From: an uncultured Eubacteriales bacterium
GTDB lineage: Bacteria; Bacillota; Clostridia; Christensenellales; Aristaeellaceae
DNA: 60,731 nt
Assembly: GCA_902778995.1 (NCBI GenBank)
Contig: CACYZW010000005.1
Coordinates: 1 to 60,731, forward strand
Reading direction: 5' to 3'
In this document: positions 1-60,731 of the stretch, one piece after another
Position numbering within the stretch: the first letter of the stretch is position 1
How the letters are laid out: each line of letters opens with the position of its first letter
Notes under the pieces: model-generated
Seen by the model: only the letters and a program-made list of their open reading frames with translations
Databases searched by the model: none
What the model was told of the DNA's origin: nothing
Made by a program: the position numbers and the translations under genes

Positions 1-147
1 TCTCAATTAAAAATGGAACAAGATGTGGGATGGATTTTTCGTTCTGGCAACGCGGAACGGAGGGAGGCGATGCAGCGCATCGTTGACCGGAGTGACGCAA
101 AGCCAGGGCGAAAAAGGCGCCCACAGATGTTGCATTTTTATTTGAGA
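1..147. repeat. MITE-like element with terminal inverted repeats (second family)
   Basis: Bases 1-29 (TCTCAATTAAAAATG followed by GAACAAGATGTGGG) are an imperfect inverted copy of 120-147 (CCCACAGATGTTGC then ATTTTTATTTGAGA), matching at roughly 24 of 28 positions. The 90 bases between them hold no credible gene and contain a small palindrome GATGCAGCGCATC near 69. A short non-coding unit with long terminal inverted repeats is typical of a MITE. The left end touches the window edge, so the true border may lie outside. No second copy was seen in the window. Confidence 0.5.
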
Positions 148-152
148 AGAGT

Positions 153-189
153 ATTAATGCGCCATGAGCATTGTGCGGTGTTTCCTTAA
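153..189 (+). repeat. Solo right end of the TTAAGGAAA-type MITE
   Basis: This stretch (ATTAATGCGCCATGAGCATT then GTGCGGTGTTTCCTTAA) is nearly identical to the right end of the full-length copies at 41560-41725, 47786-48118 and 56483-56648. The left part of the element is missing here and its place is taken by the other ITR element at 1-147, suggesting nesting or deletion. Confidence 0.7.
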
Positions 190-303
190 GTCTTCCCTCA
201 GGCTAAAAACAGCGAAAGCCGTCCCCGGAATCGCCGGTTCAGTCTGAGAGAAGTATAATGAGGCCGTGGTTTGGACGCGGCGGCCCCATGCTTTGTTCCC
301 CTT

Positions 304-954
304 CTATTCGCTTTGGCCTGCCGTCAACAGCAGCGGCAGCAGCGTCGCCAGGTCCGCGGCATCCAGCTTTTCGCTCGGGGGAAGCCCATATTGGGCCTGT
401 ACCGCCTTCAACGCGGCGATGGTCTTGGGGCCCACGATGCCATCCACCGCCACCTTCTGGCCGAAGGCCACCAGCATTTGCTGCAAGCCCCTGGCCGCGT
501 CGCCCCGGCTCCCCTCGCCCACCGTCTCCCCGGCGCTCAGCGCATCGTAGAGGGCGCGGTAAGCGTCGATCCCCAACGCCTCCAGCGCCTCATCGACCTG
601 CGGCCATGCGTCCGGTGTCGCCGCCGGCGCTTCCAGCTCGGTGCGCTCCACTTCGGGAATCTCGGGCACCTCGATCTTCGGCTTCTGCGTCGGGGCAGGC
701 GTGTGTATCTCCGGCACCTCGATCTCGGGCACCTCCGGCACCTCGATCTGCGGAATGACGGGCGCGTGAATCCGCGGTATGCTGAAACGGCTGAGATCCA
801 CCCTGGACGGATCGCCGGCTCCGTCGCTTTGCGCCTGCGGCGCGGCGGTGGCCTGCGGGCCGGCGGTAGCCTCCGGCACGTCCGGATCGGCCAGCGCCGC
901 CGTCGCGCACAGCACAACCGCAGCGGCCAACAGTATCAAGCGTATTTTTTTCAC
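304..954 (-). CDS. Secreted peptidoglycan-binding domain protein
   Basis: The product is about 216 residues. I start it at the GTG at 954 because a GGAAGAAGGA ribosome site lies just upstream and the protein then opens with a clean signal peptide (KKIRLILLAAAVVLCATAALA). A proline/glutamate-rich linker with repeated EVPEI units follows at about residues 75-130. The last ~65 residues resemble a PG_binding_1 fold, with the usual LQxxL...VDGIVGPKTIAALKAVQ pattern. It probably acts outside the membrane, bound to cell wall. It faces the same way as the next three secreted or membrane proteins. No catalytic domain is visible, so it may be a wall-binding accessory protein. The fold call is from motif resemblance only. 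Confidence 0.72.
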   Translation of the reverse strand: MKKIRLILLAAAVVLCATAALADPDVPEATAGPQATAAPQAQSDGAGDPSRVDLSRFSIPRIHAPVIPQIEVPEVPEIEVPEIHTPAPTQKPKIEVPEIPEVERTELEAPAATPDAWPQVDEALEALGIDAYRALYDALSAGETVGEGSRGDAARGLQQMLVAFGQKVAVDGIVGPKTIAALKAVQAQYGLPPSEKLDAADLATLLPLLLTAGQSE

Positions 955-1041
955 TGCATATCCTTCTTCCGTCATAACCAAAACGCCCGGATGCCGCAAA
1001 ACGGGATGACCCGCGCAAACAGGGCACAGCGGTGAATCCCC

Positions 1042-1872
1042 TCAGCCAACGCTCTCAGGCATTTCGCCGCGCTCAAACCGCATGCCCTCGCCGGCGTTCT
1101 CCTTCGCGTCGTTCCAGATCAGCATGCCGTCGCCGTCTATGGTAAAGGTCGCCGCGCCGTCCTCGTATTCCGTGACCCTGGATGCGACCTCCCCGTCCTC
1201 GCCATAGGTGACGACGGCCTTCACGCCGGGCTCGTAAGCGCGCATCTCACCCTTGATCCCGTCGTAGGCGCAGGCGTAGTTCCATTCGGCGCACTCCCAG
1301 GCGCTGCTGCCCCAGGTTATTTCCACGCCGAAGCTGCCGTTCTCGCGTTCGGTGATGTCTATGGTGGCGCGCCCGCAGCCCCAGCGTCCGACGAACGCCT
1401 GGGCCGCCTTCCACTCGGCTTCCTCGGCCGCTTCGAGCCGCTGAAGCTCAACGCCCCTGGCAAGGCCCTCGGAATCGTTCCAGAGCAGCTTCTCGCCGCC
1501 GTCAAAACAGAATTCGGCGGTCAGATCCCCGGCGACCTGCTCCGACTTCATTTCCTTCGCCGCCTCGTCATAGTGCTCCAGGGCGCGCCTGCCCGCCTCG
1601 CAGACCAGCACGTCCTTCCCGGCGTCGTAGCGGCAGCTGTCATAGTGCCATACGTTGGTCTCATCGTTGCCCATATCCAGCGTGGCGCGGCAATGAAACG
1701 CGCCTTCGTCATACCAGATTTCCACGGCCATGCCGCCGTCCACCCAGGTATCCGAAAAGCGATCGATGATCTTTTCATCCACCGCGGCGTCGCTGCCCTC
1801 GGCCACGGCAAAGCCCAGCAGGGCAATGGCCCCGACCAGCAACAGAGGAATCCATTTCTTCATCATAATCAT
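1042..1872 (-). CDS. Hypothetical secreted protein
   Basis: The protein is 276 residues from the ATG at 1872, chosen because AAGGAGG lies seven bases upstream. The signal peptide is MIMMKKWIPLLLVGAIALLG. After it I recognise no named family. The mature part is acidic and rich in Trp, Glu and Asp, and two halves share similar phrases (VEIWYDEGAFHCRATL near the start; VEITWGSSAWECAEW and MLIWNDAKENAGEG later; also KLLWNDSEGLARG in the middle). This suggests two or three related beta-rich modules, each ending in a WND(A/S)(K/E) motif. It sits between two other exported proteins on the same strand. A lipocalin-like or copper-resistance-like beta barrel is possible but unproven. Confidence 0.6.
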   Translation of the reverse strand: MIMMKKWIPLLLVGAIALLGFAVAEGSDAAVDEKIIDRFSDTWVDGGMAVEIWYDEGAFHCRATLDMGNDETNVWHYDSCRYDAGKDVLVCEAGRRALEHYDEAAKEMKSEQVAGDLTAEFCFDGGEKLLWNDSEGLARGVELQRLEAAEEAEWKAAQAFVGRWGCGRATIDITERENGSFGVEITWGSSAWECAEWNYACAYDGIKGEMRAYEPGVKAVVTYGEDGEVASRVTEYEDGAATFTIDGDGMLIWNDAKENAGEGMRFERGEMPESVG

Positions 1873-1988
1873 AGCGATGCCTCCTTGCGATAACGCCCCG
1901 GAACAGCCCACTGTCGTTCCCGTCGGAGAGATTATACGATGCGAACCGTCACAAAAGCATCACACGCTCAGGACAGCGCGGCCTGGCA

Positions 1989-2900
1989 TTACCTGCGCTC
2001 CACAAAGCGCGACGACACCCAGCCCTTCGTACCCTTGTAATTCACATGGTACCAGGTCACGCCCCGCGCGTCCTGCTCCGTGCGATCATAGGTCAGCGTC
2101 ACGCCCTCGTCCACGACGCAGCGGGACTCATAATCCAGGCCCGCGCCTGCGCGCAGATGCACGCTGCCCGTGGTCCGAATCCGCGCGTCCAAAGAACCGT
2201 CTTCCCTGGCGTACACCGAGGATATCCATCCCCTCATTCCGGCATAGCCGACGCGATACCAGGTCACGCCCCGCGCGTCCTGCTCCGTGCGGTCATAGGC
2301 CAGCTCCGCGCCCTCGGGCACGATGGCCCTGGAGGAATGCTCCAGAGAAGGGCCGCTGCGCAGATGAACGTCGCCGATCGTCGTCACCGTCCCGGCAATG
2401 TCCGCCGTACCAGGGCGGACATACCGCGAGGATACCCACCCCGACTTGTCCCTGTAGCGAACGCGATACCATGTCGAACCGTCCCTGTCCTCGGCAATCC
2501 TGTCATAGGGCAGCACCGTGCCCGCGTCTATCACCAGCCGGGAGGCGTACTCGTTCCCGGGGCCCGAACGCAGCCGGGCGTCGTTGGTCGTCGTGATCAC
2601 CGCGTCCGATTCGCGCTCCCGCTGGACGAGCTTCGACGAAACCCAGCCGCGCCGCCCCTCATAGCTGACGCGATACCACACCACGTCCCGGTCATCCTCG
2701 CTCGTGCGGTCAAAGGGCAGGCGCGTCCCTGCTTCAATGGAACAGATGACCCTGTAATCCAGCCCCGGGCCCTTGCGCATGTTCAGCGATCCCGTCGTCG
2801 TCACATGGCCATCGGCCTGGGAAGCCGGGCACAGCAGCCACAATATCAGCAATCCCGTCGCCAGCGCGCGACGGATCGTCCCGCCGTATTTCGTCCTCAC
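1989..2900 (-). CDS. Secreted protein with four bacterial SH3 domains
   Basis: The 303-residue product begins at a GTG preceded by GGGAGG. A signal peptide (ALATGLLILWLLCPASQA) is followed by four tandem SH3b domains at about 31-95, 98-165, 168-235 and 238-303. Each has the LRxGPGxxY...TWYRVxYxxxxGWVSS signature of SH3_3 wall-binding modules. Repeats 3 and 4 share the phrase RTEQDARGVTWY, and their DNA is almost identical around 2046-2095 and 2260-2309, pointing to a recent duplication. There is no catalytic domain, so it probably recognises peptidoglycan or a peptide ligand outside the membrane. Confidence 0.82.
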   Translation of the reverse strand: MRTKYGGTIRRALATGLLILWLLCPASQADGHVTTTGSLNMRKGPGLDYRVICSIEAGTRLPFDRTSEDDRDVVWYRVSYEGRRGWVSSKLVQRERESDAVITTTNDARLRSGPGNEYASRLVIDAGTVLPYDRIAEDRDGSTWYRVRYRDKSGWVSSRYVRPGTADIAGTVTTIGDVHLRSGPSLEHSSRAIVPEGAELAYDRTEQDARGVTWYRVGYAGMRGWISSVYAREDGSLDARIRTTGSVHLRAGAGLDYESRCVVDEGVTLTYDRTEQDARGVTWYHVNYKGTKGWVSSRFVERR

Positions 2901-3074
2901 AATGACCTCCCACAGCCATACCGGCCCGTTCTCCGACGCCCCTTCGGGGCAATCGCAGCCTCTGTGTCAATCATAGCACATTTTCGCAGCGGTGTACAGC
3001 CTCAAATTCACCCTTCAAGGCAACGACGCCAAAACTGCGGAAGTACTGCTTTCGTCCGCAGGGACGTCCATTTC

Positions 3075-4238
3075 CTACCTTCTCCTTCGCTCTATGCCGG
3101 TCTTTCTGTAATACTCCGCCTTTGCCTCGTACATCGCCAGATCCGCCTCGTGTACCAGCTTCTCCGACGTCAGGTCCGGATAGTCCTCGGCCAGGGCATA
3201 GCCGGCGGCCAGGTGCAGCGCCTTCACCTTTTCCCCGTGCCACTTGTTCGCCTCCCGCTGCAGGCGGCTCAGCGTCACATCCGCGCTCACGCGGTTCATG
3301 CTGTCGGTCAGCACGACGAATTCGTCACCGCCGGTTCGGAAGCACCTTCCCGTAATGAACGCCAGCCGGATACACCGCGCCGCGCCGAGAATCAGCTCGT
3401 CGCCGGCCTCGTGTCCGATGGTATCGTTGACCTTTTTCAAGCCGTTGATGTCGATGGTGAACGCGGCGAAGCCCTCCGGCAGCGCGCCGGCGGCGTCGTA
3501 TTCCTTCAGCGCTTTGGAATAGGCGTATCGGCTGTAGACGCCCGTCAGCGTGTCGGTTTCCAGGGCAAGCTGCTGCTGGAACACAAAATCGTCCGTCGCC
3601 AGCTGGGAAAACTCGGTATAGTGAATAAACATCAGCGCGGCCCCGATGGTCAACCCGAGGTAGGCCGTGCGAATGGCTCCCGAAAAAAACTCCTGCAGGA
3701 AGATCGCCGTCACCACCAGCGCCAGGATCCCGTAGAGCGATTTTCGGTTCTGCCTGCGGAACGACCTGCCGTAGAGCACGAACTGTATGGCCACGACCCC
3801 GATGATCGCCATGCTGACGATGAGGAACACGCCGTACAGCGGGCCGTGAACGTAGTGGTTCTGCGCGTCAATCGTCACCATCCAGCCGGTGAACAGGGAC
3901 ACGATCTGAAACACGGTGTTCGCCACGAGTATGCCGTTCAGCGACCTCTGCCATTTGTTGCTCAGGTGCATCTGAAAGACCAGCGCGCCGCCCGCCATGG
4001 GCGTGAGGATGTAGTCCGCACATTTGATCGATTTCAAAATCCACGCCGGCACACGGGCGTCTCCGTCCAAATAGACGCCGCACCACTCCGCCATTGCGGA
4101 AAGGGCAATCAGCGCGTAGGTGAGATAGAGCAGCCGTTTATCCGCGCCGGGGATGCGGGCATTTTCATATATCAGAACGCTGAGCACCGCCAGCGTCATC
4201 AGCGACAAGAGTATGATTGAAGAATAATAGTTGATCAA
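3075..4238 (-). CDS. Membrane diguanylate cyclase (GGDEF)
   Basis: The product is 387 residues from a TTG at 4238, with GGGAG eight bases upstream. About seven hydrophobic segments fill residues 5-215, and a GGDEF domain follows at about 225-385 with DINGLKKVNDTIGHEAGDE and an intact GGDEF motif (RTGGDEFVV). It should make cyclic di-GMP from two GTP at the inner face of the membrane. The RxxD inhibitory site that normally lies upstream of GGDEF is absent (the residues are FITG), so product inhibition through that site is unlikely. The HD-GYP protein at 11431 could be its opposing phosphodiesterase. Confidence 0.87.
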   Translation of the reverse strand: MINYYSSIILLSLMTLAVLSVLIYENARIPGADKRLLYLTYALIALSAMAEWCGVYLDGDARVPAWILKSIKCADYILTPMAGGALVFQMHLSNKWQRSLNGILVANTVFQIVSLFTGWMVTIDAQNHYVHGPLYGVFLIVSMAIIGVVAIQFVLYGRSFRRQNRKSLYGILALVVTAIFLQEFFSGAIRTAYLGLTIGAALMFIHYTEFSQLATDDFVFQQQLALETDTLTGVYSRYAYSKALKEYDAAGALPEGFAAFTIDINGLKKVNDTIGHEAGDELILGAARCIRLAFITGRCFRTGGDEFVVLTDSMNRVSADVTLSRLQREANKWHGEKVKALHLAAGYALAEDYPDLTSEKLVHEADLAMYEAKAEYYRKTGIERRRR

Positions 4239-4300
4239 AGCGACATTCTCCCGTGTCCGTTATTACCTTCTGCGAATCTTCATACCAGCATTCACAGTAA

Positions 4301-4329
4301 TTGCGTTATCAATACCTCTGTGGTATAAT
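4301..4329 (+). promoter_or_regulatory. Sigma-A type promoter for the MBL-fold gene
   Basis: TTGCGT at 4301-4306 and TATAAT at 4324-4329 are separated by 17 bases. The promoter lies downstream of any upstream in-frame start, which supports starting the gene at 4417. Confidence 0.75.
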
Positions 4330-4416
4330 CATACCATTAAGACCCATCTCCGGGTCAAGGCACTTTTATGTCGCGAGACGTTAATTTTATTTATGTCATC
4401 GGGTGGTGAACGCGCT

Positions 4417-5241
4417 ATGATACAAAAGCTGGAAATGACCGTGCTGATCGACAACGTAGCCGATGCGCCGTTGGCCGGCGAATGGGGGCTGAGCATACTG
4501 ATCGACGCGGACGACAGGCGCATTTTGCTGGACACCGGGGCAAGCGGCCTGTTTGCGCAGAACGCAGCATGCCTGGGCATCGCTCTCGACAGCGTCGATA
4601 CCGGCGTGCTCTCCCACGCCCACTACGACCACGCGGACGGCCTGGACACCTTTTTTTCGATAAACCGAAGGGCGCCGTTCTGGGTGCGGGAGGGAACCCG
4701 GGAAAACTGCTTCGGGGTCAGGGACGGCGCGCTGCACTACATCGGCATTCACAGGGGATTTCTGGAGGAATACGCCGCCCGCATAAAATACGCCCGCGGC
4801 GTACAAGCGCTCGCGGACGGCATATGGCTGGTCCCCCACCGGGCGGCGGACTATTCCTCCATCGCGCTGCGCAGCGACCTGTACACCGTCGATGGCGGCA
4901 GGCGTCGCGCGGACGATTTTTCCCACGAGCAAAGCCTGGTCATCGAAACGCAGCGGGGGCTGGTCGTCTTCAACAGCTGCTCCCACGTGGGCATGGCGAA
5001 CATACTGGCGGACATTCGGGAAATGCTAGGCCGCAGCGATGTCTGCGCCTACGTGGGCGGCCTGCACCTGTACAAGCTGACGGACGAGGCGCTGGACGCG
5101 CTGTGCGCAGAGATCGAAGCCACGCCCATCGAACGCATCCTTACCGGCCACTGCACGGGCGACCACGCCTTCGACCTGCTGAAAGCAAGGCTCGGGGCGC
5201 GAATCGGGCAGTTCTCCTCCGGCTTCAGCTGCTGTTTTTGA
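4417..5241 (+). CDS. MBL-fold metallohydrolase
   Basis: The 274-residue enzyme starts at the ATG at 4417, after GGTGGTGA. It contains the metallo-beta-lactamase metal motif HAHYDHADG (residues ~63-71), followed by SCSHVG, GGLHLY and TGHCTGD, which supply later metal ligands. This pattern matches the COG1237 group, related to archaeal enzymes annotated as dihydropterin-linked ribofuranosylaminobenzene phosphate synthases, but bacterial members are mostly uncharacterised. It is cytoplasmic, with no signal peptide. It stands alone on the plus strand and is convergent with the giant gene; a 20-bp perfect hairpin lies between them. The substrate is unknown. Confidence 0.85.
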   Translation: MIQKLEMTVLIDNVADAPLAGEWGLSILIDADDRRILLDTGASGLFAQNAACLGIALDSVDTGVLSHAHYDHADGLDTFFSINRRAPFWVREGTRENCFGVRDGALHYIGIHRGFLEEYAARIKYARGVQALADGIWLVPHRAADYSSIALRSDLYTVDGGRRRADDFSHEQSLVIETQRGLVVFNSCSHVGMANILADIREMLGRSDVCAYVGGLHLYKLTDEALDALCAEIEATPIERILTGHCTGDHAFDLLKARLGARIGQFSSGFSCCF

Positions 5242-5268
5242 TTGGCATCCCTCAAGCGGGCAGGCCGC

Positions 5269-5317
5269 TAAGGAAACACCGCACAATGCTCATGGCGCAT
5301 TGTGCGGTGTTTCCTTA
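5269..5317. repeat. Perfect 20-bp palindrome made of two MITE ends
   Basis: TAAGGAAACACCGCACAATG at 5269-5288 is perfectly complementary to 5298-5317, with the loop CTCATGGCG. The sequence equals the right end of the TTAAGGAAA element joined to its own inverted copy. It lies between two convergent genes and may serve both as terminator and as a minimal form of the element. Confidence 0.75.
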
Positions 5318-5341
5318 ATTTGCCCTGAAGCGGGCATCTCT

Positions 5342-8300
5342 CTATACGCTCGCCCGACGACGCGTCCACCACAGCAGCGCCAGCGCAACGGCCGCCACCG
5401 CCAGATACAGCGGCAGGCTGGTGTCGTCGCCGGTGGGCACCCTGTCCCGCACGGTGAGCGTGACCGTCTGGCTGATGATTTGCGTCCCCTCCGCATCGGT
5501 CACGACGCATCTGAATTTGCAGCCGTCCCATTTCTTCTCAACGGCCTCGCGGCTGAGCGCCGGATCGGTAAAGCCGGGCAGATCCACCCATTTCCTGTGC
5601 TTTTCGTCCCACACCTGCCACTGGTAGCTATAGGGCGGCACGCCGCCTCCCACCGCGACCTCGAAGGAAACGTCCTCGCCCTCCTGAACCGTCTCGTCCT
5701 CGGGCTGCTCTTCAAAGTGCAGCGGTACCCCGCCGCCCAGGTACACCGTGAATTCGTTGTTGGCATAGACGCTTTCATCCCGGTTCACGGCGCAGACCAC
5801 CACCCGTGCCCGCTGATGCGCCTCGGGATCGGGCACCAGGCTGTCGAGGGGCATCGTGAAGGTATGGGCCGCCCGACCCGCCACCGCCTGGGCATAGAAG
5901 GGCAGGTCGATATGATAGGGCTTGTCCACGCCGTCCACATACACCGAACAGGTCAGCTTGAATCTGTCCTTCGTATCGGCGAAATTCACCAGGCAGATGT
6001 CCAGCAGCTCCGTGCCGTCGCAAGCGCTGTACTGGCGGTGCTCCACCTCCAGGTCGTGAATGGCGGTATTCAGGGCGACGCCCTCCGGCGCGTCCACGGC
6101 GCTGGCGATCAGCCCGGAGCTGACGGCGTTGGCGAAGGCCGCGTTGGACATCAGGCCTTCTGTCTGCAATACCAGCCTGTCGCCGCTTTCGTCCAGCGCC
6201 CAGGTGAGCTCATGGGTCGCGGCGGCGTTGGCCGCAGTACCGGCAACGGGCGCGACCCCGGCGGCGTTGGCCAGCGCGCCCTGCCAGTTGGCATAGGATG
6301 AAATCCCGGCAACCCGCATGTACAGCGTCCTGTCGCCGCTCCAGTTTTCGGGGATTTTCAGCGTCCCGGTGAAGGCCGCAAGCGCGCCGGGCATCAGCAT
6401 GTCGGTCTGCACGAAATTGGTTTTCGCGTCCCGCTCGGTCATGCTGGAACGCCACGCCTCCCCCTTCTTCTCCGTCAGATGCAGCGTCTGCTTCTGTTCG
6501 CTGAGCACCCAGTCGCGCTGGCGGGTGGTATAGTCGAAATCGCTGTTGCGGTAGATGGCCTGCCGTCCCTTGGGCAGCGTCACGGACTGGGTGGCCCCCA
6601 TCATGGTCAGGGTGCTGTTTTCGGGCCTCAGGCAGTCTGCGTGAAGCGTCTCCACCACCTCAATCTGATCGCCTTCCTGGACGTACAGCTCCAGGTCGAA
6701 GGCGGAAACGCCCATGTTGCCCTCGTTCATCAGCGCGATGCTGGCGTCCTCGAAATCACCGGCGGCCACGGTCAATTCCTCCACGACCATATCCTTTATC
6801 GTCAGCACGGGCCTGAGGGTCATCGGGAAGCTGTACAGCGTCATCGGCTGGGTCTTCCGCGAGCCGTCCTCGGGAATCGGCGTGGCCGTGAAATAGCCCT
6901 GTCCGTCGGTGGTCAGCAGCACGTCGCGGGGAACGATGCCGTCTTTCAGCGTAAATTCGGAAAAGACCGACGGGGTGGACATGGTGTTTGTGGCGGGGTC
7001 GTAGATCGTCACCCACACCCGCCAGGTATCCGGGTCGCTGTCCTTCTTCTTCTGCGCGGTGGAAAGCCAGTAGATATAGGGCGTGCCCCTGACCGTCGCC
7101 ACCCGGAAATCGGAGGTGGGCATGGCGATGTCGTAGGCGTAATCCGTCAGCTCATAGGTAAGATCCCGGGTGCCCGCGCCCTGCTTCCCGCCGATGTGCA
7201 AGCCCTTCAGCTTGTAGTGCTTCGCGCCGTCGGCGTCGGTCTCGCCCTCGGTGTAGAACAGCGTCTGGGCATAGGACTTCCCGTCCGAGCCCACGGTCTG
7301 GACCATCTCGAAGCCGCCGATGTCGCCCTTGCGCAGCGCGACGGCCTGGCGCTTGGAATCCACGACCTCCCATTCGTATGTGCCGGGGATCTGCCTGGTG
7401 GTGACCGGCGCGACGTTCATGTCCCAGTCGTACATCTCGATGGCGCTCTCGCCCTGGACGCCCTCCCTTGGCCGGCTCAGGGCCAGGAAGCTGAAGCTGA
7501 GGCACGCCCTGGCCGACTCGTCCACGCTCGCCCCGTGGCCCCTGACGCCGGAGCGCAGGTTGACGCGCTCATGGTCCTCGCCCAGGGCATTCTTGATCGC
7601 GGCGTCGGACAGGAAGAACAGGGGATGCTTGCTCGTGCATTCGAAGCAGGTATAGCGCTTCTCCCCGTCGCCGTCGTCGATCTTCTCGGCGTAGCCGTAC
7701 ACCTCGAAGGTGTCGGGATTGCCGCCCTCGTCGTAATCCATCCTGGCGTATTCGATGTGGGGCGCCGTGAGGCCCTGGCGCATGAGCATGGACTGTATTA
7801 AATTGGTCCATATGTCCTGGGCGTTGCCCGGCTCGACCAGTGTGAGCTCGCCGCTTTCGTCCACGCCCAAAAGAAGTATGTAGGCGCAGGTATTGCCGTT
7901 GCCTATCCTGTTTTCCTGCGGATAGCCGTCGTCGTCGAACGCCCTGGCGCTGCAGGCCACCACGACGATCACCTTGCCGTCCGACCACACGTCGGAGGCA
8001 TAGTCGTTGAATGAATCGGCATGTCTGATTCTTCCGTTCACGATGCTCGGTACGGCGGCGAGGGTCAGCGCGTCCTGCAGGGAGCCCTTTTTGCCGGTAT
8101 TGACGTCCACGTAGCTCACGCGGTCGCAGGTTTTTTCTTCACCGCTGTCCAGCCTGGCCACGGCCTTGCCCAGATAGAAGGCGTAGGTATGGCCGCCGGC
8201 GAAGCCCACCTTGATGGTGCTGTGGGCGCTGACCTCGTTGGTCAGTATCGCCTTTGCCGCCGGCGCCAGCTGGGGATAGGCCGCCGGCTCCTGGGTGGCG

Positions 8301-10231
8301 GGGACGACCTCCTGTGGCGCGTCGGCGGCGTTTGCCGCGTATTGCTGCAGCGGGTTGGCCGCCTTTTCCTTCTTCGGCCACAGCTGCCCGCCCCAGGGCC
8401 CCCATCCCTTGCTGAATTCCAGCCAGCACAGCGTGACGCCCGCCGATAGACTTACCCCGCCCTTGATCACAAACGAACTGATCCCGTCGCCCATGATCAA
8501 CAGCGTCAGGCGCATATTCAGCGAGGCCGTGAATCGCCCCCAAAGCTCGAAGAAGCCCTTGATGCCCACGCCGATCTGAGCGGAGAAGGAACCCGAAATG
8601 AGGACGGTAATATCCCTCAGCGGCTTGAATTCCCATTCCCGGATGCGCTTTCCATCCCACGAGAAGCCCACCTGCAGGCCGATGGCAAAGCCCGCGCTGA
8701 TTCCCAGCGTGAGCGTGAGGTACAGGGGCACCGGCCCGAGGGGATAGCTGATGGTCCAACTGTATGTATACTTGAGCAATGCGCCCATGGCGCCCCGGCC
8801 CTTGATGAATTTGCGGGTGATGTTCCCATCGGAATTGTCGATCTCCCAGCGGGCGCTGACCAGGCCGAACATGCCGAATCCCAGCTTGGACGCGCCGAGG
8901 AACTTCCACCGCTTTTCCTTGTAATAGTCATAGGCCACGCCCATCTGAGCCTTGTATTGCGCAAAGCCGCATTCGCGATTGACCGCCTGCATCCTGGCTT
9001 TCAGGTCGGCCATGTCCTGGCTCTGCCAATTGAGCTTCGAATTCTTCAGCTTATTTTGCAACAGCTCGCTGCCCATGGACATCGTGACGATGCCCGCCAT
9101 GTCGATGGATATCCTGGGCAGGTATTCCTTAAAGGGCAGGTTGAGGGAGACGTTCGCGTCGATCACCGGAATCTTGAAGTCGAAGCCAAGCCCCTGGCCC
9201 ATTATGCCCTTGAATGCGCCGCTGCCCTCCTCCACCGGGGAATCCACCACGCTCTTCAATGAGATCAGGTGGGTGCGAAAGCGCTGGGCGCCCTCGTCCT
9301 TGCTGAAGGCGATGAAGGGCCGCTGCTTTTCGCTCAGCTCCGGCGCGAACATGCGCTTCCACTTGTCTTTGAATATGTAGGTGTTGCCGTCGCGGCCGGT
9401 GGGCTCCGCCCATTGCAGCTCCCATTTCCAATTCGAATCGCCCTTGGCCCAGTAGCCGAGCTTCGGGGTGGGCGCGCTGCCGCTGCCGGGCTTGCGCACC
9501 TCGACCCTGATCTCGAAATCCCAGTCGTTCAGGCTGCTGTAGATCATCTCATATTCTTCGTTGATGATATCGTGTCCGTTGAAGGCGGCGGAATAGACGT
9601 AGGGGTCGTCGTCCAGCGCAACCAGGGGCTGCATGCGCACTGAGCCCGCCTTCATCGCCACCTCCTCGATGCCGAAGCTGCGATAGCCCCGCTTCTCGGC
9701 GTTCACCTCCAGCTTGAAATGAACCGTCTTGTCGCTGTCCAAGGTCAGCTCGTTCGTGGGAATGTACACCGCGCCGTCCTTGTTGGTGGAATAGGACATG
9801 GGCTCGGCTTCGGGATCGCGGGTGTCCGTCACCCGCACCCTTGCGAATTGCACATAGCGCTTGCCGTTCTTGCCGTCGTCCGCGTAGAGCCTCAGGCAGA
9901 TCTCGTTCTCGGTCATGACGTGGACCGTCACGTTATCGCCGTTGGAAAGCACGCTGTCGTTCGCGGACAGCCGGTTCATGCGCGTCCCCGAGGCGTCGAC
10001 CCGGTTCACGCGGGCGGTATTGACCGCCGGCGCGCTGTTATAGGCGAGAATCTCGGCGATCCAGTCGGCAAACCCGTCGTCTTCATCGTCGCCGGAGAGC
10101 AGATCCTCCCATTGGCCGATCTGTTCCTCCCATTCCTTCGCGTCCTCAGCGGTTTCGCTTCGGCAGGCCCTCAGCGCGCTTACCGCAGCCTCCACCTTCG
10201 CGGACAGGCGCACGCGCTCGGAACCGAACAT
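5342..10231 (-). CDS. Giant cell-surface protein, main reading frame
   Basis: This frame encodes 1629 residues with no homologue I recognise over most of its length. Towards the C-terminus there is a CARDB-like segment (VLTIKDMVVEELTVAAGDFED...), an Ig-like domain (about residues 1500-1595, with FEEQPEDETVQEGEDVSFEV and PYSYQWQVWD) and then RVPTGDD, a hydrophobic stretch and RRR. That tail looks like a degenerate sortase-type anchor or a simple membrane anchor. The frame remains open and meaningful upstream of its first ATG: a coiled-coil-like run (REVEALRQTLHYQQDRIEEQ) precedes it. The signal peptide lies in another frame at 10146-10736. The true gene is therefore probably 5342-10736 (about 1797 residues) with a one-base shift near 10351-10353. 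Confidence 0.8.
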   Translation of the reverse strand: MFGSERVRLSAKVEAAVSALRACRSETAEDAKEWEEQIGQWEDLLSGDDEDDGFADWIAEILAYNSAPAVNTARVNRVDASGTRMNRLSANDSVLSNGDNVTVHVMTENEICLRLYADDGKNGKRYVQFARVRVTDTRDPEAEPMSYSTNKDGAVYIPTNELTLDSDKTVHFKLEVNAEKRGYRSFGIEEVAMKAGSVRMQPLVALDDDPYVYSAAFNGHDIINEEYEMIYSSLNDWDFEIRVEVRKPGSGSAPTPKLGYWAKGDSNWKWELQWAEPTGRDGNTYIFKDKWKRMFAPELSEKQRPFIAFSKDEGAQRFRTHLISLKSVVDSPVEEGSGAFKGIMGQGLGFDFKIPVIDANVSLNLPFKEYLPRISIDMAGIVTMSMGSELLQNKLKNSKLNWQSQDMADLKARMQAVNRECGFAQYKAQMGVAYDYYKEKRWKFLGASKLGFGMFGLVSARWEIDNSDGNITRKFIKGRGAMGALLKYTYSWTISYPLGPVPLYLTLTLGISAGFAIGLQVGFSWDGKRIREWEFKPLRDITVLISGSFSAQIGVGIKGFFELWGRFTASLNMRLTLLIMGDGISSFVIKGGVSLSAGVTLCWLEFSKGWGPWGGQLWPKKEKAANPLQQYAANAADAPQEVVPATQEPAAYPQLAPAAKAILTNEVSAHSTIKVGFAGGHTYAFYLGKAVARLDSGEEKTCDRVSYVDVNTGKKGSLQDALTLAAVPSIVNGRIRHADSFNDYASDVWSDGKVIVVVACSARAFDDDGYPQENRIGNGNTCAYILLLGVDESGELTLVEPGNAQDIWTNLIQSMLMRQGLTAPHIEYARMDYDEGGNPDTFEVYGYAEKIDDGDGEKRYTCFECTSKHPLFFLSDAAIKNALGEDHERVNLRSGVRGHGASVDESARACLSFSFLALSRPREGVQGESAIEMYDWDMNVAPVTTRQIPGTYEWEVVDSKRQAVALRKGDIGGFEMVQTVGSDGKSYAQTLFYTEGETDADGAKHYKLKGLHIGGKQGAGTRDLTYELTDYAYDIAMPTSDFRVATVRGTPYIYWLSTAQKKKDSDPDTWRVWVTIYDPATNTMSTPSVFSEFTLKDGIVPRDVLLTTDGQGYFTATPIPEDGSRKTQPMTLYSFPMTLRPVLTIKDMVVEELTVAAGDFEDASIALMNEGNMGVSAFDLELYVQEGDQIEVVETLHADCLRPENSTLTMMGATQSVTLPKGRQAIYRNSDFDYTTRQRDWVLSEQKQTLHLTEKKGEAWRSSMTERDAKTNFVQTDMLMPGALAAFTGTLKIPENWSGDRTLYMRVAGISSYANWQGALANAAGVAPVAGTAANAAATHELTWALDESGDRLVLQTEGLMSNAAFANAVSSGLIASAVDAPEGVALNTAIHDLEVEHRQYSACDGTELLDICLVNFADTKDRFKLTCSVYVDGVDKPYHIDLPFYAQAVAGRAAHTFTMPLDSLVPDPEAHQRARVVVCAVNRDESVYANNEFTVYLGGGVPLHFEEQPEDETVQEGEDVSFEVAVGGGVPPYSYQWQVWDEKHRKWVDLPGFTDPALSREAVEKKWDGCKFRCVVTDAEGTQIISQTVTLTVRDRVPTGDDTSLPLYLAVAAVALALLWWTRRRASV

Positions 10232-10736
10232 GCCCTCGCCGTACTCCCGCAGCTGCCGGCCCAGCTCCGCGATGAGCCCCGCCTGCTCCTCGATGCGGTC
10301 CTGCTGATAGTGCAGCGTCTGTCGCAGGGCCTCGACCTCCCGATACAGCCTTTGCGCGCTCCACGTATTCCGCGTACTCCCGATGGGATCCCGCCTTGCC
10401 GGTGAACCGCTCGTAGGCCTCCGGATCGGTCTCCTTCAACAGGATGATGGTATTGGACACCTTGGTCAAAACGTCCTCCAGGTTAAACATGTCCTCATCC
10501 AGCTTGTCGTCCAGCCAGTCGGACACCTGCATGGCGTTCCAGTTGTCGTTGGGCGTCATGCCCCTGTGGACCGAGGCCGCGTTGCTGCTGTTTCCGTCCG
10601 CGCCAAAGCCCGTCAGCGCATAGGCTGCAGCCAGCTCGTCGTCGGTGAGCACATGCCCGGCGGCAGCCAGGGCGTGCAGCGGCAGCGTCTGCGCGAGTAT
10701 AAGCGTCATCAGCAACACAGAAAGAAATCGCTTCAT
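10146..10736 (-). CDS. N-terminal signal-peptide portion of the giant surface protein, frameshifted
   Basis: The frame starts at an ATG at 10736 with AGAAAGG upstream and opens with a signal peptide (KRFLSVLLMTLILAQTLPLHALAAA). About 120 plausible residues follow, up to EYAEYVERAK. After that it turns into low-complexity Arg/Gly/Ala sequence, while the -1 neighbour frame continues with a sensible coiled coil. Removing one A from the AAA run (plus-strand TTT at 10351-10353) joins the two frames as EYVERARLYREVEALRQ. This is either a real mutation, a sequencing error or, less likely, a programmed shift. The last ~65 residues of this frame are probably not real protein. Confidence 0.7.
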   Translation of the reverse strand: MKRFLSVLLMTLILAQTLPLHALAAAGHVLTDDELAAAYALTGFGADGNSSNAASVHRGMTPNDNWNAMQVSDWLDDKLDEDMFNLEDVLTKVSNTIILLKETDPEAYERFTGKAGSHREYAEYVERAKAVSGGRGPATDAALSAGPHRGAGGAHRGAGPAAAGVRRGHVRFRARAPVREGGGCGKRAEGLPKRNR

Positions 10737-11265
10737 ATTCGTTTCTTACCTTTCTCCCACCGACTTCGGCGCATCCATCGTCCGTAATTGTGAAGTAGAC
10801 GACCACAGAGGGTCGGCGCGTCGACGCGCAAACCAAAAATTGAGGATCGAGTAATAAAAGGCACAGACGGCTTTACCCTGTGGGAACGCCGCATGGTCGA
10901 GTCGTGCAGTAATAGAATAAAATTATAGATGTCAATGCGCTGCGGCGCCGGATGAGATCCCTGACATCTCGCTTCGCGCCTGTTCTCCGGTGATGCCGCA
11001 GGCCTGCCGAAGCCCCGGCAGCGGATCCAGGGGGGGCCTGGAATGCCGGCATCAGGCCAATCCTTCGCCCCACCGCGCACATCCCTTCTATGCCTCGGTG
11101 TGCACATAACATATTATACAACTAATATTCCGCCAGTCGTATATTATTTGAAAAGTATAATGTAATTGCAATATTTGTTAACGAAACACCGCACGATCCT
11201 CCCAAAGCCCTCCCCTTTTGAGCGGGAAAACGGCATGATCCCCGAGCCCTGAAAAAGAAATACGA
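10737..11265. other. Intergenic region with MITE remnants
   Basis: No credible gene lies here. Bases 10883-10928 resemble the left end of the TTAAGGAAA element (GGAACGCCGCATGG then TCGAGTCGTGCAGTAAT). Bases 11178-11197 (TTAACGAAACACCGCACGAT) look like another isolated end. Around 11100-11175 the DNA is AT-rich, with several TATAAT-like hexamers on both strands. Confidence 0.5.
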
Positions 11266-11295
11266 TTGACTTTACTGTAACTGCCATGGTATACT
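11266..11295 (+). promoter_or_regulatory. Promoter of the HD-GYP gene
   Basis: TTGACT at 11266-11271 and TATACT at 11290-11295 are spaced by 18 bases. Transcription would begin near 11302, leaving a leader of about 130 bases. Confidence 0.7.
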
Positions 11296-11310
11296 TTCAC
11301 CGTCTGTAGT

Positions 11311-11363
11311 AAGGCACTTCATGCCTGCGCGTCCGGGGTTGGTTTACCCGGGCCAGATGCCTT
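11311..11363 (+). promoter_or_regulatory. Structured leader upstream of the HD-GYP gene
   Basis: AAGGCA at 11311-11316 can pair either with TGCCT at 11322-11326 (short hairpin) or with TGCCTT at 11358-11363 (enclosing stem). An inner CCGGG (11333-11337) pairs with CCCGG (11347-11351). The mutually exclusive pairings suggest a regulated leader. It does not match the cyclic di-GMP riboswitch consensus I know. Confidence 0.35.
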
Positions 11364-11430
11364 TCCCCTTATAAGCGATACAATACGGCGGCAGCATATC
11401 GGCGATCTGTACGAACAGGAGGCAGCAACG

Positions 11431-13992
11431 ATGCAAAAAGCCCTTCATTTACTGGCGCATCTGCTGGGCTTTGAAAAGCTGAGTCAATACGAACGCGACT
11501 ATCTGCATAACGCAAATCTTCAGGGCGCCATGTACATCGGCTTTATTACCATAGCCCTTGAAATCTGGATGGTGATCCGGCAGGCAATCGCGAGAATCAT
11601 TCCAAAGTGCCTGGACGGGATGGATCTGCCCACGGCCCTGTTGAAATACACGACCAAATTCTGGCTGCTCATGCTGGCCGGTCTGTCGCTTGCGCTCTTC
11701 GGCCTGTTCTATACCAGGCACAAAAACGATCGCATGTCAAAGGGCTGGTATCTCACGCTCATCATCAGCGGTTCCGCCTGCATCTTATATACGTTTATCC
11801 TGAGGCTTGAGGCCTTCGTGGCGCCTGGCGATTCGATTACGCCGGTCATGGCGTCCATCATGAATAACCTGCTCGTATCCTCATACCTCTGCGTGTTCGC
11901 AATCGGCCTGGCCCTCGTGATATATGCGCTGTTCAGGTACCTGAAAAACAAAAGGCTTGCCTGGCTGGAGCACGCCGTCATCATCACCTTTTCCGCGCTC
12001 GGCGTCGCCTTCGGCATGTATGTATCCTACAGCGACTTCTGGGACGGGAAGGAAATCCTCTGTTTCGTGATGATGATGATCTATGCCGGCTACCTGATGA
12101 TCTATCGCCCCTATATCACCATCGCGATCCTTACCGCCAGTTTTCTGGGCTTTTTCAACATCCTGCTGACCTACAGGAACGGCCTGTCCTTTCAGCCGAA
12201 GGAAGTGGTCATCAACGGTGTGACGTATATGCTCACCTCTGGGGACACTGCAAACTACCTGACGTACCTCATTTCCCTGATCACGATCTACACCGCCATC
12301 TATCACGGGCGGCTGAGGGAAGCCAAGGATTCCAGGGGCATCTACCGCATGTTCGGACAGACCGCAGAAGCGCTGGCCACCGCCATCGACGCCAAGGACA
12401 AGTACACGCACGGCCATTCCACGCGCGTGGCGGATTATTCCGTGCAGATCGCCCGGGCGCTCGGAAAAAGCGAGAGGGAATGTGAGCAGATCTACTATGC
12501 CGCGCTGCTGCACGATGTGGGCAAGATCGGCGTGCCCGACGATATCATCAATAAGGACGGCAGGCTGACGGACGAGGAGTTTGCCCAGATCAAGCTCCAT
12601 CCCGTCCACGGAAACAACATCCTTTCGCGGATCAGCGAATCGCCTTATCTGAGCATCGGCGCCAATTATCACCATGAGCGCTATGACGGACGGGGTTATC
12701 CGGCGGGCCTCAGGGGCGAGCATATTCCGGAGATCGCCCGGATCATCGCCGTGGCGGACGCCTATGACGCCATGACCTCCAACCGCAGCTATCGAAGCGC
12801 GATTCCCCAGCACATCGTCAAGGAGGAGCTGCTCAAGAACAGCGGCACGCAGTTCGACCCCGCCTTTGCAAAGATCATGGTTCAGATGGTCGACCACGAT
12901 GTGGATTACCGGATGCGGGAGGAGGACAAGGCCCAAGGATCCGCAGGCATGCGCGGCAATACGATCCACCACGGCTTCACAGAGGGCTGGCTCATCACGG
13001 AAGAGGCCACCCGCATGTACATGAACATCCATCCGGACGACGGGGTATCCAAGGCGGAGGCCCTGCCTTCCCTGATCGCCTTTGATTCCCTGGATGGCAA
13101 AATCCATCCAGGCGAGGAGAAAAACCGCGATCTGCTGTATTATGAGTACGCGCGGATCCGCCTCGACGGGCAGGTGACAGAAGAGAATATCCGCAAATCA
13201 GAGACCCGCAGGCTCGAAAGCCAGTCCGCCCTGGAGCTGGCGTCGCCTGTATCGGTCAGCACCCTTTACCGGGTGGAAGCGATTCGCCGCAGGGACCACG
13301 CGCTCATTCGAATCACACAGGGAGACCTGTCTCGGGAGGTCATCCTGGCGCTTCCGGACAACACGCGGTTCCTGTACCTTGCCATCAGCAGCGAACATGC
13401 CGAGGTGAACAACATCTTTGTAAAGAGAGACAATACCCCCTCCGAAGAACAGATCCCGCGCATCGCCGAGGAGATCAGCTTTATCAGAGGGTGCCCCGAG
13501 GGCGACATCCCCAATATCGAAGTGGACGCCTGGCGGACCGCCGCGACGGCCGGCATACCGATCGCCGACAGCATGAAGATCTCCTTCCACGCCATGAGCC
13601 TGCCCACGGCGCGAATGATCTGGCACTGCCCGTTCATCAGCCTCTTTTCCTCGGCGGACGGCAAGGTCGACGGCCCTGATTTCAGGGAATACATGCTGCT
13701 TCGGTTGGATGGGGAAAGCTGGGAATCTGATGAGCACGTCAGGAACACCGTCCAGGTCGACATGAGCGCTGCCTTTGTCGGCTGGAACACCTGGAAGGAA
13801 AGAAACAAGCAGGGAATCGACTGTACCGTGACCATCAAGAGGGATAAGAGCCAGATCAACATGCATACCGAAAACCTGGGCGTGATCCTCAGCAGCACGA
13901 CGACGATCCTGGACGACGCGAGCGACGTGTATATCGCCCTGACCGGCGACCAGTGCGCAATCACGGACATTCACATTTCTCAGGACGAATAG
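11431..13992 (+). CDS. Membrane HD-GYP phosphodiesterase with novel C-terminal region
   Basis: The 853-residue product starts after AGGAGG. About eight membrane segments fill residues 25-290. An HD-GYP domain spans about 305-490 with LLHDVGKIG, HHERYDGRGYP and ADAYDAMTSNRSYR, so it should hydrolyse cyclic di-GMP. After the catalytic core there are about 350 further residues of unknown fold, rich in beta-strand patterns and ending in DVYIALTGDQCAITDIHISQDE. This part is not usual for the family and may be a ligand-binding or regulatory beta-sandwich. Topology suggests that both HD-GYP and tail are cytoplasmic. The GGDEF protein at 3075-4238 is a plausible opposing enzyme. Confidence 0.85.
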   Translation: MQKALHLLAHLLGFEKLSQYERDYLHNANLQGAMYIGFITIALEIWMVIRQAIARIIPKCLDGMDLPTALLKYTTKFWLLMLAGLSLALFGLFYTRHKNDRMSKGWYLTLIISGSACILYTFILRLEAFVAPGDSITPVMASIMNNLLVSSYLCVFAIGLALVIYALFRYLKNKRLAWLEHAVIITFSALGVAFGMYVSYSDFWDGKEILCFVMMMIYAGYLMIYRPYITIAILTASFLGFFNILLTYRNGLSFQPKEVVINGVTYMLTSGDTANYLTYLISLITIYTAIYHGRLREAKDSRGIYRMFGQTAEALATAIDAKDKYTHGHSTRVADYSVQIARALGKSERECEQIYYAALLHDVGKIGVPDDIINKDGRLTDEEFAQIKLHPVHGNNILSRISESPYLSIGANYHHERYDGRGYPAGLRGEHIPEIARIIAVADAYDAMTSNRSYRSAIPQHIVKEELLKNSGTQFDPAFAKIMVQMVDHDVDYRMREEDKAQGSAGMRGNTIHHGFTEGWLITEEATRMYMNIHPDDGVSKAEALPSLIAFDSLDGKIHPGEEKNRDLLYYEYARIRLDGQVTEENIRKSETRRLESQSALELASPVSVSTLYRVEAIRRRDHALIRITQGDLSREVILALPDNTRFLYLAISSEHAEVNNIFVKRDNTPSEEQIPRIAEEISFIRGCPEGDIPNIEVDAWRTAATAGIPIADSMKISFHAMSLPTARMIWHCPFISLFSSADGKVDGPDFREYMLLRLDGESWESDEHVRNTVQVDMSAAFVGWNTWKERNKQGIDCTVTIKRDKSQINMHTENLGVILSSTTTILDDASDVYIALTGDQCAITDIHISQDE

Positions 13993-14223
13993 CGCGCCAT
14001 CGGAAAAGAGGCCCCGGGCCGTAAACGTTTTAGTTTTTGCATCACACTTCGAAGTTCCTATCCCATACAGCCGCTCCCCTGCGGCTGTAAAAAAGGTATC
14101 AAAACACGCCTTAGAGCAGTCCCATTACATTAAATTTATACGCCATGGATGAAAAAGCGGTGAAATCTGGTATAATGTGAATGTATACCATTTCAACGCA
14201 CCAATCAAGGAGGATTCCCTTTC
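13993..14223 (+). promoter_or_regulatory. Intergenic region with perfect hairpin and extended -10 promoter
   Basis: ACAGCCGC (14067-14074) and GCGGCTGT (14081-14088) form a perfect stem, but A rather than T residues follow it on the plus strand, so it is not a standard terminator for the upstream gene. TATAAT at 14171-14176, preceded by TGG, is an extended -10 element for the CBS-domain gene. AAGGAGG precedes its ATG at 14224. Confidence 0.5.
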
Positions 14224-15531
14224 ATGGACGACCCTTTCGGTCCGAGTATCGTCATCTTCATCACGCTTTCACTGGCCGCCGTCCTTCGCATGGTCGAAGC
14301 AGCGGTTCCCTTTATCGACGAGGGTGAAGCCCAGCGCCGCTCAGAATCGGGCGACGGCAAGGCCAGGCGCGCCCTGCGGCTGGCGCGAAAGGCCGAAAAG
14401 CCCTTCGGCGAATTCCGCATGACCTGGATCTGCCTGGTTTTGATCGCCTTCACCGCCCTGTGGGCGCTGCTTCGCCATCGCGTCGGCGACAGCATCCCGC
14501 GCTTTGCGCTGTACGGCCTGCTGCCCTTTGCGCTGGTCACGCTGATATTCGCCGGTGTGCTTCCCGGACACCTCGGCGCCCACTTTCGGGGGTCGCTGCT
14601 GGATGCCGTGTCGCCCGTGGCCGACTGGACGATGACGGCGCTCTCCCCCGTCACCCGGCTGTGCATGGCCCTGGGGGCGCTGCTGCTCAGGCCCTTCCAC
14701 ATCAAGCCCGCAGACGCCGGGGACGCCGTGACCGAGGAGGACATCATGCAGATGGTGGACATCGGCGAGGAAAAGGGCGCGATCGAGGCCGACGAGCGTG
14801 AAATGATCGAGAACATATTTGAATTCAACAACATGAACGCGGGGGATTGCATGATCCACCGCAAGGACATCACCGCCATCGACATCGAATCCACCGACGA
14901 AGAAGTGCTGGACACCATCCGCCAGAGCGGCCTTTCCCGCTTTCCCGTCTATGAGGGCAGCATCGACAACGTGCTGGGCATACTGACCACCCGGGACTAT
15001 CTGCTCAGCAAGGCGGAGGGGCGCAACGTGCCCCTGCGGGCGCTGGTGCGCCCGGCCCACTTTGTGCCGGAATCGGTGCGCGCCGACGTGCTGTTCCAGG
15101 AGATGCAGTCCCGCAAGCAGCACATGGCCATCGTGGTGGACGAATACGGCGGCACCAGCGGCCTGATCACGCTGGAGGACCTGCTGGAGGAGATCGTCGG
15201 CAACATCTACGACGAATTCGACCCCAAGGAGGAGCCGGAGATCACCCGTCTGTCGGGCGGGCGCTGGCGGATATCCGGCGCGGCGGATCTGGAGAGCGTT
15301 TCGAAGGCGCTGGACATCGAGCTGCCCACCGACGAGGAATACGACACCCTGGGCGGGTTGGTCTTCAGTCGGCTGACAGAAATCCCCTCCGACGGCGAAC
15401 ACCCGGTGGTGGAGTGCTTCGGCCTTCGCATCAGCGTGGAGCAGATCGCCGACCGCCGCGTGGAGTGGGCGGTGGTGGAGAAGCTGGACAAAGAAACGGA
15501 AACGGCCGTGAAGAATGATGAGAATAATTGA
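14224..15531 (+). CDS. CBS-domain membrane protein (CorC/HlyC, CNNM-like)
   Basis: The 435-residue protein has an N-terminal membrane region (residues ~5-175) resembling CNNM/DUF21. A paired CBS module follows (~205-330, with MIHRKDITAIDIES, SRFPVYEGSIDNVLGILTTRDYL and MAIVVDEYGGTSGLITLEDLLEEIVG), then a CorC_HlyC domain at the end. Members are linked to magnesium or cobalt transport and are often misnamed hemolysins. The last residues (KNDENN) are encoded by the start of an intergenic repeat element that also supplies the stop. Confidence 0.87.
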   Translation: MDDPFGPSIVIFITLSLAAVLRMVEAAVPFIDEGEAQRRSESGDGKARRALRLARKAEKPFGEFRMTWICLVLIAFTALWALLRHRVGDSIPRFALYGLLPFALVTLIFAGVLPGHLGAHFRGSLLDAVSPVADWTMTALSPVTRLCMALGALLLRPFHIKPADAGDAVTEEDIMQMVDIGEEKGAIEADEREMIENIFEFNNMNAGDCMIHRKDITAIDIESTDEEVLDTIRQSGLSRFPVYEGSIDNVLGILTTRDYLLSKAEGRNVPLRALVRPAHFVPESVRADVLFQEMQSRKQHMAIVVDEYGGTSGLITLEDLLEEIVGNIYDEFDPKEEPEITRLSGGRWRISGAADLESVSKALDIELPTDEEYDTLGGLVFSRLTEIPSDGEHPVVECFGLRISVEQIADRRVEWAVVEKLDKETETAVKNDENN

Positions 15532-15603
15532 GAATTAAGCAGCCGCTGATTTGAGAAAACCAAAGGATTTCAACCATCATTCCCAATTCCCCATTCCCAA
15601 TTA
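15513..15603 (+). repeat. Purine-start/pyrimidine-end intergenic element, copy A
   Basis: The unit begins GAATGATGAGAATAATTGAG and ends CATTCCCAATTCCCC then ATTCCCAATTA, the arms being imperfectly complementary. The same architecture recurs at 18487, 23249, 35291 and 44128, always in gaps between co-oriented genes. This copy provides the stop codon of the preceding gene. Confidence 0.6.
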
Positions 15604-15626
15604 CAAACGAAAGGCAGTGATCGATC

Positions 15627-16193
15627 ATGGAATTGCTCAAGCAGAGGATACTCAGGGACGGACGGGCGCTGAACGAACACGTGCTTCTGGTGGATTCCTT
15701 CCTGAACCACCAGGTGGACGTGAAGCTGATGAAGGCCTGCGGCGAGGAATTCGCCCGGCGCTTCGCCGACGCGGGCGCGACCCGCATCGCCACGATCGAA
15801 TCCTCGGGCATCGCCCCTGCTGCCATGACGGCGCTGGCGATGGATTTGCCGATGGTGATCCTGAAAAAGTCGGTCTCCAGCATATTGAAGGACGGCATCA
15901 TCCAAAAGGAGGTCTTTTCCTTCACCAAGAACGCCCCCTACCTGCTGACGCTGAAGACCCACTTCGTCACCCCGGGCGACCGGGTGCTGCTGATCGACGA
16001 CTTCCTGGCCAACGGCGAGGCGGCCTTTGGCGGCATCGCCCTGCTGGAACAGGCCGGGGCGCAGATCGTGGGCGTCGGAACCGTGATCGCAAAGACCTTC
16101 CAGCCCGGCATGGACAAGCTCCGCGCCGCGGGCTACCGCGTGGAGGCGCTGGCCCCGGTCAAGGGAATGTCCGAGGGCAAGATTGAATTCTGA
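15627..16193 (+). CDS. xpt: Xanthine phosphoribosyltransferase
   Basis: The 188-residue product matches Xpt over its length: MELLKQRILRDGRALNEHVLLVDSF at the start, IESSGIAPA (substrate region), and the PRPP-binding loop VLLIDDFLANGEAA. It converts xanthine and PRPP to XMP, a purine salvage step. No xanthine permease is adjacent. I see no guanine riboswitch in the upstream gap, which is filled by a repeat element. Confidence 0.93.
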   Translation: MELLKQRILRDGRALNEHVLLVDSFLNHQVDVKLMKACGEEFARRFADAGATRIATIESSGIAPAAMTALAMDLPMVILKKSVSSILKDGIIQKEVFSFTKNAPYLLTLKTHFVTPGDRVLLIDDFLANGEAAFGGIALLEQAGAQIVGVGTVIAKTFQPGMDKLRAAGYRVEALAPVKGMSEGKIEF

Positions 16194-16216
16194 TTTGGAA
16201 ACGAGGCGGTTTTTCC

Positions 16217-16996
16217 ATGACCCTGTCTGATGTCAAATGCTTCCTTTTGGACATGGACGGCACGTTTTACCTGGGCGGGCAGCTGATCGAGGGTTCCCTG
16301 GAATTCATCGACCGGGTGCTGGCCACGGGACGGGACTACATGTTCCTGACCAACAACTCCAGCCACAACGCGGATTTTTATGTCCGGAAGCTGGCGAAGA
16401 TGGGTCTGTCCGTCGAGCGAAGCCGGGTGCTTACCTCGGGAGAAGCCACCTGTGAAAAGCTTCGCGCCCTCTACCCCGGCAGGCGCGCCTTCGTGCTGGG
16501 AAACGAATTCCTGCTGGCGGAATTCCGGCAGGCGGGCATCCCCGTGGACATGGAAAACCCCGAGATCGTGGTGATCGGCTTCGACACCACGCTGGACTAT
16601 CAGAAGATGCAGACCGTGTGCGATTTCGTGCGCGCCGGCCTGCCCTACATCGCCACCCACCCGGATTTCAACTGTCCCACCGAGACCGGCTTCATGCCCG
16701 ACATCGGCGCGATCATGGCCTTCATCGAGGCATCCACGGGCAGAAGGCCCGATCTGATCGTGGGCAAGCCCCACGCCGGCATCGTCGAGGCGGTGCTCAA
16801 GCGCACGGGGCTGCGGGTGGACGAGCTGGCCATGGTGGGTGACCGGCTGTACACCGACATCGAGACCGGCCTGCGCACCGGCATGCTGTCCATACTGGTG
16901 ATGAGCGGCGAAACCACCGAGGCCATGCTGGCTGCGTCGCCGACAAAGCCCGACCTGAAATTCGGGCGGCTGGCGGATATGATCCCGCTGCTGTGA
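16217..16996 (+). CDS. HAD-superfamily IIA hydrolase (NagD-like)
   Basis: The 259-residue protein carries the HAD motif I DMDGTFYLG near its N-terminus, motif II LTNNSS, a lysine in GKPHAGIVEAVL and motif IV MVGDRLYTDIETG. Length and cap type fit NagD/AraL-like sugar or nucleotide phosphatases. It lies 23 bases after xpt, so the two may be co-transcribed. The substrate may be a nucleotide monophosphate or sugar phosphate but cannot be set from sequence. Confidence 0.88.
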   Translation: MTLSDVKCFLLDMDGTFYLGGQLIEGSLEFIDRVLATGRDYMFLTNNSSHNADFYVRKLAKMGLSVERSRVLTSGEATCEKLRALYPGRRAFVLGNEFLLAEFRQAGIPVDMENPEIVVIGFDTTLDYQKMQTVCDFVRAGLPYIATHPDFNCPTETGFMPDIGAIMAFIEASTGRRPDLIVGKPHAGIVEAVLKRTGLRVDELAMVGDRLYTDIETGLRTGMLSILVMSGETTEAMLAASPTKPDLKFGRLADMIPLL

Positions 16997-17039
16997 CGCC
17001 GATTCACGTGATAAAATTTGATAATTCACACGTTTGTAA

Positions 17040-17068
17040 TTGACATTCCCCGCCCGCCCGGTTAAAAT
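17040..17068 (+). promoter_or_regulatory. Promoter of the pyrimidine operon
   Basis: A consensus TTGACA at 17040-17045 and TAAAAT at 17063-17068 are separated by 17 bases. The predicted transcript starts near 17075 and runs through a ~160-base leader to pyrC. Confidence 0.82.
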
Positions 17069-17088
17069 GTCATGTAATAATTCTGATC

Positions 17089-17197
17089 ATTAATCCGGTA
17101 CGGGATGCCGGCAAGATTGTGCATGTTGAATCGCTCCGCAGCGCGCGGCGCTCGGTTTGCATGTGTCATCCTGCCGCAGCGATGCGGCTTTTTTCTT
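17089..17197 (+). terminator. Leader attenuator of the pyr operon
   Basis: GCCGCA (17173-17178), GCGA loop, TGCGGC (17183-17188) and a run of six T form an intrinsic terminator between the promoter and pyrC. The string CCGCAGCG also occurs about 40 bases earlier, so an alternative fold could sequester one arm of the terminator. AATCCGGTACGGGAT near 17091 partly resembles the PyrR-binding loop. No pyrR gene lies in the window. The arrangement implies transcription attenuation by pyrimidines. Confidence 0.65.
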
Positions 17198-17232
17198 GTC
17201 CGACGCCCGCCCACGGAAGGGAGGGCAGCCCC

Positions 17233-18486
17233 TTGCAGCGAACGATCAGCGATGTGATGGCCTTTGTCAACGGGCGTTTTGTCCCGTCGGATATATGTAT
17301 CGAGGGCGGCAGTATTGTCTCCGTCGCCCCCGCCGCCAAGCTCCTTTCAGCGCCTTTCCTGTACGCATTGCCCGGCTTCACAGATGTGCATGTTCATCTG
17401 CGAGAGCCGGGTTTTTCCTATAAGGAGACCATCCGCACCGGCACCCTCGCGGCGGCCAGGGGCGGTTACACGGCGGTGTGCGCCATGCCCAACCTGAACC
17501 CCGCGCCGGACAGCGTTGCCCATTTACAGGCTCAGCTGGACATCATCGCAAGGGACGCCGTCATCGACGTGCGACCCTACGGCACGATCACCGTAAACGA
17601 GGCCGGGGAGGCCCTCTCCGACATGGATGGCATGGCCGGAAAGGTCGTCGCCTTCTCCGACGACGGCCACGGCGTACAGTCGGGCGACATGATGCGTGCG
17701 GCAATGCTCAAGGCCAAATCCCTGGGCAGGCTCATCGCCGCCCACTGCGAGGACAACCGGCTGCTGCGCGGCGGCTGCATCCACGACGGGGCCTGGGCCC
17801 GCACCCACGGGTTGAAGGGCATCTGCGCCGAGAGTGAATGGGGCCAGATCGCCCGGGATCTTGACCTGGTGCGGGAGACCGGCTGCGCTTACCACGTCTG
17901 CCACATCTCCACCAGGCAGAGCGTCGATTTGATCCGGAAGGCCAGGGCCGAGGGACTGGACGTGTCCTGCGAAACCGCCCCCCACTACCTGTTGCTGACT
18001 GAGGACGACCTGCGGGACGAGGGCCGCTTCAAGATGAACCCCCCGGTTCGCCAGAAGGCCGACCGGGTGGCGCTGCTGGAGGGCCTTGCGGACGGTACCA
18101 TCGGCATGATCGCCACCGACCACGCCCCCCATGCCGCCGAAGAAAAGGCGAAGGGACTGGCCGGCAGCGCCATGGGCATCGTGGGGCTTGAGACCGCCTT
18201 CCCGCTGCTCTACACGTATCTGGTGAAGCAATCGGGCATCATCTCCCTCGAAAGGCTTGTGGCGCTGATGTCCGCCGCCCCCGCCGCCCGCTTCGGCCTT
18301 CCGGCGGAGGGCCTGCGCCCCGGCGCGCCCGCCAATCTGGCGCTCTGGGATCTGGATGCAAGCTATAAAATCGACCCCTCTGACTTCCTGTCCATGGGCA
18401 GGGCCACGCCCTTTGAAGGGTGGCAGGTCAACGGCGCGTGCGTCGAGACGATCTATAGAGGCGAAACGGTGTGGCATAAAAAATAA
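17233..18486 (+). CDS. pyrC: Dihydroorotase
   Basis: I start the 417-residue protein at the TTG at 17233, because GGAAGGGAGG lies eight bases upstream and homology begins soon after; earlier ATGs fall inside the leader terminator. It has HVHLREPG (metal ligands), GGYTAVCAMPN, AHCED and TDHAPH, all typical of type I dihydroorotase. It cyclises carbamoyl-aspartate to dihydroorotate. It is the first gene of the operon. No second inactive dihydroorotase is seen. Confidence 0.93.
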   Translation: MQRTISDVMAFVNGRFVPSDICIEGGSIVSVAPAAKLLSAPFLYALPGFTDVHVHLREPGFSYKETIRTGTLAAARGGYTAVCAMPNLNPAPDSVAHLQAQLDIIARDAVIDVRPYGTITVNEAGEALSDMDGMAGKVVAFSDDGHGVQSGDMMRAAMLKAKSLGRLIAAHCEDNRLLRGGCIHDGAWARTHGLKGICAESEWGQIARDLDLVRETGCAYHVCHISTRQSVDLIRKARAEGLDVSCETAPHYLLLTEDDLRDEGRFKMNPPVRQKADRVALLEGLADGTIGMIATDHAPHAAEEKAKGLAGSAMGIVGLETAFPLLYTYLVKQSGIISLERLVALMSAAPAARFGLPAEGLRPGAPANLALWDLDASYKIDPSDFLSMGRATPFEGWQVNGACVETIYRGETVWHKK

Positions 18487-18637
18487 TAGGGAATTGGGAA
18501 CGATGGATTTGTCTTCATCATACCGCTGTTCAATCCAATCCGAAGCGGCTGAACAGGCCCACGCTGATATCCATCGAAACAAATCCGTCAGGGTTTGCAC
18601 CGCCATTCCCTGTTCCCAACGCCCCATTTCCAATTAT
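18487..18637 (+). repeat. Intergenic element, copy B
   Basis: The gap between pyrC and carB starts with TAGGGAATTGGGAACGATGG and ends with CATTCCCTGTTCCC then AACGCCCCATTTCCAATTA. The arms are loosely complementary, as in the other copies. The inner part contains GAAACAAATCCGTCAGGGTTT, related to the inner segment of copies C and D. Confidence 0.5.
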
Positions 18638-18672
18638 ACTCAACCCATACGACCAAACACGGAGGCTTGAAC

Positions 18673-21600
18673 ATGGCAAAGCGCACGGACATCAAAAAGG
18701 TTCTGATCATCGGCTCCGGCCCCATCGTCATCGGGCAGGCGGCGGAATTCGATTACGCCGGCACCCAGGCGTGCCTGGCCCTGAAGGAGGAGGGCTACGA
18801 GGTCATCCTCTGCAATTCCAACCCCGCCACCATTATGACGGACACCAGCATCGCCGACAAGGTGTACATGGAGCCGCTGACCCTGGAATATATCGCCAAG
18901 ATACTGCGCTACGAGCGCCCGGACGCCATCGTGCCCGGCATCGGCGGGCAGACGGGCCTGAACCTGGCCATGCAGCTTGAAAAGAAGGGCGTGCTGCGGG
19001 AATGCCGCGTGGAGCTGCTGGGGACGCCCTTCTCCTCCATCGAGCGGGCCGAGGACCGGGAGCTGTTCAAGGAGATGTGCCAGTCCATCGGCGAGCCGGT
19101 CATCCCCTCCGAGATCACCTACAGCCTGGAGGAAGCCAAGGCCGCGGCCAGGCGCATCGGCTATCCCGTGGTGCTGCGCCCCGCGTTCACCCTGGGCGGC
19201 ACCGGCGGCGGCTTCGCCTACGACGAGGCGGAGCTGATCGAGGTCGGCACCAACGGCTTCAAGCTCTCCCCCGTCCACCAGGTGCTGGTGGAAAAGAGCG
19301 TGAAGGGCTACAAGGAGATCGAGTTCGAGGTCATGCGCGATTCCAACGACCACGCCATCACCATCTGCGGCATGGAGAACGTGGATCCCGTGGGCGTGCA
19401 CACCGGCGACAGCATCGTGGTCGCGCCCATACTCTCGCTGAACGACCACGATTTGAAGATGCTGAACGACTCCGCCATCAAAATCATCCGGGAGCTGAAG
19501 ATCGAGGGCGGCTGCAACGTGCAGTTCGCGCTGCATCCCGAAACCAGCGAATACTATCTCATCGAGGTCAACCCCCGGGTCAGCCGGTCCTCCGCGCTGG
19601 CGAGCAAGGCCTCGGGCTACCCCATCGCCTCCGTCACCGCCAAGATCGCCCTGGGCATGGCCCTGGAGGACATCCCCGTCGCCGGCGGCACGGCGGCCAT
19701 CGAGCCCCGCCTGGACTACATCGTCGCCAAGTTCCCCCGCTTCCCCTTCGACAAGTTCGCCACCGCGCCCAACCTGCTGGGCACCCAGATGAAGGCCACC
19801 GGCGAGGTCATGGGCATCGGGGCCTCCCTGGAGGAATGCATGCTCAAATCGGTGCGCTCACTGGAAAACGGCGCGCATCACCTGAGCCTGCCCAAATTCA
19901 CGGCCATGGACGACGACAGCCTGTGGCGCTATATCAGGGATTTCCGCTCTGACGGCATCTTCGCCGTCGCCGAGCTGATCCGCCGGGGCGCCCCCCTTGA
20001 CAGGCTGGCGGCCATCACGATGATTACCCCGCTGTTCCTGGAATCCATCGCCCGCATCATCGAAATGGAAGGCATACTGAGGAACAAGCCGAACGACCTG
20101 CAGGCCCTGCGCGCGGCCAAGCAAATGGGCTTTGCCGACAGGACCGTGGCCGAGCTGTGGAACATGGACGAGCTGACCGTGTGGCGCACGCGTCGCGAGG
20201 CGGGCATCGTTCCCGCCTTCCCGATGGTGGACACGCTGCACACCGGGGTCTACATCCCCTACCTGTATTCCAGCTACAACCTGCCCAACGCCTCCATCCA
20301 CACCGACCGGAAGAAGGTGGTTGTGCTGGGCGCGGGCCCCATCCGCATCGGCCAGGGCGTGGAGTTCGACTATTCCACCGTCCACGCGGTGCAGACCATC
20401 CGCCGCAACGGCTACGAGGCCATCATCATCAACAACAACCCGGAGACCGTCTCCACCGACTACAAGACCTCTGACAAGCTGTACTTCGAGCCGCTGACCC
20501 CCGAGGACGTGATGAACGTCATCGACTTCGAGCAGCCCGAGGGCGTGATCACCTCCCTGGGCGGCCAGACCGCCATCAACCTGGCCCAGCCGCTGATGGA
20601 GCGGGGCGTGAAGCTGATCGGCACCAGCTGCGCCGCCATCGAGCGGGCCGAGAACCGGGACAGCTTTGAAAAGATACTGAAACAGCTGGACATCCCCCAG
20701 CCCCAGGGCCGCGCAGTGACCCACATCGAGGAGGGCGTAGCCGCCGCCGCCGGGATCGGCTACCCCGTGCTGGTGCGCCCCTCCTTCGTGCTGGGCGGAC
20801 GCGCCATGCAGATCGTGGCCAACGAGCAGCAGCTTCGCCGCTATCTGCGGGAGGCCGTGGAGATCGACGCCGACAAGCCCGTGCTGGTGGATCACTACAT
20901 CCAGGGCAAGGAGGTCGAGGTGGACGCCATCTGCGACGGCCGGGACGTGTTCGTTCCCGGCATCATGGAGCTGGTGGAGCGCACCGGCATCCACTCCGGC
21001 GACTCCATCTCCGTCTATCCCGCCTTCTCCATCTCCAACAAGGTCAAGGGCATCATACTGCAATACGCGAAGAAGCTGGGCATTGGCATCGGCATCGTTG
21101 GCCTGTACAACATACAGTTCATCGTGGATCGGGATGAAAACGTGTACATCATCGAGGTCAACCCCCGCTCCTCCCGCACCGTGCCCTTCCTCTCCAAGGC
21201 CACCGGCTGGTCGCTGGCGGACATCGCCACCGAGGTCATCCTCGGCAAGAGCCTGAAGGAGCAGGGCATATTCGACCTGTATCCCGAGGAAAAGAAGCGC
21301 TACTATGTCAAGGTGCCCGTGTTCTCCTTCAACAAGATCAAGGGGCTGGACGCCTACCTGAGCCCCGAGATGAAGTCCACCGGCGAGGCCATCGGCTACG
21401 ACGACAAGCTGAACCGGGCGCTGTACAAGGCCCTCCAGGCTGCGGGGCTCCGACTTCAGAACTACGGCACGGTGTTCGCCACCATCGCCCGCGGGGACAA
21501 GGCCGAGGCTGAGCCGCTGATCCGCCGCTTTTACAACCTTGGCTTCAACATCGAGGCCACCGAGGGCACTGCCGCCTATCTGAAGGAGCGGGGCATCCGT

Positions 21601-21849
21601 ACCCATGTGCTCAAGAAGATCGGCGAAGACAACAGCGACGAGATCGTGGAGTCCATGCGCCAGGGCCACATCGCCTACGTGATCAACACACGCAACCTCA
21701 ACTCCACCAACGCGTTGACCGACGGCGTGAAGATCCGACAGTGCGCCACCGAGAACAACATCACGCTGTTCACGTCCCTGGACACCGTGCGCGTGCTGCT
21801 GGACGTGCTGGAGGAGACCACGCTGACGATTTCGACGATAGACGCATGA
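18673..21849 (+). CDS. carB: Carbamoyl phosphate synthase large subunit
   Basis: The 1058-residue product starts at the ATG at 18673, with GGAGG upstream. Two ATP-grasp halves are clear (KVLIIGSGPIVIGQAAEFDYAG near residue 9; VVVLGAGPIRIGQGVEFDYS near 550), with a C-terminal allosteric MGS-like domain. It makes carbamoyl phosphate for pyrimidines and arginine. The small subunit gene carA is not in the window, so the glutaminase partner must be encoded elsewhere. Length is close to the usual ~1070. Confidence 0.96.
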   Translation: MAKRTDIKKVLIIGSGPIVIGQAAEFDYAGTQACLALKEEGYEVILCNSNPATIMTDTSIADKVYMEPLTLEYIAKILRYERPDAIVPGIGGQTGLNLAMQLEKKGVLRECRVELLGTPFSSIERAEDRELFKEMCQSIGEPVIPSEITYSLEEAKAAARRIGYPVVLRPAFTLGGTGGGFAYDEAELIEVGTNGFKLSPVHQVLVEKSVKGYKEIEFEVMRDSNDHAITICGMENVDPVGVHTGDSIVVAPILSLNDHDLKMLNDSAIKIIRELKIEGGCNVQFALHPETSEYYLIEVNPRVSRSSALASKASGYPIASVTAKIALGMALEDIPVAGGTAAIEPRLDYIVAKFPRFPFDKFATAPNLLGTQMKATGEVMGIGASLEECMLKSVRSLENGAHHLSLPKFTAMDDDSLWRYIRDFRSDGIFAVAELIRRGAPLDRLAAITMITPLFLESIARIIEMEGILRNKPNDLQALRAAKQMGFADRTVAELWNMDELTVWRTRREAGIVPAFPMVDTLHTGVYIPYLYSSYNLPNASIHTDRKKVVVLGAGPIRIGQGVEFDYSTVHAVQTIRRNGYEAIIINNNPETVSTDYKTSDKLYFEPLTPEDVMNVIDFEQPEGVITSLGGQTAINLAQPLMERGVKLIGTSCAAIERAENRDSFEKILKQLDIPQPQGRAVTHIEEGVAAAAGIGYPVLVRPSFVLGGRAMQIVANEQQLRRYLREAVEIDADKPVLVDHYIQGKEVEVDAICDGRDVFVPGIMELVERTGIHSGDSISVYPAFSISNKVKGIILQYAKKLGIGIGIVGLYNIQFIVDRDENVYIIEVNPRSSRTVPFLSKATGWSLADIATEVILGKSLKEQGIFDLYPEEKKRYYVKVPVFSFNKIKGLDAYLSPEMKSTGEAIGYDDKLNRALYKALQAAGLRLQNYGTVFATIARGDKAEAEPLIRRFYNLGFNIEATEGTAAYLKERGIRTHVLKKIGEDNSDEIVESMRQGHIAYVINTRNLNSTNALTDGVKIRQCATENNITLFTSLDTVRVLLDVLEETTLTISTIDA

Positions 21850-21955
21850 GCAAGGTCATCGCGATAAATCGGGGGATTTCCGAGATGTTATAATGTGTTG
21901 CTTGCGGCAACGGCTCGCTTTGGCGTATCATGGCTGTGAAAGGAGGTTTTCGCGG

Positions 21956-22465
21956 ATGCTGAACGAAAACATCAAAGCAGTCAGAAGGGCAAAGGGGCTA
22001 TCTCAGGAGGCGCTTGCGATCAGGCTGAACGTGGTGCGCCAGACGGTCTCCAAATGGGAACGTGGGCTGTCCGTTCCAGATTCAGAGATGCTGGTTTCCG
22101 TTTCTGAGGTGCTTGAGACGCCGGTCAGCGTATTGCTCGGTGAAACGCTTTCAGGGAACTCGCCCGATGATCTGAAGTCCATATCACAAAAGCTCGAAAT
22201 CATCAATTCGCAGCTTGCACGGGAAAAGGCTGCAAAGCGCAGAATACTTCATTGGGCTTTTATCCTGTTATTTGCGGCCAACATAACAGCCTTCGCTGTC
22301 ATCGGCAAAGCGGGCAGTCCCTATTTGGAGTGGGATTACGGCAACCCGGAAACTGCGGTTGTCGGCGTTGCGCTGCATGCCTTTGAATTTTGCTTTGTCA
22401 GAATTGCCCCGTTTATACTGACAGGAACGATCGTCGGCGCTGTTTTGACGCTCAAGAAAAATTGA
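21956..22465 (+). CDS. XRE-family HTH regulator with membrane tail
   Basis: The 169-residue product begins at the ATG at 21956 after AAAGGAGG. Residues ~3-60 are a helix-turn-helix of the Cro/CI type (IKAVRRAKGLSQEALAIRLNVVRQTVSKWERG), typical of clostridial regulators that end in membrane helices. Two hydrophobic segments lie at about 95-115 and 140-163. It sits inside the pyrimidine operon between carB and pyrK, although its base composition is more AT-rich than its neighbours, which suggests later insertion. Its targets are unknown. Confidence 0.82.
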   Translation: MLNENIKAVRRAKGLSQEALAIRLNVVRQTVSKWERGLSVPDSEMLVSVSEVLETPVSVLLGETLSGNSPDDLKSISQKLEIINSQLAREKAAKRRILHWAFILLFAANITAFAVIGKAGSPYLEWDYGNPETAVVGVALHAFEFCFVRIAPFILTGTIVGAVLTLKKN

Positions 22466-22511
22466 CGAATTCCAGTTTGTCGGGCAGTCTGAACCTGCCC
22501 AAGGAGAGAAA

Positions 22512-23248
22512 ATGAAGCAATTCACCTTTACCGTCGAAAAAAACGACCCCCTGACCCGCGAAGTTTACCGCATGGTGCTCGCGGGCGATACCTCGGCCAT
22601 CACGGCGCCGGGGCAGTTCGTCAACATCCGCCTGGACGGCCTGTACCTGCGCCGCCCCATCTCCATCTGCGACTGGGATGACAGCGGCCTGACGCTCATC
22701 TACAAGGTGGTCGGCAGGGGCACGGAGCAGCTCTCGAAAATGGTCCCAGGCCAGGCGCTGGACTGCCTGGTCGGGCTGGGCAACGGCTACGACCTTTCCC
22801 CGGCGGGCGAGCGCCCTCTGCTCGTCGTCGGCGGCGTGGGCGTGCCACCGCTGTACGGCCTTGCCAGGCGCCTCATCGCCCAGGGCAGGCGCGTGACCGT
22901 CTGCCTGGGCTTCAACACCGCCGGCGAAATCTTCTATGAGCGCGAATTCGCGGCGCTGGGCTGCGACGTGCGGGTGTCCACCGTGGACGGCAGCTGCGGC
23001 GCGAAGGGCTTCGTCACCGCCGTATTGCCGGATAGCCCCACCCACTACTACGCCTGCGGCCCGGAGCCGATGCTCAAAGCCGTGTTCAACGCCCTGGATT
23101 GCCCCGGCCAGCTGAGCTTCGAGGCCCGCATGGGCTGCGGCTTCGGGGCCTGCATGGGCTGCACCTGCGAGACCATCACGGGCTATAAGCGCATCTGCAA
23201 GGACGGGCCGGTACTTTACCATGACGAAATTTTTTGGAAGGACGGAAA

Positions 23249-23255
<7 letters not shown>
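22512..23255 (+). CDS. pyrK: Dihydroorotate dehydrogenase B, electron transfer subunit
   Basis: The 247-residue flavoprotein has an FAD domain (LRRPISICDWD), an NAD-binding GGVGVPPLYGLA segment and a C-terminal cysteine cluster (CGFGACMGCTCE...C) for a [2Fe-2S] cluster. It passes electrons from PyrD to NAD+. It pairs with the class 1B pyrD immediately downstream. The stop codon lies in the first bases of an intergenic repeat element. Confidence 0.94.
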
Positions 23256-24320
<1,065 letters not shown>

Positions 24321-24344
24321 TCCGAGGGAAGGGGGCGCTTATCC

Positions 24345-25262
24345 TTGTCCATGCAGCTCGTTTTCTCCCAGATACTGATCATACTGCTCTACGTGCTGGT
24401 CGGCTTCGCGGCGGGCAAGCTGGGGCTGATCAACCCGGATCATCGCAAATACCTGTCCGGACTGTGCTCCGTGCTGATACTGCCCTTCACGATCCTTTCG
24501 GCCTCCTCCCAGAATGTGAGCGGCCAGGAGATGCGCGGCATGCTGGTCGCGCTGGCCTTCACCATGGCGACGTACCTGTGCGTCACCCTTGTCTCGCTGG
24601 CCGTTCACAGGGCGACAGGCGCCGCGCCGGACATGCGCGCCGCAACCACGAGCCTGCTGACCTACCCCAACTGCACCTTCCTCGGGCTGCCCCTGTGCCG
24701 CGCGCTGTTCGGCGATATGGCCGTGCTGTACAACGCCAGCGCGCTGATCGCCTTCAATGTGCTGTTCTTCACGGTCCAGCACAGCCTGTTCACCGGCGGC
24801 AGGGCGAGCCTCAAAAACCTGCTGACCCCTTCGATGCTGTCCACCGTCGCTCTGATCGGCATGCTGGCGGCGGGACTGCACTTCCCCGCCCCGGTACAGA
24901 CGGTGTGCTCGGGCGTCGGCGCCATGATCACGCCCCTTTCGCTGATCATCATCGGCGTGATGCTGTCGGAGAGCGCGCTGTCCACCGTGCTTCGGCAGAA
25001 GAAAGCCTACGCCATCACCGCGCTGCGCAACCTGGCCATCCCCCTTGCGGGCATGCTGGTGCTGCGGCTGCTGCCCCTGGATTCCGATGCCCGGCTCTGC
25101 GTGCTGGTCTACCTGGCCTGTCCCTGCGCCACGCTCACCAGCATCTATGCCATACGCTACGACAAGGCCCCCGAATTCTGCGCCCACACGGTAATCCTGT
25201 CCACGATCCTCTTCGCAGCGACGCTGCCCGTCATCATCAGCGTCGGACAGGCGTTTCTGTAG
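24345..25262 (+). CDS. AEC-family transporter
   Basis: The 305-residue protein begins at TTG 24345 (GGAAGGGGG upstream), with an ATG two codons later as alternative. It has about ten membrane segments in two halves, the second starting near residue 165, as in auxin-efflux-carrier (AEC) permeases. Motifs such as LTYPNCTFLGLPLCRALFG fit the family. Location between pyrD and pyrF suggests transport of a pyrimidine precursor or dicarboxylate, but AEC substrates vary widely and this is only contextual. Confidence 0.85.
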   Translation: MSMQLVFSQILIILLYVLVGFAAGKLGLINPDHRKYLSGLCSVLILPFTILSASSQNVSGQEMRGMLVALAFTMATYLCVTLVSLAVHRATGAAPDMRAATTSLLTYPNCTFLGLPLCRALFGDMAVLYNASALIAFNVLFFTVQHSLFTGGRASLKNLLTPSMLSTVALIGMLAAGLHFPAPVQTVCSGVGAMITPLSLIIIGVMLSESALSTVLRQKKAYAITALRNLAIPLAGMLVLRLLPLDSDARLCVLVYLACPCATLTSIYAIRYDKAPEFCAHTVILSTILFAATLPVIISVGQAFL

Positions 25263-25313
25263 CTGTAATAAACTGCTTTTATCACAAGACCAAATCAACG
25301 GAGGTGTTTTATC

Positions 25314-26018
25314 ATGGGTAAAGACGTCATCGTCGCCTGCGACTTTTCCAGCCGCGAGGCTGTGCTCTCATTCCTCGACAAATTCAGCGGCGAAGCCCGC
25401 AAGCCCTACGTCAAGATCGGCATGGAGCTGTTCTACGGCGCGGGCCCGGACATCGTGCGGGAGATCAAGGCCCGCGGCCATCAGATCTTCCTCGATCTGA
25501 AGCTGTGCGACATCCCCAACACGGTGAAAAAGTCCATGGCCGTGCTCCGCGACCTGGACGTGGACATGACCAACCTCCACGCCTTCGGCACCATCGACAT
25601 GATGAAGGCCGCCCTGGAGGGCCTCACCCGCCCCGACGGCACCCGGCCCCTGCTGATCGCCGTGACCCAGCTGACGAGCACCAGCGAGCAGCGCATGAAG
25701 GATGAGCTGCTGATCGACAGGCCCCTGCCCGACGTGGTGATGCACTACGCGAAGAACGCCCGCGAGGCCGGGTTGGACGGCGTGGTCTGCTCCCCGCTGG
25801 AGAGCCCCGTGGTCCATGAAAACTGCGGCGCGGGCTTCATCACCGTCACCCCCGGCGTGCGCTTCACCGATGGCGCCGTGGGCGACCAGGTCCGCGTCAC
25901 CACCCCCGCCCGCGCCCGGGAGCTGGGCAGCGACTACATCGTCGTGGGCCGCCCCATCACCGCGGCCGAGGACCCGGTGGCGGCGTACCGCAGGTGTGTC
26001 GCGGAGTTTATCGGATGA
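25314..26018 (+). CDS. pyrF: Orotidine 5'-phosphate decarboxylase
   Basis: The 234-residue enzyme has the catalytic [11 protein letters not shown] motif, VACDFSS near the N-terminus and TPGVR...VVGRPIT at the phosphate site. It decarboxylates OMP to UMP. The next gene overlaps its stop by ATGA, indicating translational coupling. Confidence 0.95.
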
Positions 26019-26515
26019 TCGAATTCAGGCGCGTCCACGAATTTCCGAGGGGCACGCTTTACCGTCAGCTGGTGGACGCCTACGCCTTCGACGAGCGCTG
26101 CCGAAGGCGCTGGAACGATCTATGGCTGGCGCACGATGATTTTTTCTATTCAAACCCCTCCATCGCCGACAGATACGCCTTTATCACCGCAGTGAACGGC
26201 AAGCCCGTCGGGCATATATCCTGGGACCCGCGAAACAGGCCCGATCGCGTGAGCATCGGCCATAACTGCATATTGACCGCGTTCAGGGGCAGAGGGTATG
26301 GCAGGCTTCAATTGCGGGAGGCCGTCCGGCGAATCAGGGAATACCCTGACCTCAGGAGGATCCTCGTGAAGACAAACGCGCTGCTCATCCCGGCGCAGCG
26401 GAACTACGAGAGCGCCGGGTTTGTAAGGGTGGCCGAAAGGACAAACGCCGAAACGCCCTTCGCCGGCAATTATATCGATTATGAGATGGTGATCAGTCGT
26501 ATACGCGCTGATTGA
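26015..26515 (+). CDS. GNAT-family N-acetyltransferase
   Basis: The 166-residue protein starts at an ATG that overlaps the pyrF stop. The acetyl-CoA motif appears as [21 protein letters not shown], followed by the typical NYESAGFV C-terminal element. The substrate is unknown. Its AT-richer start and position between pyrF and pyrE suggest a recruited passenger gene that depends on the operon for expression. Confidence 0.82.
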
Positions 26516-26540
26516 CCGTTCAACAAAGGAGGAATACACC

Positions 26541-27179
26541 ATGCAAAATCTCATCGCCAGGGATCTTTTGTCCATCCAGGCCGTCTTTCTCCGCCCCGAC
26601 CAGCCCTTCACCTGGGCCAGCGGCATAAAATCCCCGATCTACTGCGACAACCGGCTGACGCTGACCGCCCCCGCGGTGCGCAACGACGTGGAAAACGGCC
26701 TCGTCGAGCTGATCCGCCGGGAGTACCCGGACGTGGAGGTCCTGATGGGCACCTCCACCGCCGGCATCGCCCACGCGGCCATCGTGGGCCACCTGATGAA
26801 CCTGCCCATGGGCTACGTGCGCTCCGGGGCCAAGGACCACGGGCGCGGCAACCGCATCGAGGGCAGGCTGGAGCCGGGCCAGAAGGTGGTCGTCGTCGAA
26901 GACCTGATCTCCACTGCCGGCAGCTGCATCGAGGTCGTGGAGGCCCTGCGCGAGGCCGGGGCTGAGGTGCTGGGCATCGCCTCCATATTCACCTACGGCA
27001 TGAAGAAGGGCCTGGACCGGCTGGCCGAGGCAAAGGTGAAGAACGTGAGCCTGACCAACCTGGACGCCGTGGCCGCCGTCGCCGCCGAGACGGGCTACAT
27101 CAAGCCCGAGGACGTGGCGCGCCTCATGAAGTTCCGGGACAATCCCTCGGATGAAAGCTGGATCGGAGGTAACGCATGA
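26541..27179 (+). CDS. pyrE: Orotate phosphoribosyltransferase
   Basis: The 212-residue product begins after AAAGGAGG. It shows [19 protein letters not shown] at the N-terminus and the PRPP loop [13 protein letters not shown]. It joins orotate with PRPP to give OMP. The final ATGA overlaps the pyrB start. Confidence 0.95.
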
Positions 27180-28090
27180 GGAGCCTGATCGACATACAGC
27201 AGCTCTCCGTCGAGGAGATCGACGAACTGATCGCCCTGGCCAACGACATCATCGCCCACCCGGACGAATACCGGGAGAAGTGCAAATATAAAAAGCTGGC
27301 GACGCTGTTCTTCGAGCCCTCCACCCGCACGCGGCTGAGCTTCGAGGCCGCCATGTACGAGCTGGGCGGCCAGGTGCTGGGCTTCTCCGAAGCCCAGAGT
27401 TCCTCCGCCGCCAAGGGCGAAAGCGTCTCGGACACGGTGCGCGTGGTCTCGGGCTACGCGGACATCATCGCCATGCGCCACCCCAAGGAGGGCGCGCCGC
27501 TGGTGGCCTCGATGGCCGCCACGGTGCCCGTGATCAACGCCGGCGACGGCGGCCACCTGCACCCCACCCAGACGCTCACCGACCTGCTGACCATCAGCCG
27601 GGAAAAGGGGCGGCTGTCCGACCTGACCATCGGCGTCTGCGGCGATTTAAAGTTCGGCCGAACGGTGCATTCGCTGATCGCCGCCATGGCCCGGTATAAA
27701 AACATGCGCTTCGCGCTGATCTCCCCGGAGGAATTGAAGCTGCCCAGCTACATCAAGAAGGAGATCCTGCAACAGCAGCACATCGAATACATCCAGACCA
27801 CCGACCTGACCGCAGTGATGCCCGAGCTGGACATACTCTACATGACCCGCGTACAGCGCGAGCGCTTCTTCAACGAGGAGGACTACCTGCGCCTGAAGGA
27901 CAGCTACATCCTCACCCCCGAGAAGCTGCAAAACGCCCGGGCCGACCTGTCGATCCTCCACCCGCTGCCCCGGGTGAACGAGATCTCCACCGCCGTGGAT
28001 GCCGACCCCCGCGCCTGCTATTTCCGGCAGGCCCTGTACGGCAAGTATATCCGCATGGCGCTGATTCTGAAACTGCTGGAGGTGGCCTAA
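27176..28090 (+). CDS. pyrB: Aspartate carbamoyltransferase catalytic chain
   Basis: The 304-residue protein has the carbamoyl phosphate site [27 protein letters not shown] and the aspartate site HPLPRVNEI. It condenses aspartate with carbamoyl phosphate. It overlaps pyrE by four bases and pyrI by one, so the subunits are made together. Confidence 0.96.
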
Positions 28091-28506
28091 TGCACATCGA
28101 TTCCATACGCAACGGCATCGTGCTGGATCACATCAAGGCCGGCAAGTCCATGGAAATCTACCGGTTCCTGGGGCTGGACAGCCTGGATTGCTCCGTCGCC
28201 ATCATCAAAAACGCCCCCAGCCACAAGCAGGGGCGCAAGGACATCATCAAGATCGACTCCGCCATGGAGCTCGACCTGAACATACTGGGCTTCATCGACC
28301 CTGAAATCACCGTAAACATCATCGCGGACGGAAAACTGGTGGAGAAGAGACAGCTCTCCCTGCCCAAGCAGATCCGCAACGTGCTCAAGTGCAAAAACCC
28401 CCGCTGCATCACCAGCGTCGAGCAGGAGCTGCCCCACATCTTCAACCTCACCGACCCCCGCCACGCCATCTACCGCTGCGCGTACTGCGAGACGAAGGCG
28501 GAGTAG
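28090..28506 (+). CDS. pyrI: Aspartate carbamoyltransferase regulatory chain
   Basis: The 138-residue product has the nucleotide-binding N-terminal domain (IRNGIVLDHIKAGKSMEIYRFLG) and a C-terminal zinc site with cysteines in CKNPRC and CAYCE. It confers allosteric control by CTP and ATP on the PyrB trimer. This is the last gene of the operon; a strong terminator follows. Confidence 0.95.
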   Translation: MHIDSIRNGIVLDHIKAGKSMEIYRFLGLDSLDCSVAIIKNAPSHKQGRKDIIKIDSAMELDLNILGFIDPEITVNIIADGKLVEKRQLSLPKQIRNVLKCKNPRCITSVEQELPHIFNLTDPRHAIYRCAYCETKAE

Positions 28507-28518
28507 AGCCAACCTGAA

Positions 28519-28586
28519 AATCGCCCATGACAACAGCATTCGCCTCAAATCGACAGGCCCTGTTGCCATGGGTGATTCTTTTGTCT
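28519..28586 (+). terminator. Terminator of the pyrimidine operon
   Basis: AATCGCCCATG (28519-28529) pairs with CATGGGTGATT (28567-28577), extended inside by CAACAG/CTGTTG. CTTTTGTCT follows. The fold lies just after pyrI. Confidence 0.75.
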
Positions 28587-28711
28587 GCTTTCCCCGCTTA
28601 CCGTGCAGCGCCGACGCCGCGATGCTTTGCGGCAGGTTCGCCTTTGTCCAGGCCACAAATCCCCGCGCCCCCGTTACAAAACCTTTGCTTTATCAAATTC
28701 CCTGTTTCTGC

Positions 28712-28717
28712 TATAAT
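28712..28717 (+). promoter_or_regulatory. Extended -10 promoter for the TauE-like gene
   Basis: TATAAT at 28712-28717 is preceded by TGC. A weak -35 (TTTATC) lies 17 bases upstream. It is placed 37 bases before the gene. Confidence 0.55.
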
Positions 28718-28753
28718 TGGCGGCGGTCAAAAGTATGAAGGGGGACGATTGCC

Positions 28754-29527
28754 TTGTCGGTGACGCCGGGAATGTACCTGCTCGTGCTGCCCATGGTCTT
28801 TCTCGCGGCGGTGGTGGACGCCATCGCGGGCGGGGGCGGGCTGATCTCCCTGCCCGCCTACACCATCGCCGGCCTCGATTACGACTTCGCCTCGGGCAAC
28901 AACAAGTTCTCCTCCACCTTCGGCACGCTGATGGCGACCATACGCTACGCCAGGAGCGACGCGGTAAAGGCCCGCCCCGCCGCCATCGCCGCGGCGCTGG
29001 CCCTGCCGGGCTCATGGCTGGGCACCCAGGCGGCCATGGCCCTCGGCAACCGGACCATGCACGTCTTCATGGTCTTCGCCATACCCGTGGTCGGGGTGCT
29101 GGTGCTGCTGGGGGGAAAGAAGCCGGAGCGGGTCCGCCCCTTCACCCGGCGACAGGTCCCCGTCTGCGCGGCCATCGGGCTCGCCATCGGCTTTTACGAC
29201 GGCTTCTTCGGCCCTGGCACGGGCACGCTGCTGATCCTGCTGTTCACCTGGCTGCTGGGCATGGACATGGTCAGCGCTTCGGCCACCGCCAAGCCGGTGA
29301 ACCTGGTCAGCAATGTCGCCTCCCTCGTCACGCGCATCCTCGCGGGGAACGTGCTGTTCGCGCTGGCGTTGCCCGCCATGTGCTGCTCGCTGGTGGGGGG
29401 CTGGTTGGGGGCGCGGCTGGCGCTGACCCGCGGCGCAAGGCTGATCCGGGTGGTCATGCTGGGGGTACTTGCCCTGCTGACCGTACGCCTGGCCGTGGAA
29501 TGGCTGGCACGGCGAACGCATGAGTAA
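28754..29527 (+). CDS. TauE/SafE-family permease, 3' end altered by an insertion sequence
   Basis: The 257-residue membrane protein starts at a TTG after AAGGGGG. It has about eight hydrophobic segments in two similar halves; GGGGLISLPAY and GFFGPGTGTLLILLF are the family hallmarks. It probably exports or imports a sulfur-containing anion. An ISAs1 element begins at 29508, inside the codon for residue 252, so the last residues RRTHE and the stop come from the insertion sequence. On the far side of the element, at 30734, GCGTGA would complete the ancestral ending VEWLA-stop. Function is likely kept. Confidence 0.85.
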   Translation: MSVTPGMYLLVLPMVFLAAVVDAIAGGGGLISLPAYTIAGLDYDFASGNNKFSSTFGTLMATIRYARSDAVKARPAAIAAALALPGSWLGTQAAMALGNRTMHVFMVFAIPVVGVLVLLGGKKPERVRPFTRRQVPVCAAIGLAIGFYDGFFGPGTGTLLILLFTWLLGMDMVSASATAKPVNLVSNVASLVTRILAGNVLFALALPAMCCSLVGGWLGARLALTRGARLIRVVMLGVLALLTVRLAVEWLARRTHE

Positions 29528-30723
29528 ACAGGTTATAAAATATATTACAAAAGTATTACCAAAAGGATTATTCACCTCTGATGTCGAAAAGGACATAGAG
29601 GTGAAAAGAGATGAGCGAATACTTTGAAGGGATGACAGACCCGAGGCAGGAAGCAAAGGTGAAGCACAGCTTCATAGAAACAATTATGATCGTGATCTGT
29701 GCAGTAATAGCGGGATGCGATGTCTGGGAGGATATAGCAGACTACTGCCGGGTAAAAGAAGCATGGTTCCGAGAAGCATTGGGATTGGAATTGGCAAATG
29801 GAATACCGTCGCATGATACGATGGAGCGAGTCTTTGCGATGCTCAATCCGAAGGAATTCCAGGAAAGATTTATCGCGTGGGTACAGCATGCATGCGGGAA
29901 ACAGAGCCGTGAAATTATCAGCGTGGACGGAAAAACCATGCGAGGCAGCGGCAGCAAAGAACAGAAGCCGATACACATGGTAAGCGCATGGGCGAACAAG
30001 GCCAAGGCGGTATTCGGGCAGATGGCGGTAGATGGAAAGACGAATGAAATCACGGCTGTGCCGGAGTTGCTGGAGCTGTTGGATATCGAAGGGACGATAA
30101 TAACTGCTGATGCGATGAGCTGTCAGAAGGAAATCGTGCGCAAGATCAGGGACAAAGGCGCGGACTATGTAATAGGGTTAAAGGACAACCAGCCCAAATT
30201 GCGGCAGGAAACAGAGGAATACTTTGCAGCCGCGCTGGAGGAGCCACAGTTTTATAATCGTGTAGGGAAACATGTGACGCAGGAAAAAGGGCACGGGCGA
30301 ATAGAGACGAGGGAGTATTATCTGTGTACAGATCCGGATTTCCTGAAATTGCATGGGGAGTGGCGTGACCTGCGCGGCGTTGGGATGATGAAAACCCGTG
30401 TTATTCAGGGTGAAACTACTACGGAAGAAACCCATTTCTATATTTCCTCGTTGGAAGATGTCAGGGAATTCTCGGTTGCGGCCAGAAGCCATTGGGGTGT
30501 TGAGAATTCCCTGCACTGGTGCCTTGATGTTACCTTCCGAGAGGATCACTCGCGTATGCGCAAGGATAATACAGCGGAAAACTTTGCGGTGGTACGTCAT
30601 ATCGTTCTGAATATTTTGAAACGCATGGATGATAAGCTCTCTGTCGCCAGACGTCGCAGGCGTTGCTGTTATGATGACGACTATCTCCAGAAAGTCCTGC
30701 TTTCTATTCATGCGTGAGCCGTG
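29508..30723 (+). mobile_element. Complete ISAs1-family insertion sequence (1216 bp)
   Basis: The element begins CACGGCGAACGCATGAGTAA and ends in the near inverted repeat ATTCATGCGTGAGCCGTG. It is flanked by a perfect 10-bp target duplication GAATGGCTGG (29498-29507 and 30724-30733). It contains one intact transposase gene. The element is clearly lower in GC than its surroundings, as expected for a recent arrival. It inserted four bases before the stop codon of the permease gene. Confidence 0.9.
29611..30717 (+). CDS. ISAs1-family DDE transposase
   Basis: The 368-residue protein has the family N-terminus (DPRQEAKVKHSFIETIMIVICAVIAG) and the DDE acidic residues in SVDGKTMRGS, TADAMSCQKEIV and HWGVENSLHWCLDVTFREDHSR. 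Length is normal and no frameshift is seen, so the element may be active. Homologues include the H-repeat-associated proteins of Enterobacteria. Confidence 0.95.
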   Translation: MSEYFEGMTDPRQEAKVKHSFIETIMIVICAVIAGCDVWEDIADYCRVKEAWFREALGLELANGIPSHDTMERVFAMLNPKEFQERFIAWVQHACGKQSREIISVDGKTMRGSGSKEQKPIHMVSAWANKAKAVFGQMAVDGKTNEITAVPELLELLDIEGTIITADAMSCQKEIVRKIRDKGADYVIGLKDNQPKLRQETEEYFAAALEEPQFYNRVGKHVTQEKGHGRIETREYYLCTDPDFLKLHGEWRDLRGVGMMKTRVIQGETTTEETHFYISSLEDVREFSVAARSHWGVENSLHWCLDVTFREDHSRMRKDNTAENFAVVRHIVLNILKRMDDKLSVARRRRRCCYDDDYLQKVLLSIHA

Positions 30724-30742
30724 GAATGGCTGGCGTGACCCC

Positions 30743-30771
30743 TTGTTATTCCGCGGAAGATGTGCTATTAT
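30743..30771 (+). promoter_or_regulatory. Promoter of the GT2-GtrA gene
   Basis: TTGTTA at 30743-30748 and TATTAT at 30766-30771 lie 17 bases apart, directly downstream of the insertion sequence and its target duplication. Confidence 0.7.
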
Positions 30772-30802
30772 CATATGTAGTTTTTATACCAAGGAGCCAT
30801 CG

Positions 30803-31846
30803 ATGATGAAAACCGCACTGATCATACCCGCCTACAAGCCCGCGAAGGAACTGCTGAACCTCCTGGCGCAGTTCCAGGGAAACGACGATTTTCTGCCCGT
30901 GGTGGTGGACGACGGCAGCGGGCCGGATTTTCTGCCCGTATTCGACGCCCTGCCCGCCGGGGTGACGCTGCTGCGCCATCCGCAGAACCGGGGCAAGGGC
31001 GCGGCGTTGAAGACCGCCTTCCGGCATGTGCTGGATCATTGCCCCGACTGCGGCCTCGCCGTCACCGCCGATGCCGACGGGCAGCACCGCTACGGGGACA
31101 TACTGCGCGTCAGCCAGAGGGCCGCCAGCCATCCCGGCACGCTGGTGCTGGGCAGCCGCAAATTCGAGGGCAACGTGCCCCTGCGCAGCCGCCTGGGCAA
31201 CGGCATCACCCGCAAGGTGTTCAGCGTCGCCAGCGGCGTCTCCGTTTACGACACCCAGACCGGCCTGCGGGCCTTCGACCGTGAGCTGATGAAGGGCTTT
31301 GTCGACATTCCCGGCGACCGCTATGAATACGAGATCAACATGCTGCTCACTGCGGCACAGTCGGGCATCCCCATCGAGGAGGAATGGATCGACACGGTGT
31401 ACATCGAGGACAACGCCTCCTCCCACTTCAACCCCTTCAGGGATTCCTTCAAAATCTACATGTGCATCTTCAAGTTCGCCGCCTCGTCGCTGCTGGCCTT
31501 TGCCATCGACTACGTGCTGGCGCTGATATTGAAGGCGCTCACCGCCGCCTGGCCCCCGGCGATGTCGCTGAATTTCAGCGTCATCGTCGCCCGCCTGGTC
31601 AGCGCCACCGTGAACTTCTCCGTCAACCGTCGGATGGTGTTCAACGGCAACGAAACCCTGGGCAAGGCCCTGCTGAAATACGCGGCGCTGGCCGCCGTCG
31701 TGCTGGCGCTGAACCTGGCGCTGATGCACCTGCTGACCATCCGCCTGGGCTGGCCCTTCGCGCTGTCCAAAATTTTGGTGGAGGTGCTGCTTTTCTGCAT
31801 GAATTTCGTGGTGCAGGGGAAGTTTGTGTATCGCAAGAAAGCCTGA
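30803..31846 (+). CDS. Glycosyltransferase family 2 fused to a GtrA-like membrane domain
   Basis: The 347-residue product starts at the ATG at 30803 after AAGGAG. Residues 1-215 are a GT2 catalytic domain with ALIIPAYKP, VVVDDGSG and TADADGQH, like polyprenol-phosphate glycosyltransferases. Residues ~225-345 carry four membrane helices of the GtrA type, which can flip lipid-linked sugars. One polypeptide may thus make and translocate a polyprenyl-phosphate sugar for surface glycans. The substrate is not defined by sequence. Confidence 0.88.
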   Translation: MMKTALIIPAYKPAKELLNLLAQFQGNDDFLPVVVDDGSGPDFLPVFDALPAGVTLLRHPQNRGKGAALKTAFRHVLDHCPDCGLAVTADADGQHRYGDILRVSQRAASHPGTLVLGSRKFEGNVPLRSRLGNGITRKVFSVASGVSVYDTQTGLRAFDRELMKGFVDIPGDRYEYEINMLLTAAQSGIPIEEEWIDTVYIEDNASSHFNPFRDSFKIYMCIFKFAASSLLAFAIDYVLALILKALTAAWPPAMSLNFSVIVARLVSATVNFSVNRRMVFNGNETLGKALLKYAALAAVVLALNLALMHLLTIRLGWPFALSKILVEVLLFCMNFVVQGKFVYRKKA

Positions 31847-31925
31847 ACGCGCAGATCCGGCCGCACTTCCGCCAGGCCGCGTTGAAAACACACCAGGGTA
31901 TTTACGCCCGGAAAGAGAGCAAAGC

Positions 31926-33053
31926 GTGCGTAACGACGGGGATTTCTACAATCCCATGGAACAATACTGGGTCTGGCTGTCCAGCGTGGAGGGCATCGGG
32001 GCCAAGCGCTTTTACCAGCTTCTGGCGCTGTACGAGGACGCCCGCAGCGTATGGGACGCCCTGGGCGGCGCGCTGGTCCCACCGGACATTCCCGCGATAA
32101 CGGGGCCCGCCGCCTTTGAAAAGCTGCGCGCCGCACGGGACGAGCGCTACTTCTACCGGCTGTTCCACCGCCTGGAGCGCGGCGGCATACGGGCGATCAC
32201 CCGATTGAGCGACGCCTATCCCCCGGCGCTGACGGGCATCTACGACCCGCCGCCCACGCTGTACGTTCGGGGCGACTGTCCGCTGGACGGCGAGCGCATG
32301 TTCGCCGTCGTGGGCTCCCGCCAGTGCACCCGCGACGGACAGCGCGCCGCCCGGGAATTTGCCAGGGGACTTGCCGAAAACGGCGTCACCGTGGTCAGCG
32401 GCATGGCCCGGGGCATCGACTCCTGGGCCCACCGGGGCGCGCTGGACGGCCACGGTACCACCGTCGCGGTGCTGGGCTGCGGCGTGGACGTGGTCTATCC
32501 GCCGGAAAACGACCGGCTCATGGCCGAGATACTCGATGCCGGCGGCGCGATCGTCTCCGAGTTTACGCCCGGCGTTCCGCCCGTGCCCGGCAACTTTCCC
32601 GCCCGCAACCGCATCATCAGCGGCCTTTCACAGGGCACCCTGATCGTGGAAGGCGCAAAGGCCAGCGGCGCGATGATCACCATAAACCTCGCGCTGGACC
32701 AGGGCAGGGATGTGTTCGCCGTGCCCGGAAGCATCTATTCGCCCCTGAGCAGCGCCCCGAACCAGATGATACTGGACGGCGCGACCCCGGCGCTCAGCCC
32801 CTGGGACATACTGGAGCACTACCGCTGGGGCCGGCGACCCGGCCCCTCTGCGGCGCGGCCCGCAACTGCGCCTGAGCTGGACCCCGAGGAGGAAGCCCTC
32901 GTCGAACCCCTGCGCAACGAGGCGCTGTCCTTCGAGGAGCTTGCCCAAATCACAGGTTTATCCGCTGCAAAGCTAAATTCCCACTTGACAATGCTGGAAC
33001 TTAGGGGAATAATAGAAAAGGCGCCCGGCGGACTGTACCGGGCCTATACCTAA
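31926..33053 (+). CDS. dprA: DNA-processing protein DprA
   Basis: I start the 376-residue protein at GTG 31926, where the conserved N-terminal helical region begins. The Rossmann core is clear (MFAVVGSRQCTRDG, VVSGMARGIDSWAH, ARNRIISGLS and LIVEGAKASGAMIT). A C-terminal winged helix follows (ALSFEELAQITGLS...LRGIIEKAPGGLYRAY). DprA loads RecA on incoming single-stranded DNA during natural transformation, but it is widespread in bacteria not known to be competent. The dprA-topA-trmFO-hslV order is common in Bacillota. Confidence 0.95.
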   Translation: MRNDGDFYNPMEQYWVWLSSVEGIGAKRFYQLLALYEDARSVWDALGGALVPPDIPAITGPAAFEKLRAARDERYFYRLFHRLERGGIRAITRLSDAYPPALTGIYDPPPTLYVRGDCPLDGERMFAVVGSRQCTRDGQRAAREFARGLAENGVTVVSGMARGIDSWAHRGALDGHGTTVAVLGCGVDVVYPPENDRLMAEILDAGGAIVSEFTPGVPPVPGNFPARNRIISGLSQGTLIVEGAKASGAMITINLALDQGRDVFAVPGSIYSPLSSAPNQMILDGATPALSPWDILEHYRWGRRPGPSAARPATAPELDPEEEALVEPLRNEALSFEELAQITGLSAAKLNSHLTMLELRGIIEKAPGGLYRAYT

Positions 33054-33119
33054 ATCGGAATGAGGATCAGAGCATCGAACACCTCTGCCGTTCCCAAGGG
33101 CCTATCAGCCCCATCTCGC

Positions 33120-33144
33120 AAAAAATGTCCACCGGACATTTTTT
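33120..33144. terminator. Bidirectional terminator between dprA and topA
   Basis: AAAAAATGTCC (33120-33130), loop ACC and GGACATTTTTT (33134-33144) form a perfect 11-bp stem that reads as a T-tailed terminator on both strands. Confidence 0.7.
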
Positions 33145-33192
33145 CGGGCGCTCGATGTCCCCCTTCCCCGTTCCCTGTTTTCGGAGGAAACT

Positions 33193-35295
33193 ATGGCAAA
33201 CAAGCTCGTCATCGTCGAATCGCCGGCCAAGGCAAAGACCATCGGTAAATTCCTGGGCCGCGGCTACAAGGTCGAGGCCTCCCAGGGCCATATCCGCGAC
33301 CTGCCCAAGAGCCAGATCGGCGTAGATGTGGACAATAACTTTGAACCCAAGTACATCACCATTCGCGGGCGCGGCGATATCCTGAGCCGCATTCGCAAGG
33401 AAGCGCGGGGCGCCAGCAAGATCTATCTGGCGACTGACCCGGACCGCGAGGGCGAAGCCATCTCCTGGCACCTGGCCAACGTCCTGGGCATCGACGAGGC
33501 CTCCCCCTGCCGCATCGAATTTCACGAGGTCACCAGCAAGGCCGTGAAGGCTGCGGTCAAGAACCCGCGAAAGATCGACATGGACCTGGTCAACGCCCAG
33601 CAGGCCCGGCGTGTGCTGGATCGGCTGGTGGGCTACAAGATCAGCCCGATACTGTGGCAGAAGGTCAAGAAGGGGCTGAGCGCCGGGCGCGTACAGTCCG
33701 TGGCCACCAAGATCATCTGCGACCGCGAGGCCGAAATCGACGCCTTCATCCCTGAGGAATACTGGACGCTGGAGACCACCTTCGCCATCGGCGACGCCCA
33801 GGTGACCGCCCGCTACACCGGCGAGGGCGAAAAAAAGGTCGATCTGAAAACCCGCGCCGACGCGCAGGCCGTGATCGACCGGTGCGAAGGTTCCCCCTTC
33901 AGCGTGGCCGCCATCAAGCGCGGCGAGCGCCGCCGCCTGCCCGCGCCCCCCTTCACCACCTCGAATCTGCAGCAGGAGGCCTCCCGCAAGCTGGGCTTCT
34001 CCACCCAGAAGACCATGCAGATCGCCCAGCAGCTCTACGAGGGCGTCGAGCTGGCCGGGGAGGGCTCCCAGGGCCTGGTGACCTACATCCGCACCGACTC
34101 CACCCGCATCGCCGACGAGGCGGTGGAGGCCGTGCGCGACCTGATCGAAAGCGTCTGGGGCAAGGACTTCCTGCCCGAGAAGCCCAATGTCTACAAGACC
34201 CGCAAAAGCGCCCAGGACGCCCACGAGGCCATCCGGCCGACCGTGGTGAAGCGCCGGCCCGAAGACATCAAGGCGTCCCTTTCAAGGGATCAGTACCGGC
34301 TGTACAAGCTGATCTACGATCGCTTCGTCTCCAGCCAGATGACGCCGGCGCTGTACGACACCCTGGCCGTGGACATCGACGCCGGGTGCGGCGCGCGGTT
34401 CCACTTCAACGGCCAGAAGCAGCGCTTCGCCGGCTTCACCGTGGTGTACGTGGAGAGCGTGGACGACCCCCAGGAGGAGGCCGTGAACGGCAATCTGCCG
34501 GAGCTCAGCGAGGGCATGGCCGCCACCGCCGGGGCCATGAACGCCGAACAGCACTTCACCCAGCCGCCGCCAAGGTACACCGAGGCCAGCCTGGTGCGCA
34601 CGCTGGAGGAAAAGGGCATCGGCCGCCCCTCCACCTACAGCCCCACCATATCCACCATCACCGGCCGCAGGGGCTACATCACCAAGGAAAACAAGCGCCT
34701 GATTCCCACCGAGCTGGGCAAGATCGTCAACGATCTGATGTGCAACAACTTCCCGGACATCGTGAACGTCACCTTCACCGCCAACATGGAGGACCGGCTG
34801 GACGACGTGGAGGCGGGCAAGGCCGACTGGCGCGGCATCGTCTCCGATTTCTACGGCCCCTTCGAAAAGGACCTGGAAGCCGCCGAGGCCAGCATCGAAA
34901 AGATCGCCATCGAGGATCAGGTTTCCGACGTGCCCTGCGAAAAGTGCGGCGCGATGATGGTCTACAAGATGAGCCGCTACGGGCGGTTCCTGGCCTGCCC
35001 CAACTTCCCCGCCTGCCGGCACACGCTGGCCCTGCCCAACAGCATCGGCGTGCCCTGCCCCAAGTGCGGCGGCAACCTGCTGGAGCGCATCAGTCGCAAG
35101 GGCCGCAAGTTCTACGGCTGCGAGAAGTACCCCGAGTGCGACTTCGTGTCCTGGGATCGGCCCGTGGTCGACAAGTGCCCCGTCTGCGGCAGCTACATGG
35201 TGTTGAAGCGCGGCAGCAAGGACACCCTGTATCACGTCTGCGCAAACGAGACGTGCAGGCATAAGGTGTTGGTGGAGAACACGCAGGAGGAATGA
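33193..35295 (+). CDS. topA: DNA topoisomerase I
   Basis: The 700-residue enzyme has the TOPRIM domain (LVIVESPAKAKTIGKFLG; ATDPDREGEAISWH), the active tyrosine in TYIRTDSTRIADEA and HEAIRPT. Three C-terminal zinc ribbons follow (CEKCGAMM...CPNFPAC; CPKCGGNL...CEKYPEC; CPVCGSYM...CANETC). It relaxes negative supercoils. Length is typical of the clostridial form. Confidence 0.97.
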   Translation: MANKLVIVESPAKAKTIGKFLGRGYKVEASQGHIRDLPKSQIGVDVDNNFEPKYITIRGRGDILSRIRKEARGASKIYLATDPDREGEAISWHLANVLGIDEASPCRIEFHEVTSKAVKAAVKNPRKIDMDLVNAQQARRVLDRLVGYKISPILWQKVKKGLSAGRVQSVATKIICDREAEIDAFIPEEYWTLETTFAIGDAQVTARYTGEGEKKVDLKTRADAQAVIDRCEGSPFSVAAIKRGERRRLPAPPFTTSNLQQEASRKLGFSTQKTMQIAQQLYEGVELAGEGSQGLVTYIRTDSTRIADEAVEAVRDLIESVWGKDFLPEKPNVYKTRKSAQDAHEAIRPTVVKRRPEDIKASLSRDQYRLYKLIYDRFVSSQMTPALYDTLAVDIDAGCGARFHFNGQKQRFAGFTVVYVESVDDPQEEAVNGNLPELSEGMAATAGAMNAEQHFTQPPPRYTEASLVRTLEEKGIGRPSTYSPTISTITGRRGYITKENKRLIPTELGKIVNDLMCNNFPDIVNVTFTANMEDRLDDVEAGKADWRGIVSDFYGPFEKDLEAAEASIEKIAIEDQVSDVPCEKCGAMMVYKMSRYGRFLACPNFPACRHTLALPNSIGVPCPKCGGNLLERISRKGRKFYGCEKYPECDFVSWDRPVVDKCPVCGSYMVLKRGSKDTLYHVCANETCRHKVLVENTQEE

Positions 35296-35510
35296 AGGGG
35301 AAATGAGGAATGAGGAATTGTGGGTGAAATCCTTGCGGATTTCTTTGATAAAAGGGAGCGTGAGGCGTTGGGCCCTCTGCCGTCCCCATTGAATCAAAAC
35401 AAATCCGAAGGATTAGCGACACAAAGCCGGTCCTTTATCGAGAACCTCCATTCCTCATGCCATACTCCCCTCGCTGACATTCATTCCTCATTCCCAATTC
35501 CTCATTCCCC
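35291..35510 (+). repeat. Intergenic element, copy D (longest)
   Basis: The unit starts GGAATGAAGGGGAAATGAGG and ends TTCATTCCTCATTCCC then AATTCCTCATTCCCC. It carries the inner hairpin GAAATCC-TTGC-GGATTTC at about 35330-35350, identical to that of copy C. It sits between topA and trmFO. Confidence 0.65.
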
Positions 35511-35534
35511 AAAGACGACCTGTCAGGAGCACCC

Positions 35535-36848
35535 ATGAATCGACAAACAACCGTCACCATCGTAGGCGCGGGACTTGCGGGCAGCGAAGCGGCCTGGCAG
35601 CTGGCAAAGCGGGGGATTCCCGTCCGCCTGGTCGAAATGAAGCCCGTAAAATACAGCCCGGCCCACAAATATCCCGGCTTCGGGGAGCTGGTGTGCTCCA
35701 ATTCGCTGAAGGCCGAGCATCTTTCCAACGCCTCCGGCCTGCTGAAGGCCGAGCTTCGGGCCATGGGCAGCCTCATTCTCAAGTGCGCCGAGGCGAGCCG
35801 CGTGCCCGCCGGCGGCGCGCTGGCGGTGGACAGGGTCCGGTTCTCCGACGGGATCACCGCTGCGCTGGAGGGCCATCCGCTGGTGACCGTCGAACGGGGC
35901 GTGGTCCGCGAGCTTCCCGAGGCGCCCGCCATCGTCGCCACCGGCCCGCTGACCGACCCTGCGCTGACCGAGGCCATCGCGGCGCGCACCGGCGTCGGCG
36001 CGCTGAACTTCTTCGACGCCGCCGCCCCCATCGTCACCGCCGAATCGCTGGACATGACAAAGGTGTTTCGCGCCTCCCGCTATGGCAGGGGCACCGACGA
36101 CTACCTGAACTGCCCGATGACCGAGGCGGAGTACAACGCCTTCTACGACGCCCTGATAAGCGCGGAGCTGGCCGAGCTGCACGACTTTGAAAAGAAGCTG
36201 GTGTTCGAGGGCTGCCTGGCCGTGGAGATATTGGCCTCCCGGGGCCGCCAGACGCTGGCTTTCGGGCCGCTGAAGCCGGTGGGCCTCGTCGACCCCCGCA
36301 CGGGCAAGGAGCCCTACGCCGTGGTGCAGCTGCGCCAGGAAAACGCCCAGGGCACGCTGTACAACCTGGTGGGCTTCCAGACCCGGTTGAAGTGGGGCGA
36401 GCAGAAGCGGGTGTTCGGCATGATACCGGGCCTGGAGAACGCCGAATTCGTCCGCTACGGCGTGATGCACCGCAACACCTACCTGAACGGCCCCGCCGTT
36501 CTGGGCCGCAACTACGCCCTGAAAGGCGATAAGCTGCTCCGCTTTGCCGGACAGCTGACCGGCGTGGAGGGCTACATGGAATCCACCGCCAGCGGGCTGA
36601 CGGCGGCGGTATCGCTGTCCAAGGCCATGGCCGGACAGCCGGAGCCGGATTTCACCGGCAGGACCCTGTTCGGCGCGCTGGAGCGCCATGTGCGCACACC
36701 CAGCGCCAATTTCCAGCCCATGAACGCCAACTTCGGCATACTGGACGCCCTGCCCTATCGGGTCAAGGGCAAGAAGAACCGCTACGAAAAGCTGAGCGAG
36801 GTCGCCATCGACACATTGAACGAGGTAATCAAAGAATATGAGCTATGA
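35535..36848 (+). CDS. trmFO: Methylenetetrahydrofolate-tRNA (uracil-5-)-methyltransferase
   Basis: The 437-residue flavoprotein has the FAD-binding [21 protein letters not shown] and the conserved [13 protein letters not shown] near residue 55. It ends with the family signature [17 protein letters not shown]. It uses methylenetetrahydrofolate and FADH2 to make m5U at position 54 in the tRNA T loop. It overlaps hslV by 11 bases, so both are coupled. Confidence 0.96.
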
Positions 36849-37389
36849 AATCAAAAGTCCCTTTCGCGGCACCACCATCTGCGCCGTGAAGAAGGACGGC
36901 GTAATCGCCGTGGCCGGGGACGGCCAGGTCACCATGGGCGAACACACCATCATGAAGGCCACCGCCAGGAAGGTGCGCCGCATCTTTTCAGACAAGGTCG
37001 TGGTCGGCTTCGCCGGCAGCGTGGCCGACGCCTTTGCGCTGTCGGAAAAATTCGAGGACAAGCTGACCCAGTACGCGGGCAACCTGCCCCGGGCGGCGGT
37101 GGAGCTGGCCCAGGACTGGCGCATGGATCGCGCCATGCGGAAGCTGGAGGCCATGCTGCTGTGCGCGGACAGGGAGAACCTGATGCTGATCTCCGGCACC
37201 GGCGAGGTCATTGAGCCCGACGACGGCGTGCTGGCCATCGGCTCCGGCGGCAACTACGCCCTTGCCGCAGCGCGCGCGCTGGTGGCCAACACCGACCTGC
37301 CGGCCCCCGAGATCGCCCGGAAGGCGCTGGAAATCGCGTCTGAGATCTGCGTGTACACCAACGGCAACATCATCGTTGAAACGGTGTAA
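36838..37389 (+). CDS. hslV: ATP-dependent protease subunit HslV
   Basis: The 183-residue peptidase carries [24 protein letters not shown], with the catalytic N-terminal threonine preceded here by an 11-residue propeptide ([11 protein letters not shown]) that must be removed for activity. The rest matches HslV, with [14 protein letters not shown] in the C-terminal half. It forms the double-ring peptidase that works with HslU. Unusually, hslU does not follow directly: two unrelated genes and a repeat pair separate them. Confidence 0.95.
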
Positions 37390-37404
37390 TGAAAGGGCAG
37401 TGCC

Positions 37405-37749
37405 TTGAACCGGACCCACAATCCCACCCTGAAGCCCTATGCCCAAAGACTGCGCCGCGACATGACCGGAGAAGAACGGCATCTCTGGTACGACTTCCTG
37501 AACCGACTGCCCGTGCGCTTCAACCGTCAAAAGGTGATTGGGCCCTACATCGTGGACTTTTATTGCGCCAGCGCGAAATTAGTCGTGGAACTGGACGGTT
37601 CCCAGCACTACGAGGAAGCCGGCATCGCCGCAGACGAGCGGCGCGACACCTTCCTTGCCGAACAGGGTCTGCGTGTGCTGCGCTACACCAACGTGGATGT
37701 GCACAGGAATTTCAACGGGGTATGCGAGGATATCCTGAAGTATCTGTAG
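37405..37749 (+). CDS. DUF559-family PD-(D/E)XK-like protein
   Basis: The 114-residue protein starts at a TTG. It shows the DUF559 signature: LRRDMTGEERHLWYDFLN, RFNRQKVIGPYIVDFYC and LVVELDGSQHYEE. The fold is like very short patch repair endonucleases, with possible catalytic residues in VDFYC and VELDGSQH. Such small proteins are often carried with repeats or mobile DNA. Here the gene interrupts the hslV-hslU pair. The natural substrate is unknown. Confidence 0.85.
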   Translation: MNRTHNPTLKPYAQRLRRDMTGEERHLWYDFLNRLPVRFNRQKVIGPYIVDFYCASAKLVVELDGSQHYEEAGIAADERRDTFLAEQGLRVLRYTNVDVHRNFNGVCEDILKYL

Positions 37750-37768
37750 CAAATATCACCCGCCGTCG

Positions 37769-37956
37769 CCTCCATAAGCTGTCCCCGCCGTCACCCCCCA
37801 AAAGGCTTCCCCTTGAGGGGAAGCTGTCAACCAAAGGTTGACTGAAGAGGTGTCTCCATAGCGCCTCCACAAGTCGTCCCCGCCGTCGCCCCCAAAAGGC
37901 TTCCCCTTGAGGGGAAGCTGTCAACCAAAGGTTGACTGAAGAGGTGTCCCCGTAGC
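37769..37956 (+). repeat. Two tandem 94-bp repeat units
   Basis: Units at about 37769-37862 and 37863-37956 share AAAAGGCTTCCCCTTGAGGG and the following GGAAGCTGTCAACCAAAGG, ending TTGACTGAAGAGGTG. Each contains two hairpins (CTTCCCC-TTGA-GGGGAAG and GTCAACC-AAA-GGTTGAC). This is a REP-like dispersed repeat type that I recall as common in gut Clostridia genomes. Confidence 0.75.
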
Positions 37957-38047
37957 ACCTCGTTCGTCTATTCCTATAAACGCCCTTATCTCATCGGGGA
38001 TAACGGATGAGTTGACCCAACAGGCCACACATGGCAGGAGACGCGGC

Positions 38048-38548
38048 ATGATCGATATTACCGCCCTGAGCGATGCTTATCGCGCACGCAGGCTTTCCGA
38101 CGCCGACGCGTACGCGGTGCTGGCGCTGTGCGAGGGCAACGGTCAATTCTACCGCTACTGCGCGGCGGAGCCCACGCGTGAGCAGGTTCTCAGCGACATG
38201 CATATCGCACCACCTGGAATTGACGAAGCCCACAAATACTACGTCGGGTTCTACCGGGGCGACGTCCTCGTGGCAGTGATGGACCTGATCGACGGCTATC
38301 CGGAACCCGACATCGCCTACATCGGCTTCTTTATGATGGATATGCGCTTCCAGGGCAGACAGCTGGGAAGCGCGCTCATCCAGGAAGTCAAGGGCTATTT
38401 GAAGCGCGCCGGCTATAGGGCCATACGGCTGGCCATCGACAAGGCCAACCCGCAGTCAAACCACTTCTGGAAAAAGAACGGCTTTGAGGTCATCCGCGAG
38501 GTCCCCCGGGACGAATGGACGGTCCTCGAAGCGGAGTGCACGCTGTAA
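38048..38548 (+). CDS. GNAT-family N-acetyltransferase
   Basis: The 166-residue protein starts at the ATG at 38048 after CAGGAGA. It has the acetyl-CoA loop [24 protein letters not shown] and the C-terminal [12 protein letters not shown], typical of the RimI/Acetyltransf_1 fold. The substrate cannot be told. It lies 31 bases before hslU and may be co-transcribed with it. Confidence 0.83.
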
Positions 38549-38579
38549 GTCATACCCACGATCGAGAAAGGACAAAGCC

Positions 38580-39950
<1,371 letters not shown>

Positions 39951-39971
39951 ACGGCAATACCATGCTTCGCG

Positions 39972-40000
39972 TTACCATTCACCCTACGGGCGAATGGTAA
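39972..40000 (+). terminator. Hairpin after hslU
   Basis: TTACCATTC (39972-39980) pairs with GAATGGTAA (39992-40000). Only a weak T run follows, so termination would be partial. Confidence 0.4.
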
Positions 40001-40032
40001 TTGGCAAGGGACCTGCTTCCCGTCGCAAAATT

Positions 40033-40119
40033 CAGGCGACGCCAACACAGCAAGCAGAAAATCCTTCAGATCTTCTTTCGGAAGGATTTTCTGCGTTTGC
40101 GGCCTTTGTCAGCGGTCTG
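40033..40119 (+). repeat. 87-bp repeat with long hairpin, copy 1
   Basis: This segment, from CAGGCGACGCCAACA to CAGCGGTCTG, reappears in reverse orientation at 48999-49085 with only a few changes. Its core is GCAGAAAATCCTTC pairing with GAAGGATTTTCTGC. It is convergently placed after hslU. Confidence 0.8.
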
Positions 40120-40157
40120 TCGCGGCGGGTTCTTCCGAACCCGCCGCGTTATTATTC

Positions 40158-40203
40158 AAAAACCCCGGGGGGGCGATCCGCTGAATCGCGCCCCCGGGGT
40201 TTC
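40158..40203 (-). terminator. Terminator of the SH3b/propeller gene
   Basis: On the minus strand a GC-rich stem of about 15 bp (arms at 40163-40177 and 40185-40199) is followed by TTTTTG. It lies just after the stop at 40219. Confidence 0.75.
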
Positions 40204-40218
40204 GTCATGTCGACGGGT

Positions 40219-41376
40219 TTATTCGTTGACAACGCTCACCACATTGCCATTGAAATCGTAAATGATGGTGCCATAGTCTTCGCCGGCCATTTTGCCGTAG
40301 GCGCAGGCGATACCCTCATCGCTGAGCTCCATGCGATACAGCCAGGTGGCCTCCGCGCTGCCGGAGCTGGCCTTCCAGAGCACGTTGCCGTTGGGATCGA
40401 TGGCCACCGGGTCGGGGCCGTAGTAGCCGCCGATGTAAAGGATGCCGTTGCCGTCGACAACGTGGGAAATGCTGCCGCCCAGTTTCAGATCCTTCTTCAG
40501 GATCTCCCACTTCACCTCGCCGGTGGCGGGATCAACGGCGGTCAGGCCCTTGGAGGCATTGTACATCATCACCAACGGCGCATCGGCAGTGCCGGCGATG
40601 AACACGTCGGTCTGCATCAGCTCGGTGATGTGATTGGTCTTGGTCTCATTCTTCCACAGCTCGCTGCCGGATGCGTCCAGACCGACGGCCATCAGGTACT
40701 CGCAATCCTGCTGATAGATCTGGCGGCCGATGACGCGCACGCCGTTCACGACGGTATCCAGAATCACGAAGTCGTCGTTATACTCAGACACGTCGGCGTA
40801 GGATTCCACGGGCGCGTTCTCGACTTCCTCCAGGACGCTCTTCGGCTGCTCCTCCTTGGACGCCTCAGGCGCGACCAGGGGCTCGCCCTCCGCCACCAGC
40901 GGCTCGCCCTCCGCCACAGCAGGCGCTTCTTCAGCCGCAGGCGCTTCCGCCGGCGCTTCCTCAGCCGCAGGCGCTTCCGCCGGTGCCTCTGCCGGCGCTT
41001 CCTCGGCTACAGGTGCTTCTGCGGGCGCTTCCGCCGGTGTTTCCTCGGCTGCAGGCGCTTCTGCGGGCGCTTCCGCCGGCGCTTCCTCGGCTGCAGGCGC
41101 TTCCGCCGGCGCTTCGACAACTTCCAGCTTGTCGCCGCGAATATAGCCGACGACGCCGTTATAATTGACCTGGTACCACTTGCCCTCCTGCACGCAGTCG
41201 GTTACAACCGTGCCCACAGGCACCTGTGTCAGCGTCTCCGTATCGGTGCTGGGCCCCTTGCGCATATTGACCGCCACGTTGACATTGACGACTTTCATCG
41301 AAATGCTCTCTGCAAAAGCAAAGGACGTCAGCAGGCAAACAACTGCCACCAGGCATGCTATGATTCGCTTCATCAT
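40219..41376 (-). CDS. Secreted SH3b protein with Ala/Pro/Glu linker and propeller-like domain
   Basis: The 385-residue product has a signal peptide (KRIIACLVAVVCLLTSFAFA), an SH3b domain at about 28-85 (AVNMRKGPSTDTETL...GYIRGDKL) and a low-complexity linker of APAEAP/AAEEAP repeats at about 90-165. About 200 residues follow that resemble PQQ-like beta-propeller blades (SKGLTAVDPATGEVKWEI; GPDPVAIDPNGNVLWKAS). The linker DNA is a GC-rich tandem repeat that may vary in length. It probably spans the wall, with the propeller outside. A wall-associated sensor or binding role is a guess. Confidence 0.8.
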   Translation of the reverse strand: MMKRIIACLVAVVCLLTSFAFAESISMKVVNVNVAVNMRKGPSTDTETLTQVPVGTVVTDCVQEGKWYQVNYNGVVGYIRGDKLEVVEAPAEAPAAEEAPAEAPAEAPAAEETPAEAPAEAPVAEEAPAEAPAEAPAAEEAPAEAPAAEEAPAVAEGEPLVAEGEPLVAPEASKEEQPKSVLEEVENAPVESYADVSEYNDDFVILDTVVNGVRVIGRQIYQQDCEYLMAVGLDASGSELWKNETKTNHITELMQTDVFIAGTADAPLVMMYNASKGLTAVDPATGEVKWEILKKDLKLGGSISHVVDGNGILYIGGYYGPDPVAIDPNGNVLWKASSGSAEATWLYRMELSDEGIACAYGKMAGEDYGTIIYDFNGNVVSVVNE

Positions 41377-41559
41377 TCAGGTTTCCCCCTTATCGTCGAG
41401 TATCTTGCTCTGCAAGTCCAAAGGACTCAACATAAAGCTTTGACAATAGTATACTATGTTTTCGCTCCCGCGTCAACAAAATCTCGATCCCAAACCATGA
41501 CAAAAAAAAGGCAAATGCAATTTTGCATGAAACACGTATGTCAGGGTAATAATATCGCA

Positions 41560-41725
41560 TAAGGAAATACAGCATATCCAAACGGTGCGGTGACGAGATG
41601 CGTTTTTCGTCAGATGCAAATTGCTGATTTCGCAGACCTGCAGGCAGCCAGTCAGGAAATTGGCGGACAGCAGGCGGCTGAAATTCAGCCGTTAATGCGC
41701 CATGGGCATCGTGCGGTATTTCCCC
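41560..41725 (+). repeat. TTAAGGAAA-type MITE, full copy 1
   Basis: The 166-bp unit runs from TAAGGAAATACAGCATATCC to GGCATCGTGCGGTATTTCC. It is more diverged at its left end than the other copies. The inner GGCTGAAATTCAGCC palindrome is conserved. It sits directly before the nucleotidyltransferase gene. Confidence 0.75.
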
Positions 41726-41764
41726 AAACAAACCCATGCTGTCATAAAGGATGTGACCGTTTCA

Positions 41765-44104
41765 ATGAAGGCGATCATCATGGCGGGCGGCGAGGGCACG
41801 CGCCTGAGGCCGCTGACCTGCGATTGCCCGAAGCCGATGATAAGGCTGATGGAACGCCCGGTTATGCAATACGCGCTGGCGCTGCTGAAGCAGCACGGCA
41901 TCGCGGACATCGCCGTCACGCTGGGCTACCTGCCCGACGCCATACGGGATTACTTCGGCGCGGGCGACGATTTCGGCGTGTCCCTGCGCTATACCACGGA
42001 ATCCGCGCCCCTTGGCACCGCGGGCGGCGTCAGGCAGGCCCGCGCCTTTCTGGACGAATCCTTTGTGGTGCTCTCCGGCGACGGCGTGACCGACCTGGAT
42101 CTGACCGACGCCATCGCCTTCCACCGCCGCAAGGGGGCGCTGGCCACGCTGGTGCTGAAGCGGGCGGACAATCCGCTGGATTACGGCGTGGTACTGACCG
42201 ATCCCGACGGCCGCCTGCGCTCCTTCCACGAAAAGCCGGACTGGAGCGACGTGGTCTCGGACACGGTCAACACGGGCATATACATCCTGGAAAGCGAGGT
42301 CCTGGAGCACATTCCCCCGGACCGCCCCTGCGATTTCGGGCAGGAGCTTTTCCCCGCGCTGGTCAGGCAGGGATTGCCGGTATACGGGTATGTCATGCAG
42401 GGCTATTGGTGCGACATCGGCGACGTTCGGGCCTACCTCCAGGCCCATGCCGACGCGCTGGAGGGGCGCATACGCGTGGAGGGGCTTTCCCCCCGGCAGA
42501 GCCGGGTGATACAGCTTCCCGGCGCGTCGGTGGACCGCTCCGCCGTGCTGGAGGGGCCCTGCCTGATCGGCGCCGACGCCCGTGTGCTGCCCGGGGCCTA
42601 CGTGGGCCCCTACAGCGTCGTGGGCGCGGGCTGCGTGATCGGCGAGGGCGCCAGCCTGAAGCGCTCGGTGCTCTGGCCCGGCGCGCGCCTGATGCGGGGC
42701 GCGCAGGCCCGCGGCTGCGTATTGGCGGCGGGGGCGATGCTGGGCGAAAGCGCCCAGGCCTATGAGGAAAGCGTGCTGGGCACAGGAGCCGCCCTCGGCG
42801 AGCGGACGGTGCTGCTGCCCGGGGTAAAGCTCTGGCCCGGCAAGCGCGGCGCGGACGGCGAACGGCTGAACGCGAATCTCATCTGGGGCAGTCGCAGCAG
42901 CGCCGGCTTTATCGCCGGCGGGATGCCCGTCGCCGCCCCTGACGATGCGATGCGGGCCGCCCAGGCCATTTGCGCCGTGCTCAAGCCCCGGGAGCTGCTG
43001 CTGGGGCGTGCCCCGGGCGGGCGGGCCGAAGCCCATTGGCACGCGGCGGCCTCGGGCGCAATGGCCCAGGGAATGCGGGTGCTTGACGCGGGCGTATGCA
43101 CCCTTCCCCAGCTGCGCCATGCGGCGCGGACGCTGCGCTGCGACAGCGCGATGCTGATGGAAGCACAGAGACTGACGCCCCTGAACGCCCTGGGTTCGCG
43201 CCTGCCCGCGCGACAGCAGCGCGCCGTTGCGGGGCAGAACGCCCGGCAGGATTTCACGCCCCCCTTCCAGCGGGAAGCTCCGCCCGTCGAACAAATCGGC
43301 GGTCTGCGCGCCGCCTATGTGTCCGACGCTGCGGCCCGCTTTACCGCCGATCCCAAGGGGTCCCCGCCGGTGGCGCTGTACGCCGGGAAGCCCCTGCTGC
43401 GCGCGCTGGCGGACGAGGCGTTCCGTCGGGCCGGCCTGTTCGCGCGCGTCGAGGACGACCCCGCCGCAATGGCGCTCGCGCCCGGTGAGATTGGCGTGTG
43501 CCTGGCGGACGACGGCGAGAGCTGCGTCCTGGCGGACGATCAGGGCGCGCTCTGCGAAGGCGATCAACAGCTGCTGATGGCCTGGACGCTGCTCTGTCTG
43601 GGTGAAACCACCCTTCTGCTGTCCGCCCAGGCCACGCGGGCAGCCCAAACGCTGGCCGAGCGCTACGGGGCGCGGGTGGAATATGTCTCCGGCGAGGGCG
43701 CGCTGTGGATGAACGCATTGGCCGAGCGCTTTCCCCGGCAGTTCGCCCTCCAATTCGACGGCATACAGGCTTCCCTGGCCATGCTCGGCGCGCTGAATCA
43801 GGCGGGTCTGTCCCTGCGGGACTGGCTGCGCGACATGCCCACGGTCGCCCGCAGGTGCCGAAGCGTGCCCGTCTCGCCCGCCCAGACCGGGCGCATACTG
43901 CGGGCGATGGCCCGGCGGCAGCAGCACGTGGAATTCGGCGGCGGCATGCGCTTTCGTCGCAAGGAAGGCTGGGCGTGGATCTGCCCCGACGAGGGGAAGC
44001 CCCGGCTTCGCATCGTCGCCGAGGCCGCCAACGAGGAATACGCCCGCGAGCTGTGCGATTTCTGCGAGCGCGAATTGAAGCGGATCGCAGACAAAAAGAG
44101 CTGA
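41765..44104 (+). CDS. NDP-sugar pyrophosphorylase fused to a degenerate phosphomannomutase
   Basis: The 780-residue protein starts at the ATG at 41765 after AAAGGATG. Residues 1-235 are a nucleotidyltransferase (IIMAGGEGTRLRPLT, VLSGDGVTDLDL, EKPDW). Residues ~245-375 are left-handed beta-helix repeats, and ~380-780 resemble phosphomannomutase/phosphoglucomutase. The mutase part seems inactive: no ASHNP phosphoserine loop is present (the region reads LMEAQRLTPLNA), and the RPSGTEP loop reads ICPDEGKPRLRIVAEA. The first domain likely makes GDP-mannose or a similar nucleotide sugar, while the rest may be regulatory. Confidence 0.85.
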   Translation: MKAIIMAGGEGTRLRPLTCDCPKPMIRLMERPVMQYALALLKQHGIADIAVTLGYLPDAIRDYFGAGDDFGVSLRYTTESAPLGTAGGVRQARAFLDESFVVLSGDGVTDLDLTDAIAFHRRKGALATLVLKRADNPLDYGVVLTDPDGRLRSFHEKPDWSDVVSDTVNTGIYILESEVLEHIPPDRPCDFGQELFPALVRQGLPVYGYVMQGYWCDIGDVRAYLQAHADALEGRIRVEGLSPRQSRVIQLPGASVDRSAVLEGPCLIGADARVLPGAYVGPYSVVGAGCVIGEGASLKRSVLWPGARLMRGAQARGCVLAAGAMLGESAQAYEESVLGTGAALGERTVLLPGVKLWPGKRGADGERLNANLIWGSRSSAGFIAGGMPVAAPDDAMRAAQAICAVLKPRELLLGRAPGGRAEAHWHAAASGAMAQGMRVLDAGVCTLPQLRHAARTLRCDSAMLMEAQRLTPLNALGSRLPARQQRAVAGQNARQDFTPPFQREAPPVEQIGGLRAAYVSDAAARFTADPKGSPPVALYAGKPLLRALADEAFRRAGLFARVEDDPAAMALAPGEIGVCLADDGESCVLADDQGALCEGDQQLLMAWTLLCLGETTLLLSAQATRAAQTLAERYGARVEYVSGEGALWMNALAERFPRQFALQFDGIQASLAMLGALNQAGLSLRDWLRDMPTVARRCRSVPVSPAQTGRILRAMARRQQHVEFGGGMRFRRKEGWAWICPDEGKPRLRIVAEAANEEYARELCDFCERELKRIADKKS

Positions 44105-44126
44105 TTCGGCACAAATCAGCTCTTTT
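44094..44126 (+). terminator. Terminator overlapping the fusion gene's stop
   Basis: AAAAGAGCTGATT (44094-44106) and AATCAGCTCTTTT (44114-44126) form a perfect 13-bp stem; the coding sequence ends inside the left arm. Confidence 0.8.
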
Positions 44127-44127
44127 C

Positions 44128-44314
44128 ATAATGAGGAATGGGAAATGCAGCGCGACGGATGATCAAAGCAATCCCTGCGTCTCTCCCCGATTCCCAGTCC
44201 CTAATTCCCAATTCCCAATTCCTGGTTCCTAATTCCTGGTTCCTAGTTCCTGGTTCCCAGTTCCTGGTTCGTAATTCCTAGTTCCTGGTTCCTAATTCCT
44301 GGTTCCTATTTCCT
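44128..44314 (+). repeat. Intergenic element copy E with a CCTGGTT microsatellite
   Basis: The left arm AATGAGGAATGGGAAATGC and the right part TCCCAATTCCCAATTCC match the intergenic element family. From about 44205 the right arm has expanded into a tandem array of TTCCTGGTTCCTAA-like 14-base units up to the metI stop. The array would be prone to slippage. Confidence 0.7.
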
Positions 44315-44315
44315 C

Positions 44316-45026
44316 CTACCGTTTGATCCGCTTATCCAGCTTCGTCGCCAGATGGGAACCGACGCTCTGGAACAACTGTACCACCAGCACCAGCACGATC
44401 ATCGCGATGTACAGCACCGCGTATTTATAGCGGCTATAGCCGATCTGTATGGCGATGTTGCCCAGGCCGCCGCCGCCCACCGCGCCGCTCATGGCGGTAT
44501 AGCCCAATATCGTGGTGATGGCGAGGGTAAAGTTGTTCACCAGCGAGGGCACGCTCTCGGGCAGCATCACCCGGAACACGATCTGCATGGTGGAGGAGCC
44601 CATGCTCTGGGCCATCTCGATGATGTTGGGGTCCAGCTCCCGCAGCGAGGATTCCACCAGCCGGGCCACAAAGGGAAAGGCCGCCACCACCAGCGGCACG
44701 ATGATGGCCACGGAGCCTGTGGCGGTGCCCACCAGGGCGCGGGTCAGCGGAATGACCACCACGATCAGTATCAGGAATGGCACCGAGCGCAGAAAGTTGA
44801 TGATGACGTTCAGCGCCTTCATCAGCAGCCTGGGCATCGGGTGGATGCCGTTCTCCTCCCCCGTCACCAGCAGCACGCCCAGGGGCAGCCCGATGATGAT
44901 GGCGAACAGCGTGGACAGCAGCGTGATGTACAGCGTCACCCACAATTCATGGGGAAAGTCGCGCACGACGATCTCCCAGGCCTCGGACAGCTTCTCCGGG
45001 GTAAATGCCTTCAAAAACGGATTCAT
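44316..45026 (-). CDS. metI: Methionine ABC transporter permease
   Basis: The 236-residue protein starts at the ATG at 45026, with GGAGG seven bases upstream; this ATG overlaps the metN stop. Five membrane segments and the inner-membrane coupling loop (SSLRELDPNIIEMAQSMGSS) match MetI. It forms the membrane channel for D/L-methionine uptake together with MetN and MetQ. Confidence 0.93.
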   Translation of the reverse strand: MNPFLKAFTPEKLSEAWEIVVRDFPHELWVTLYITLLSTLFAIIIGLPLGVLLVTGEENGIHPMPRLLMKALNVIINFLRSVPFLILIVVVIPLTRALVGTATGSVAIIVPLVVAAFPFVARLVESSLRELDPNIIEMAQSMGSSTMQIVFRVMLPESVPSLVNNFTLAITTILGYTAMSGAVGGGGLGNIAIQIGYSRYKYAVLYIAMIVLVLVVQLFQSVGSHLATKLDKRIKR

Positions 45027-46048
45027 TCCGCCGCCTCCTTCGCCGTGTATTCCACCTCGGCCTGAGCCGTGACGTGGGGCACCTTCGAGATGTATTTCAG
45101 GGCTGTGGCCAGCGCCTCGGGCCCGCCGGGAATCTCGACCATCATATAGCCGTATTCCTTCTTGCCTACGGTTCGGGTGGACGCGCCAAGTATGTTCGCC
45201 GCGATACCGCAATCCATCGCCATCGAGGCGATCAGCGGCTTCTGCGTGGTCACGGAGCCGTCAAAGATCAGGCGCACCAGCTGGCCATAGCCCGAAGAGA
45301 CCTGCCCCTCGGCCATGCCGGGAAACACCAGCGCGCGGGTCGCCGCGGCCTGGGGCCGGGAGAACACCCTGCTGACCTCCCCCTCCTCCACCACGCTGCC
45401 GCTCTCCAGGATCGCTACGCGGTTGCATATCTCCTGCACCACGCTCATCTGGTGGGTAATCACGATCACGGTGATGCCGGTGGTCTGGTTGATCTGCCGG
45501 ATCAGCTCCAGTATGGCCTGGGTCGTCTTGGGGTCGAGGGCGCTGGTGGCCTCGTCGCACAGCAGCACCTGGGGATTGGTCGCCAGCGCCCGTGCGATGG
45601 CCACGCGCTGCTGCTGGCCGCCGGAAAGCTGGGCTGGATAGGCCTTCGCCTTGTCCGGCAGGCCCACCGTCTGGAGCAGCTCCCGGGCGCGGGCCTCGGC
45701 CTGGGCCTTGGGCACGTGGGCCAGCTTCAGCGGGAACATCACGTTTTGCAGGCAGTTGGACTGCATCAGCAGGTTGAAGGACTGGAAGATCATCGTCACC
45801 TTGCGGCGGACCTCCTGCATCTCCTTCTCGTCCAGCGCCCCCAGGTCGCGCCCGTCCAGCAGCACGCTGCCCTCGGTGGGCCGCTCCAGCATGTTGATGC
45901 AGCGCACCAGCGTGCTCTTGCCCGCGCCACTCATGCCGATGATGCCGTAGATGTCGCCGTCATTGATGGTCAGGTTAACGTTTTTCAGCGCCTCCACCGG
46001 CCCTTCGGCGGTGACGAAGCTCTTGGAAAGGTTGCGCAATTCAATCAT
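45023..46048 (-). CDS. metN: Methionine ABC transporter ATP-binding protein
   Basis: The 341-residue ATPase starts at the ATG at 46048 after AGGTGG. Walker A is GMSGAGKST, the signature is LSGGQQQRVAIARAL and Walker B is VLLCDEATSALD. A C-terminal NIL domain (about 265-335) fits methionine feedback inhibition. It lies between metQ and metI in the usual cluster, although the internal order metQ-metN-metI differs from the common metN-metI-metQ. Confidence 0.95.
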   Translation of the reverse strand: MIELRNLSKSFVTAEGPVEALKNVNLTINDGDIYGIIGMSGAGKSTLVRCINMLERPTEGSVLLDGRDLGALDEKEMQEVRRKVTMIFQSFNLLMQSNCLQNVMFPLKLAHVPKAQAEARARELLQTVGLPDKAKAYPAQLSGGQQQRVAIARALATNPQVLLCDEATSALDPKTTQAILELIRQINQTTGITVIVITHQMSVVQEICNRVAILESGSVVEEGEVSRVFSRPQAAATRALVFPGMAEGQVSSGYGQLVRLIFDGSVTTQKPLIASMAMDCGIAANILGASTRTVGKKEYGYMMVEIPGGPEALATALKYISKVPHVTAQAEVEYTAKEAAE

Positions 46049-46076
46049 CGGTATACCACCTGTACTGACATGATAA

Positions 46077-46102
46077 GGACACGCCGGGTTTCCGGCGTGT
46101 CC
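46077..46102 (-). terminator. Strong hairpin between metQ and metN
   Basis: GGACACGCCGG (46077-46087), a four-base loop and CCGGCGTGTCC (46092-46102) are perfectly paired. No T run follows on the minus strand, so it may stabilise the metQ mRNA or reduce read-through into metN. Confidence 0.55.
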
Positions 46103-46161
46103 GAAATACCGTTCATGTTCTATTATACGTAGAAACGGCAATTCTGGCAAGGGGCACTCTG

Positions 46162-47010
46162 TTACTTTCCCAGCGCGGACAGGTCGGCCTGCTTGCCGCC
46201 GTACAGACCCATCGGCTCGGTGTGAACGACGGCCACGGTCACCACGTTGCCGCCGGTCTCCTTCACATAGTCGTCCAGATAGGGCTGGTGCTGGAAGTAG
46301 TTGGCATACACGTCGCCGGCGTCCACGGCGGGGTTTTCCTCGGTATAGCCGGAATAGACGGCGATGTCCAGGGTGATGTCCTTCTCCGCCAGGATCTGCT
46401 TGACGATCTCGAGGATCTGGGCGTGGGGCGCGGGCGTGGCGGCGATGGTGATCGTCTGGCCGGCCAGGGCGTCGTAATCCACGTCGGGGTCATAGCCGTC
46501 GGTCGGGTTCTCCACCACGGAGATGACCGCGCCGGCGTAGGTTTCGGTGATGTAATCCTTTACCTTCTGGCTCAGGGCGGCGGCCACCAGGGCCTTGGTC
46601 AGGTCGGCGTCCACGTTGTCGCCGCGCACGGCGATCACGTTGGCGCGGGGCAGGTATTTTTCCTCGGCCTCGGTCAGCAGCGCCGTGTTGATCTCGATGC
46701 CGGCGTCCAGGGCGTCCAGCACAAAGTTGGAATTGATCACCGCATAGTCCAGATCGGGCAGCTGGTTGATCAGGTACTCGGCCTGGGCTTCGACGATTTC
46801 CACGCCCTCGGTCAGCACATCCGCCTTGGTCGCGGTCTCGCCCGCGCCCTCGGCCAGCTCGATGATGCCGTTGTCGGCCAGAAGCTGAAGGGCCCGGGCC
46901 TCGTTGGTGGTGTCGTTGGGTACCCCGATGGTGATTTCCGCCAGCGCGCTCACGGAGCAGGCCAGCAGCATTGCCGCCAGGATCAGGGCGATCAGTTTGC
47001 GAAGCTTCAT
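46162..47010 (-). CDS. metQ: Methionine-binding lipoprotein, apparently circularly permuted
   Basis: The 282-residue protein begins with a signal peptide containing a possible lipobox LLAC (residues 15-18). Every MetQ/NlpA landmark is present but in swapped order. The part that usually comes second (IGVPNDTTNEARALQLL ... YAVINSNFVLDA ... ANVIAVRGDN ... VKDYITETYAGAV) is first. The part that usually opens the mature protein (TITIAATPAPHAQILEIVK ... VYANYFQHQPYLDDYVKE ... EPMGLYGGK) is last. It binds methionine outside the membrane for MetNI. Context with metN and metI supports the function. Confidence 0.88.
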   Translation of the reverse strand: MKLRKLIALILAAMLLACSVSALAEITIGVPNDTTNEARALQLLADNGIIELAEGAGETATKADVLTEGVEIVEAQAEYLINQLPDLDYAVINSNFVLDALDAGIEINTALLTEAEEKYLPRANVIAVRGDNVDADLTKALVAAALSQKVKDYITETYAGAVISVVENPTDGYDPDVDYDALAGQTITIAATPAPHAQILEIVKQILAEKDITLDIAVYSGYTEENPAVDAGDVYANYFQHQPYLDDYVKETGGNVVTVAVVHTEPMGLYGGKQADLSALGK

Positions 47011-47093
47011 ACGATATTACCTCCTGTGTCGTCGTCCGCGGGCAGGCGCCCGCGCGTTTGTATTTCGGCAACTATAGCCAAATTACTGCCCTC

Positions 47094-47123
47094 ATCATAG
47101 CACACAGGCGCGAATTTGTCCAA
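47094..47123 (-). promoter_or_regulatory. Promoter of metQNI
   Basis: On the minus strand TTGGAC (47123-47118) and TATGAT (47099-47094) are separated by 18 bases. I see no SAM or T-box riboswitch in the short leader. Confidence 0.6.
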
Positions 47124-47288
47124 TATCCCATGAGAATATCGGGTTATAGAAAAAAAATATAGCTGGTCGCATCAACAATTTTTGCCCAGTATTCGCCTGT
47201 GAATTGTCATCGTTTGCCAGAAATGACACAAATAACGGCGGTTTAATCAGCTAAACGCGAAAAAAAGCAATCGCACCATGCACGGGTC

Positions 47289-47317
47289 TTGCATATGTGC
47301 AATATTTATGCTACAAT
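47289..47317 (+). promoter_or_regulatory. Promoter of the Rrf2 gene
   Basis: TTGCAT at 47289-47294 and TACAAT at 47312-47317 are 17 bases apart. ATATT-rich dyads overlap the -10 region and could be an autoregulatory operator. Confidence 0.65.
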
Positions 47318-47370
47318 ATATACACTGATATTTTATTCAGTCTCCCTATTATTAAACAGGAGGCATTCCC

Positions 47371-47820
47371 ATGAAAATATCCACCAAGGGACGCTATGCT
47401 TTGCGCATGATGGCGGACATCGCCGAGCATCAGAAGGACGGCTATGTGACCCTGAAGGACGTGGCCCTCCGACAGGGCATCTCCAAGAAATACCTGGAGC
47501 AGATCGCCCTGCACATCAGCCAGGCCGGCATGCTGCGCGCCGTGCGCGGCTATCAGGGCGGCTATATGCTTGCCAAGCCCGCCTCCGAATACGACGTCCA
47601 TTCGATCCTGGAGGTGGTGGAGGGCTCAATGGCCCCCGTGACCTGCCTCCAGCAGACGCAAAACACCTGTGAGCGCCAGGCGGCCTGCCGGACGCTGCCG
47701 CTGTGGATCGGGCTGGAAAAGCTCATACGCGATTATCTCAGCGGTATCACGCTGGAGGATGTCGTCGAAGGGCGCATCCCCGTTGTTAAGGAAACACCGT
47801 ATAATCGAGTCGTGCAGTAA
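47371..47820 (+). CDS. Rrf2-family transcriptional regulator
   Basis: The 149-residue protein has the winged helix MKISTKGRYALRMMADIAEH...ISKKYLEQIALHISQAGMLRAVRGYQGGYML. A three-cysteine cluster (CLQQTQNTCERQAAC) can bind an iron-sulfur cluster, as in IscR. No isc or suf genes are adjacent. It is divergent from metQNI, so it could regulate methionine/sulfur uptake, as CymR-type proteins do. The last ten residues and the stop are encoded by the left end of a MITE. Confidence 0.9.
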   Translation: MKISTKGRYALRMMADIAEHQKDGYVTLKDVALRQGISKKYLEQIALHISQAGMLRAVRGYQGGYMLAKPASEYDVHSILEVVEGSMAPVTCLQQTQNTCERQAACRTLPLWIGLEKLIRDYLSGITLEDVVEGRIPVVKETPYNRVVQ

Positions 47821-48118
47821 CGAGATGAATTTTAGTCAGATGCGAACTGCAAAAACCGCAGGTTACCTGGATTGGTAATCAAGGGTTTTGCAGGCAGTAG
47901 ATGGCTGAAATTCAGCCGTTAATGCGCCATGAGCTTTGTGCGGTGTTTCCTTAAGGAAATACCGCATAATCGAGTCGTGCAGTAACGAGATGAATTTTAG
48001 TCGATTGCAAACTGCAGATTTCGAAGGCTTACTGGCGGCAAGTCAAGAAATCAGCAGGCAGCAGGCGGCTGAAATTCAGCCGTTAATGCGCCATGAGCAT
48101 TGTGCGGTATTTCCTTAA
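47786..48118 (+). repeat. Two tandem full copies of the TTAAGGAAA-type MITE
   Basis: Copies at 47786-47954 and 47951-48118 share the middle TTAA. Each begins TTAAGGAAA(C/T)ACCG(C/T)ATAATC and ends with TGCGGT(G/A)TTTCCTTAA. The first copy enters the 3' end of the Rrf2 gene. The inner GAGTCGTGCAGTAACGAGAT and GGCTGAAATTCAGCC are conserved in all copies. Confidence 0.85.
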
Positions 48119-48146
48119 ATAAACGATACGCGCTTTCCCATACAAG

Positions 48147-48183
48147 ACAGCGTGGCCGACATACATTCTGACCGCGCTGTTTT
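48147..48183 (+). terminator. Terminator-like hairpin before the YdcF gene
   Basis: ACAGCGTGG (48147-48155) and CCGCGCTGT (48172-48180) pair with one wobble, and TTTTGTG follows. Confidence 0.5.
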
Positions 48184-48224
48184 GTGATGTCTGTGCATTT
48201 ACCCTGCAATTCGGGAGGAATCCT

Positions 48225-48965
48225 ATGCTGAATGTCCTCGGAATCATCTATATGACGGTGGGAACGGCCTGCATCGCCTTCTATTTCCTGATCGGGCTCT
48301 ATTCCCGCTTCGGGCTGAGCATACAGTGGATCTGGCTGGTCGCGGGCGCGGCGCTGATCGTCGCCGGACTGCTGACCCGCGCGCCGCTGCCCCGCTGGCT
48401 GCGCTACGCCTGGCGCATTGCGCTGATCTGCGGAATGACGCTGCTCGCGGCGCTGTTATCCCTGGTGATCAGCGGCATGAACGCCACGGCGCCGCCCGGG
48501 ATGGACTATCTGACGGTGTTGGGGGCCAGCGTATACGCCGACGGACCCAGCCCAGCCCTCACCCGGCGGGTAAACGCGGTGATGAATTGCCTCGATCAGC
48601 ACCCCGACGCCGTCATCATCGCTTCCGGCGGCCAGGGCAAGGACGAACCCGTCAGCGAAGCCCAATGCATCCGCGACGAGCTGGTCAAGCGCGGCGTCAA
48701 TCCGAAGCGCATCGTCATGGAAGACAAATCCAGCAAAACGCTGGAAAACCTGGCCTTTTCAAAGGCCCTGATCGACCGGCCGGACGCCGCCGTGGGCATC
48801 GTCACCAACAACTACCACATCTGGCGCTCGATGCGCCTGGCCCGTCGGGCGGGCTTCACGAACGCGTATGGCATCGCCGCAGAATACACCGGCCCGACCC
48901 TCATTCACTTCATGGTGCGCGAGGCCATCGCCATCCTCGAGGGTTTTTTGCGGGGCAAGCTGTGA
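48225..48965 (+). CDS. YdcF-family membrane protein (DUF218)
   Basis: The 246-residue product begins after GGGAGGA. About three or four membrane helices (residues 3-85) precede a DUF218 domain with YLTVLGASVYADGPSPALTRRVNAVM, ASGGQGKDEPVSEA, EDKSSKTLENLAFSK and IVTNNYHIWRSMRLARRAG. Related proteins act in vancomycin sensitivity (SanA) and envelope integrity, but the activity is unknown. It may lie on the outer face of the membrane. Confidence 0.88.
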   Translation: MLNVLGIIYMTVGTACIAFYFLIGLYSRFGLSIQWIWLVAGAALIVAGLLTRAPLPRWLRYAWRIALICGMTLLAALLSLVISGMNATAPPGMDYLTVLGASVYADGPSPALTRRVNAVMNCLDQHPDAVIIASGGQGKDEPVSEAQCIRDELVKRGVNPKRIVMEDKSSKTLENLAFSKALIDRPDAAVGIVTNNYHIWRSMRLARRAGFTNAYGIAAEYTGPTLIHFMVREAIAILEGFLRGKL

Positions 48966-48971
48966 ATCATA

Positions 48972-48998
48972 AAACGCCGTCGCGATGCGACGGCGTTT
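48972..48998 (+). terminator. Terminator after the YdcF gene
   Basis: AAACGCCGTCGC-GAT-GCGACGGCGTTT is a perfect 12-bp stem with A and T tails, so it can work in both directions. An identical hairpin lies at 49197-49223. Confidence 0.8.
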
Positions 48999-49085
48999 CA
49001 GACCGCTGACAAAGGCCGCAAACGCAGAAAATCCTTCCGAAAGAAGAACGGAAGGATTTTCTGCTTGCAGTGTTGGCGTCGCCTG
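48999..49085 (-). repeat. 87-bp repeat with long hairpin, copy 2 (inverted)
   Basis: Read on the minus strand, this matches 40033-40119 with few changes, including the pair GCAGAAAATCCTTC/GAAGGATTTTCTGC. It starts directly after the terminator of the YdcF gene. Confidence 0.8.
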
Positions 49086-49196
49086 CAAAATGCGGTCATT
49101 TACGACGGGGTAAACTCCCTTTTTTGCAGGCTCGCCGCCTTGCCTTACAGCCTTTTTCAGCGGCCGGCAGTCTGTTGACTTTGTCAGCATCCATAA

Positions 49197-49223
49197 AAAC
49201 GCCGTCGCGATGCGACGGCGTTT
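49197..49223 (-). terminator. Terminator of the HPr-like gene
   Basis: This is a second exact copy of the 12-bp stem found at 48972-48998, placed just after the HPr-like stop on the minus strand. The 200 bases between the two terminators contain the 87-bp repeat and no gene. Confidence 0.8.
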
Positions 49224-49234
49224 CATTACATCAA

Positions 49235-49465
49235 TCAACCGATGATGAAGGGCTTCAGCTCTTCCATCAGGTCGTCACAGTGATCGGCGTAAACCTCAAG
49301 GGTGATCGGTTTGGAAAGATCCAGGCTGAATATGCCCAGAATGGACTTGCCATCCACAACGTGGCGACCCACGCGCAGATCGATGTCATAGGGATAGCGA
49401 TTTGCGATGTTGACGAAGGTCTTGACATTTTCCGCCAGGCTAAGCTTGATATTCACGGCTTTCAT
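49235..49465 (-). CDS. HPr-like protein without the active-site histidine
   Basis: The 76-residue product has the HPr fold pattern, including KSILGIFSLDLSKPITLEVYADHCDDLMEEL, where the serine of KSILGIFSL would be the regulatory site. The usual GLHARPA segment is replaced by LSLAENVK, so phosphotransfer through His15 is not possible. It may act like Crh, as a regulator only. It is a single-gene transcription unit. Confidence 0.8.
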   Translation of the reverse strand: MKAVNIKLSLAENVKTFVNIANRYPYDIDLRVGRHVVDGKSILGIFSLDLSKPITLEVYADHCDDLMEELKPFIIG

Positions 49466-49495
49466 CGGTTCCGTCTCCTCACTTATTTACATGAT

Positions 49496-49520
49496 ACGGG
49501 AAGCACTTCGTCCCGTTTTT
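49496..49520 (+). terminator. Hairpin with T tail upstream of the HPr-like gene
   Basis: ACGGGA (49496-49501), nine-base loop, TCCCGT (49511-49516) and TTTT. It reads as a plus-strand terminator although no plus-strand gene ends here, or as leader structure of the HPr-like mRNA. Confidence 0.4.
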
Positions 49521-49523
49521 AAT

Positions 49524-49552
49524 AGCATAACGCCGCAATATAAAAGTTTCAA
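49524..49552 (-). promoter_or_regulatory. Promoter of the HPr-like gene
   Basis: On the minus strand TTGAAA (49552-49547) and TATGCT (49529-49524) are spaced by 17 bases. Confidence 0.6.
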
Positions 49553-49655
49553 GTGCTTTGCGCCCGTTAACGAACATTTAATTGTGCCCGTTTCATCCCA
49601 CCGATCGCCCGACAGCCCTCCAAAAGTAAAATGCAGATGAATTCACTAAAACCCC

Positions 49656-49684
49656 TTGACTTTTATGCCGTTCGGAATTATAAT
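49656..49684 (+). promoter_or_regulatory. Promoter of tRNA-Gln
   Basis: TTGACT at 49656-49661 and TATAAT at 49679-49684 are 17 bases apart, about 38 bases before the tRNA. Confidence 0.8.
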
Positions 49685-49722
49685 ACCTTTTGTCGGTCGG
49701 GCACGTTGTGTCCGGTTGACAT

Positions 49723-49796
49723 TGCCGAATTGTGTAAAGGTAGCACGAATGACTCTGACTCATTTAGTCCTGGTTCGAATCCAGGTTCGGCAGCCA
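49723..49796 (+). tRNA. tRNA-Gln (anticodon CTG)
   Basis: The acceptor stem TGCCGAA/TTCGGCA, D arm GTGT/GCAC, anticodon arm AATGA-CTCTGAC-TCATT and T arm CCTGG-TTCGAAT-CCAGG are all well paired. Discriminator G is followed by an encoded CCA (49794-49796). U33 is present. The anticodon CUG decodes CAG. Confidence 0.93.
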
Positions 49797-49804
49797 TCAC
49801 GGCG

Positions 49805-49834
49805 AAAACCGGGGTTCGAGTCCCCGTGGCGGTA
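49805..49834 (+). tRNA. 3' half of a tRNA (remnant)
   Basis: CGGGG-TTCGAGT-CCCCG is a perfect T arm, followed by TGGCGGT as an acceptor-like strand. No complementary 5' half (ACCGCCA) or anticodon arm lies upstream. It could be a decayed tRNA or an old attachment site. It lies on the tRNA-Gln transcript, before the terminator. Confidence 0.5.
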
Positions 49835-49837
49835 TTT

Positions 49838-49867
49838 AAAAGTCGCGCAAGCGACTTTTTTATTTTT
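49838..49867 (+). terminator. Terminator of the tRNA-Gln transcript
   Basis: AAAAGTCGC, loop GCAA and GCGACTTTTTT, followed by ATTTTT. Confidence 0.85.
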
Positions 49868-49889
49868 GGGAAAACTTCAGCGCATTAGC

Positions 49890-49918
49890 TTGACAAAAGC
49901 CATTTAATCCCTTATAAT
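49890..49918 (+). promoter_or_regulatory. Near-consensus orphan promoter
   Basis: A perfect TTGACA at 49890-49895 and a perfect TATAAT at 49913-49918 are separated by 17 bases, but no plus-strand gene follows before the convergent amidohydrolase. Confidence 0.8.
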
Positions 49919-49924
49919 ATATAT

Positions 49925-50004
49925 GTCATAGTTACAAAGTAACCATATGCTATGACTCATCCTTTCTTCAGCGCCCGGAACCGGGATCCGGGCGCTCTGT
50001 CTTT
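49925..50004 (+). ncRNA. Candidate small RNA
   Basis: The predicted transcript folds into GTCATAG/CTATGAC (49925-49931 with 49950-49956), with an inner GTTAC-AAA-GTAAC, and then AGCGCCCGG/CCGGGCGCT (49970-49978 with 49988-49996), followed by CTGTCTTT as a weak terminator tail. It has no ORF. It is about 80 bases long and convergent with the amidohydrolase, so it may be a trans-acting sRNA or the end of a short antisense transcript. Confidence 0.5.
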
Positions 50005-50095
50005 GCATCGGATCATGTCTCCTTTTTTGCGCTATGTCTCCTGTTTACAGCTCCTGGTGAACCCTCCTGTGCCGCCTGTCTCCACCTCCGGCGGA

Positions 50096-51442
50096 TCAGC
50101 GCCCTTTCATCTTCTCAACCTCCACGGCAATCTCCCGGATGAGCTCGGCCTCGGTGATTCCGCAGGCAAAGCTGCCCTTGTGATACACGATCCTGCCGTT
50201 CACAATGGTCGTGTCGATGTTCTCCTCCGACGAGGCATACACCACCGTCGCCTCCGCGTCGTGGTTGGGGAACGACTTCAGGTGTCTTGGGTCAAACAGT
50301 ATCATATCGGCCTTTCTGCCGACCTCCAGTACCCCGAGCGCATCCTCCATGCCGATGGCCCTGGCGCCGCTCCACGTCGCCATGCGCACGACCTGACCGG
50401 CCGTGATCACAGAGGCGTCGCGATGGATGCCCTTCTGTATGAGCGCAGCCAGCTTCATCGTCTCCAGCATGTCGGTGCTGTTGTTGCTGGCCGCGCCATC
50501 CGTGCCAAGGGCCACGTTGACCCCCGCGCGAAGGCTCTCCGGTATCGGCGGAACGCCTGAACCCAGATACAGGTTGGGCGCCGGGTTGTGGCTGACGGAC
50601 ACCCCGTATTCCGCAAAGCGCCGGATGTCGTCCGGCGTCAGATTGACACAGTGCACGGCGAGCAGTTTGTCCGTCAGGAACCCGATTTCCTCCAGCAGAT
50701 CGACGATGTCCTTTCCATAGTATCGCAGGCACATCTCATTGTCCACTTCCGTCTCCTTGAGATGCATCGAGTACCGGACGTTTTCGCTCCGGCAATACTC
50801 CAGCATGACCTGGTAGCCCCGCTTCGTCGTCGACCATGTCACGTCGGGGCCGGTCCAGATGGACAGCATGTCGTCCTCGCGATAGCGCTTTTTCAGCGCC
50901 TCCACCGCGCGCATCGCCGCGTCCGCCGGTTCAATGAACTCGGAGGGCATGCCGTATTCCTCGCCGGTGTCCTGAAAAGTTCGGATAAAGACGCTCCGAA
51001 TGCCCGTGGACCGCATGCCTTCAATGCAGGCGTGCGCCAGCTCGGGATCCTGGTTCGTATAGAAAAACTCACAGATGGACGTGCAGCCGCTCTTCAGCGC
51101 CTCCATACACGCGAGCTGCGCCGCCAGCATGTGCTGTCGCGGCGACATGATCCTGCCATAGGGCAGCGCGGACAGATTCAACCACTCGATCAGCCGGTGA
51201 TCCGCGCCCAGGCCCTTGAGGAACGACTGGAAGATATGGATGTGCGTATCAACAAAGCCCGGAAACAGAACCATGCCCTCCCCGTCGATTTCCCGCATGG
51301 CCCGGTCACATTCCGGCAGAGCCCCCTGCCCAATCCACGCGATCCTGTCGCCCTGTATCGCCACCGTGCCGCGATCAATGACGCGCCCGTCCCGATCCAT
51401 GGTGTAAATTTTTGCGTTCCGAACGGCCAGATCATAGGTCAT
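50096..51442 (-). CDS. Amidohydrolase, S-adenosylhomocysteine/methylthioadenosine deaminase-like
   Basis: The 448-residue enzyme begins after GGAGGTGACA. It has the metal site VDTHIHIFQSFLKG, LHCVN-type histidine in LAVHCVNLTPDDI, VSHNPAPNLYLGSGVPPI and GTDGAASNNSTDMLETMK, all features of the TRZ/ATZ deaminase group. It most likely deaminates SAH, MTA, guanine or a related amino-purine. No neighbouring gene fixes the substrate. It shares its strand with the two nucleotidyltransferases upstream but is separated by its own start region. Confidence 0.85.
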   Translation of the reverse strand: MTYDLAVRNAKIYTMDRDGRVIDRGTVAIQGDRIAWIGQGALPECDRAMREIDGEGMVLFPGFVDTHIHIFQSFLKGLGADHRLIEWLNLSALPYGRIMSPRQHMLAAQLACMEALKSGCTSICEFFYTNQDPELAHACIEGMRSTGIRSVFIRTFQDTGEEYGMPSEFIEPADAAMRAVEALKKRYREDDMLSIWTGPDVTWSTTKRGYQVMLEYCRSENVRYSMHLKETEVDNEMCLRYYGKDIVDLLEEIGFLTDKLLAVHCVNLTPDDIRRFAEYGVSVSHNPAPNLYLGSGVPPIPESLRAGVNVALGTDGAASNNSTDMLETMKLAALIQKGIHRDASVITAGQVVRMATWSGARAIGMEDALGVLEVGRKADMILFDPRHLKSFPNHDAEATVVYASSEENIDTTIVNGRIVYHKGSFACGITEAELIREIAVEVEKMKGR

Positions 51443-51491
51443 GGCATTGTCACCTCCTCAAAAGTCCCATCACAGCGGGCTTCAAGCCTGT

Positions 51492-52247
51492 CTACTGCGC
51501 GACGATTTCCATAAAGAGCCGGTTCAGGGCCGCCCAATCCCGGTTTCGATCGTCGGGCATGGCCGCGCCGATGGCCTTCTGCCGGGGCAATTCATCGCGT
51601 ATGAACGACTGTATCTCCGGGATATGGGGAAGCTGCTCCGATTCCGTCGTGCGCTTCTTCACCTCCAGCAGCCGGTCGATGGCCGCCCGCAGGGTCGGCT
51701 CGATGTCCATGTTCAACAGGTCGTCAAACCGCACGGGCGGCTCCCCGTGGTATGTTTCGATGTACCGGGCGGCCAGCAGCGGACGGAGCGCGTAAAAATA
51801 CTTCTTGTACCGAACGGTGTCCCCGTTCAGATGCTTCACCCATGTGGACGCGGCGGTGCCGTAATAGTGGTTGACCGCGGTTTTTCCGGAGAAATAGTCC
51901 TTCGACAGCGCCCGCGCGCGGTCCCATTCCGGCGTCGTTTCGTAGACGATGGGCGAGTTGTTCCACTCAAAGAGGGTCGCGTTGGCCTGTTGCAGATGCT
52001 TCAACGCCTTGCGCAAATCCCAGCCGTTGATGTCCAAAACCTCGTCCAGCTGCCATTCGATCACATCCCGGGGCTCGTCCAGGCGAAGATAGTCGGACAT
52101 GGGACGGACGTAGATAAAGCGCACGTCATAGTCGCTGTCCGGAGACGCGAAGCCCCAGGCGCGGCTGCCGGATTCTGCGGCGTGCAGTATGCGCACGCCA
52201 TGCTGTTCTTCTATCTTGCGCAGCTGACGCACTATGGTTTCCTTCAT
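51492..52247 (-). CDS. RlaP-like nucleotidyltransferase (first of pair)
   Basis: The 251-residue protein starts at the ATG at 52247, with GAGGGGG upstream. The pol-beta nucleotidyltransferase motif is HAAESGSRAWGFASPDSDYDVRFIYV (GS...G...DxD), followed by VIEWQLDEVLDINGWDLRKALKHLQQANATLFEWNNSPIVY, which matches PF10127, the family named RNA-ligase-associated nucleotidyltransferase (RlaP). Family knowledge suggests a role in RNA end repair or modification. Here it is paired with a second member and lies beside a tRNA-like RNA array, with no RNA ligase in view. Confidence 0.85.
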   Translation of the reverse strand: MKETIVRQLRKIEEQHGVRILHAAESGSRAWGFASPDSDYDVRFIYVRPMSDYLRLDEPRDVIEWQLDEVLDINGWDLRKALKHLQQANATLFEWNNSPIVYETTPEWDRARALSKDYFSGKTAVNHYYGTAASTWVKHLNGDTVRYKKYFYALRPLLAARYIETYHGEPPVRFDDLLNMDIEPTLRAAIDRLLEVKKRTTESEQLPHIPEIQSFIRDELPRQKAIGAAMPDDRNRDWAALNRLFMEIVAQ

Positions 52248-52298
52248 ATATTCGATACCCCCTCGTTTATCTGGCCGCACTGACCTGCGCCGCCAGGC

Positions 52299-53315
52299 TC
52301 ACAGGCTCATCCGATTGACGTGCTCCACAAACGCGGCTATCCGCGCCATATCGGGCTCGTCCGGAAGGGTCGTGCGCTTCGCGGCCTCCCGGAATCGCCG
52401 TTCGTACTGGTCGAGCATGTCGAAAAAATCCTTCGACAGGGTGCTGTCCGCCTGCATGAAGCCGCCCTCCCGAATCTTCATCAGCAACGGCAGATCGTCC
52501 TGCCGACAGGTGATGATCTCATGCTTTTCGAGGATGTCAATGCCCGTCATCAGCAGGCGAATCAGGTGCATCGCGTGCTTGTTGAGGTGATTGTCGTCCT
52601 TCTTATGGTCGCGATGGCCGACCTTGTTGTAATCGCGCACGACGTTGCGCAGCGTTTCTATGAGGCTGTTGTATTCGCGCAGCGGAAGGTGGGTGTACGC
52701 CGCGTCCACAAATATCTCGGTATCCAGCCCCTCCGTCACCGCGTCGTCGATGTAAAGGCGCATGCGACCCTCGGCGGCGAGCAGGCTCTTGCGGTTGAAG
52801 TCATCCAGCGCGTTCTGCACCGAATTCAGCACGTGCCGCTCGCGGTCCGACTGGGAGAGGGCGTCGCGGGCGATGGCGTTTTGAAGCCTTCGCAGCTGGG
52901 CGCTGGCGTATCCTCCAAAGGCCCTGATCGCGCGCTTGGACAGGAACAGGATGCGGTTGTCAAGCAGCGCCTGTCCCAGCGGCGATACGATCATATATTT
53001 TTCCGGCGGCAGACCCAGTACCTCAAAGCAGTTGGGATTGCACTCCAGCAGGAGGCGGATCATCTTGTTGAAGCCGAATATAACGGTGTCGGTGGCCGTA
53101 TCCACATACTGCTCAAACGCCGTCAGGCCCAGCAGATCCGATGGCAGTTGCAGCGTGACGCCGCGAAAATCGATGTCGCTGCCCGCCCTGTTGGTGCCGT
53201 AGCCATAGCTGCCGGACAGGCCCAGCAGCATGATGCGGCTCCCGAACCGCTCGTTATTCCTGAGGAAATCGTAATCAGCGGATTGCAGCAGCGCTTCAAA
53301 ATCAGGTATACCCAT
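52299..53315 (-). CDS. RlaP-like nucleotidyltransferase (second of pair)
   Basis: The 338-residue protein begins after AAAGGGGGAAA. Its active-site region is GLSGSYGYGTNRAGSDIDFRGV, and VIFGFNKMIRLLLECNPNCFEVLGLPPE is the second conserved block of PF10127. It has a longer C-terminal helical region than its partner. The stop lies 51 bases upstream of the partner's start, so the two form an operon reading away from the RNA array. Divergent sequence suggests different substrates or a heteromer. Confidence 0.85.
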   Translation of the reverse strand: MGIPDFEALLQSADYDFLRNNERFGSRIMLLGLSGSYGYGTNRAGSDIDFRGVTLQLPSDLLGLTAFEQYVDTATDTVIFGFNKMIRLLLECNPNCFEVLGLPPEKYMIVSPLGQALLDNRILFLSKRAIRAFGGYASAQLRRLQNAIARDALSQSDRERHVLNSVQNALDDFNRKSLLAAEGRMRLYIDDAVTEGLDTEIFVDAAYTHLPLREYNSLIETLRNVVRDYNKVGHRDHKKDDNHLNKHAMHLIRLLMTGIDILEKHEIITCRQDDLPLLMKIREGGFMQADSTLSKDFFDMLDQYERRFREAAKRTTLPDEPDMARIAAFVEHVNRMSL

Positions 53316-53481
53316 GGCGTTTCCCCCTTTTCATCAGATTATCATAACCGCCCTGGAATTGCAAGGGCTGTTTTACCGGGGCGATTTTTATATCTTTTAT
53401 GCTTCGCAACTTTTTTGCCGTGAAACGATGCCGGGCCTGTGGTAAAGTACAATCACCGCAAGGGAACAAGGCGGAAACGCC
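53316..53481. promoter_or_regulatory. Divergent control region between the nucleotidyltransferase pair and the RNA array
   Basis: The region holds the start of the minus-strand operon and the likely promoter of the plus-strand RNAs. Candidate -10 hexamers are TACAAT (53448-53453) and TAAAGT (53443-53448) on the plus strand, and TATGAT on the minus strand near 53352. None has a good -35, which may mean activator dependence. GGCG-GAAA-CGCC (53470-53481) is a small hairpin at the presumed 5' end of the first RNA. Confidence 0.35.
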
Positions 53482-53618
53482 TCCGAAGGAAAGGCTCCAA
53501 AGGCCAAAAGCACTCACAGCAAATGCTTACTTCTTTTTTTCACCACATAACCGCGGCCGTGAAACCGCAAATGGAGCATCGCTCCATACAAGAAGCCAAG
53601 TGCTTTGATTCCTTCGGA
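53482..53618 (+). ncRNA. Long-stem structured RNA (Y RNA-like candidate)
   Basis: TCCGAAGGAA (53482-53491) pairs perfectly with TTCCTTCGGA (53609-53618). Further in, AAAGCACT (53507-53514) pairs with AGTGCTTT (53599-53606) and CTTCTT (53530-53535) with AAGAAG (53590-53595). Two internal hairpins (GCGG/CCGC at 53553-53568; ATGGAGC-ATC-GCTCCAT at 53571-53587) fill the loop. A long interrupted stem from paired ends with a loaded loop is the Y RNA architecture, and UCCGAAGG also occurs in the Ro-binding helix of animal Y RNAs. Expression is not shown. Confidence 0.5.
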
Positions 53619-53639
53619 AGTCCCCTGCGGACATACCGC

Positions 53640-53712
53640 ACGCCGTTGGTCCGACCGGCCAAGCGCCTGATTCCCGATCAGGGGCGGCAGGGTTCGAATC
53701 CCCGACGGCGCA
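53640..53712 (+). tRNA. Degenerate tRNA-like unit, anticodon position CCC (Gly-like)
   Basis: The anticodon arm CCTGA-TTCCCGA-TCAGG and T arm CAGGG-TTCGAAT-CCCCG are recognisable. The acceptor ACGCCGT/ACGGCGC has one mismatch, the T stem one, and the D stem only two pairs, though the D loop keeps GG. No CCA is encoded. It follows the long-stem RNA by 21 bases and may be its tRNA-like module rather than a working tRNA. Confidence 0.55.
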
Positions 53713-53800
53713 CGGATAACGCAAAAGGTGGTGAACAGTATGAGCGCTGTGTTGTTACAGCGGAGGGGTAAAACAAAGCGGATAAAACCGCCTGTCCCGT

Positions 53801-53873
53801 GCGCCATTAGCCCAGCTGGCAGAGCACCTGACTTTTAATCAGGGAGTCCAGGGTTCGAATCCCTGATGGCGCA
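53801..53873 (+). tRNA. tRNA-Lys (anticodon TTT)
   Basis: The acceptor GCGCCAT/ATGGCGC, anticodon arm CCTGA-CTTTTAA-TCAGG and T arm CAGGG-TTCGAAT-CCCTG are perfect. The D stem has one mismatch. U33 is present. No CCA is encoded (TGC follows), unlike tRNA-Gln at 49723. It looks functional. Confidence 0.87.
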
Positions 53874-53880
53874 TGCAACG

Positions 53881-53999
53881 GCATCGTGAACAAAACCTTC
53901 CCGTGGTGATGCTAATTTCGACTGATTTGTTCAAAACGGCGGCTTAACCCCTTTGGCAGAGCCCAATGAGCGGCAAAGGGGCGCAGGCCCCGACCCGCA
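53881..53999 (+). ncRNA. Structured spacer RNA between the two tRNA-Lys units
   Basis: TGAACAAA (53887-53894) pairs with TTTGTTCA (53926-53933), and CCCCTTTG (53948-53955) pairs with CAAAGGGG (53974-53981), with a loop containing GGCAGAGCCC. GGGGC/GCCCC pairing follows. There is no ORF. The loop string GGCAGAG is shared with the D arms of the adjacent tRNA-Lys units, hinting at another decayed tRNA-like unit. Confidence 0.4.
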
Positions 54000-54005
54000 A
54001 GACAT

Positions 54006-54081
54006 GCATTCGTAACTCAACAGGCAGAGTACCGGTCCCTTAAACCGGGCCATGCAGGTTCGAAGCCTGCCGGATGCACCA
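54006..54081 (+). tRNA. tRNA-Lys (anticodon CTT), with C at position 33
   Basis: The acceptor GCATTCG/CGGATGC (one G-T), D arm ACTC/GAGT, anticodon arm CCGGT-CCCTTAA-ACCGG and T arm GCAGG-TTCGAAG-CCTGC are paired, and CCA is encoded at 54079-54081. The anticodon loop has C where almost all tRNAs have U33, which would disturb the U-turn. It may be poorly decoding or serve another role. Confidence 0.75.
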
Positions 54082-54084
54082 ACA

Positions 54085-54184
54085 AAGGCACGTACAGCAA
54101 ATACTTTGGCAATACGCTTTCAGTATTTGGAGCAGGTTCGACTCCTGCACAAGCGCGGTCGCTTCCGGCAAAACAACGTGCCTT
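54085..54184 (+). ncRNA. tRNA-like RNA closed by a 9-bp stem
   Basis: AAGGCACGT (54085-54093) pairs with ACGTGCCTT (54176-54184). Inside lie an anticodon-like arm AATAC-GCTTTCA-GTATT and a perfect T arm GCAGG-TTCGACT-CCTGC, but no tRNA acceptor pair. A tRNA-like core inside an extra closing stem is not a normal tRNA and resembles the modular design of tRNA-mimicking bacterial Y RNAs. Confidence 0.5.
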
Positions 54185-54190
54185 GTCCAT

Positions 54191-54262
54191 GGCTCCCTGG
54201 TCCAACGGCAGCGACGCCGGGCCATCCGCCCGGAAATGTGGGTTCGAATCCCATGGGAGTTG
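54191..54262 (+). tRNA. tRNA-like unit, anticodon position ATC
   Basis: The acceptor GGCTCCC/GGGAGTT pairs with two G-T pairs, anticodon arm CCGGG-CCATCCG-CCCGG and T arm GTGGG-TTCGAAT-CCCAT are good, and the D stem has three pairs. The loop again has C at position 33 and an A at 34, which is not expected for a decoding tRNA-Asp. The 3' end reads GCCCA, close to but not exactly CCA. Confidence 0.5.
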
Positions 54263-54386
54263 CCCAGCCGGAAAAGCGCCTGCAGCAGTTCATTTTGCAC
54301 CATTAAACTTCGGTCCGTTGCGAAAGGATCACGGCGCTTTGGCGGCATACCATTGTAAACATACTCTACGGAAAGGAGAGATCGTC

Positions 54387-55841
54387 ATGCTGCAGATTTT
54401 GAAGAACCTTACCAATAAGACCCTCACCGAGAACGGCGCGGTGACCCTTCGATCCACCGGCTCGGAGTGCCTCGACCTGTTCGCCACCATCGGCGCCCTG
54501 CGCAATGCCAGCGACGCGGAGATCGAGACCCGCTTCCTGCGCGCCTACGCCGAAAACCCCGACCTGGCCATGAAGATTCTCTTCTACGCCCGTGATATCC
54601 GCGGCGGCCTGGGCGAGCGCCGGGTGTTCAGGGTGCTGATGCGCTGGCTGGCCCAGAACCAGCTGGCCTCGGCGCTGCGCAACCTGCCCTATGTGGCCGA
54701 GTATGGCCGCTGGGACGACGTGCTGGCGCTGCTGGATACCCCCGCAAGGGGCGAGGCCGTGGCGCTGCTCAAGTACCAGTTCAGCCTGGACATGGCGGCG
54801 CTTGACAGGGGCGAGCCCGTCTCCCTGCTGGGCAAGTGGCTGCCCTCCGTGAACGCCTCCAATGATGACACCGTTCGCGCCGCGAAGCAGCTGGCCCGCG
54901 CCTTCGGCATGACCGACGCGCGGTACCGCAGGGCGCTGTCCGCGCTGCGCCGGACCATCCGAATCCTGGAAAACAACCTGCGCGAGAGGGATTATTCCTT
55001 CGACTATGCGCAGCAGCCCTCGAAGGCCATGTTCAAGTATCGGCGTGCCTTCCTGCGCAACGACGAGGCCCGCTACCGCGGCTTCATGGAGAAGGTCAAT
55101 CGGGGCGAGGCCACAGTGAACACCGGCGCCCTGATGCCCTACGAGATCGTAGAGGCGGCCTATGAAGCATCCGAGGCAGACCGCGCATCGCTGAACATGA
55201 CCTGGAACGCGCTGGAGGACTTCACCGACGACGAGAACGCCCTGGTGGTGGCGGACGGCTCCTACTCCATGTATTGTTGCGGCAAGCCCACCCCCGCAGC
55301 CGTGGCGCAGTCCCTGGCGATCTATTTCGCCCAGCGCAACCGCGGCGCGTTCCGCAACGCCTTCATCACCTTCTCCATGAATCCCCGCCTTGTAGAGCTC
55401 AAGGGCTCGGACATCGTGGAGGTCGTGCGCTACTGCCGCACCTTTGACGAGTGTGCGAACACCAATCTGCAAAAGGTCTTTGAGCTGATCCTGCGGGCGG
55501 CGGTGGAGAACCGCGTGCCCCAGGCGGAGCTGCCCTCGACCCTGTACATCGTCTCCGATATGGAATTCGACCTGTGCGCAAAGAACGCCTCCCTGACCAA
55601 CTTCGAGCAGGCCAATGAGCTGTACCGGCGTTACGGCTACCGTCTGCCCCGGGTGGTGTTCTGGAACGTGCAGTCCCGCAACCGGCAGCAGCCCGTGAGC
55701 AGCAACGCGCAGGGCGTGGCACTGGTATCCGGCTGCACCGCCCGGATCTTCTCCCAGGTCATGAAGGGCGATTTGGACCCCTACCGCAACATGATGTACG
55801 TGGTGGGCTCCGATCGCTACGCCGTGATCCAGGCGGCCTGA
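54387..55841 (+). CDS. DUF2828/TROVE-like protein with von Willebrand A domain (Ro60-like architecture)
   Basis: The 484-residue protein starts at the ATG at 54387 after AAAGGAG. Residues ~20-280 are helical repeats with ENPDLAMKILFYARDIRGGLGERRVFRVLMRWLA, typical of DUF2828 and related to the TROVE RNA-binding ring. Residues ~285-480 are a vWA domain with the metal site DGSYSM, a threonine in ANTNLQK and SDMEFD. This is the layout of Ro60/Rsr, which bind Y RNAs and misfolded RNAs. It lies directly downstream of the tRNA-like array. The DUF2828 name is more certain than the Ro60 analogy. RNA binding is inferred. Confidence 0.83.
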   Translation: MLQILKNLTNKTLTENGAVTLRSTGSECLDLFATIGALRNASDAEIETRFLRAYAENPDLAMKILFYARDIRGGLGERRVFRVLMRWLAQNQLASALRNLPYVAEYGRWDDVLALLDTPARGEAVALLKYQFSLDMAALDRGEPVSLLGKWLPSVNASNDDTVRAAKQLARAFGMTDARYRRALSALRRTIRILENNLRERDYSFDYAQQPSKAMFKYRRAFLRNDEARYRGFMEKVNRGEATVNTGALMPYEIVEAAYEASEADRASLNMTWNALEDFTDDENALVVADGSYSMYCCGKPTPAAVAQSLAIYFAQRNRGAFRNAFITFSMNPRLVELKGSDIVEVVRYCRTFDECANTNLQKVFELILRAAVENRVPQAELPSTLYIVSDMEFDLCAKNASLTNFEQANELYRRYGYRLPRVVFWNVQSRNRQQPVSSNAQGVALVSGCTARIFSQVMKGDLDPYRNMMYVVGSDRYAVIQAA

Positions 55842-55857
55842 ACACAATATGACAAGA

Positions 55858-55886
55858 GCGCGGGGATGCGCATAAAGCCCCCGCGC
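55858..55886. terminator. Hairpin after the DUF2828 gene
   Basis: GCGCGGGG (55858-55865) pairs with CCCCGCGC (55879-55886). No T run follows. It lies between convergent genes. Confidence 0.4.
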
Positions 55887-55908
55887 CCACAATATGTACC
55901 GCCACAAA

Positions 55909-56418
55909 TCATCCCTCGTCTCTCCATCGGACGCCCGCCCGACGCAGCCTTTCATGGGTATCGGATACCTTCGCGGCAGGAAACACCGTAGCGGTCCCCC
56001 GGCGCAATATTTCCGCTTTTAATCCCCTCCTGACCGCGCCCAGGGCCGTGGCGGCGACGCAGCCGCATTCATCCAGGCCGCACAGACGCACCGTGTCGAC
56101 GCCCTGCGCTTTCAGCAGCTTTCTCAACGCCCCGTTTGTTAGCGCATCGCCAAAGTACTTGTCAAAGCAGTGGCCGGAGACCACATCCAGCCCGCCGTAC
56201 AGCTCCGCGCCTTCCGTCCCCGCGATCGAATAGCCGAACAGGAGCCGGTTTGTGGGAAGGTTTTGTATGATGTGGCGAATGTAGATGACCCGCTGGTGCC
56301 GATGGATCAGCCCGTTTACGGATGCGACCAGCCGCGGCGTGTCATAGGAAAAACGCCCCTTGCGTTGCTCCCACAGGTAATCGTTCTGCATATCAATCAC
56401 AAGCAGCGCTGTCTGCAC
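55909..56418 (-). CDS. Isochorismatase-family cysteine hydrolase
   Basis: I start the 169-residue protein at GTG 56418, because AAAGGAGG lies seven bases upstream and longer forms run into a MITE. Motifs: ALLVIDMQNDYL (catalytic Asp), a region with conserved lysine HCFDKYFGDALT and GLDECGCVAATALGAVRRG, where the cysteine nucleophile lies. The family includes nicotinamidases and isochorismatases; the substrate is unknown. Confidence 0.87.
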   Translation of the reverse strand: MQTALLVIDMQNDYLWEQRKGRFSYDTPRLVASVNGLIHRHQRVIYIRHIIQNLPTNRLLFGYSIAGTEGAELYGGLDVVSGHCFDKYFGDALTNGALRKLLKAQGVDTVRLCGLDECGCVAATALGAVRRGLKAEILRRGTATVFPAAKVSDTHERLRRAGVRWRDEG

Positions 56419-56482
56419 GGCGACGCCTCCTTTGGTCGTCCGGGTCCTCCGGCCTCGTCCACATCTTCCCTCGCGCGATTTC

Positions 56483-56648
56483 TTAAGAAAACACCGCATA
56501 ATCGAGTCGTGCAGCAACGAGATGAATTTTAGTCAGATGCGAAATGTAAAAACCACAGTTTACCTGGATTGGTAATCAAGGGTTTTGCGGACAGCAGGCG
56601 GCTGAAATTCAGCCGTTAGCGCCATGAGCATCGTGCGGCGTTGCCTGA
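56483..56648 (+). repeat. TTAAGGAAA-type MITE, full copy 4
   Basis: The unit runs from TTAAGAAAACACCGCATAAT to CATCGTGCGGCGTTGCC. It keeps GAGTCGTGCAGCAACGAGAT and GGCTGAAATTCAGCC. It separates the isochorismatase-like gene from the kinase-like gene. Confidence 0.8.
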
Positions 56649-56659
56649 TTCAGTCGCGC

Positions 56660-57682
56660 TCAAAACAGTATCGTATCCAGCCTGTCCACCAGCGCTGCGA
56701 TTTTCAGCCTGTAGTGCTCGATTTTCTCCCGGTCCCCATCGGTCAGCCCGTGCCTCCTGTATATCTTGCGGATCATCCGGGAATAGCTCACGATCGACGC
56801 CTTTTCCCGCACCGCCCTCAGCCGCGCCTCATCCTCTGTCTCCAGGTAGTGGGCCAGGAAGCGGTGGAAAAACTGTCGGGAGGTTTCATAGGAAAAGCCC
56901 TTGAAGCGCTCAGCCATCTTCGGATCGTCCTCGCCCAGCACCACATAGAAGTAATACAGGTCGCTGATTTCCGCGATGGGATGTCCCGTGGAGAACCGAT
57001 CCATGTCGATCAGCAGCGGCTCCCCATCTTGTAAAAATACGTTACCCGTGTGGAAATCCCCGTGGAGCAGGGTCTTGCGAACGGAGATTTCATTCACAAG
57101 TCCCATGCACTTTTTTGCGAGCGCCCGGTCCACGCGCCCAACCCCGCCTTCGATATAGGTTCTCAGCCTTTCCACAGCCTCCGGGAAGTCGTTCCCGGAA
57201 GCCTCGATGACGTGGATCGTATGGGCCAGCTCCGCCATGATCCTCGCATAGGTATCCACTTGTCCGGGGCTCCCGGCGATGTACCTCGAAATCGTCTCCG
57301 ACTCCACCAGCTCGTACATGGCCCCGTACCGATCCACGGCGCCGCTGCCCAGATCTTCGATTTGAGCCGCCGTCGTTTTTGCCAAGGTCAAAACCGACGG
57401 ACCCTCGGGGCTTGACGCCTTTACGGAGACGATGCCGAAGGGAATCGCGGTGGGAATGCCCATGATAAACGCCTTTCGGCTGAGGGCGATCTCCCGCTCC
57501 ACGTCGTGAAAGGTGTTTTTCTGATCGTTCACCTTGATCACCAGCTCGTCGTCGTAGCGGTACACAGCGCCCTTGGCCCCCCGTCCGATGAGCTTGCAGC
57601 CGTCGATGGAGACCTCCCGATACCTCCTGCGATGCGCCTTGTCCGCATCAAACGTCCCCGGCCAGACGAAGTTGATGTGCAT
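56660..57682 (-). CDS. Aminoglycoside phosphotransferase-like kinase
   Basis: The 340-residue protein begins after AAGGAG. It has a kinase-like glycine loop (LIGRGAKGAVYRYDDELVIKV), the catalytic loop LLHGDFHTGNVFLQ and the metal site LLIDMDRFSTGHP. It belongs to the APH/choline-kinase superfamily; many members phosphorylate small molecules other than antibiotics. The substrate is unknown. Confidence 0.84.
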   Translation of the reverse strand: MHINFVWPGTFDADKAHRRRYREVSIDGCKLIGRGAKGAVYRYDDELVIKVNDQKNTFHDVEREIALSRKAFIMGIPTAIPFGIVSVKASSPEGPSVLTLAKTTAAQIEDLGSGAVDRYGAMYELVESETISRYIAGSPGQVDTYARIMAELAHTIHVIEASGNDFPEAVERLRTYIEGGVGRVDRALAKKCMGLVNEISVRKTLLHGDFHTGNVFLQDGEPLLIDMDRFSTGHPIAEISDLYYFYVVLGEDDPKMAERFKGFSYETSRQFFHRFLAHYLETEDEARLRAVREKASIVSYSRMIRKIYRRHGLTDGDREKIEHYRLKIAALVDRLDTILF

Positions 57683-57767
57683 AATCAGCTCCTTGAACGC
57701 GCCTGTATTTGTTGGGGAGGGCCCCAGCCGCCCGGCGATGGTTCGACAGTACCGGGACAGCGCCCGG

Positions 57768-59786
57768 TTACCACACCACCTTTTTCAGCGCCACGCCGCA
57801 GCGGCAGGGCAGGTACAGCTGTATGCCGTAGCCGAACTCTGTCTCCCGGGCGTGGTAGATATAATCCATGTCGGTGCGGCTCTGGCCGCCGAAGGGCCAG
57901 TCGTCGGTGGAAAGCACGACCTTGTACCCGCCGGGGCCGGTGACGCGACAGTTGATGAACACGCCCTCCTGGGACCAGGTGGGATGCAGGTTGAAGGCGT
58001 ACAGCAATCCGCCCCGTGCAAAGATGATGAGCTTGCGGTAGTTGTCGATCCACAGGCTCTCCGCCGGGCCGGTGCAGTGTACCTTGTGGGTGTTCATGTG
58101 GTAGGTCATGGCCCGGTCAAAGGCCGCCAGCCAGTCGAACTTCATGTCCCAGTCGTGCACCAGCGACCACTGTCTGCGGGCGTAGTGATAGCTCCAGTTG
58201 TTGCCCTCCCTCGGAAAGTCCACCCACTCGGGATGTCCGAATTCGTTGCCGATGAAGTTCAGATAGCCATTTCCCGCCGTGGCGCAGGTCAGAAAGCGTA
58301 TGACCTTGTGCATGTCGATGGCCCGGTCCATGGTGGGGGTGTGGTAATCCTTTTTCATGCCGTCGTACATCTCCGCGCCCGCCAGCCGGAACATCAGCGA
58401 CTGGTCGCCCACCAGCGCCTGGTCGTGGGACTCGGCATAGCCGATGCTCATCTCGCCGGGGCGTCCCCAGGTCAGCTCGTGCCACAGGTAGTGCATGTCC
58501 CAGTAATCCTGCATCTGGTCCTTGACCAGCTTGATCCACATGTCCGGTATGCCCATGGACAGCCGGTAGTCGAAGCCCACGCCGCCGTACTCCAGCGGCA
58601 GGCACATGCCCGGAAAGGCGCTGACATCCTCGGCGATGGTCATGGCCTTGCTGTTGTAGCCATGTATCAGCTCGTTCGCCAGCATCAAATAGATGCGCCC
58701 GTCCACGTTGGTGTTCATCGAGAACAGGGAATCGTAGCCGCCGAAGCCCTCCAGGCCGTGGTTTTCGTACATGATGGAGGTCACGCCGTCGAATCGGAAG
58801 CCGTCGAAGTGGAACTCCTCCATCCAGTATTTGAGGTTCGACAGCAGGAAGTGGAGCACCTCGTGCTTGGAATAGTCGAATATCCGCGTCTGCCAGCCCG
58901 CGTGCCAGCCCCGCGCGCCGTCGTGGAAATACTGGTAATTCGTGCCGTCCAGCTGGTTCAGGCCCTCGCCCACGTTCGGGCAGGCGTGGCTGTGCACCAC
59001 GTCCAGCAGCACGGAAATGCCCATGCCGTGGGCCTTGTTGATCAGGTACTTCAAATCGTCCGGCGTACCGTAGCGGTGGGACGGCGCGAAGAAGTTGGTC
59101 ACCTGGTAGCCGAAGGAGGCATAGTAGGGATGCTCCTGTATCGCCATCAGCTGCACGGTGTTGTAGCCCGCGTACTTGATCCAGCCGAGGGTTTCATCGG
59201 CAAATTCACGGTAGGAACCGATGTGGCCGTGCTCCTGGGACATGCCGATGTGGGCTTCGTAGATCATCGGGGAATCGGGGCGCTGCCTGCCGAAGTAATC
59301 CCAGTCCGTCCACTCAAAGGGCTCGTCCGGCATCCAGATCTGCCCGCAAAGGGTCTCCGTCGCCATGTCCATCACGCACCGGGTCATGTAGGCCGGGATG
59401 CGCTCGAAGCTGGCGCCCTGCCTTCCCACCATCAGCTTGACGAACTGGCCGTGCTTCAGGGCGTCCCAGCCGTCGAGGCAGACTTCCCACACGCCGTTGC
59501 CGATGTGGCTGAGGGGACAGTCCCACTTCGCCCAGCCGTTGAAATCGCCGGTCAGCCAGGCGGCGTCCGCGCCGGGCAGCCACTCCCGGTACACCCACCC
59601 GGTTTCGGTTCTGTGAAAGCCAAAGTAGCGGTGGCCGTTGGCGAAGTCCGAGAGGCTTCCCTCCCCCGCCAGATGCCAGCGCCGGTCGTTGAATCGGTCG
59701 AGGTGCATCCTGATCTCCCCGGCATAGGGATTCAGGGTCGGGTCCTTCTCCATCAGCAGCCACAGCGCGTTATCGACGTGTATCAT
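57768..59786 (-). CDS. glgB: 1,4-alpha-glucan branching enzyme (GH13_8-like)
   Basis: The 672-residue enzyme starts at the ATG at 59786 after AAGGAGG. An N-terminal CBM48-like region (GDFNGWAKWDCPLSHIGNGVWEV) precedes the GH13 barrel with LDVVHSHA, GFRFDGVTSIMY (nucleophile Asp), TIAEDVSAFP (acid Glu) and AESHDQ. The pattern is closer to eukaryotic-type branching enzymes than to classical GlgB. It introduces alpha-1,6 branches in glycogen. No other glycogen gene is adjacent. Confidence 0.9.
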   Translation of the reverse strand: MIHVDNALWLLMEKDPTLNPYAGEIRMHLDRFNDRRWHLAGEGSLSDFANGHRYFGFHRTETGWVYREWLPGADAAWLTGDFNGWAKWDCPLSHIGNGVWEVCLDGWDALKHGQFVKLMVGRQGASFERIPAYMTRCVMDMATETLCGQIWMPDEPFEWTDWDYFGRQRPDSPMIYEAHIGMSQEHGHIGSYREFADETLGWIKYAGYNTVQLMAIQEHPYYASFGYQVTNFFAPSHRYGTPDDLKYLINKAHGMGISVLLDVVHSHACPNVGEGLNQLDGTNYQYFHDGARGWHAGWQTRIFDYSKHEVLHFLLSNLKYWMEEFHFDGFRFDGVTSIMYENHGLEGFGGYDSLFSMNTNVDGRIYLMLANELIHGYNSKAMTIAEDVSAFPGMCLPLEYGGVGFDYRLSMGIPDMWIKLVKDQMQDYWDMHYLWHELTWGRPGEMSIGYAESHDQALVGDQSLMFRLAGAEMYDGMKKDYHTPTMDRAIDMHKVIRFLTCATAGNGYLNFIGNEFGHPEWVDFPREGNNWSYHYARRQWSLVHDWDMKFDWLAAFDRAMTYHMNTHKVHCTGPAESLWIDNYRKLIIFARGGLLYAFNLHPTWSQEGVFINCRVTGPGGYKVVLSTDDWPFGGQSRTDMDYIYHARETEFGYGIQLYLPCRCGVALKKVVW

Positions 59787-59949
59787 GGAGTCAGCCTCCT
59801 TGTGCCTTGGTTTGATTGCATTGCGCCAGCGGGATCGAAAACCGGGGAACCGCACGCATTGCGGCGGCCTTCCGGCCTGTCCATGGGCCGAATGTCGGCG
59901 TCGCGCCCGCGTTCAGGGCATATCCGCCTGCGGGATGCCGATTCGGAAA

Positions 59950-60543
59950 TCATCGCCTGTTGGCATAGCGCGCGTCCCGCTTTTCAGCTTCGAACACGAA
60001 ATAGCCGTCGATTTCCCGGATCCTGACGCCGCCGAATATGGCGATCATCCTGTTGCGATACCATTCCCTTCGCTTCGTCACCATCACCAGCCTGCCGCCG
60101 AGCTTCAGCCGGTTGAAGCCCTTCTCAATAAAGCCCTTCGCCACGGAAAAATCGCTCTGATAGGGCGGGTTGGACAGGATCAGGTCAAACCCGGTGTCCT
60201 CGAGCGCCGAAAAGCCGTCGGACAGCACGGTCTTTGCGCGCGCCACGCCGTTTCGCGCCGCGTTGCGCGCGGCGATTTCAACGGCCAGCGGGTCGATGTC
60301 GCACATCACCACGTTCTCCGCGCCGCACAGCCTGGCCGCCGTTATGCCCACCAGTCCGCATCCGCAGCCCAGATCCAACACCCGCATACCCGGCGCAAAA
60401 TCCACACAGGAGAGCATGGCCATCGTGCCCCGATCCGCCCGCAGAGGTGAAAACAGCGACGGCGCGGTCTCCAGTACCAGCCGCAGTCCCTTGACCTCCG
60501 CCGTTATAACGCCCATCCTCAAGTCCTCCGCGCATCGATCCAT
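59950..60543 (-). CDS. Class I methyltransferase of the small (MTS) type
   Basis: The 198-residue protein starts at the ATG at 60543, because AAGGGAG lies just upstream and the promoter just before that. The SAM site is MRVLDLGCGCGLVGITAA and the catalytic motif is LILSNPPYQSD, as in RNA or protein N-methyltransferases (RsmC/TrmN6/PrmC group). The substrate is probably an exocyclic or adenine nitrogen in RNA. Which RNA cannot be told. Confidence 0.87.
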   Translation of the reverse strand: MDRCAEDLRMGVITAEVKGLRLVLETAPSLFSPLRADRGTMAMLSCVDFAPGMRVLDLGCGCGLVGITAARLCGAENVVMCDIDPLAVEIAARNAARNGVARAKTVLSDGFSALEDTGFDLILSNPPYQSDFSVAKGFIEKGFNRLKLGGRLVMVTKRREWYRNRMIAIFGGVRIREIDGYFVFEAEKRDARYANRR

Positions 60544-60558
60544 ATTCTCCCTTTTCCC

Positions 60559-60588
60559 ATTATAACACATATTTTCAATCGAAAGCAA
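60559..60588 (-). promoter_or_regulatory. Promoter of the methyltransferase gene
   Basis: On the minus strand TTGCTT (60588-60583) and TATAAT (60564-60559) are 18 bases apart. Confidence 0.65.
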
Positions 60589-60601
60589 GAATAATATGGA
60601 C

Positions 60602-60708
60602 CATATGGGGATATGACGTTACTGCTCAGCCTCCGGCTTCGCAGTAACTGTCGAAGGGGGACAGGTCCCCCTTCGAACAGGCGCGACGCTTCAATCCGCA
60701 GGATTGAA
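60602..60708. repeat. Run of four consecutive perfect hairpins
   Basis: The four stems are CATAT-GGGG-ATATG (60602-60615), GTTACTGC/GCAGTAAC (60618-60625 with 60641-60648), CGAAGGGGGA-CAGG-TCCCCCTTCG (60652-60675) and TTCAATCC-GCA-GGATTGAA (60690-60708). No ORF is present. The region continues past the window edge and looks like a palindromic repeat cluster. Confidence 0.65.
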
Positions 60709-60731
60709 CCGTCCGCGTCCCGGCCTTTGGC

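Follow-up and report, generated by a model that had tools for sequence, protein, structure and literature searches.

A Ro60-like gene beside tRNA-mimicking RNAs suggests a system for damaged tRNAs in Clostridia

Protein-coding genes of the locus

The locus lies within a 60,731-nt stretch of DNA (the window) from an uncultured Eubacteriales bacterium, and comprises two nucleotidyltransferase genes on the reverse strand, a gap carrying tRNA genes and structured RNA elements, and a forward-strand gene for a DUF2828/DUF7788 protein (54387..55841, +). This protein matches DUF2828 and DUF7788 in Pfam (130.3 and 128.2 bits, respectively); the ATG at 54387 is a likelier start than the TTG at 54183 chosen by the ORF caller, and is preferred here. 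The AlphaFold model (pLDDT 81.8; pTM 0.67, which is moderate) retrieved Ro60/TROVE structures as all of the top 12 Foldseek matches, with a large rmsd against Ro60; it shows the features that characterize the Ro60/TROVE superfamily, a ring of helical repeats and a vWA domain. The MIDAS motif of vWA domains is DxSxS..T..D, and the residues concerned (D290, S292, S294, T359, and D391) are invariant across 20 aligned proteins. Pfam TROVE (PF05731) has no match in the protein, for which only DUF2828 and DUF7788 were found at E <= 0.01, or in the whole source genome (Pfam search, E 0.001); the A1 profile had no match by sequence among solved structures, Ro60 being found by fold comparison only, and NCBIfam named none of the three window proteins. 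The protein belongs to PHROG 850 (phage Ro-like RNA-binding protein; E 2.8e-128). By fold, the DUF2828-vWA protein is thus predicted to be a bacterial relative of Ro60, and the earlier note, which described a DUF2828/TROVE-like gene with a vWA domain, was right in substance. Within the literature searched, DUF2828 appears by name in plant papers only; the family, present in gut bacteria as well as numerous phages, now gains a predicted fold and a sequence-recognizable candidate RNA partner.

The nucleotidyltransferase genes form a pair, of which the divergent RlaP2 (52299..53315, −) is the first gene and RlaP1 (51492..52280, −) the second. Both exceed the curated PF10127 cut-off of 23 bits (63.6 and 290.9 bits, respectively), in agreement with the two adjacent RlaP-type genes reported in the earlier note, and RlaP2 also matches the PHROG 388 nucleotidyltransferase (E 4e-49).

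The RNA array

ARAGORN placed four tRNAs on the forward strand of the gap: Gly-CCC (53640..53713, +), Lys-UUU (53800..53874, +), Lys-CUU (54006..54081, +), and Asp-AUC (54190..54266, +). Covariance-model searching of the array, as the earlier note had proposed, found tRNAs with RF00005 (Infernal, on 5.5 kb; gathering 29): Lys-UUU scored 67.1 bits, Lys-CUU 52.9 bits, and the divergent Gly-CCC-like gene 26.7 bits, with the Asp-like gene unlisted; a whole-genome tRNA scan listed the Asp-like gene (38.5 bits) and left the Gly-like gene unlisted. Because the Gly-like and Asp-like genes were each scored in one scan only, two of the window tRNAs are clear and two are marginal. As a rule, the anticodon loop of a decoding-competent tRNA has U at position 33. 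This U33 is present in the Gly-like and Lys-UUU genes (the latter with the canonical loop CTTTTAA) and missing from the Asp-like gene (non-canonical loop CCATCCG) and the Lys-CUU-like gene, which encodes CCA and has C at position 33; its loop, CCCTTAA, is the same in the window and at two related loci (L070 and L076). Canonical counterparts exist elsewhere in the genome for two of the four window tRNAs, and a canonical Gly-CCC tRNA lies on contig C139. Of the eight ORFs of at least 60 aa contained entirely in the gap, seven were scanned, with no Pfam family matched, and a sigma-70-like promoter was looked for in 53300-54400 and not found. The protein-free array of tRNA and tRNA-like structures claimed previously is therefore borne out by four such genes, two of them marginal, while two further RNA elements had been missed.

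These elements (53507..53606, + and 54085..54184, +) each have an 8-bp closing stem followed by ACAGCA. Element 1 has the outer stem AAAGCACT/AGTGCTTT and a core consisting of a 4-bp hairpin where a T arm would stand and a 7-bp capped stem (fold z -3.59; 0/200 shuffles equally good); it is one of only two matches of the 5' motif AARRYRCNNACAGCA in the 3.88-Mb genome, and in two similarly ordered arrays (G104 and G082) the first place is taken by a permuted-tRNA element. Element 2 has the outer stem AAGGCACG/CGTGCCTT and a core with an anticodon-arm-like hairpin, a T arm, and a third hairpin (fold z -4.57; 0/200 shuffles equally good), and is one of 13 aligned relatives with a mean column identity of 81%. 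The stem-ACAGCA elements share with YrlA-type Y RNAs a basal stem formed from the 5' and 3' ends. On the array's strand, tRNA was the sole Rfam family matched at E 1 or better, and a single antisense match (Plastid-ycf2) was below gathering; at 11 related loci, only tRNA and a SAM riboswitch reached gathering scores.

Conservation and classes of the elements

Elements occur upstream of the DUF2828 gene at 73/80 named-genome loci; these are the best 80 of at least 551 and hence lean to close relatives, and some end at contig ends. Among the 76 of these best 80 loci with more than 300 nt upstream, four have no upstream element; in three genomes without elements beside the DUF2828 gene, elements adjoin WYL2 instead, and 11 clade B loci are without a perfect element. 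The two stem arms are exact complements at 147/289 motifs, against 10/572 same-locus swaps. The 5' motif AARRYRCNNACAGCA was rejected as a marker by itself, being present in 14/21 genomes without a DUF2828 match versus 20/21 clade A genomes, so the specificity of the elements rests on the stem. Since elements were chosen by a perfect 7-bp stem, outer-stem conservation in alignments A2-A4 (21/26 full tRNA-like elements in A2, 13/13 of its type in A3, and 13/15 permuted elements in A4) is by construction; the swap test, the motif-defined pairs, and the all-6-mer ranking are free of this selection. Four contig twins (L049, L062, L052, and L058, which duplicate the contigs of L069, L070, L090, and L112) were excluded from the swap test and arm-class counts. 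Structured tRNA-like RNAs beside the DUF2828 gene, as the earlier note had it, are thus conserved upstream of it and covary.

The elements might conceivably act at the DNA level, either as hairpins for recombination or as sites bound by regulators, given that variable cores between constant ends resemble cassette arrays and that WYL proteins are often DNA-binding regulators. We consider this exceedingly improbable: complementarity is maintained across 41 distinct arm sequences, the cores are of tRNA type, upstream density is 1.20 elements per kb on the gene's strand versus 0.18 antisense (a count that includes the contig twins and the clade B locus L065), and integrase was found in none of ten neighbor-cluster representatives scanned. 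Neighbor ORF clusters 4, 6, and 10 looked like antisense artefacts of the simple ORF caller and were dropped.

The cores comprise tRNA-like folds, permuted tRNA-like folds of the kind known from YrlA, single anticodon stem-loops, and a remainder without assignment. An anticodon arm was identified in 65/209 cores when T arms are excluded (93/209 in a looser count that includes them), and neither tRNA arm in 102/209 by the arm test. In the 13 aligned permuted elements of relatives (A4), the module resembles D, T, and acceptor arms, in the order T arm, capped acceptor, D arm. In the closest relatives of the window, tRNA genes frequently stop 2-10 nt short of an element; outside its nearest clade, a tRNA lies within 15 nt upstream of only 7/163 elements.

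The PHROG 850 family is matched by 682 phage records, and ACAGCA elements were found at 35/69 distinct viral loci in the stretch examined, with none within 5 kb in phages Vibrio V09 and Munch. Although these phage loci share the protein family and the elements with the window, tblastn with clostridial queries found WYL, RtcB, or RlaP neighbors at 0/80 viral loci; in Listeria phage LP-048, which has elements at about 4649-4940 of locus L245, the downstream genes are annotated as including one for an RtcB-like protein and one for an RNA ligase. Chen 2014 reportedly found probable Y RNAs close to Ro60 in over 250 species of bacteria and phages. Y RNAs have also been suggested for a phage Rsr-like gene in a paper that cites Chen 2014 for diverse bacteria and mycobacteriophages (PMC12282133), and some of the phage elements may therefore already be in print.

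DUF2828 genes adjoin tRNA arrays in many phages, and 35/79 viral and 28/73 genome loci have a same-strand tRNA 0-1 kb upstream; one of the window tRNAs also scores high and is canonical in its loop. An ordinary phage-type tRNA cluster that came by chance to lie beside an unrelated gene could account for such features, but is very improbable, as two of the four window tRNAs are without U33 and canonical versions of two are encoded elsewhere; for the elements it is contradicted, since they covary, are distinct from ordinary tRNAs, and are linked to DUF2828.

Ro60 genes with neighboring Y RNAs have been described before, and the locus is therefore a variant of that arrangement. As in Rsr/YrlA, a Ro60-type fold is predicted beside RNAs that have a basal stem and often a tRNA-like module, and the A4 subclass has the permuted T arm, capped acceptor, and D arm; unlike Rsr/YrlA, the protein has DUF2828/DUF7788 Pfam matches in place of TROVE PF05731, ACAGCA follows the basal stem, there are anticodon-arm and full tRNA-like subclasses, and several elements occur per locus together with tRNA genes. 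Nine TROVE loci yielded only two widely spaced ACAGCA-stem matches (L254 and L255), without enrichment. What marks the variant is a stem type not encountered at TROVE loci, the anticodon-loop modules, the tRNA-interspersed arrays, and the WYL linkage. No account of the WYL-RtcB-DUF2828 set or of anticodon-arm elements came up in the literature searched.

Linkage to RNA repair and proposed function

The earlier note saw no RNA ligase in the window; the same genome encodes RtcB (Pfam 201.7 bits) on contig C90, where it adjoins a WYL1-WYL2 pair; in PADLOC, the WYL proteins were the only ones of six to be named. Across the best 80 of at least 551 DUF2828 loci, RtcB lies within the flanks (up to 6 kb) at 40 and starts right downstream at 29. 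Clade A genomes, those with the protein clade found in the window, have WYL1 in 20/22 and RtcB in 19/22 cases (two and three, respectively, without a match), and there is no enrichment of WYL1 in the more distant clade B-only genomes (1/6); p-values for these co-occurrences overstate, because clade A was delimited by identity after the loci had been seen and related genomes are non-independent. The linkage to RNA repair put forward in the earlier note is upheld by these associations together with that of the RlaP pair; its self-contained system is not, because the WYL-RtcB half sits on another contig here. The set of Ro-like protein, Y-like RNA, and RtcB recalls the Salmonella rsr-yrlBA-rtcBA operon, from which the present case differs in the WYL1-WYL2 pair with RtcB, in its spread over two contigs, and in RtcA (PF01137), which had no match in the source genome (assembly 83% complete).

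The RlaP2-RlaP1 pair occurs in the same order in 9/200 family genomes, including that of the window, and RlaP2 relatives 62-77% identical were found at 8/14 RlaP loci examined. Culturable carriers of the system include Oscillibacter valericigenes Sjm18-20 (L104) and Butyrivibrio sp. AC2005 (L144), the latter with both RlaP genes. While both genes exceed the PF10127 cut-off, as expected of RlaP, they differ from RlaP as known in forming a conserved pair of dissimilar members and in having RtcB on another contig. The earlier note had proposed counting how often RlaP lies near DUF2828: adjacency is rare, with RlaP in the flanks (up to 6 kb) at 7/80 loci (the best 80 of at least 551) and at 0/32 other family loci, but the genome-level association stands, as 7/9 pair-bearing genomes also have clade A DUF2828. 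The RlaP genes may then be chance neighbors with no part in the Ro system, as the 0/32 count and the other genomes with both genes, whose draft assemblies place these on separate contigs, would suggest. We think this unlikely in view of the 7/9 co-occurrence, of the different organism names carried by the seven loci with RlaP1 in the flanks, and of RlaP1 adjoining TROVE at 2/9 loci (both from one genus), and rank it low, like the plain tRNA cluster and the DNA hairpins.

The Ro60-like gene and tRNA-mimicking RNAs suggest a system dealing with damaged tRNAs, because related bacteria carry the same set with an RNA-sealing enzyme. Our preferred reading, with a probability of roughly 0.62, is that a Ro60-type RNP acts in one tRNA-damage system with RtcB, WYL1-WYL2, and RlaP2-RlaP1. 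The predicted fold, the RNA family with its covariation, and the genomic associations were computed; that the RNAs are bound and processed, in what order the parts act, and how damage is signaled are inferred. The DUF2828 protein would probably bind the small RNAs of the upstream array via the closing stem and ACAGCA, each RNA presenting a module that is often tRNA-like: an elbow with a capped acceptor, a full tRNA-like fold, or an anticodon arm. Flanking tRNA genes probably let tRNA-processing enzymes free the RNAs. The WYL pair may respond to RNA damage, RtcB would seal broken tRNAs, RlaP may put back lost nucleotides, and the Ro RNP with its tRNA mimics would recruit or fend off tRNA-acting enzymes. 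Ro-type RNPs, RtcB, and RlaP would thereby be tied into one recurrent set in Clostridia.

A less probable alternative is a decay or quality-control RNP as in Deinococcus, in which the RNAs would connect the Ro ring with PNPase or a comparable nuclease and steer degradation of damaged structured RNAs, with RtcB and RlaP belonging to the same stress response in a separate pathway. YrlA tethers Rsr to PNPase and has a tRNA-like module similar to the D, T, and acceptor arms (PMC8394870), and the permuted subclass shares the YrlA layout (A4). The YrlA description cited does not include the anticodon arm present in 65/209 elements, and sealing is favored over decay because RtcB is right downstream in 29 of the best 80 loci.

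A more speculative and rather doubtful reading is a bait array, in which the Ro-like protein would present, on a shared stem, the anticodon stem-loops and elbows of many different tRNAs. Anticodon nucleases of competing bacteria or of defense systems would cleave these baits in place of the cellular tRNAs or ahead of them, and the cleaved baits would turn on WYL-RtcB-RlaP repair. The question why bacterial Ro RNAs mimic tRNAs becomes testable, and elements consisting of an anticodon stem-loop only offer a direct handle on the competitor idea raised for YrlA (PMC7790460). In 13 relatives of one conserved RNA, the loop is that of Lys (CTTTTAA) in 4/13, Glu (CTTTCAC) in 4/13 (three of them from one genus), and Asn (CTGTTAA) in 1/13, and is non-canonical in 4/13, the window included; such shifts in loop identity between relatives are as expected if baits follow local nucleases.

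Genes of the locus and their genomic partners

Computation yielded a predicted Ro60 fold for the DUF2828 protein, an RNA family upstream of its gene and a set of genomic associations; on comparison, the reading of this part of the window as the locus of a Ro60-type RNP that has Y-like RNAs of its own, within a WYL–RtcB–RlaP set of predicted function, is well supported. The window is one contig (C5) of the source genome (3.88 Mb, 239 contigs, 83% complete) and encodes, as the earlier note had claimed, two RlaP-type nucleotidyltransferases on the minus strand, RlaP1 (51492-52280; 290.9 bits) and RlaP2 (52299-53315; 63.6 bits), both above the Pfam cut-off of 23 for PF10127. These are divergent from an RNA array and a plus-strand gene (54387-55841) for a 484-aa protein with Pfam domains DUF2828 and DUF7788. 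The description of this array as protein-free also held: seven of the eight ORFs of at least 60 aa in the gap between RlaP2 and the DUF2828 gene were scanned and had no Pfam match, and ARAGORN identified four tRNA genes in the gap. The vWA metal-site motif is DGSYSM in the window protein (55254-55271); the remaining 19 of 20 aligned proteins have DGSGSM or DTSGSM. At 56660-57682 there is an APH-like kinase with a weak TCAD9 match, below the TCAD9 cut-off.

For comparison, 32 loci were taken from 27 other DUF2828-bearing genomes among 200 of the same family. Clustering of genes neighboring DUF2828 loci recovered two WYL-domain proteins (WYL1 and WYL2) and the RNA ligase RtcB. In named-genome loci (the best 80 of at least 551), the WYL1-WYL2 pair is present in 47, any WYL gene in 56, and RtcB in 40, 29 of which have it in the same orientation as DUF2828, beginning <250 nt downstream; RlaP2 is present in one. 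Where flanks were long (39 loci), a WYL gene occurs in 30 and RtcB in 24, and five loci lack WYL, RtcB, and RlaP alike. The same search found no WYL, RtcB, or RlaP in 11 loci of clade B (more distant relatives of the window protein) or in 80 viral loci; in Listeria phage LP-048, however, the downstream genes are annotated to include a putative RNA ligase and one that is RtcB-like. In the window's genome, WYL1, WYL2, and RtcB are grouped on contig C90, and they are likewise grouped in genome G010, the DUF2828 protein of which is 81% identical to that of the window; RtcA was not found in the window's genome (83% complete).

Across the 200 family genomes, clade A (~49% or more identity to the window protein; 22 genomes) co-occurs with WYL1 (23 genomes) in 20 (one-sided Fisher p 2e-22) and with RtcB (51 genomes) in 19 (one-sided Fisher p 2e-10), kinship being ignored in both. 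The linkage of DUF2828 with PF10127 genes suggested earlier stands at the genome level, where seven of nine RlaP2-RlaP1 pairs accompany clade A (one-sided Fisher p 2e-6, kinship ignored), but rarely extends to the neighborhood, with RlaP1 nearby in only 7/80 named-genome loci (best 80 of at least 551). In a genome with a DUF2828 gene of clade B only (G148, contig C93, locus L240), the WYL1-WYL2 pair is followed directly by RlaP1.

An RNA family closed by a variable stem

Three upstream gaps were read as sharing a recurrent layout in which an 8-nt arm, a single base, and ACAGCA precede a variable core, which is followed by the arm's reverse complement. Elements with a 7-bp arm occur in 73/80 named-genome loci, and in 72 of the 76 with >300 nt upstream (best 80 of at least 551 in both cases). 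The 5' motif matches twice in the window's 3.88-Mb genome, both times at this locus (reversed control: one match); by itself it is not specific in other genomes. The 98 clade A loci contain 289 ACAGCA motifs in the 2 kb preceding the DUF2828 gene. For 147 of these, the arm is matched by its exact complement no more than 200 nt away, compared with 10/572 for arms swapped within a locus and 95/5585 for arms swapped between loci; the arm sequences number 41. In a pairing-independent test, with both arms chosen by sequence motif (195 pairs), arm positions 3, 4, 5, 6, and 8 had 183, 178, 183, 179, and 138 Watson-Crick pairs, the maxima of 500 shuffles being 143, 119, 139, 112, and 68. When 6-mers were ranked by arm-complement places, ACAGCA was first in clade A (208/305 occurrences, 82 loci), in viral contigs (130/330, 42 loci), and in seven isolated phages (16/45, five phages), and was outside the top eight in nine loci of TROVE (the classical Ro60 family) and on the antisense strand. 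A 247-kb Subdoligranulum variabile plasmid record typed as non-mobilizable (L252) has four ACAGCA elements upstream of its DUF2828 gene.

Element cores and the tRNAs of the array

Based on a census of 209 elements from 82 of the 98 clade A loci, an anticodon-type stem-loop is present in 65 (100 dinucleotide shuffles: mean 1.96, maximum 7), a T arm in 66 (mean 0.07, maximum 2), both in 24, and neither, by the same test, in 102. The full tRNA-like layout (outer stem, D arm, anticodon arm, T arm; 21 aligned of 26 listed) has both-side changes in 12/21 pairs, and the permuted layout (T arm followed by a capped acceptor-like stem and a D arm; 13 of the 15 found were aligned) in 8/21. A third layout comprises an anticodon stem-loop and little else, including canonical Lys, Arg, Ser, Tyr, and Asn loops. 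On the plus strand of the window, element 1 (53507-53606; fold z -3.59) combines a 4-bp hairpin with a 7-bp capped stem, and element 2 (54085-54184; fold z -4.57) has a T arm in addition to an anticodon-arm-like hairpin. Element 2 was aligned with 12 relatives (mean column identity 81%); in these 13 sequences, a near-constant stem bears a Lys loop in four, Glu in four, Asn in one, and a non-canonical loop in four, including that of the window. Both-side change affects 1/26 pairs in this alignment, because the sequences are alike.

The window array runs element 1, Gly, Lys-UUU, Lys-CUU, element 2 (3 nt on), and Asp (5 nt on). Covariance models only partly bore out these tRNAs: Lys-UUU (67.1 bits) and Lys-CUU (52.9 bits) are clear by Infernal, but the Gly-like tRNA (26.7 bits) is under the gathering score and the Asp-like tRNA (38.5 bits) appears only in the whole-genome scan. 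Decoding tRNAs have U at anticodon-loop position 33; this position is C in the Lys-CUU and Asp-like genes of the window. Canonical Gly-CCC and Lys-CUU genes are present elsewhere in the genome. A search of the window array for a promoter-like site found none.

Of the 25 elements in the nearest clade (window and L069-L083), 15 have no tRNA upstream and 10 do, all 10 starting 2-10 nt past the tRNA 3' end; outside this clade, a tRNA lies within 15 nt upstream of 7/163 elements. tRNA-processing enzymes would release the elements from flanking tRNAs. Three genomes of another genus have a similar array after WYL2: permuted element, Lys-UUU, Asn, Lys-CUU, and element-2 relative, in that order, in G104 and G082, and the three tRNAs with an element-2 relative in G055; no element precedes their clade A genes, which are located on other contigs. 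Further tRNA-element arrays are on short contigs (L295, G169 C170; L297, G082 C106), the fetched stretches being without WYL or DUF2828 genes; therefore, multiple arrays can occur in a single genome. Clusters of 26 and 27 tRNA genes, with RtcB within the cluster, lie upstream of the DUF2828 gene in L125 (Clostridiales) and L132 (Mogibacterium), respectively. In viral contigs L149, L150, and L151, a CTA-anticodon tRNA (ARAGORN: tRNA-Pyl), possibly an amber suppressor, lies upstream of the DUF2828 gene, ending 386-623 nt before it.

Putative function and comparison with YrlA and phages

The Ro ring would hold the RNAs through the closing stem, with damage sensed by the WYL pair, sealing performed by RtcB, and lost nucleotides restored by RlaP, the latter being the role predicted for RlaP in PMC7824862. 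The tRNA mimics may promote decay, as modeled on YrlA with PNPase (PMC8394870). The layout of the permuted elements agrees with the description of YrlA in PMC8394870; 7/9 TROVE loci show the permuted layout by eye, without the ACAGCA stem. Two widely spaced ACAGCA-stem matches at TROVE loci L254 and L255 look like chance. Alternatively, the mimics may act as competitors, a role raised for YrlA in PMC7790460. A further possibility, put forward here, is that the Ro-like protein may display the mimics as bait for anticodon nucleases, with the cut RNAs switching on the repair unit.

Expression support is limited to a phage, CKA15: PMC12282133 reports three regions of high transcription in the 2 kb preceding an Rsr-like gene, suggested by its authors to be Y RNAs, and the product of that gene in purified particles. 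LP-048, another Listeria phage, has three elements just upstream of its DUF2828 gene, preceded by a TTGACA-17-TATCAT site read by eye. In addition, ~1 kb without annotated protein in LP-048 (L245; 2988-4061) contains a tRNA-OTHER together with two TTGACA promoter-like sites, of which one was identified by pattern and the other by eye; RNAs from this stretch could resemble the abundant RNAs reported for CKA15.
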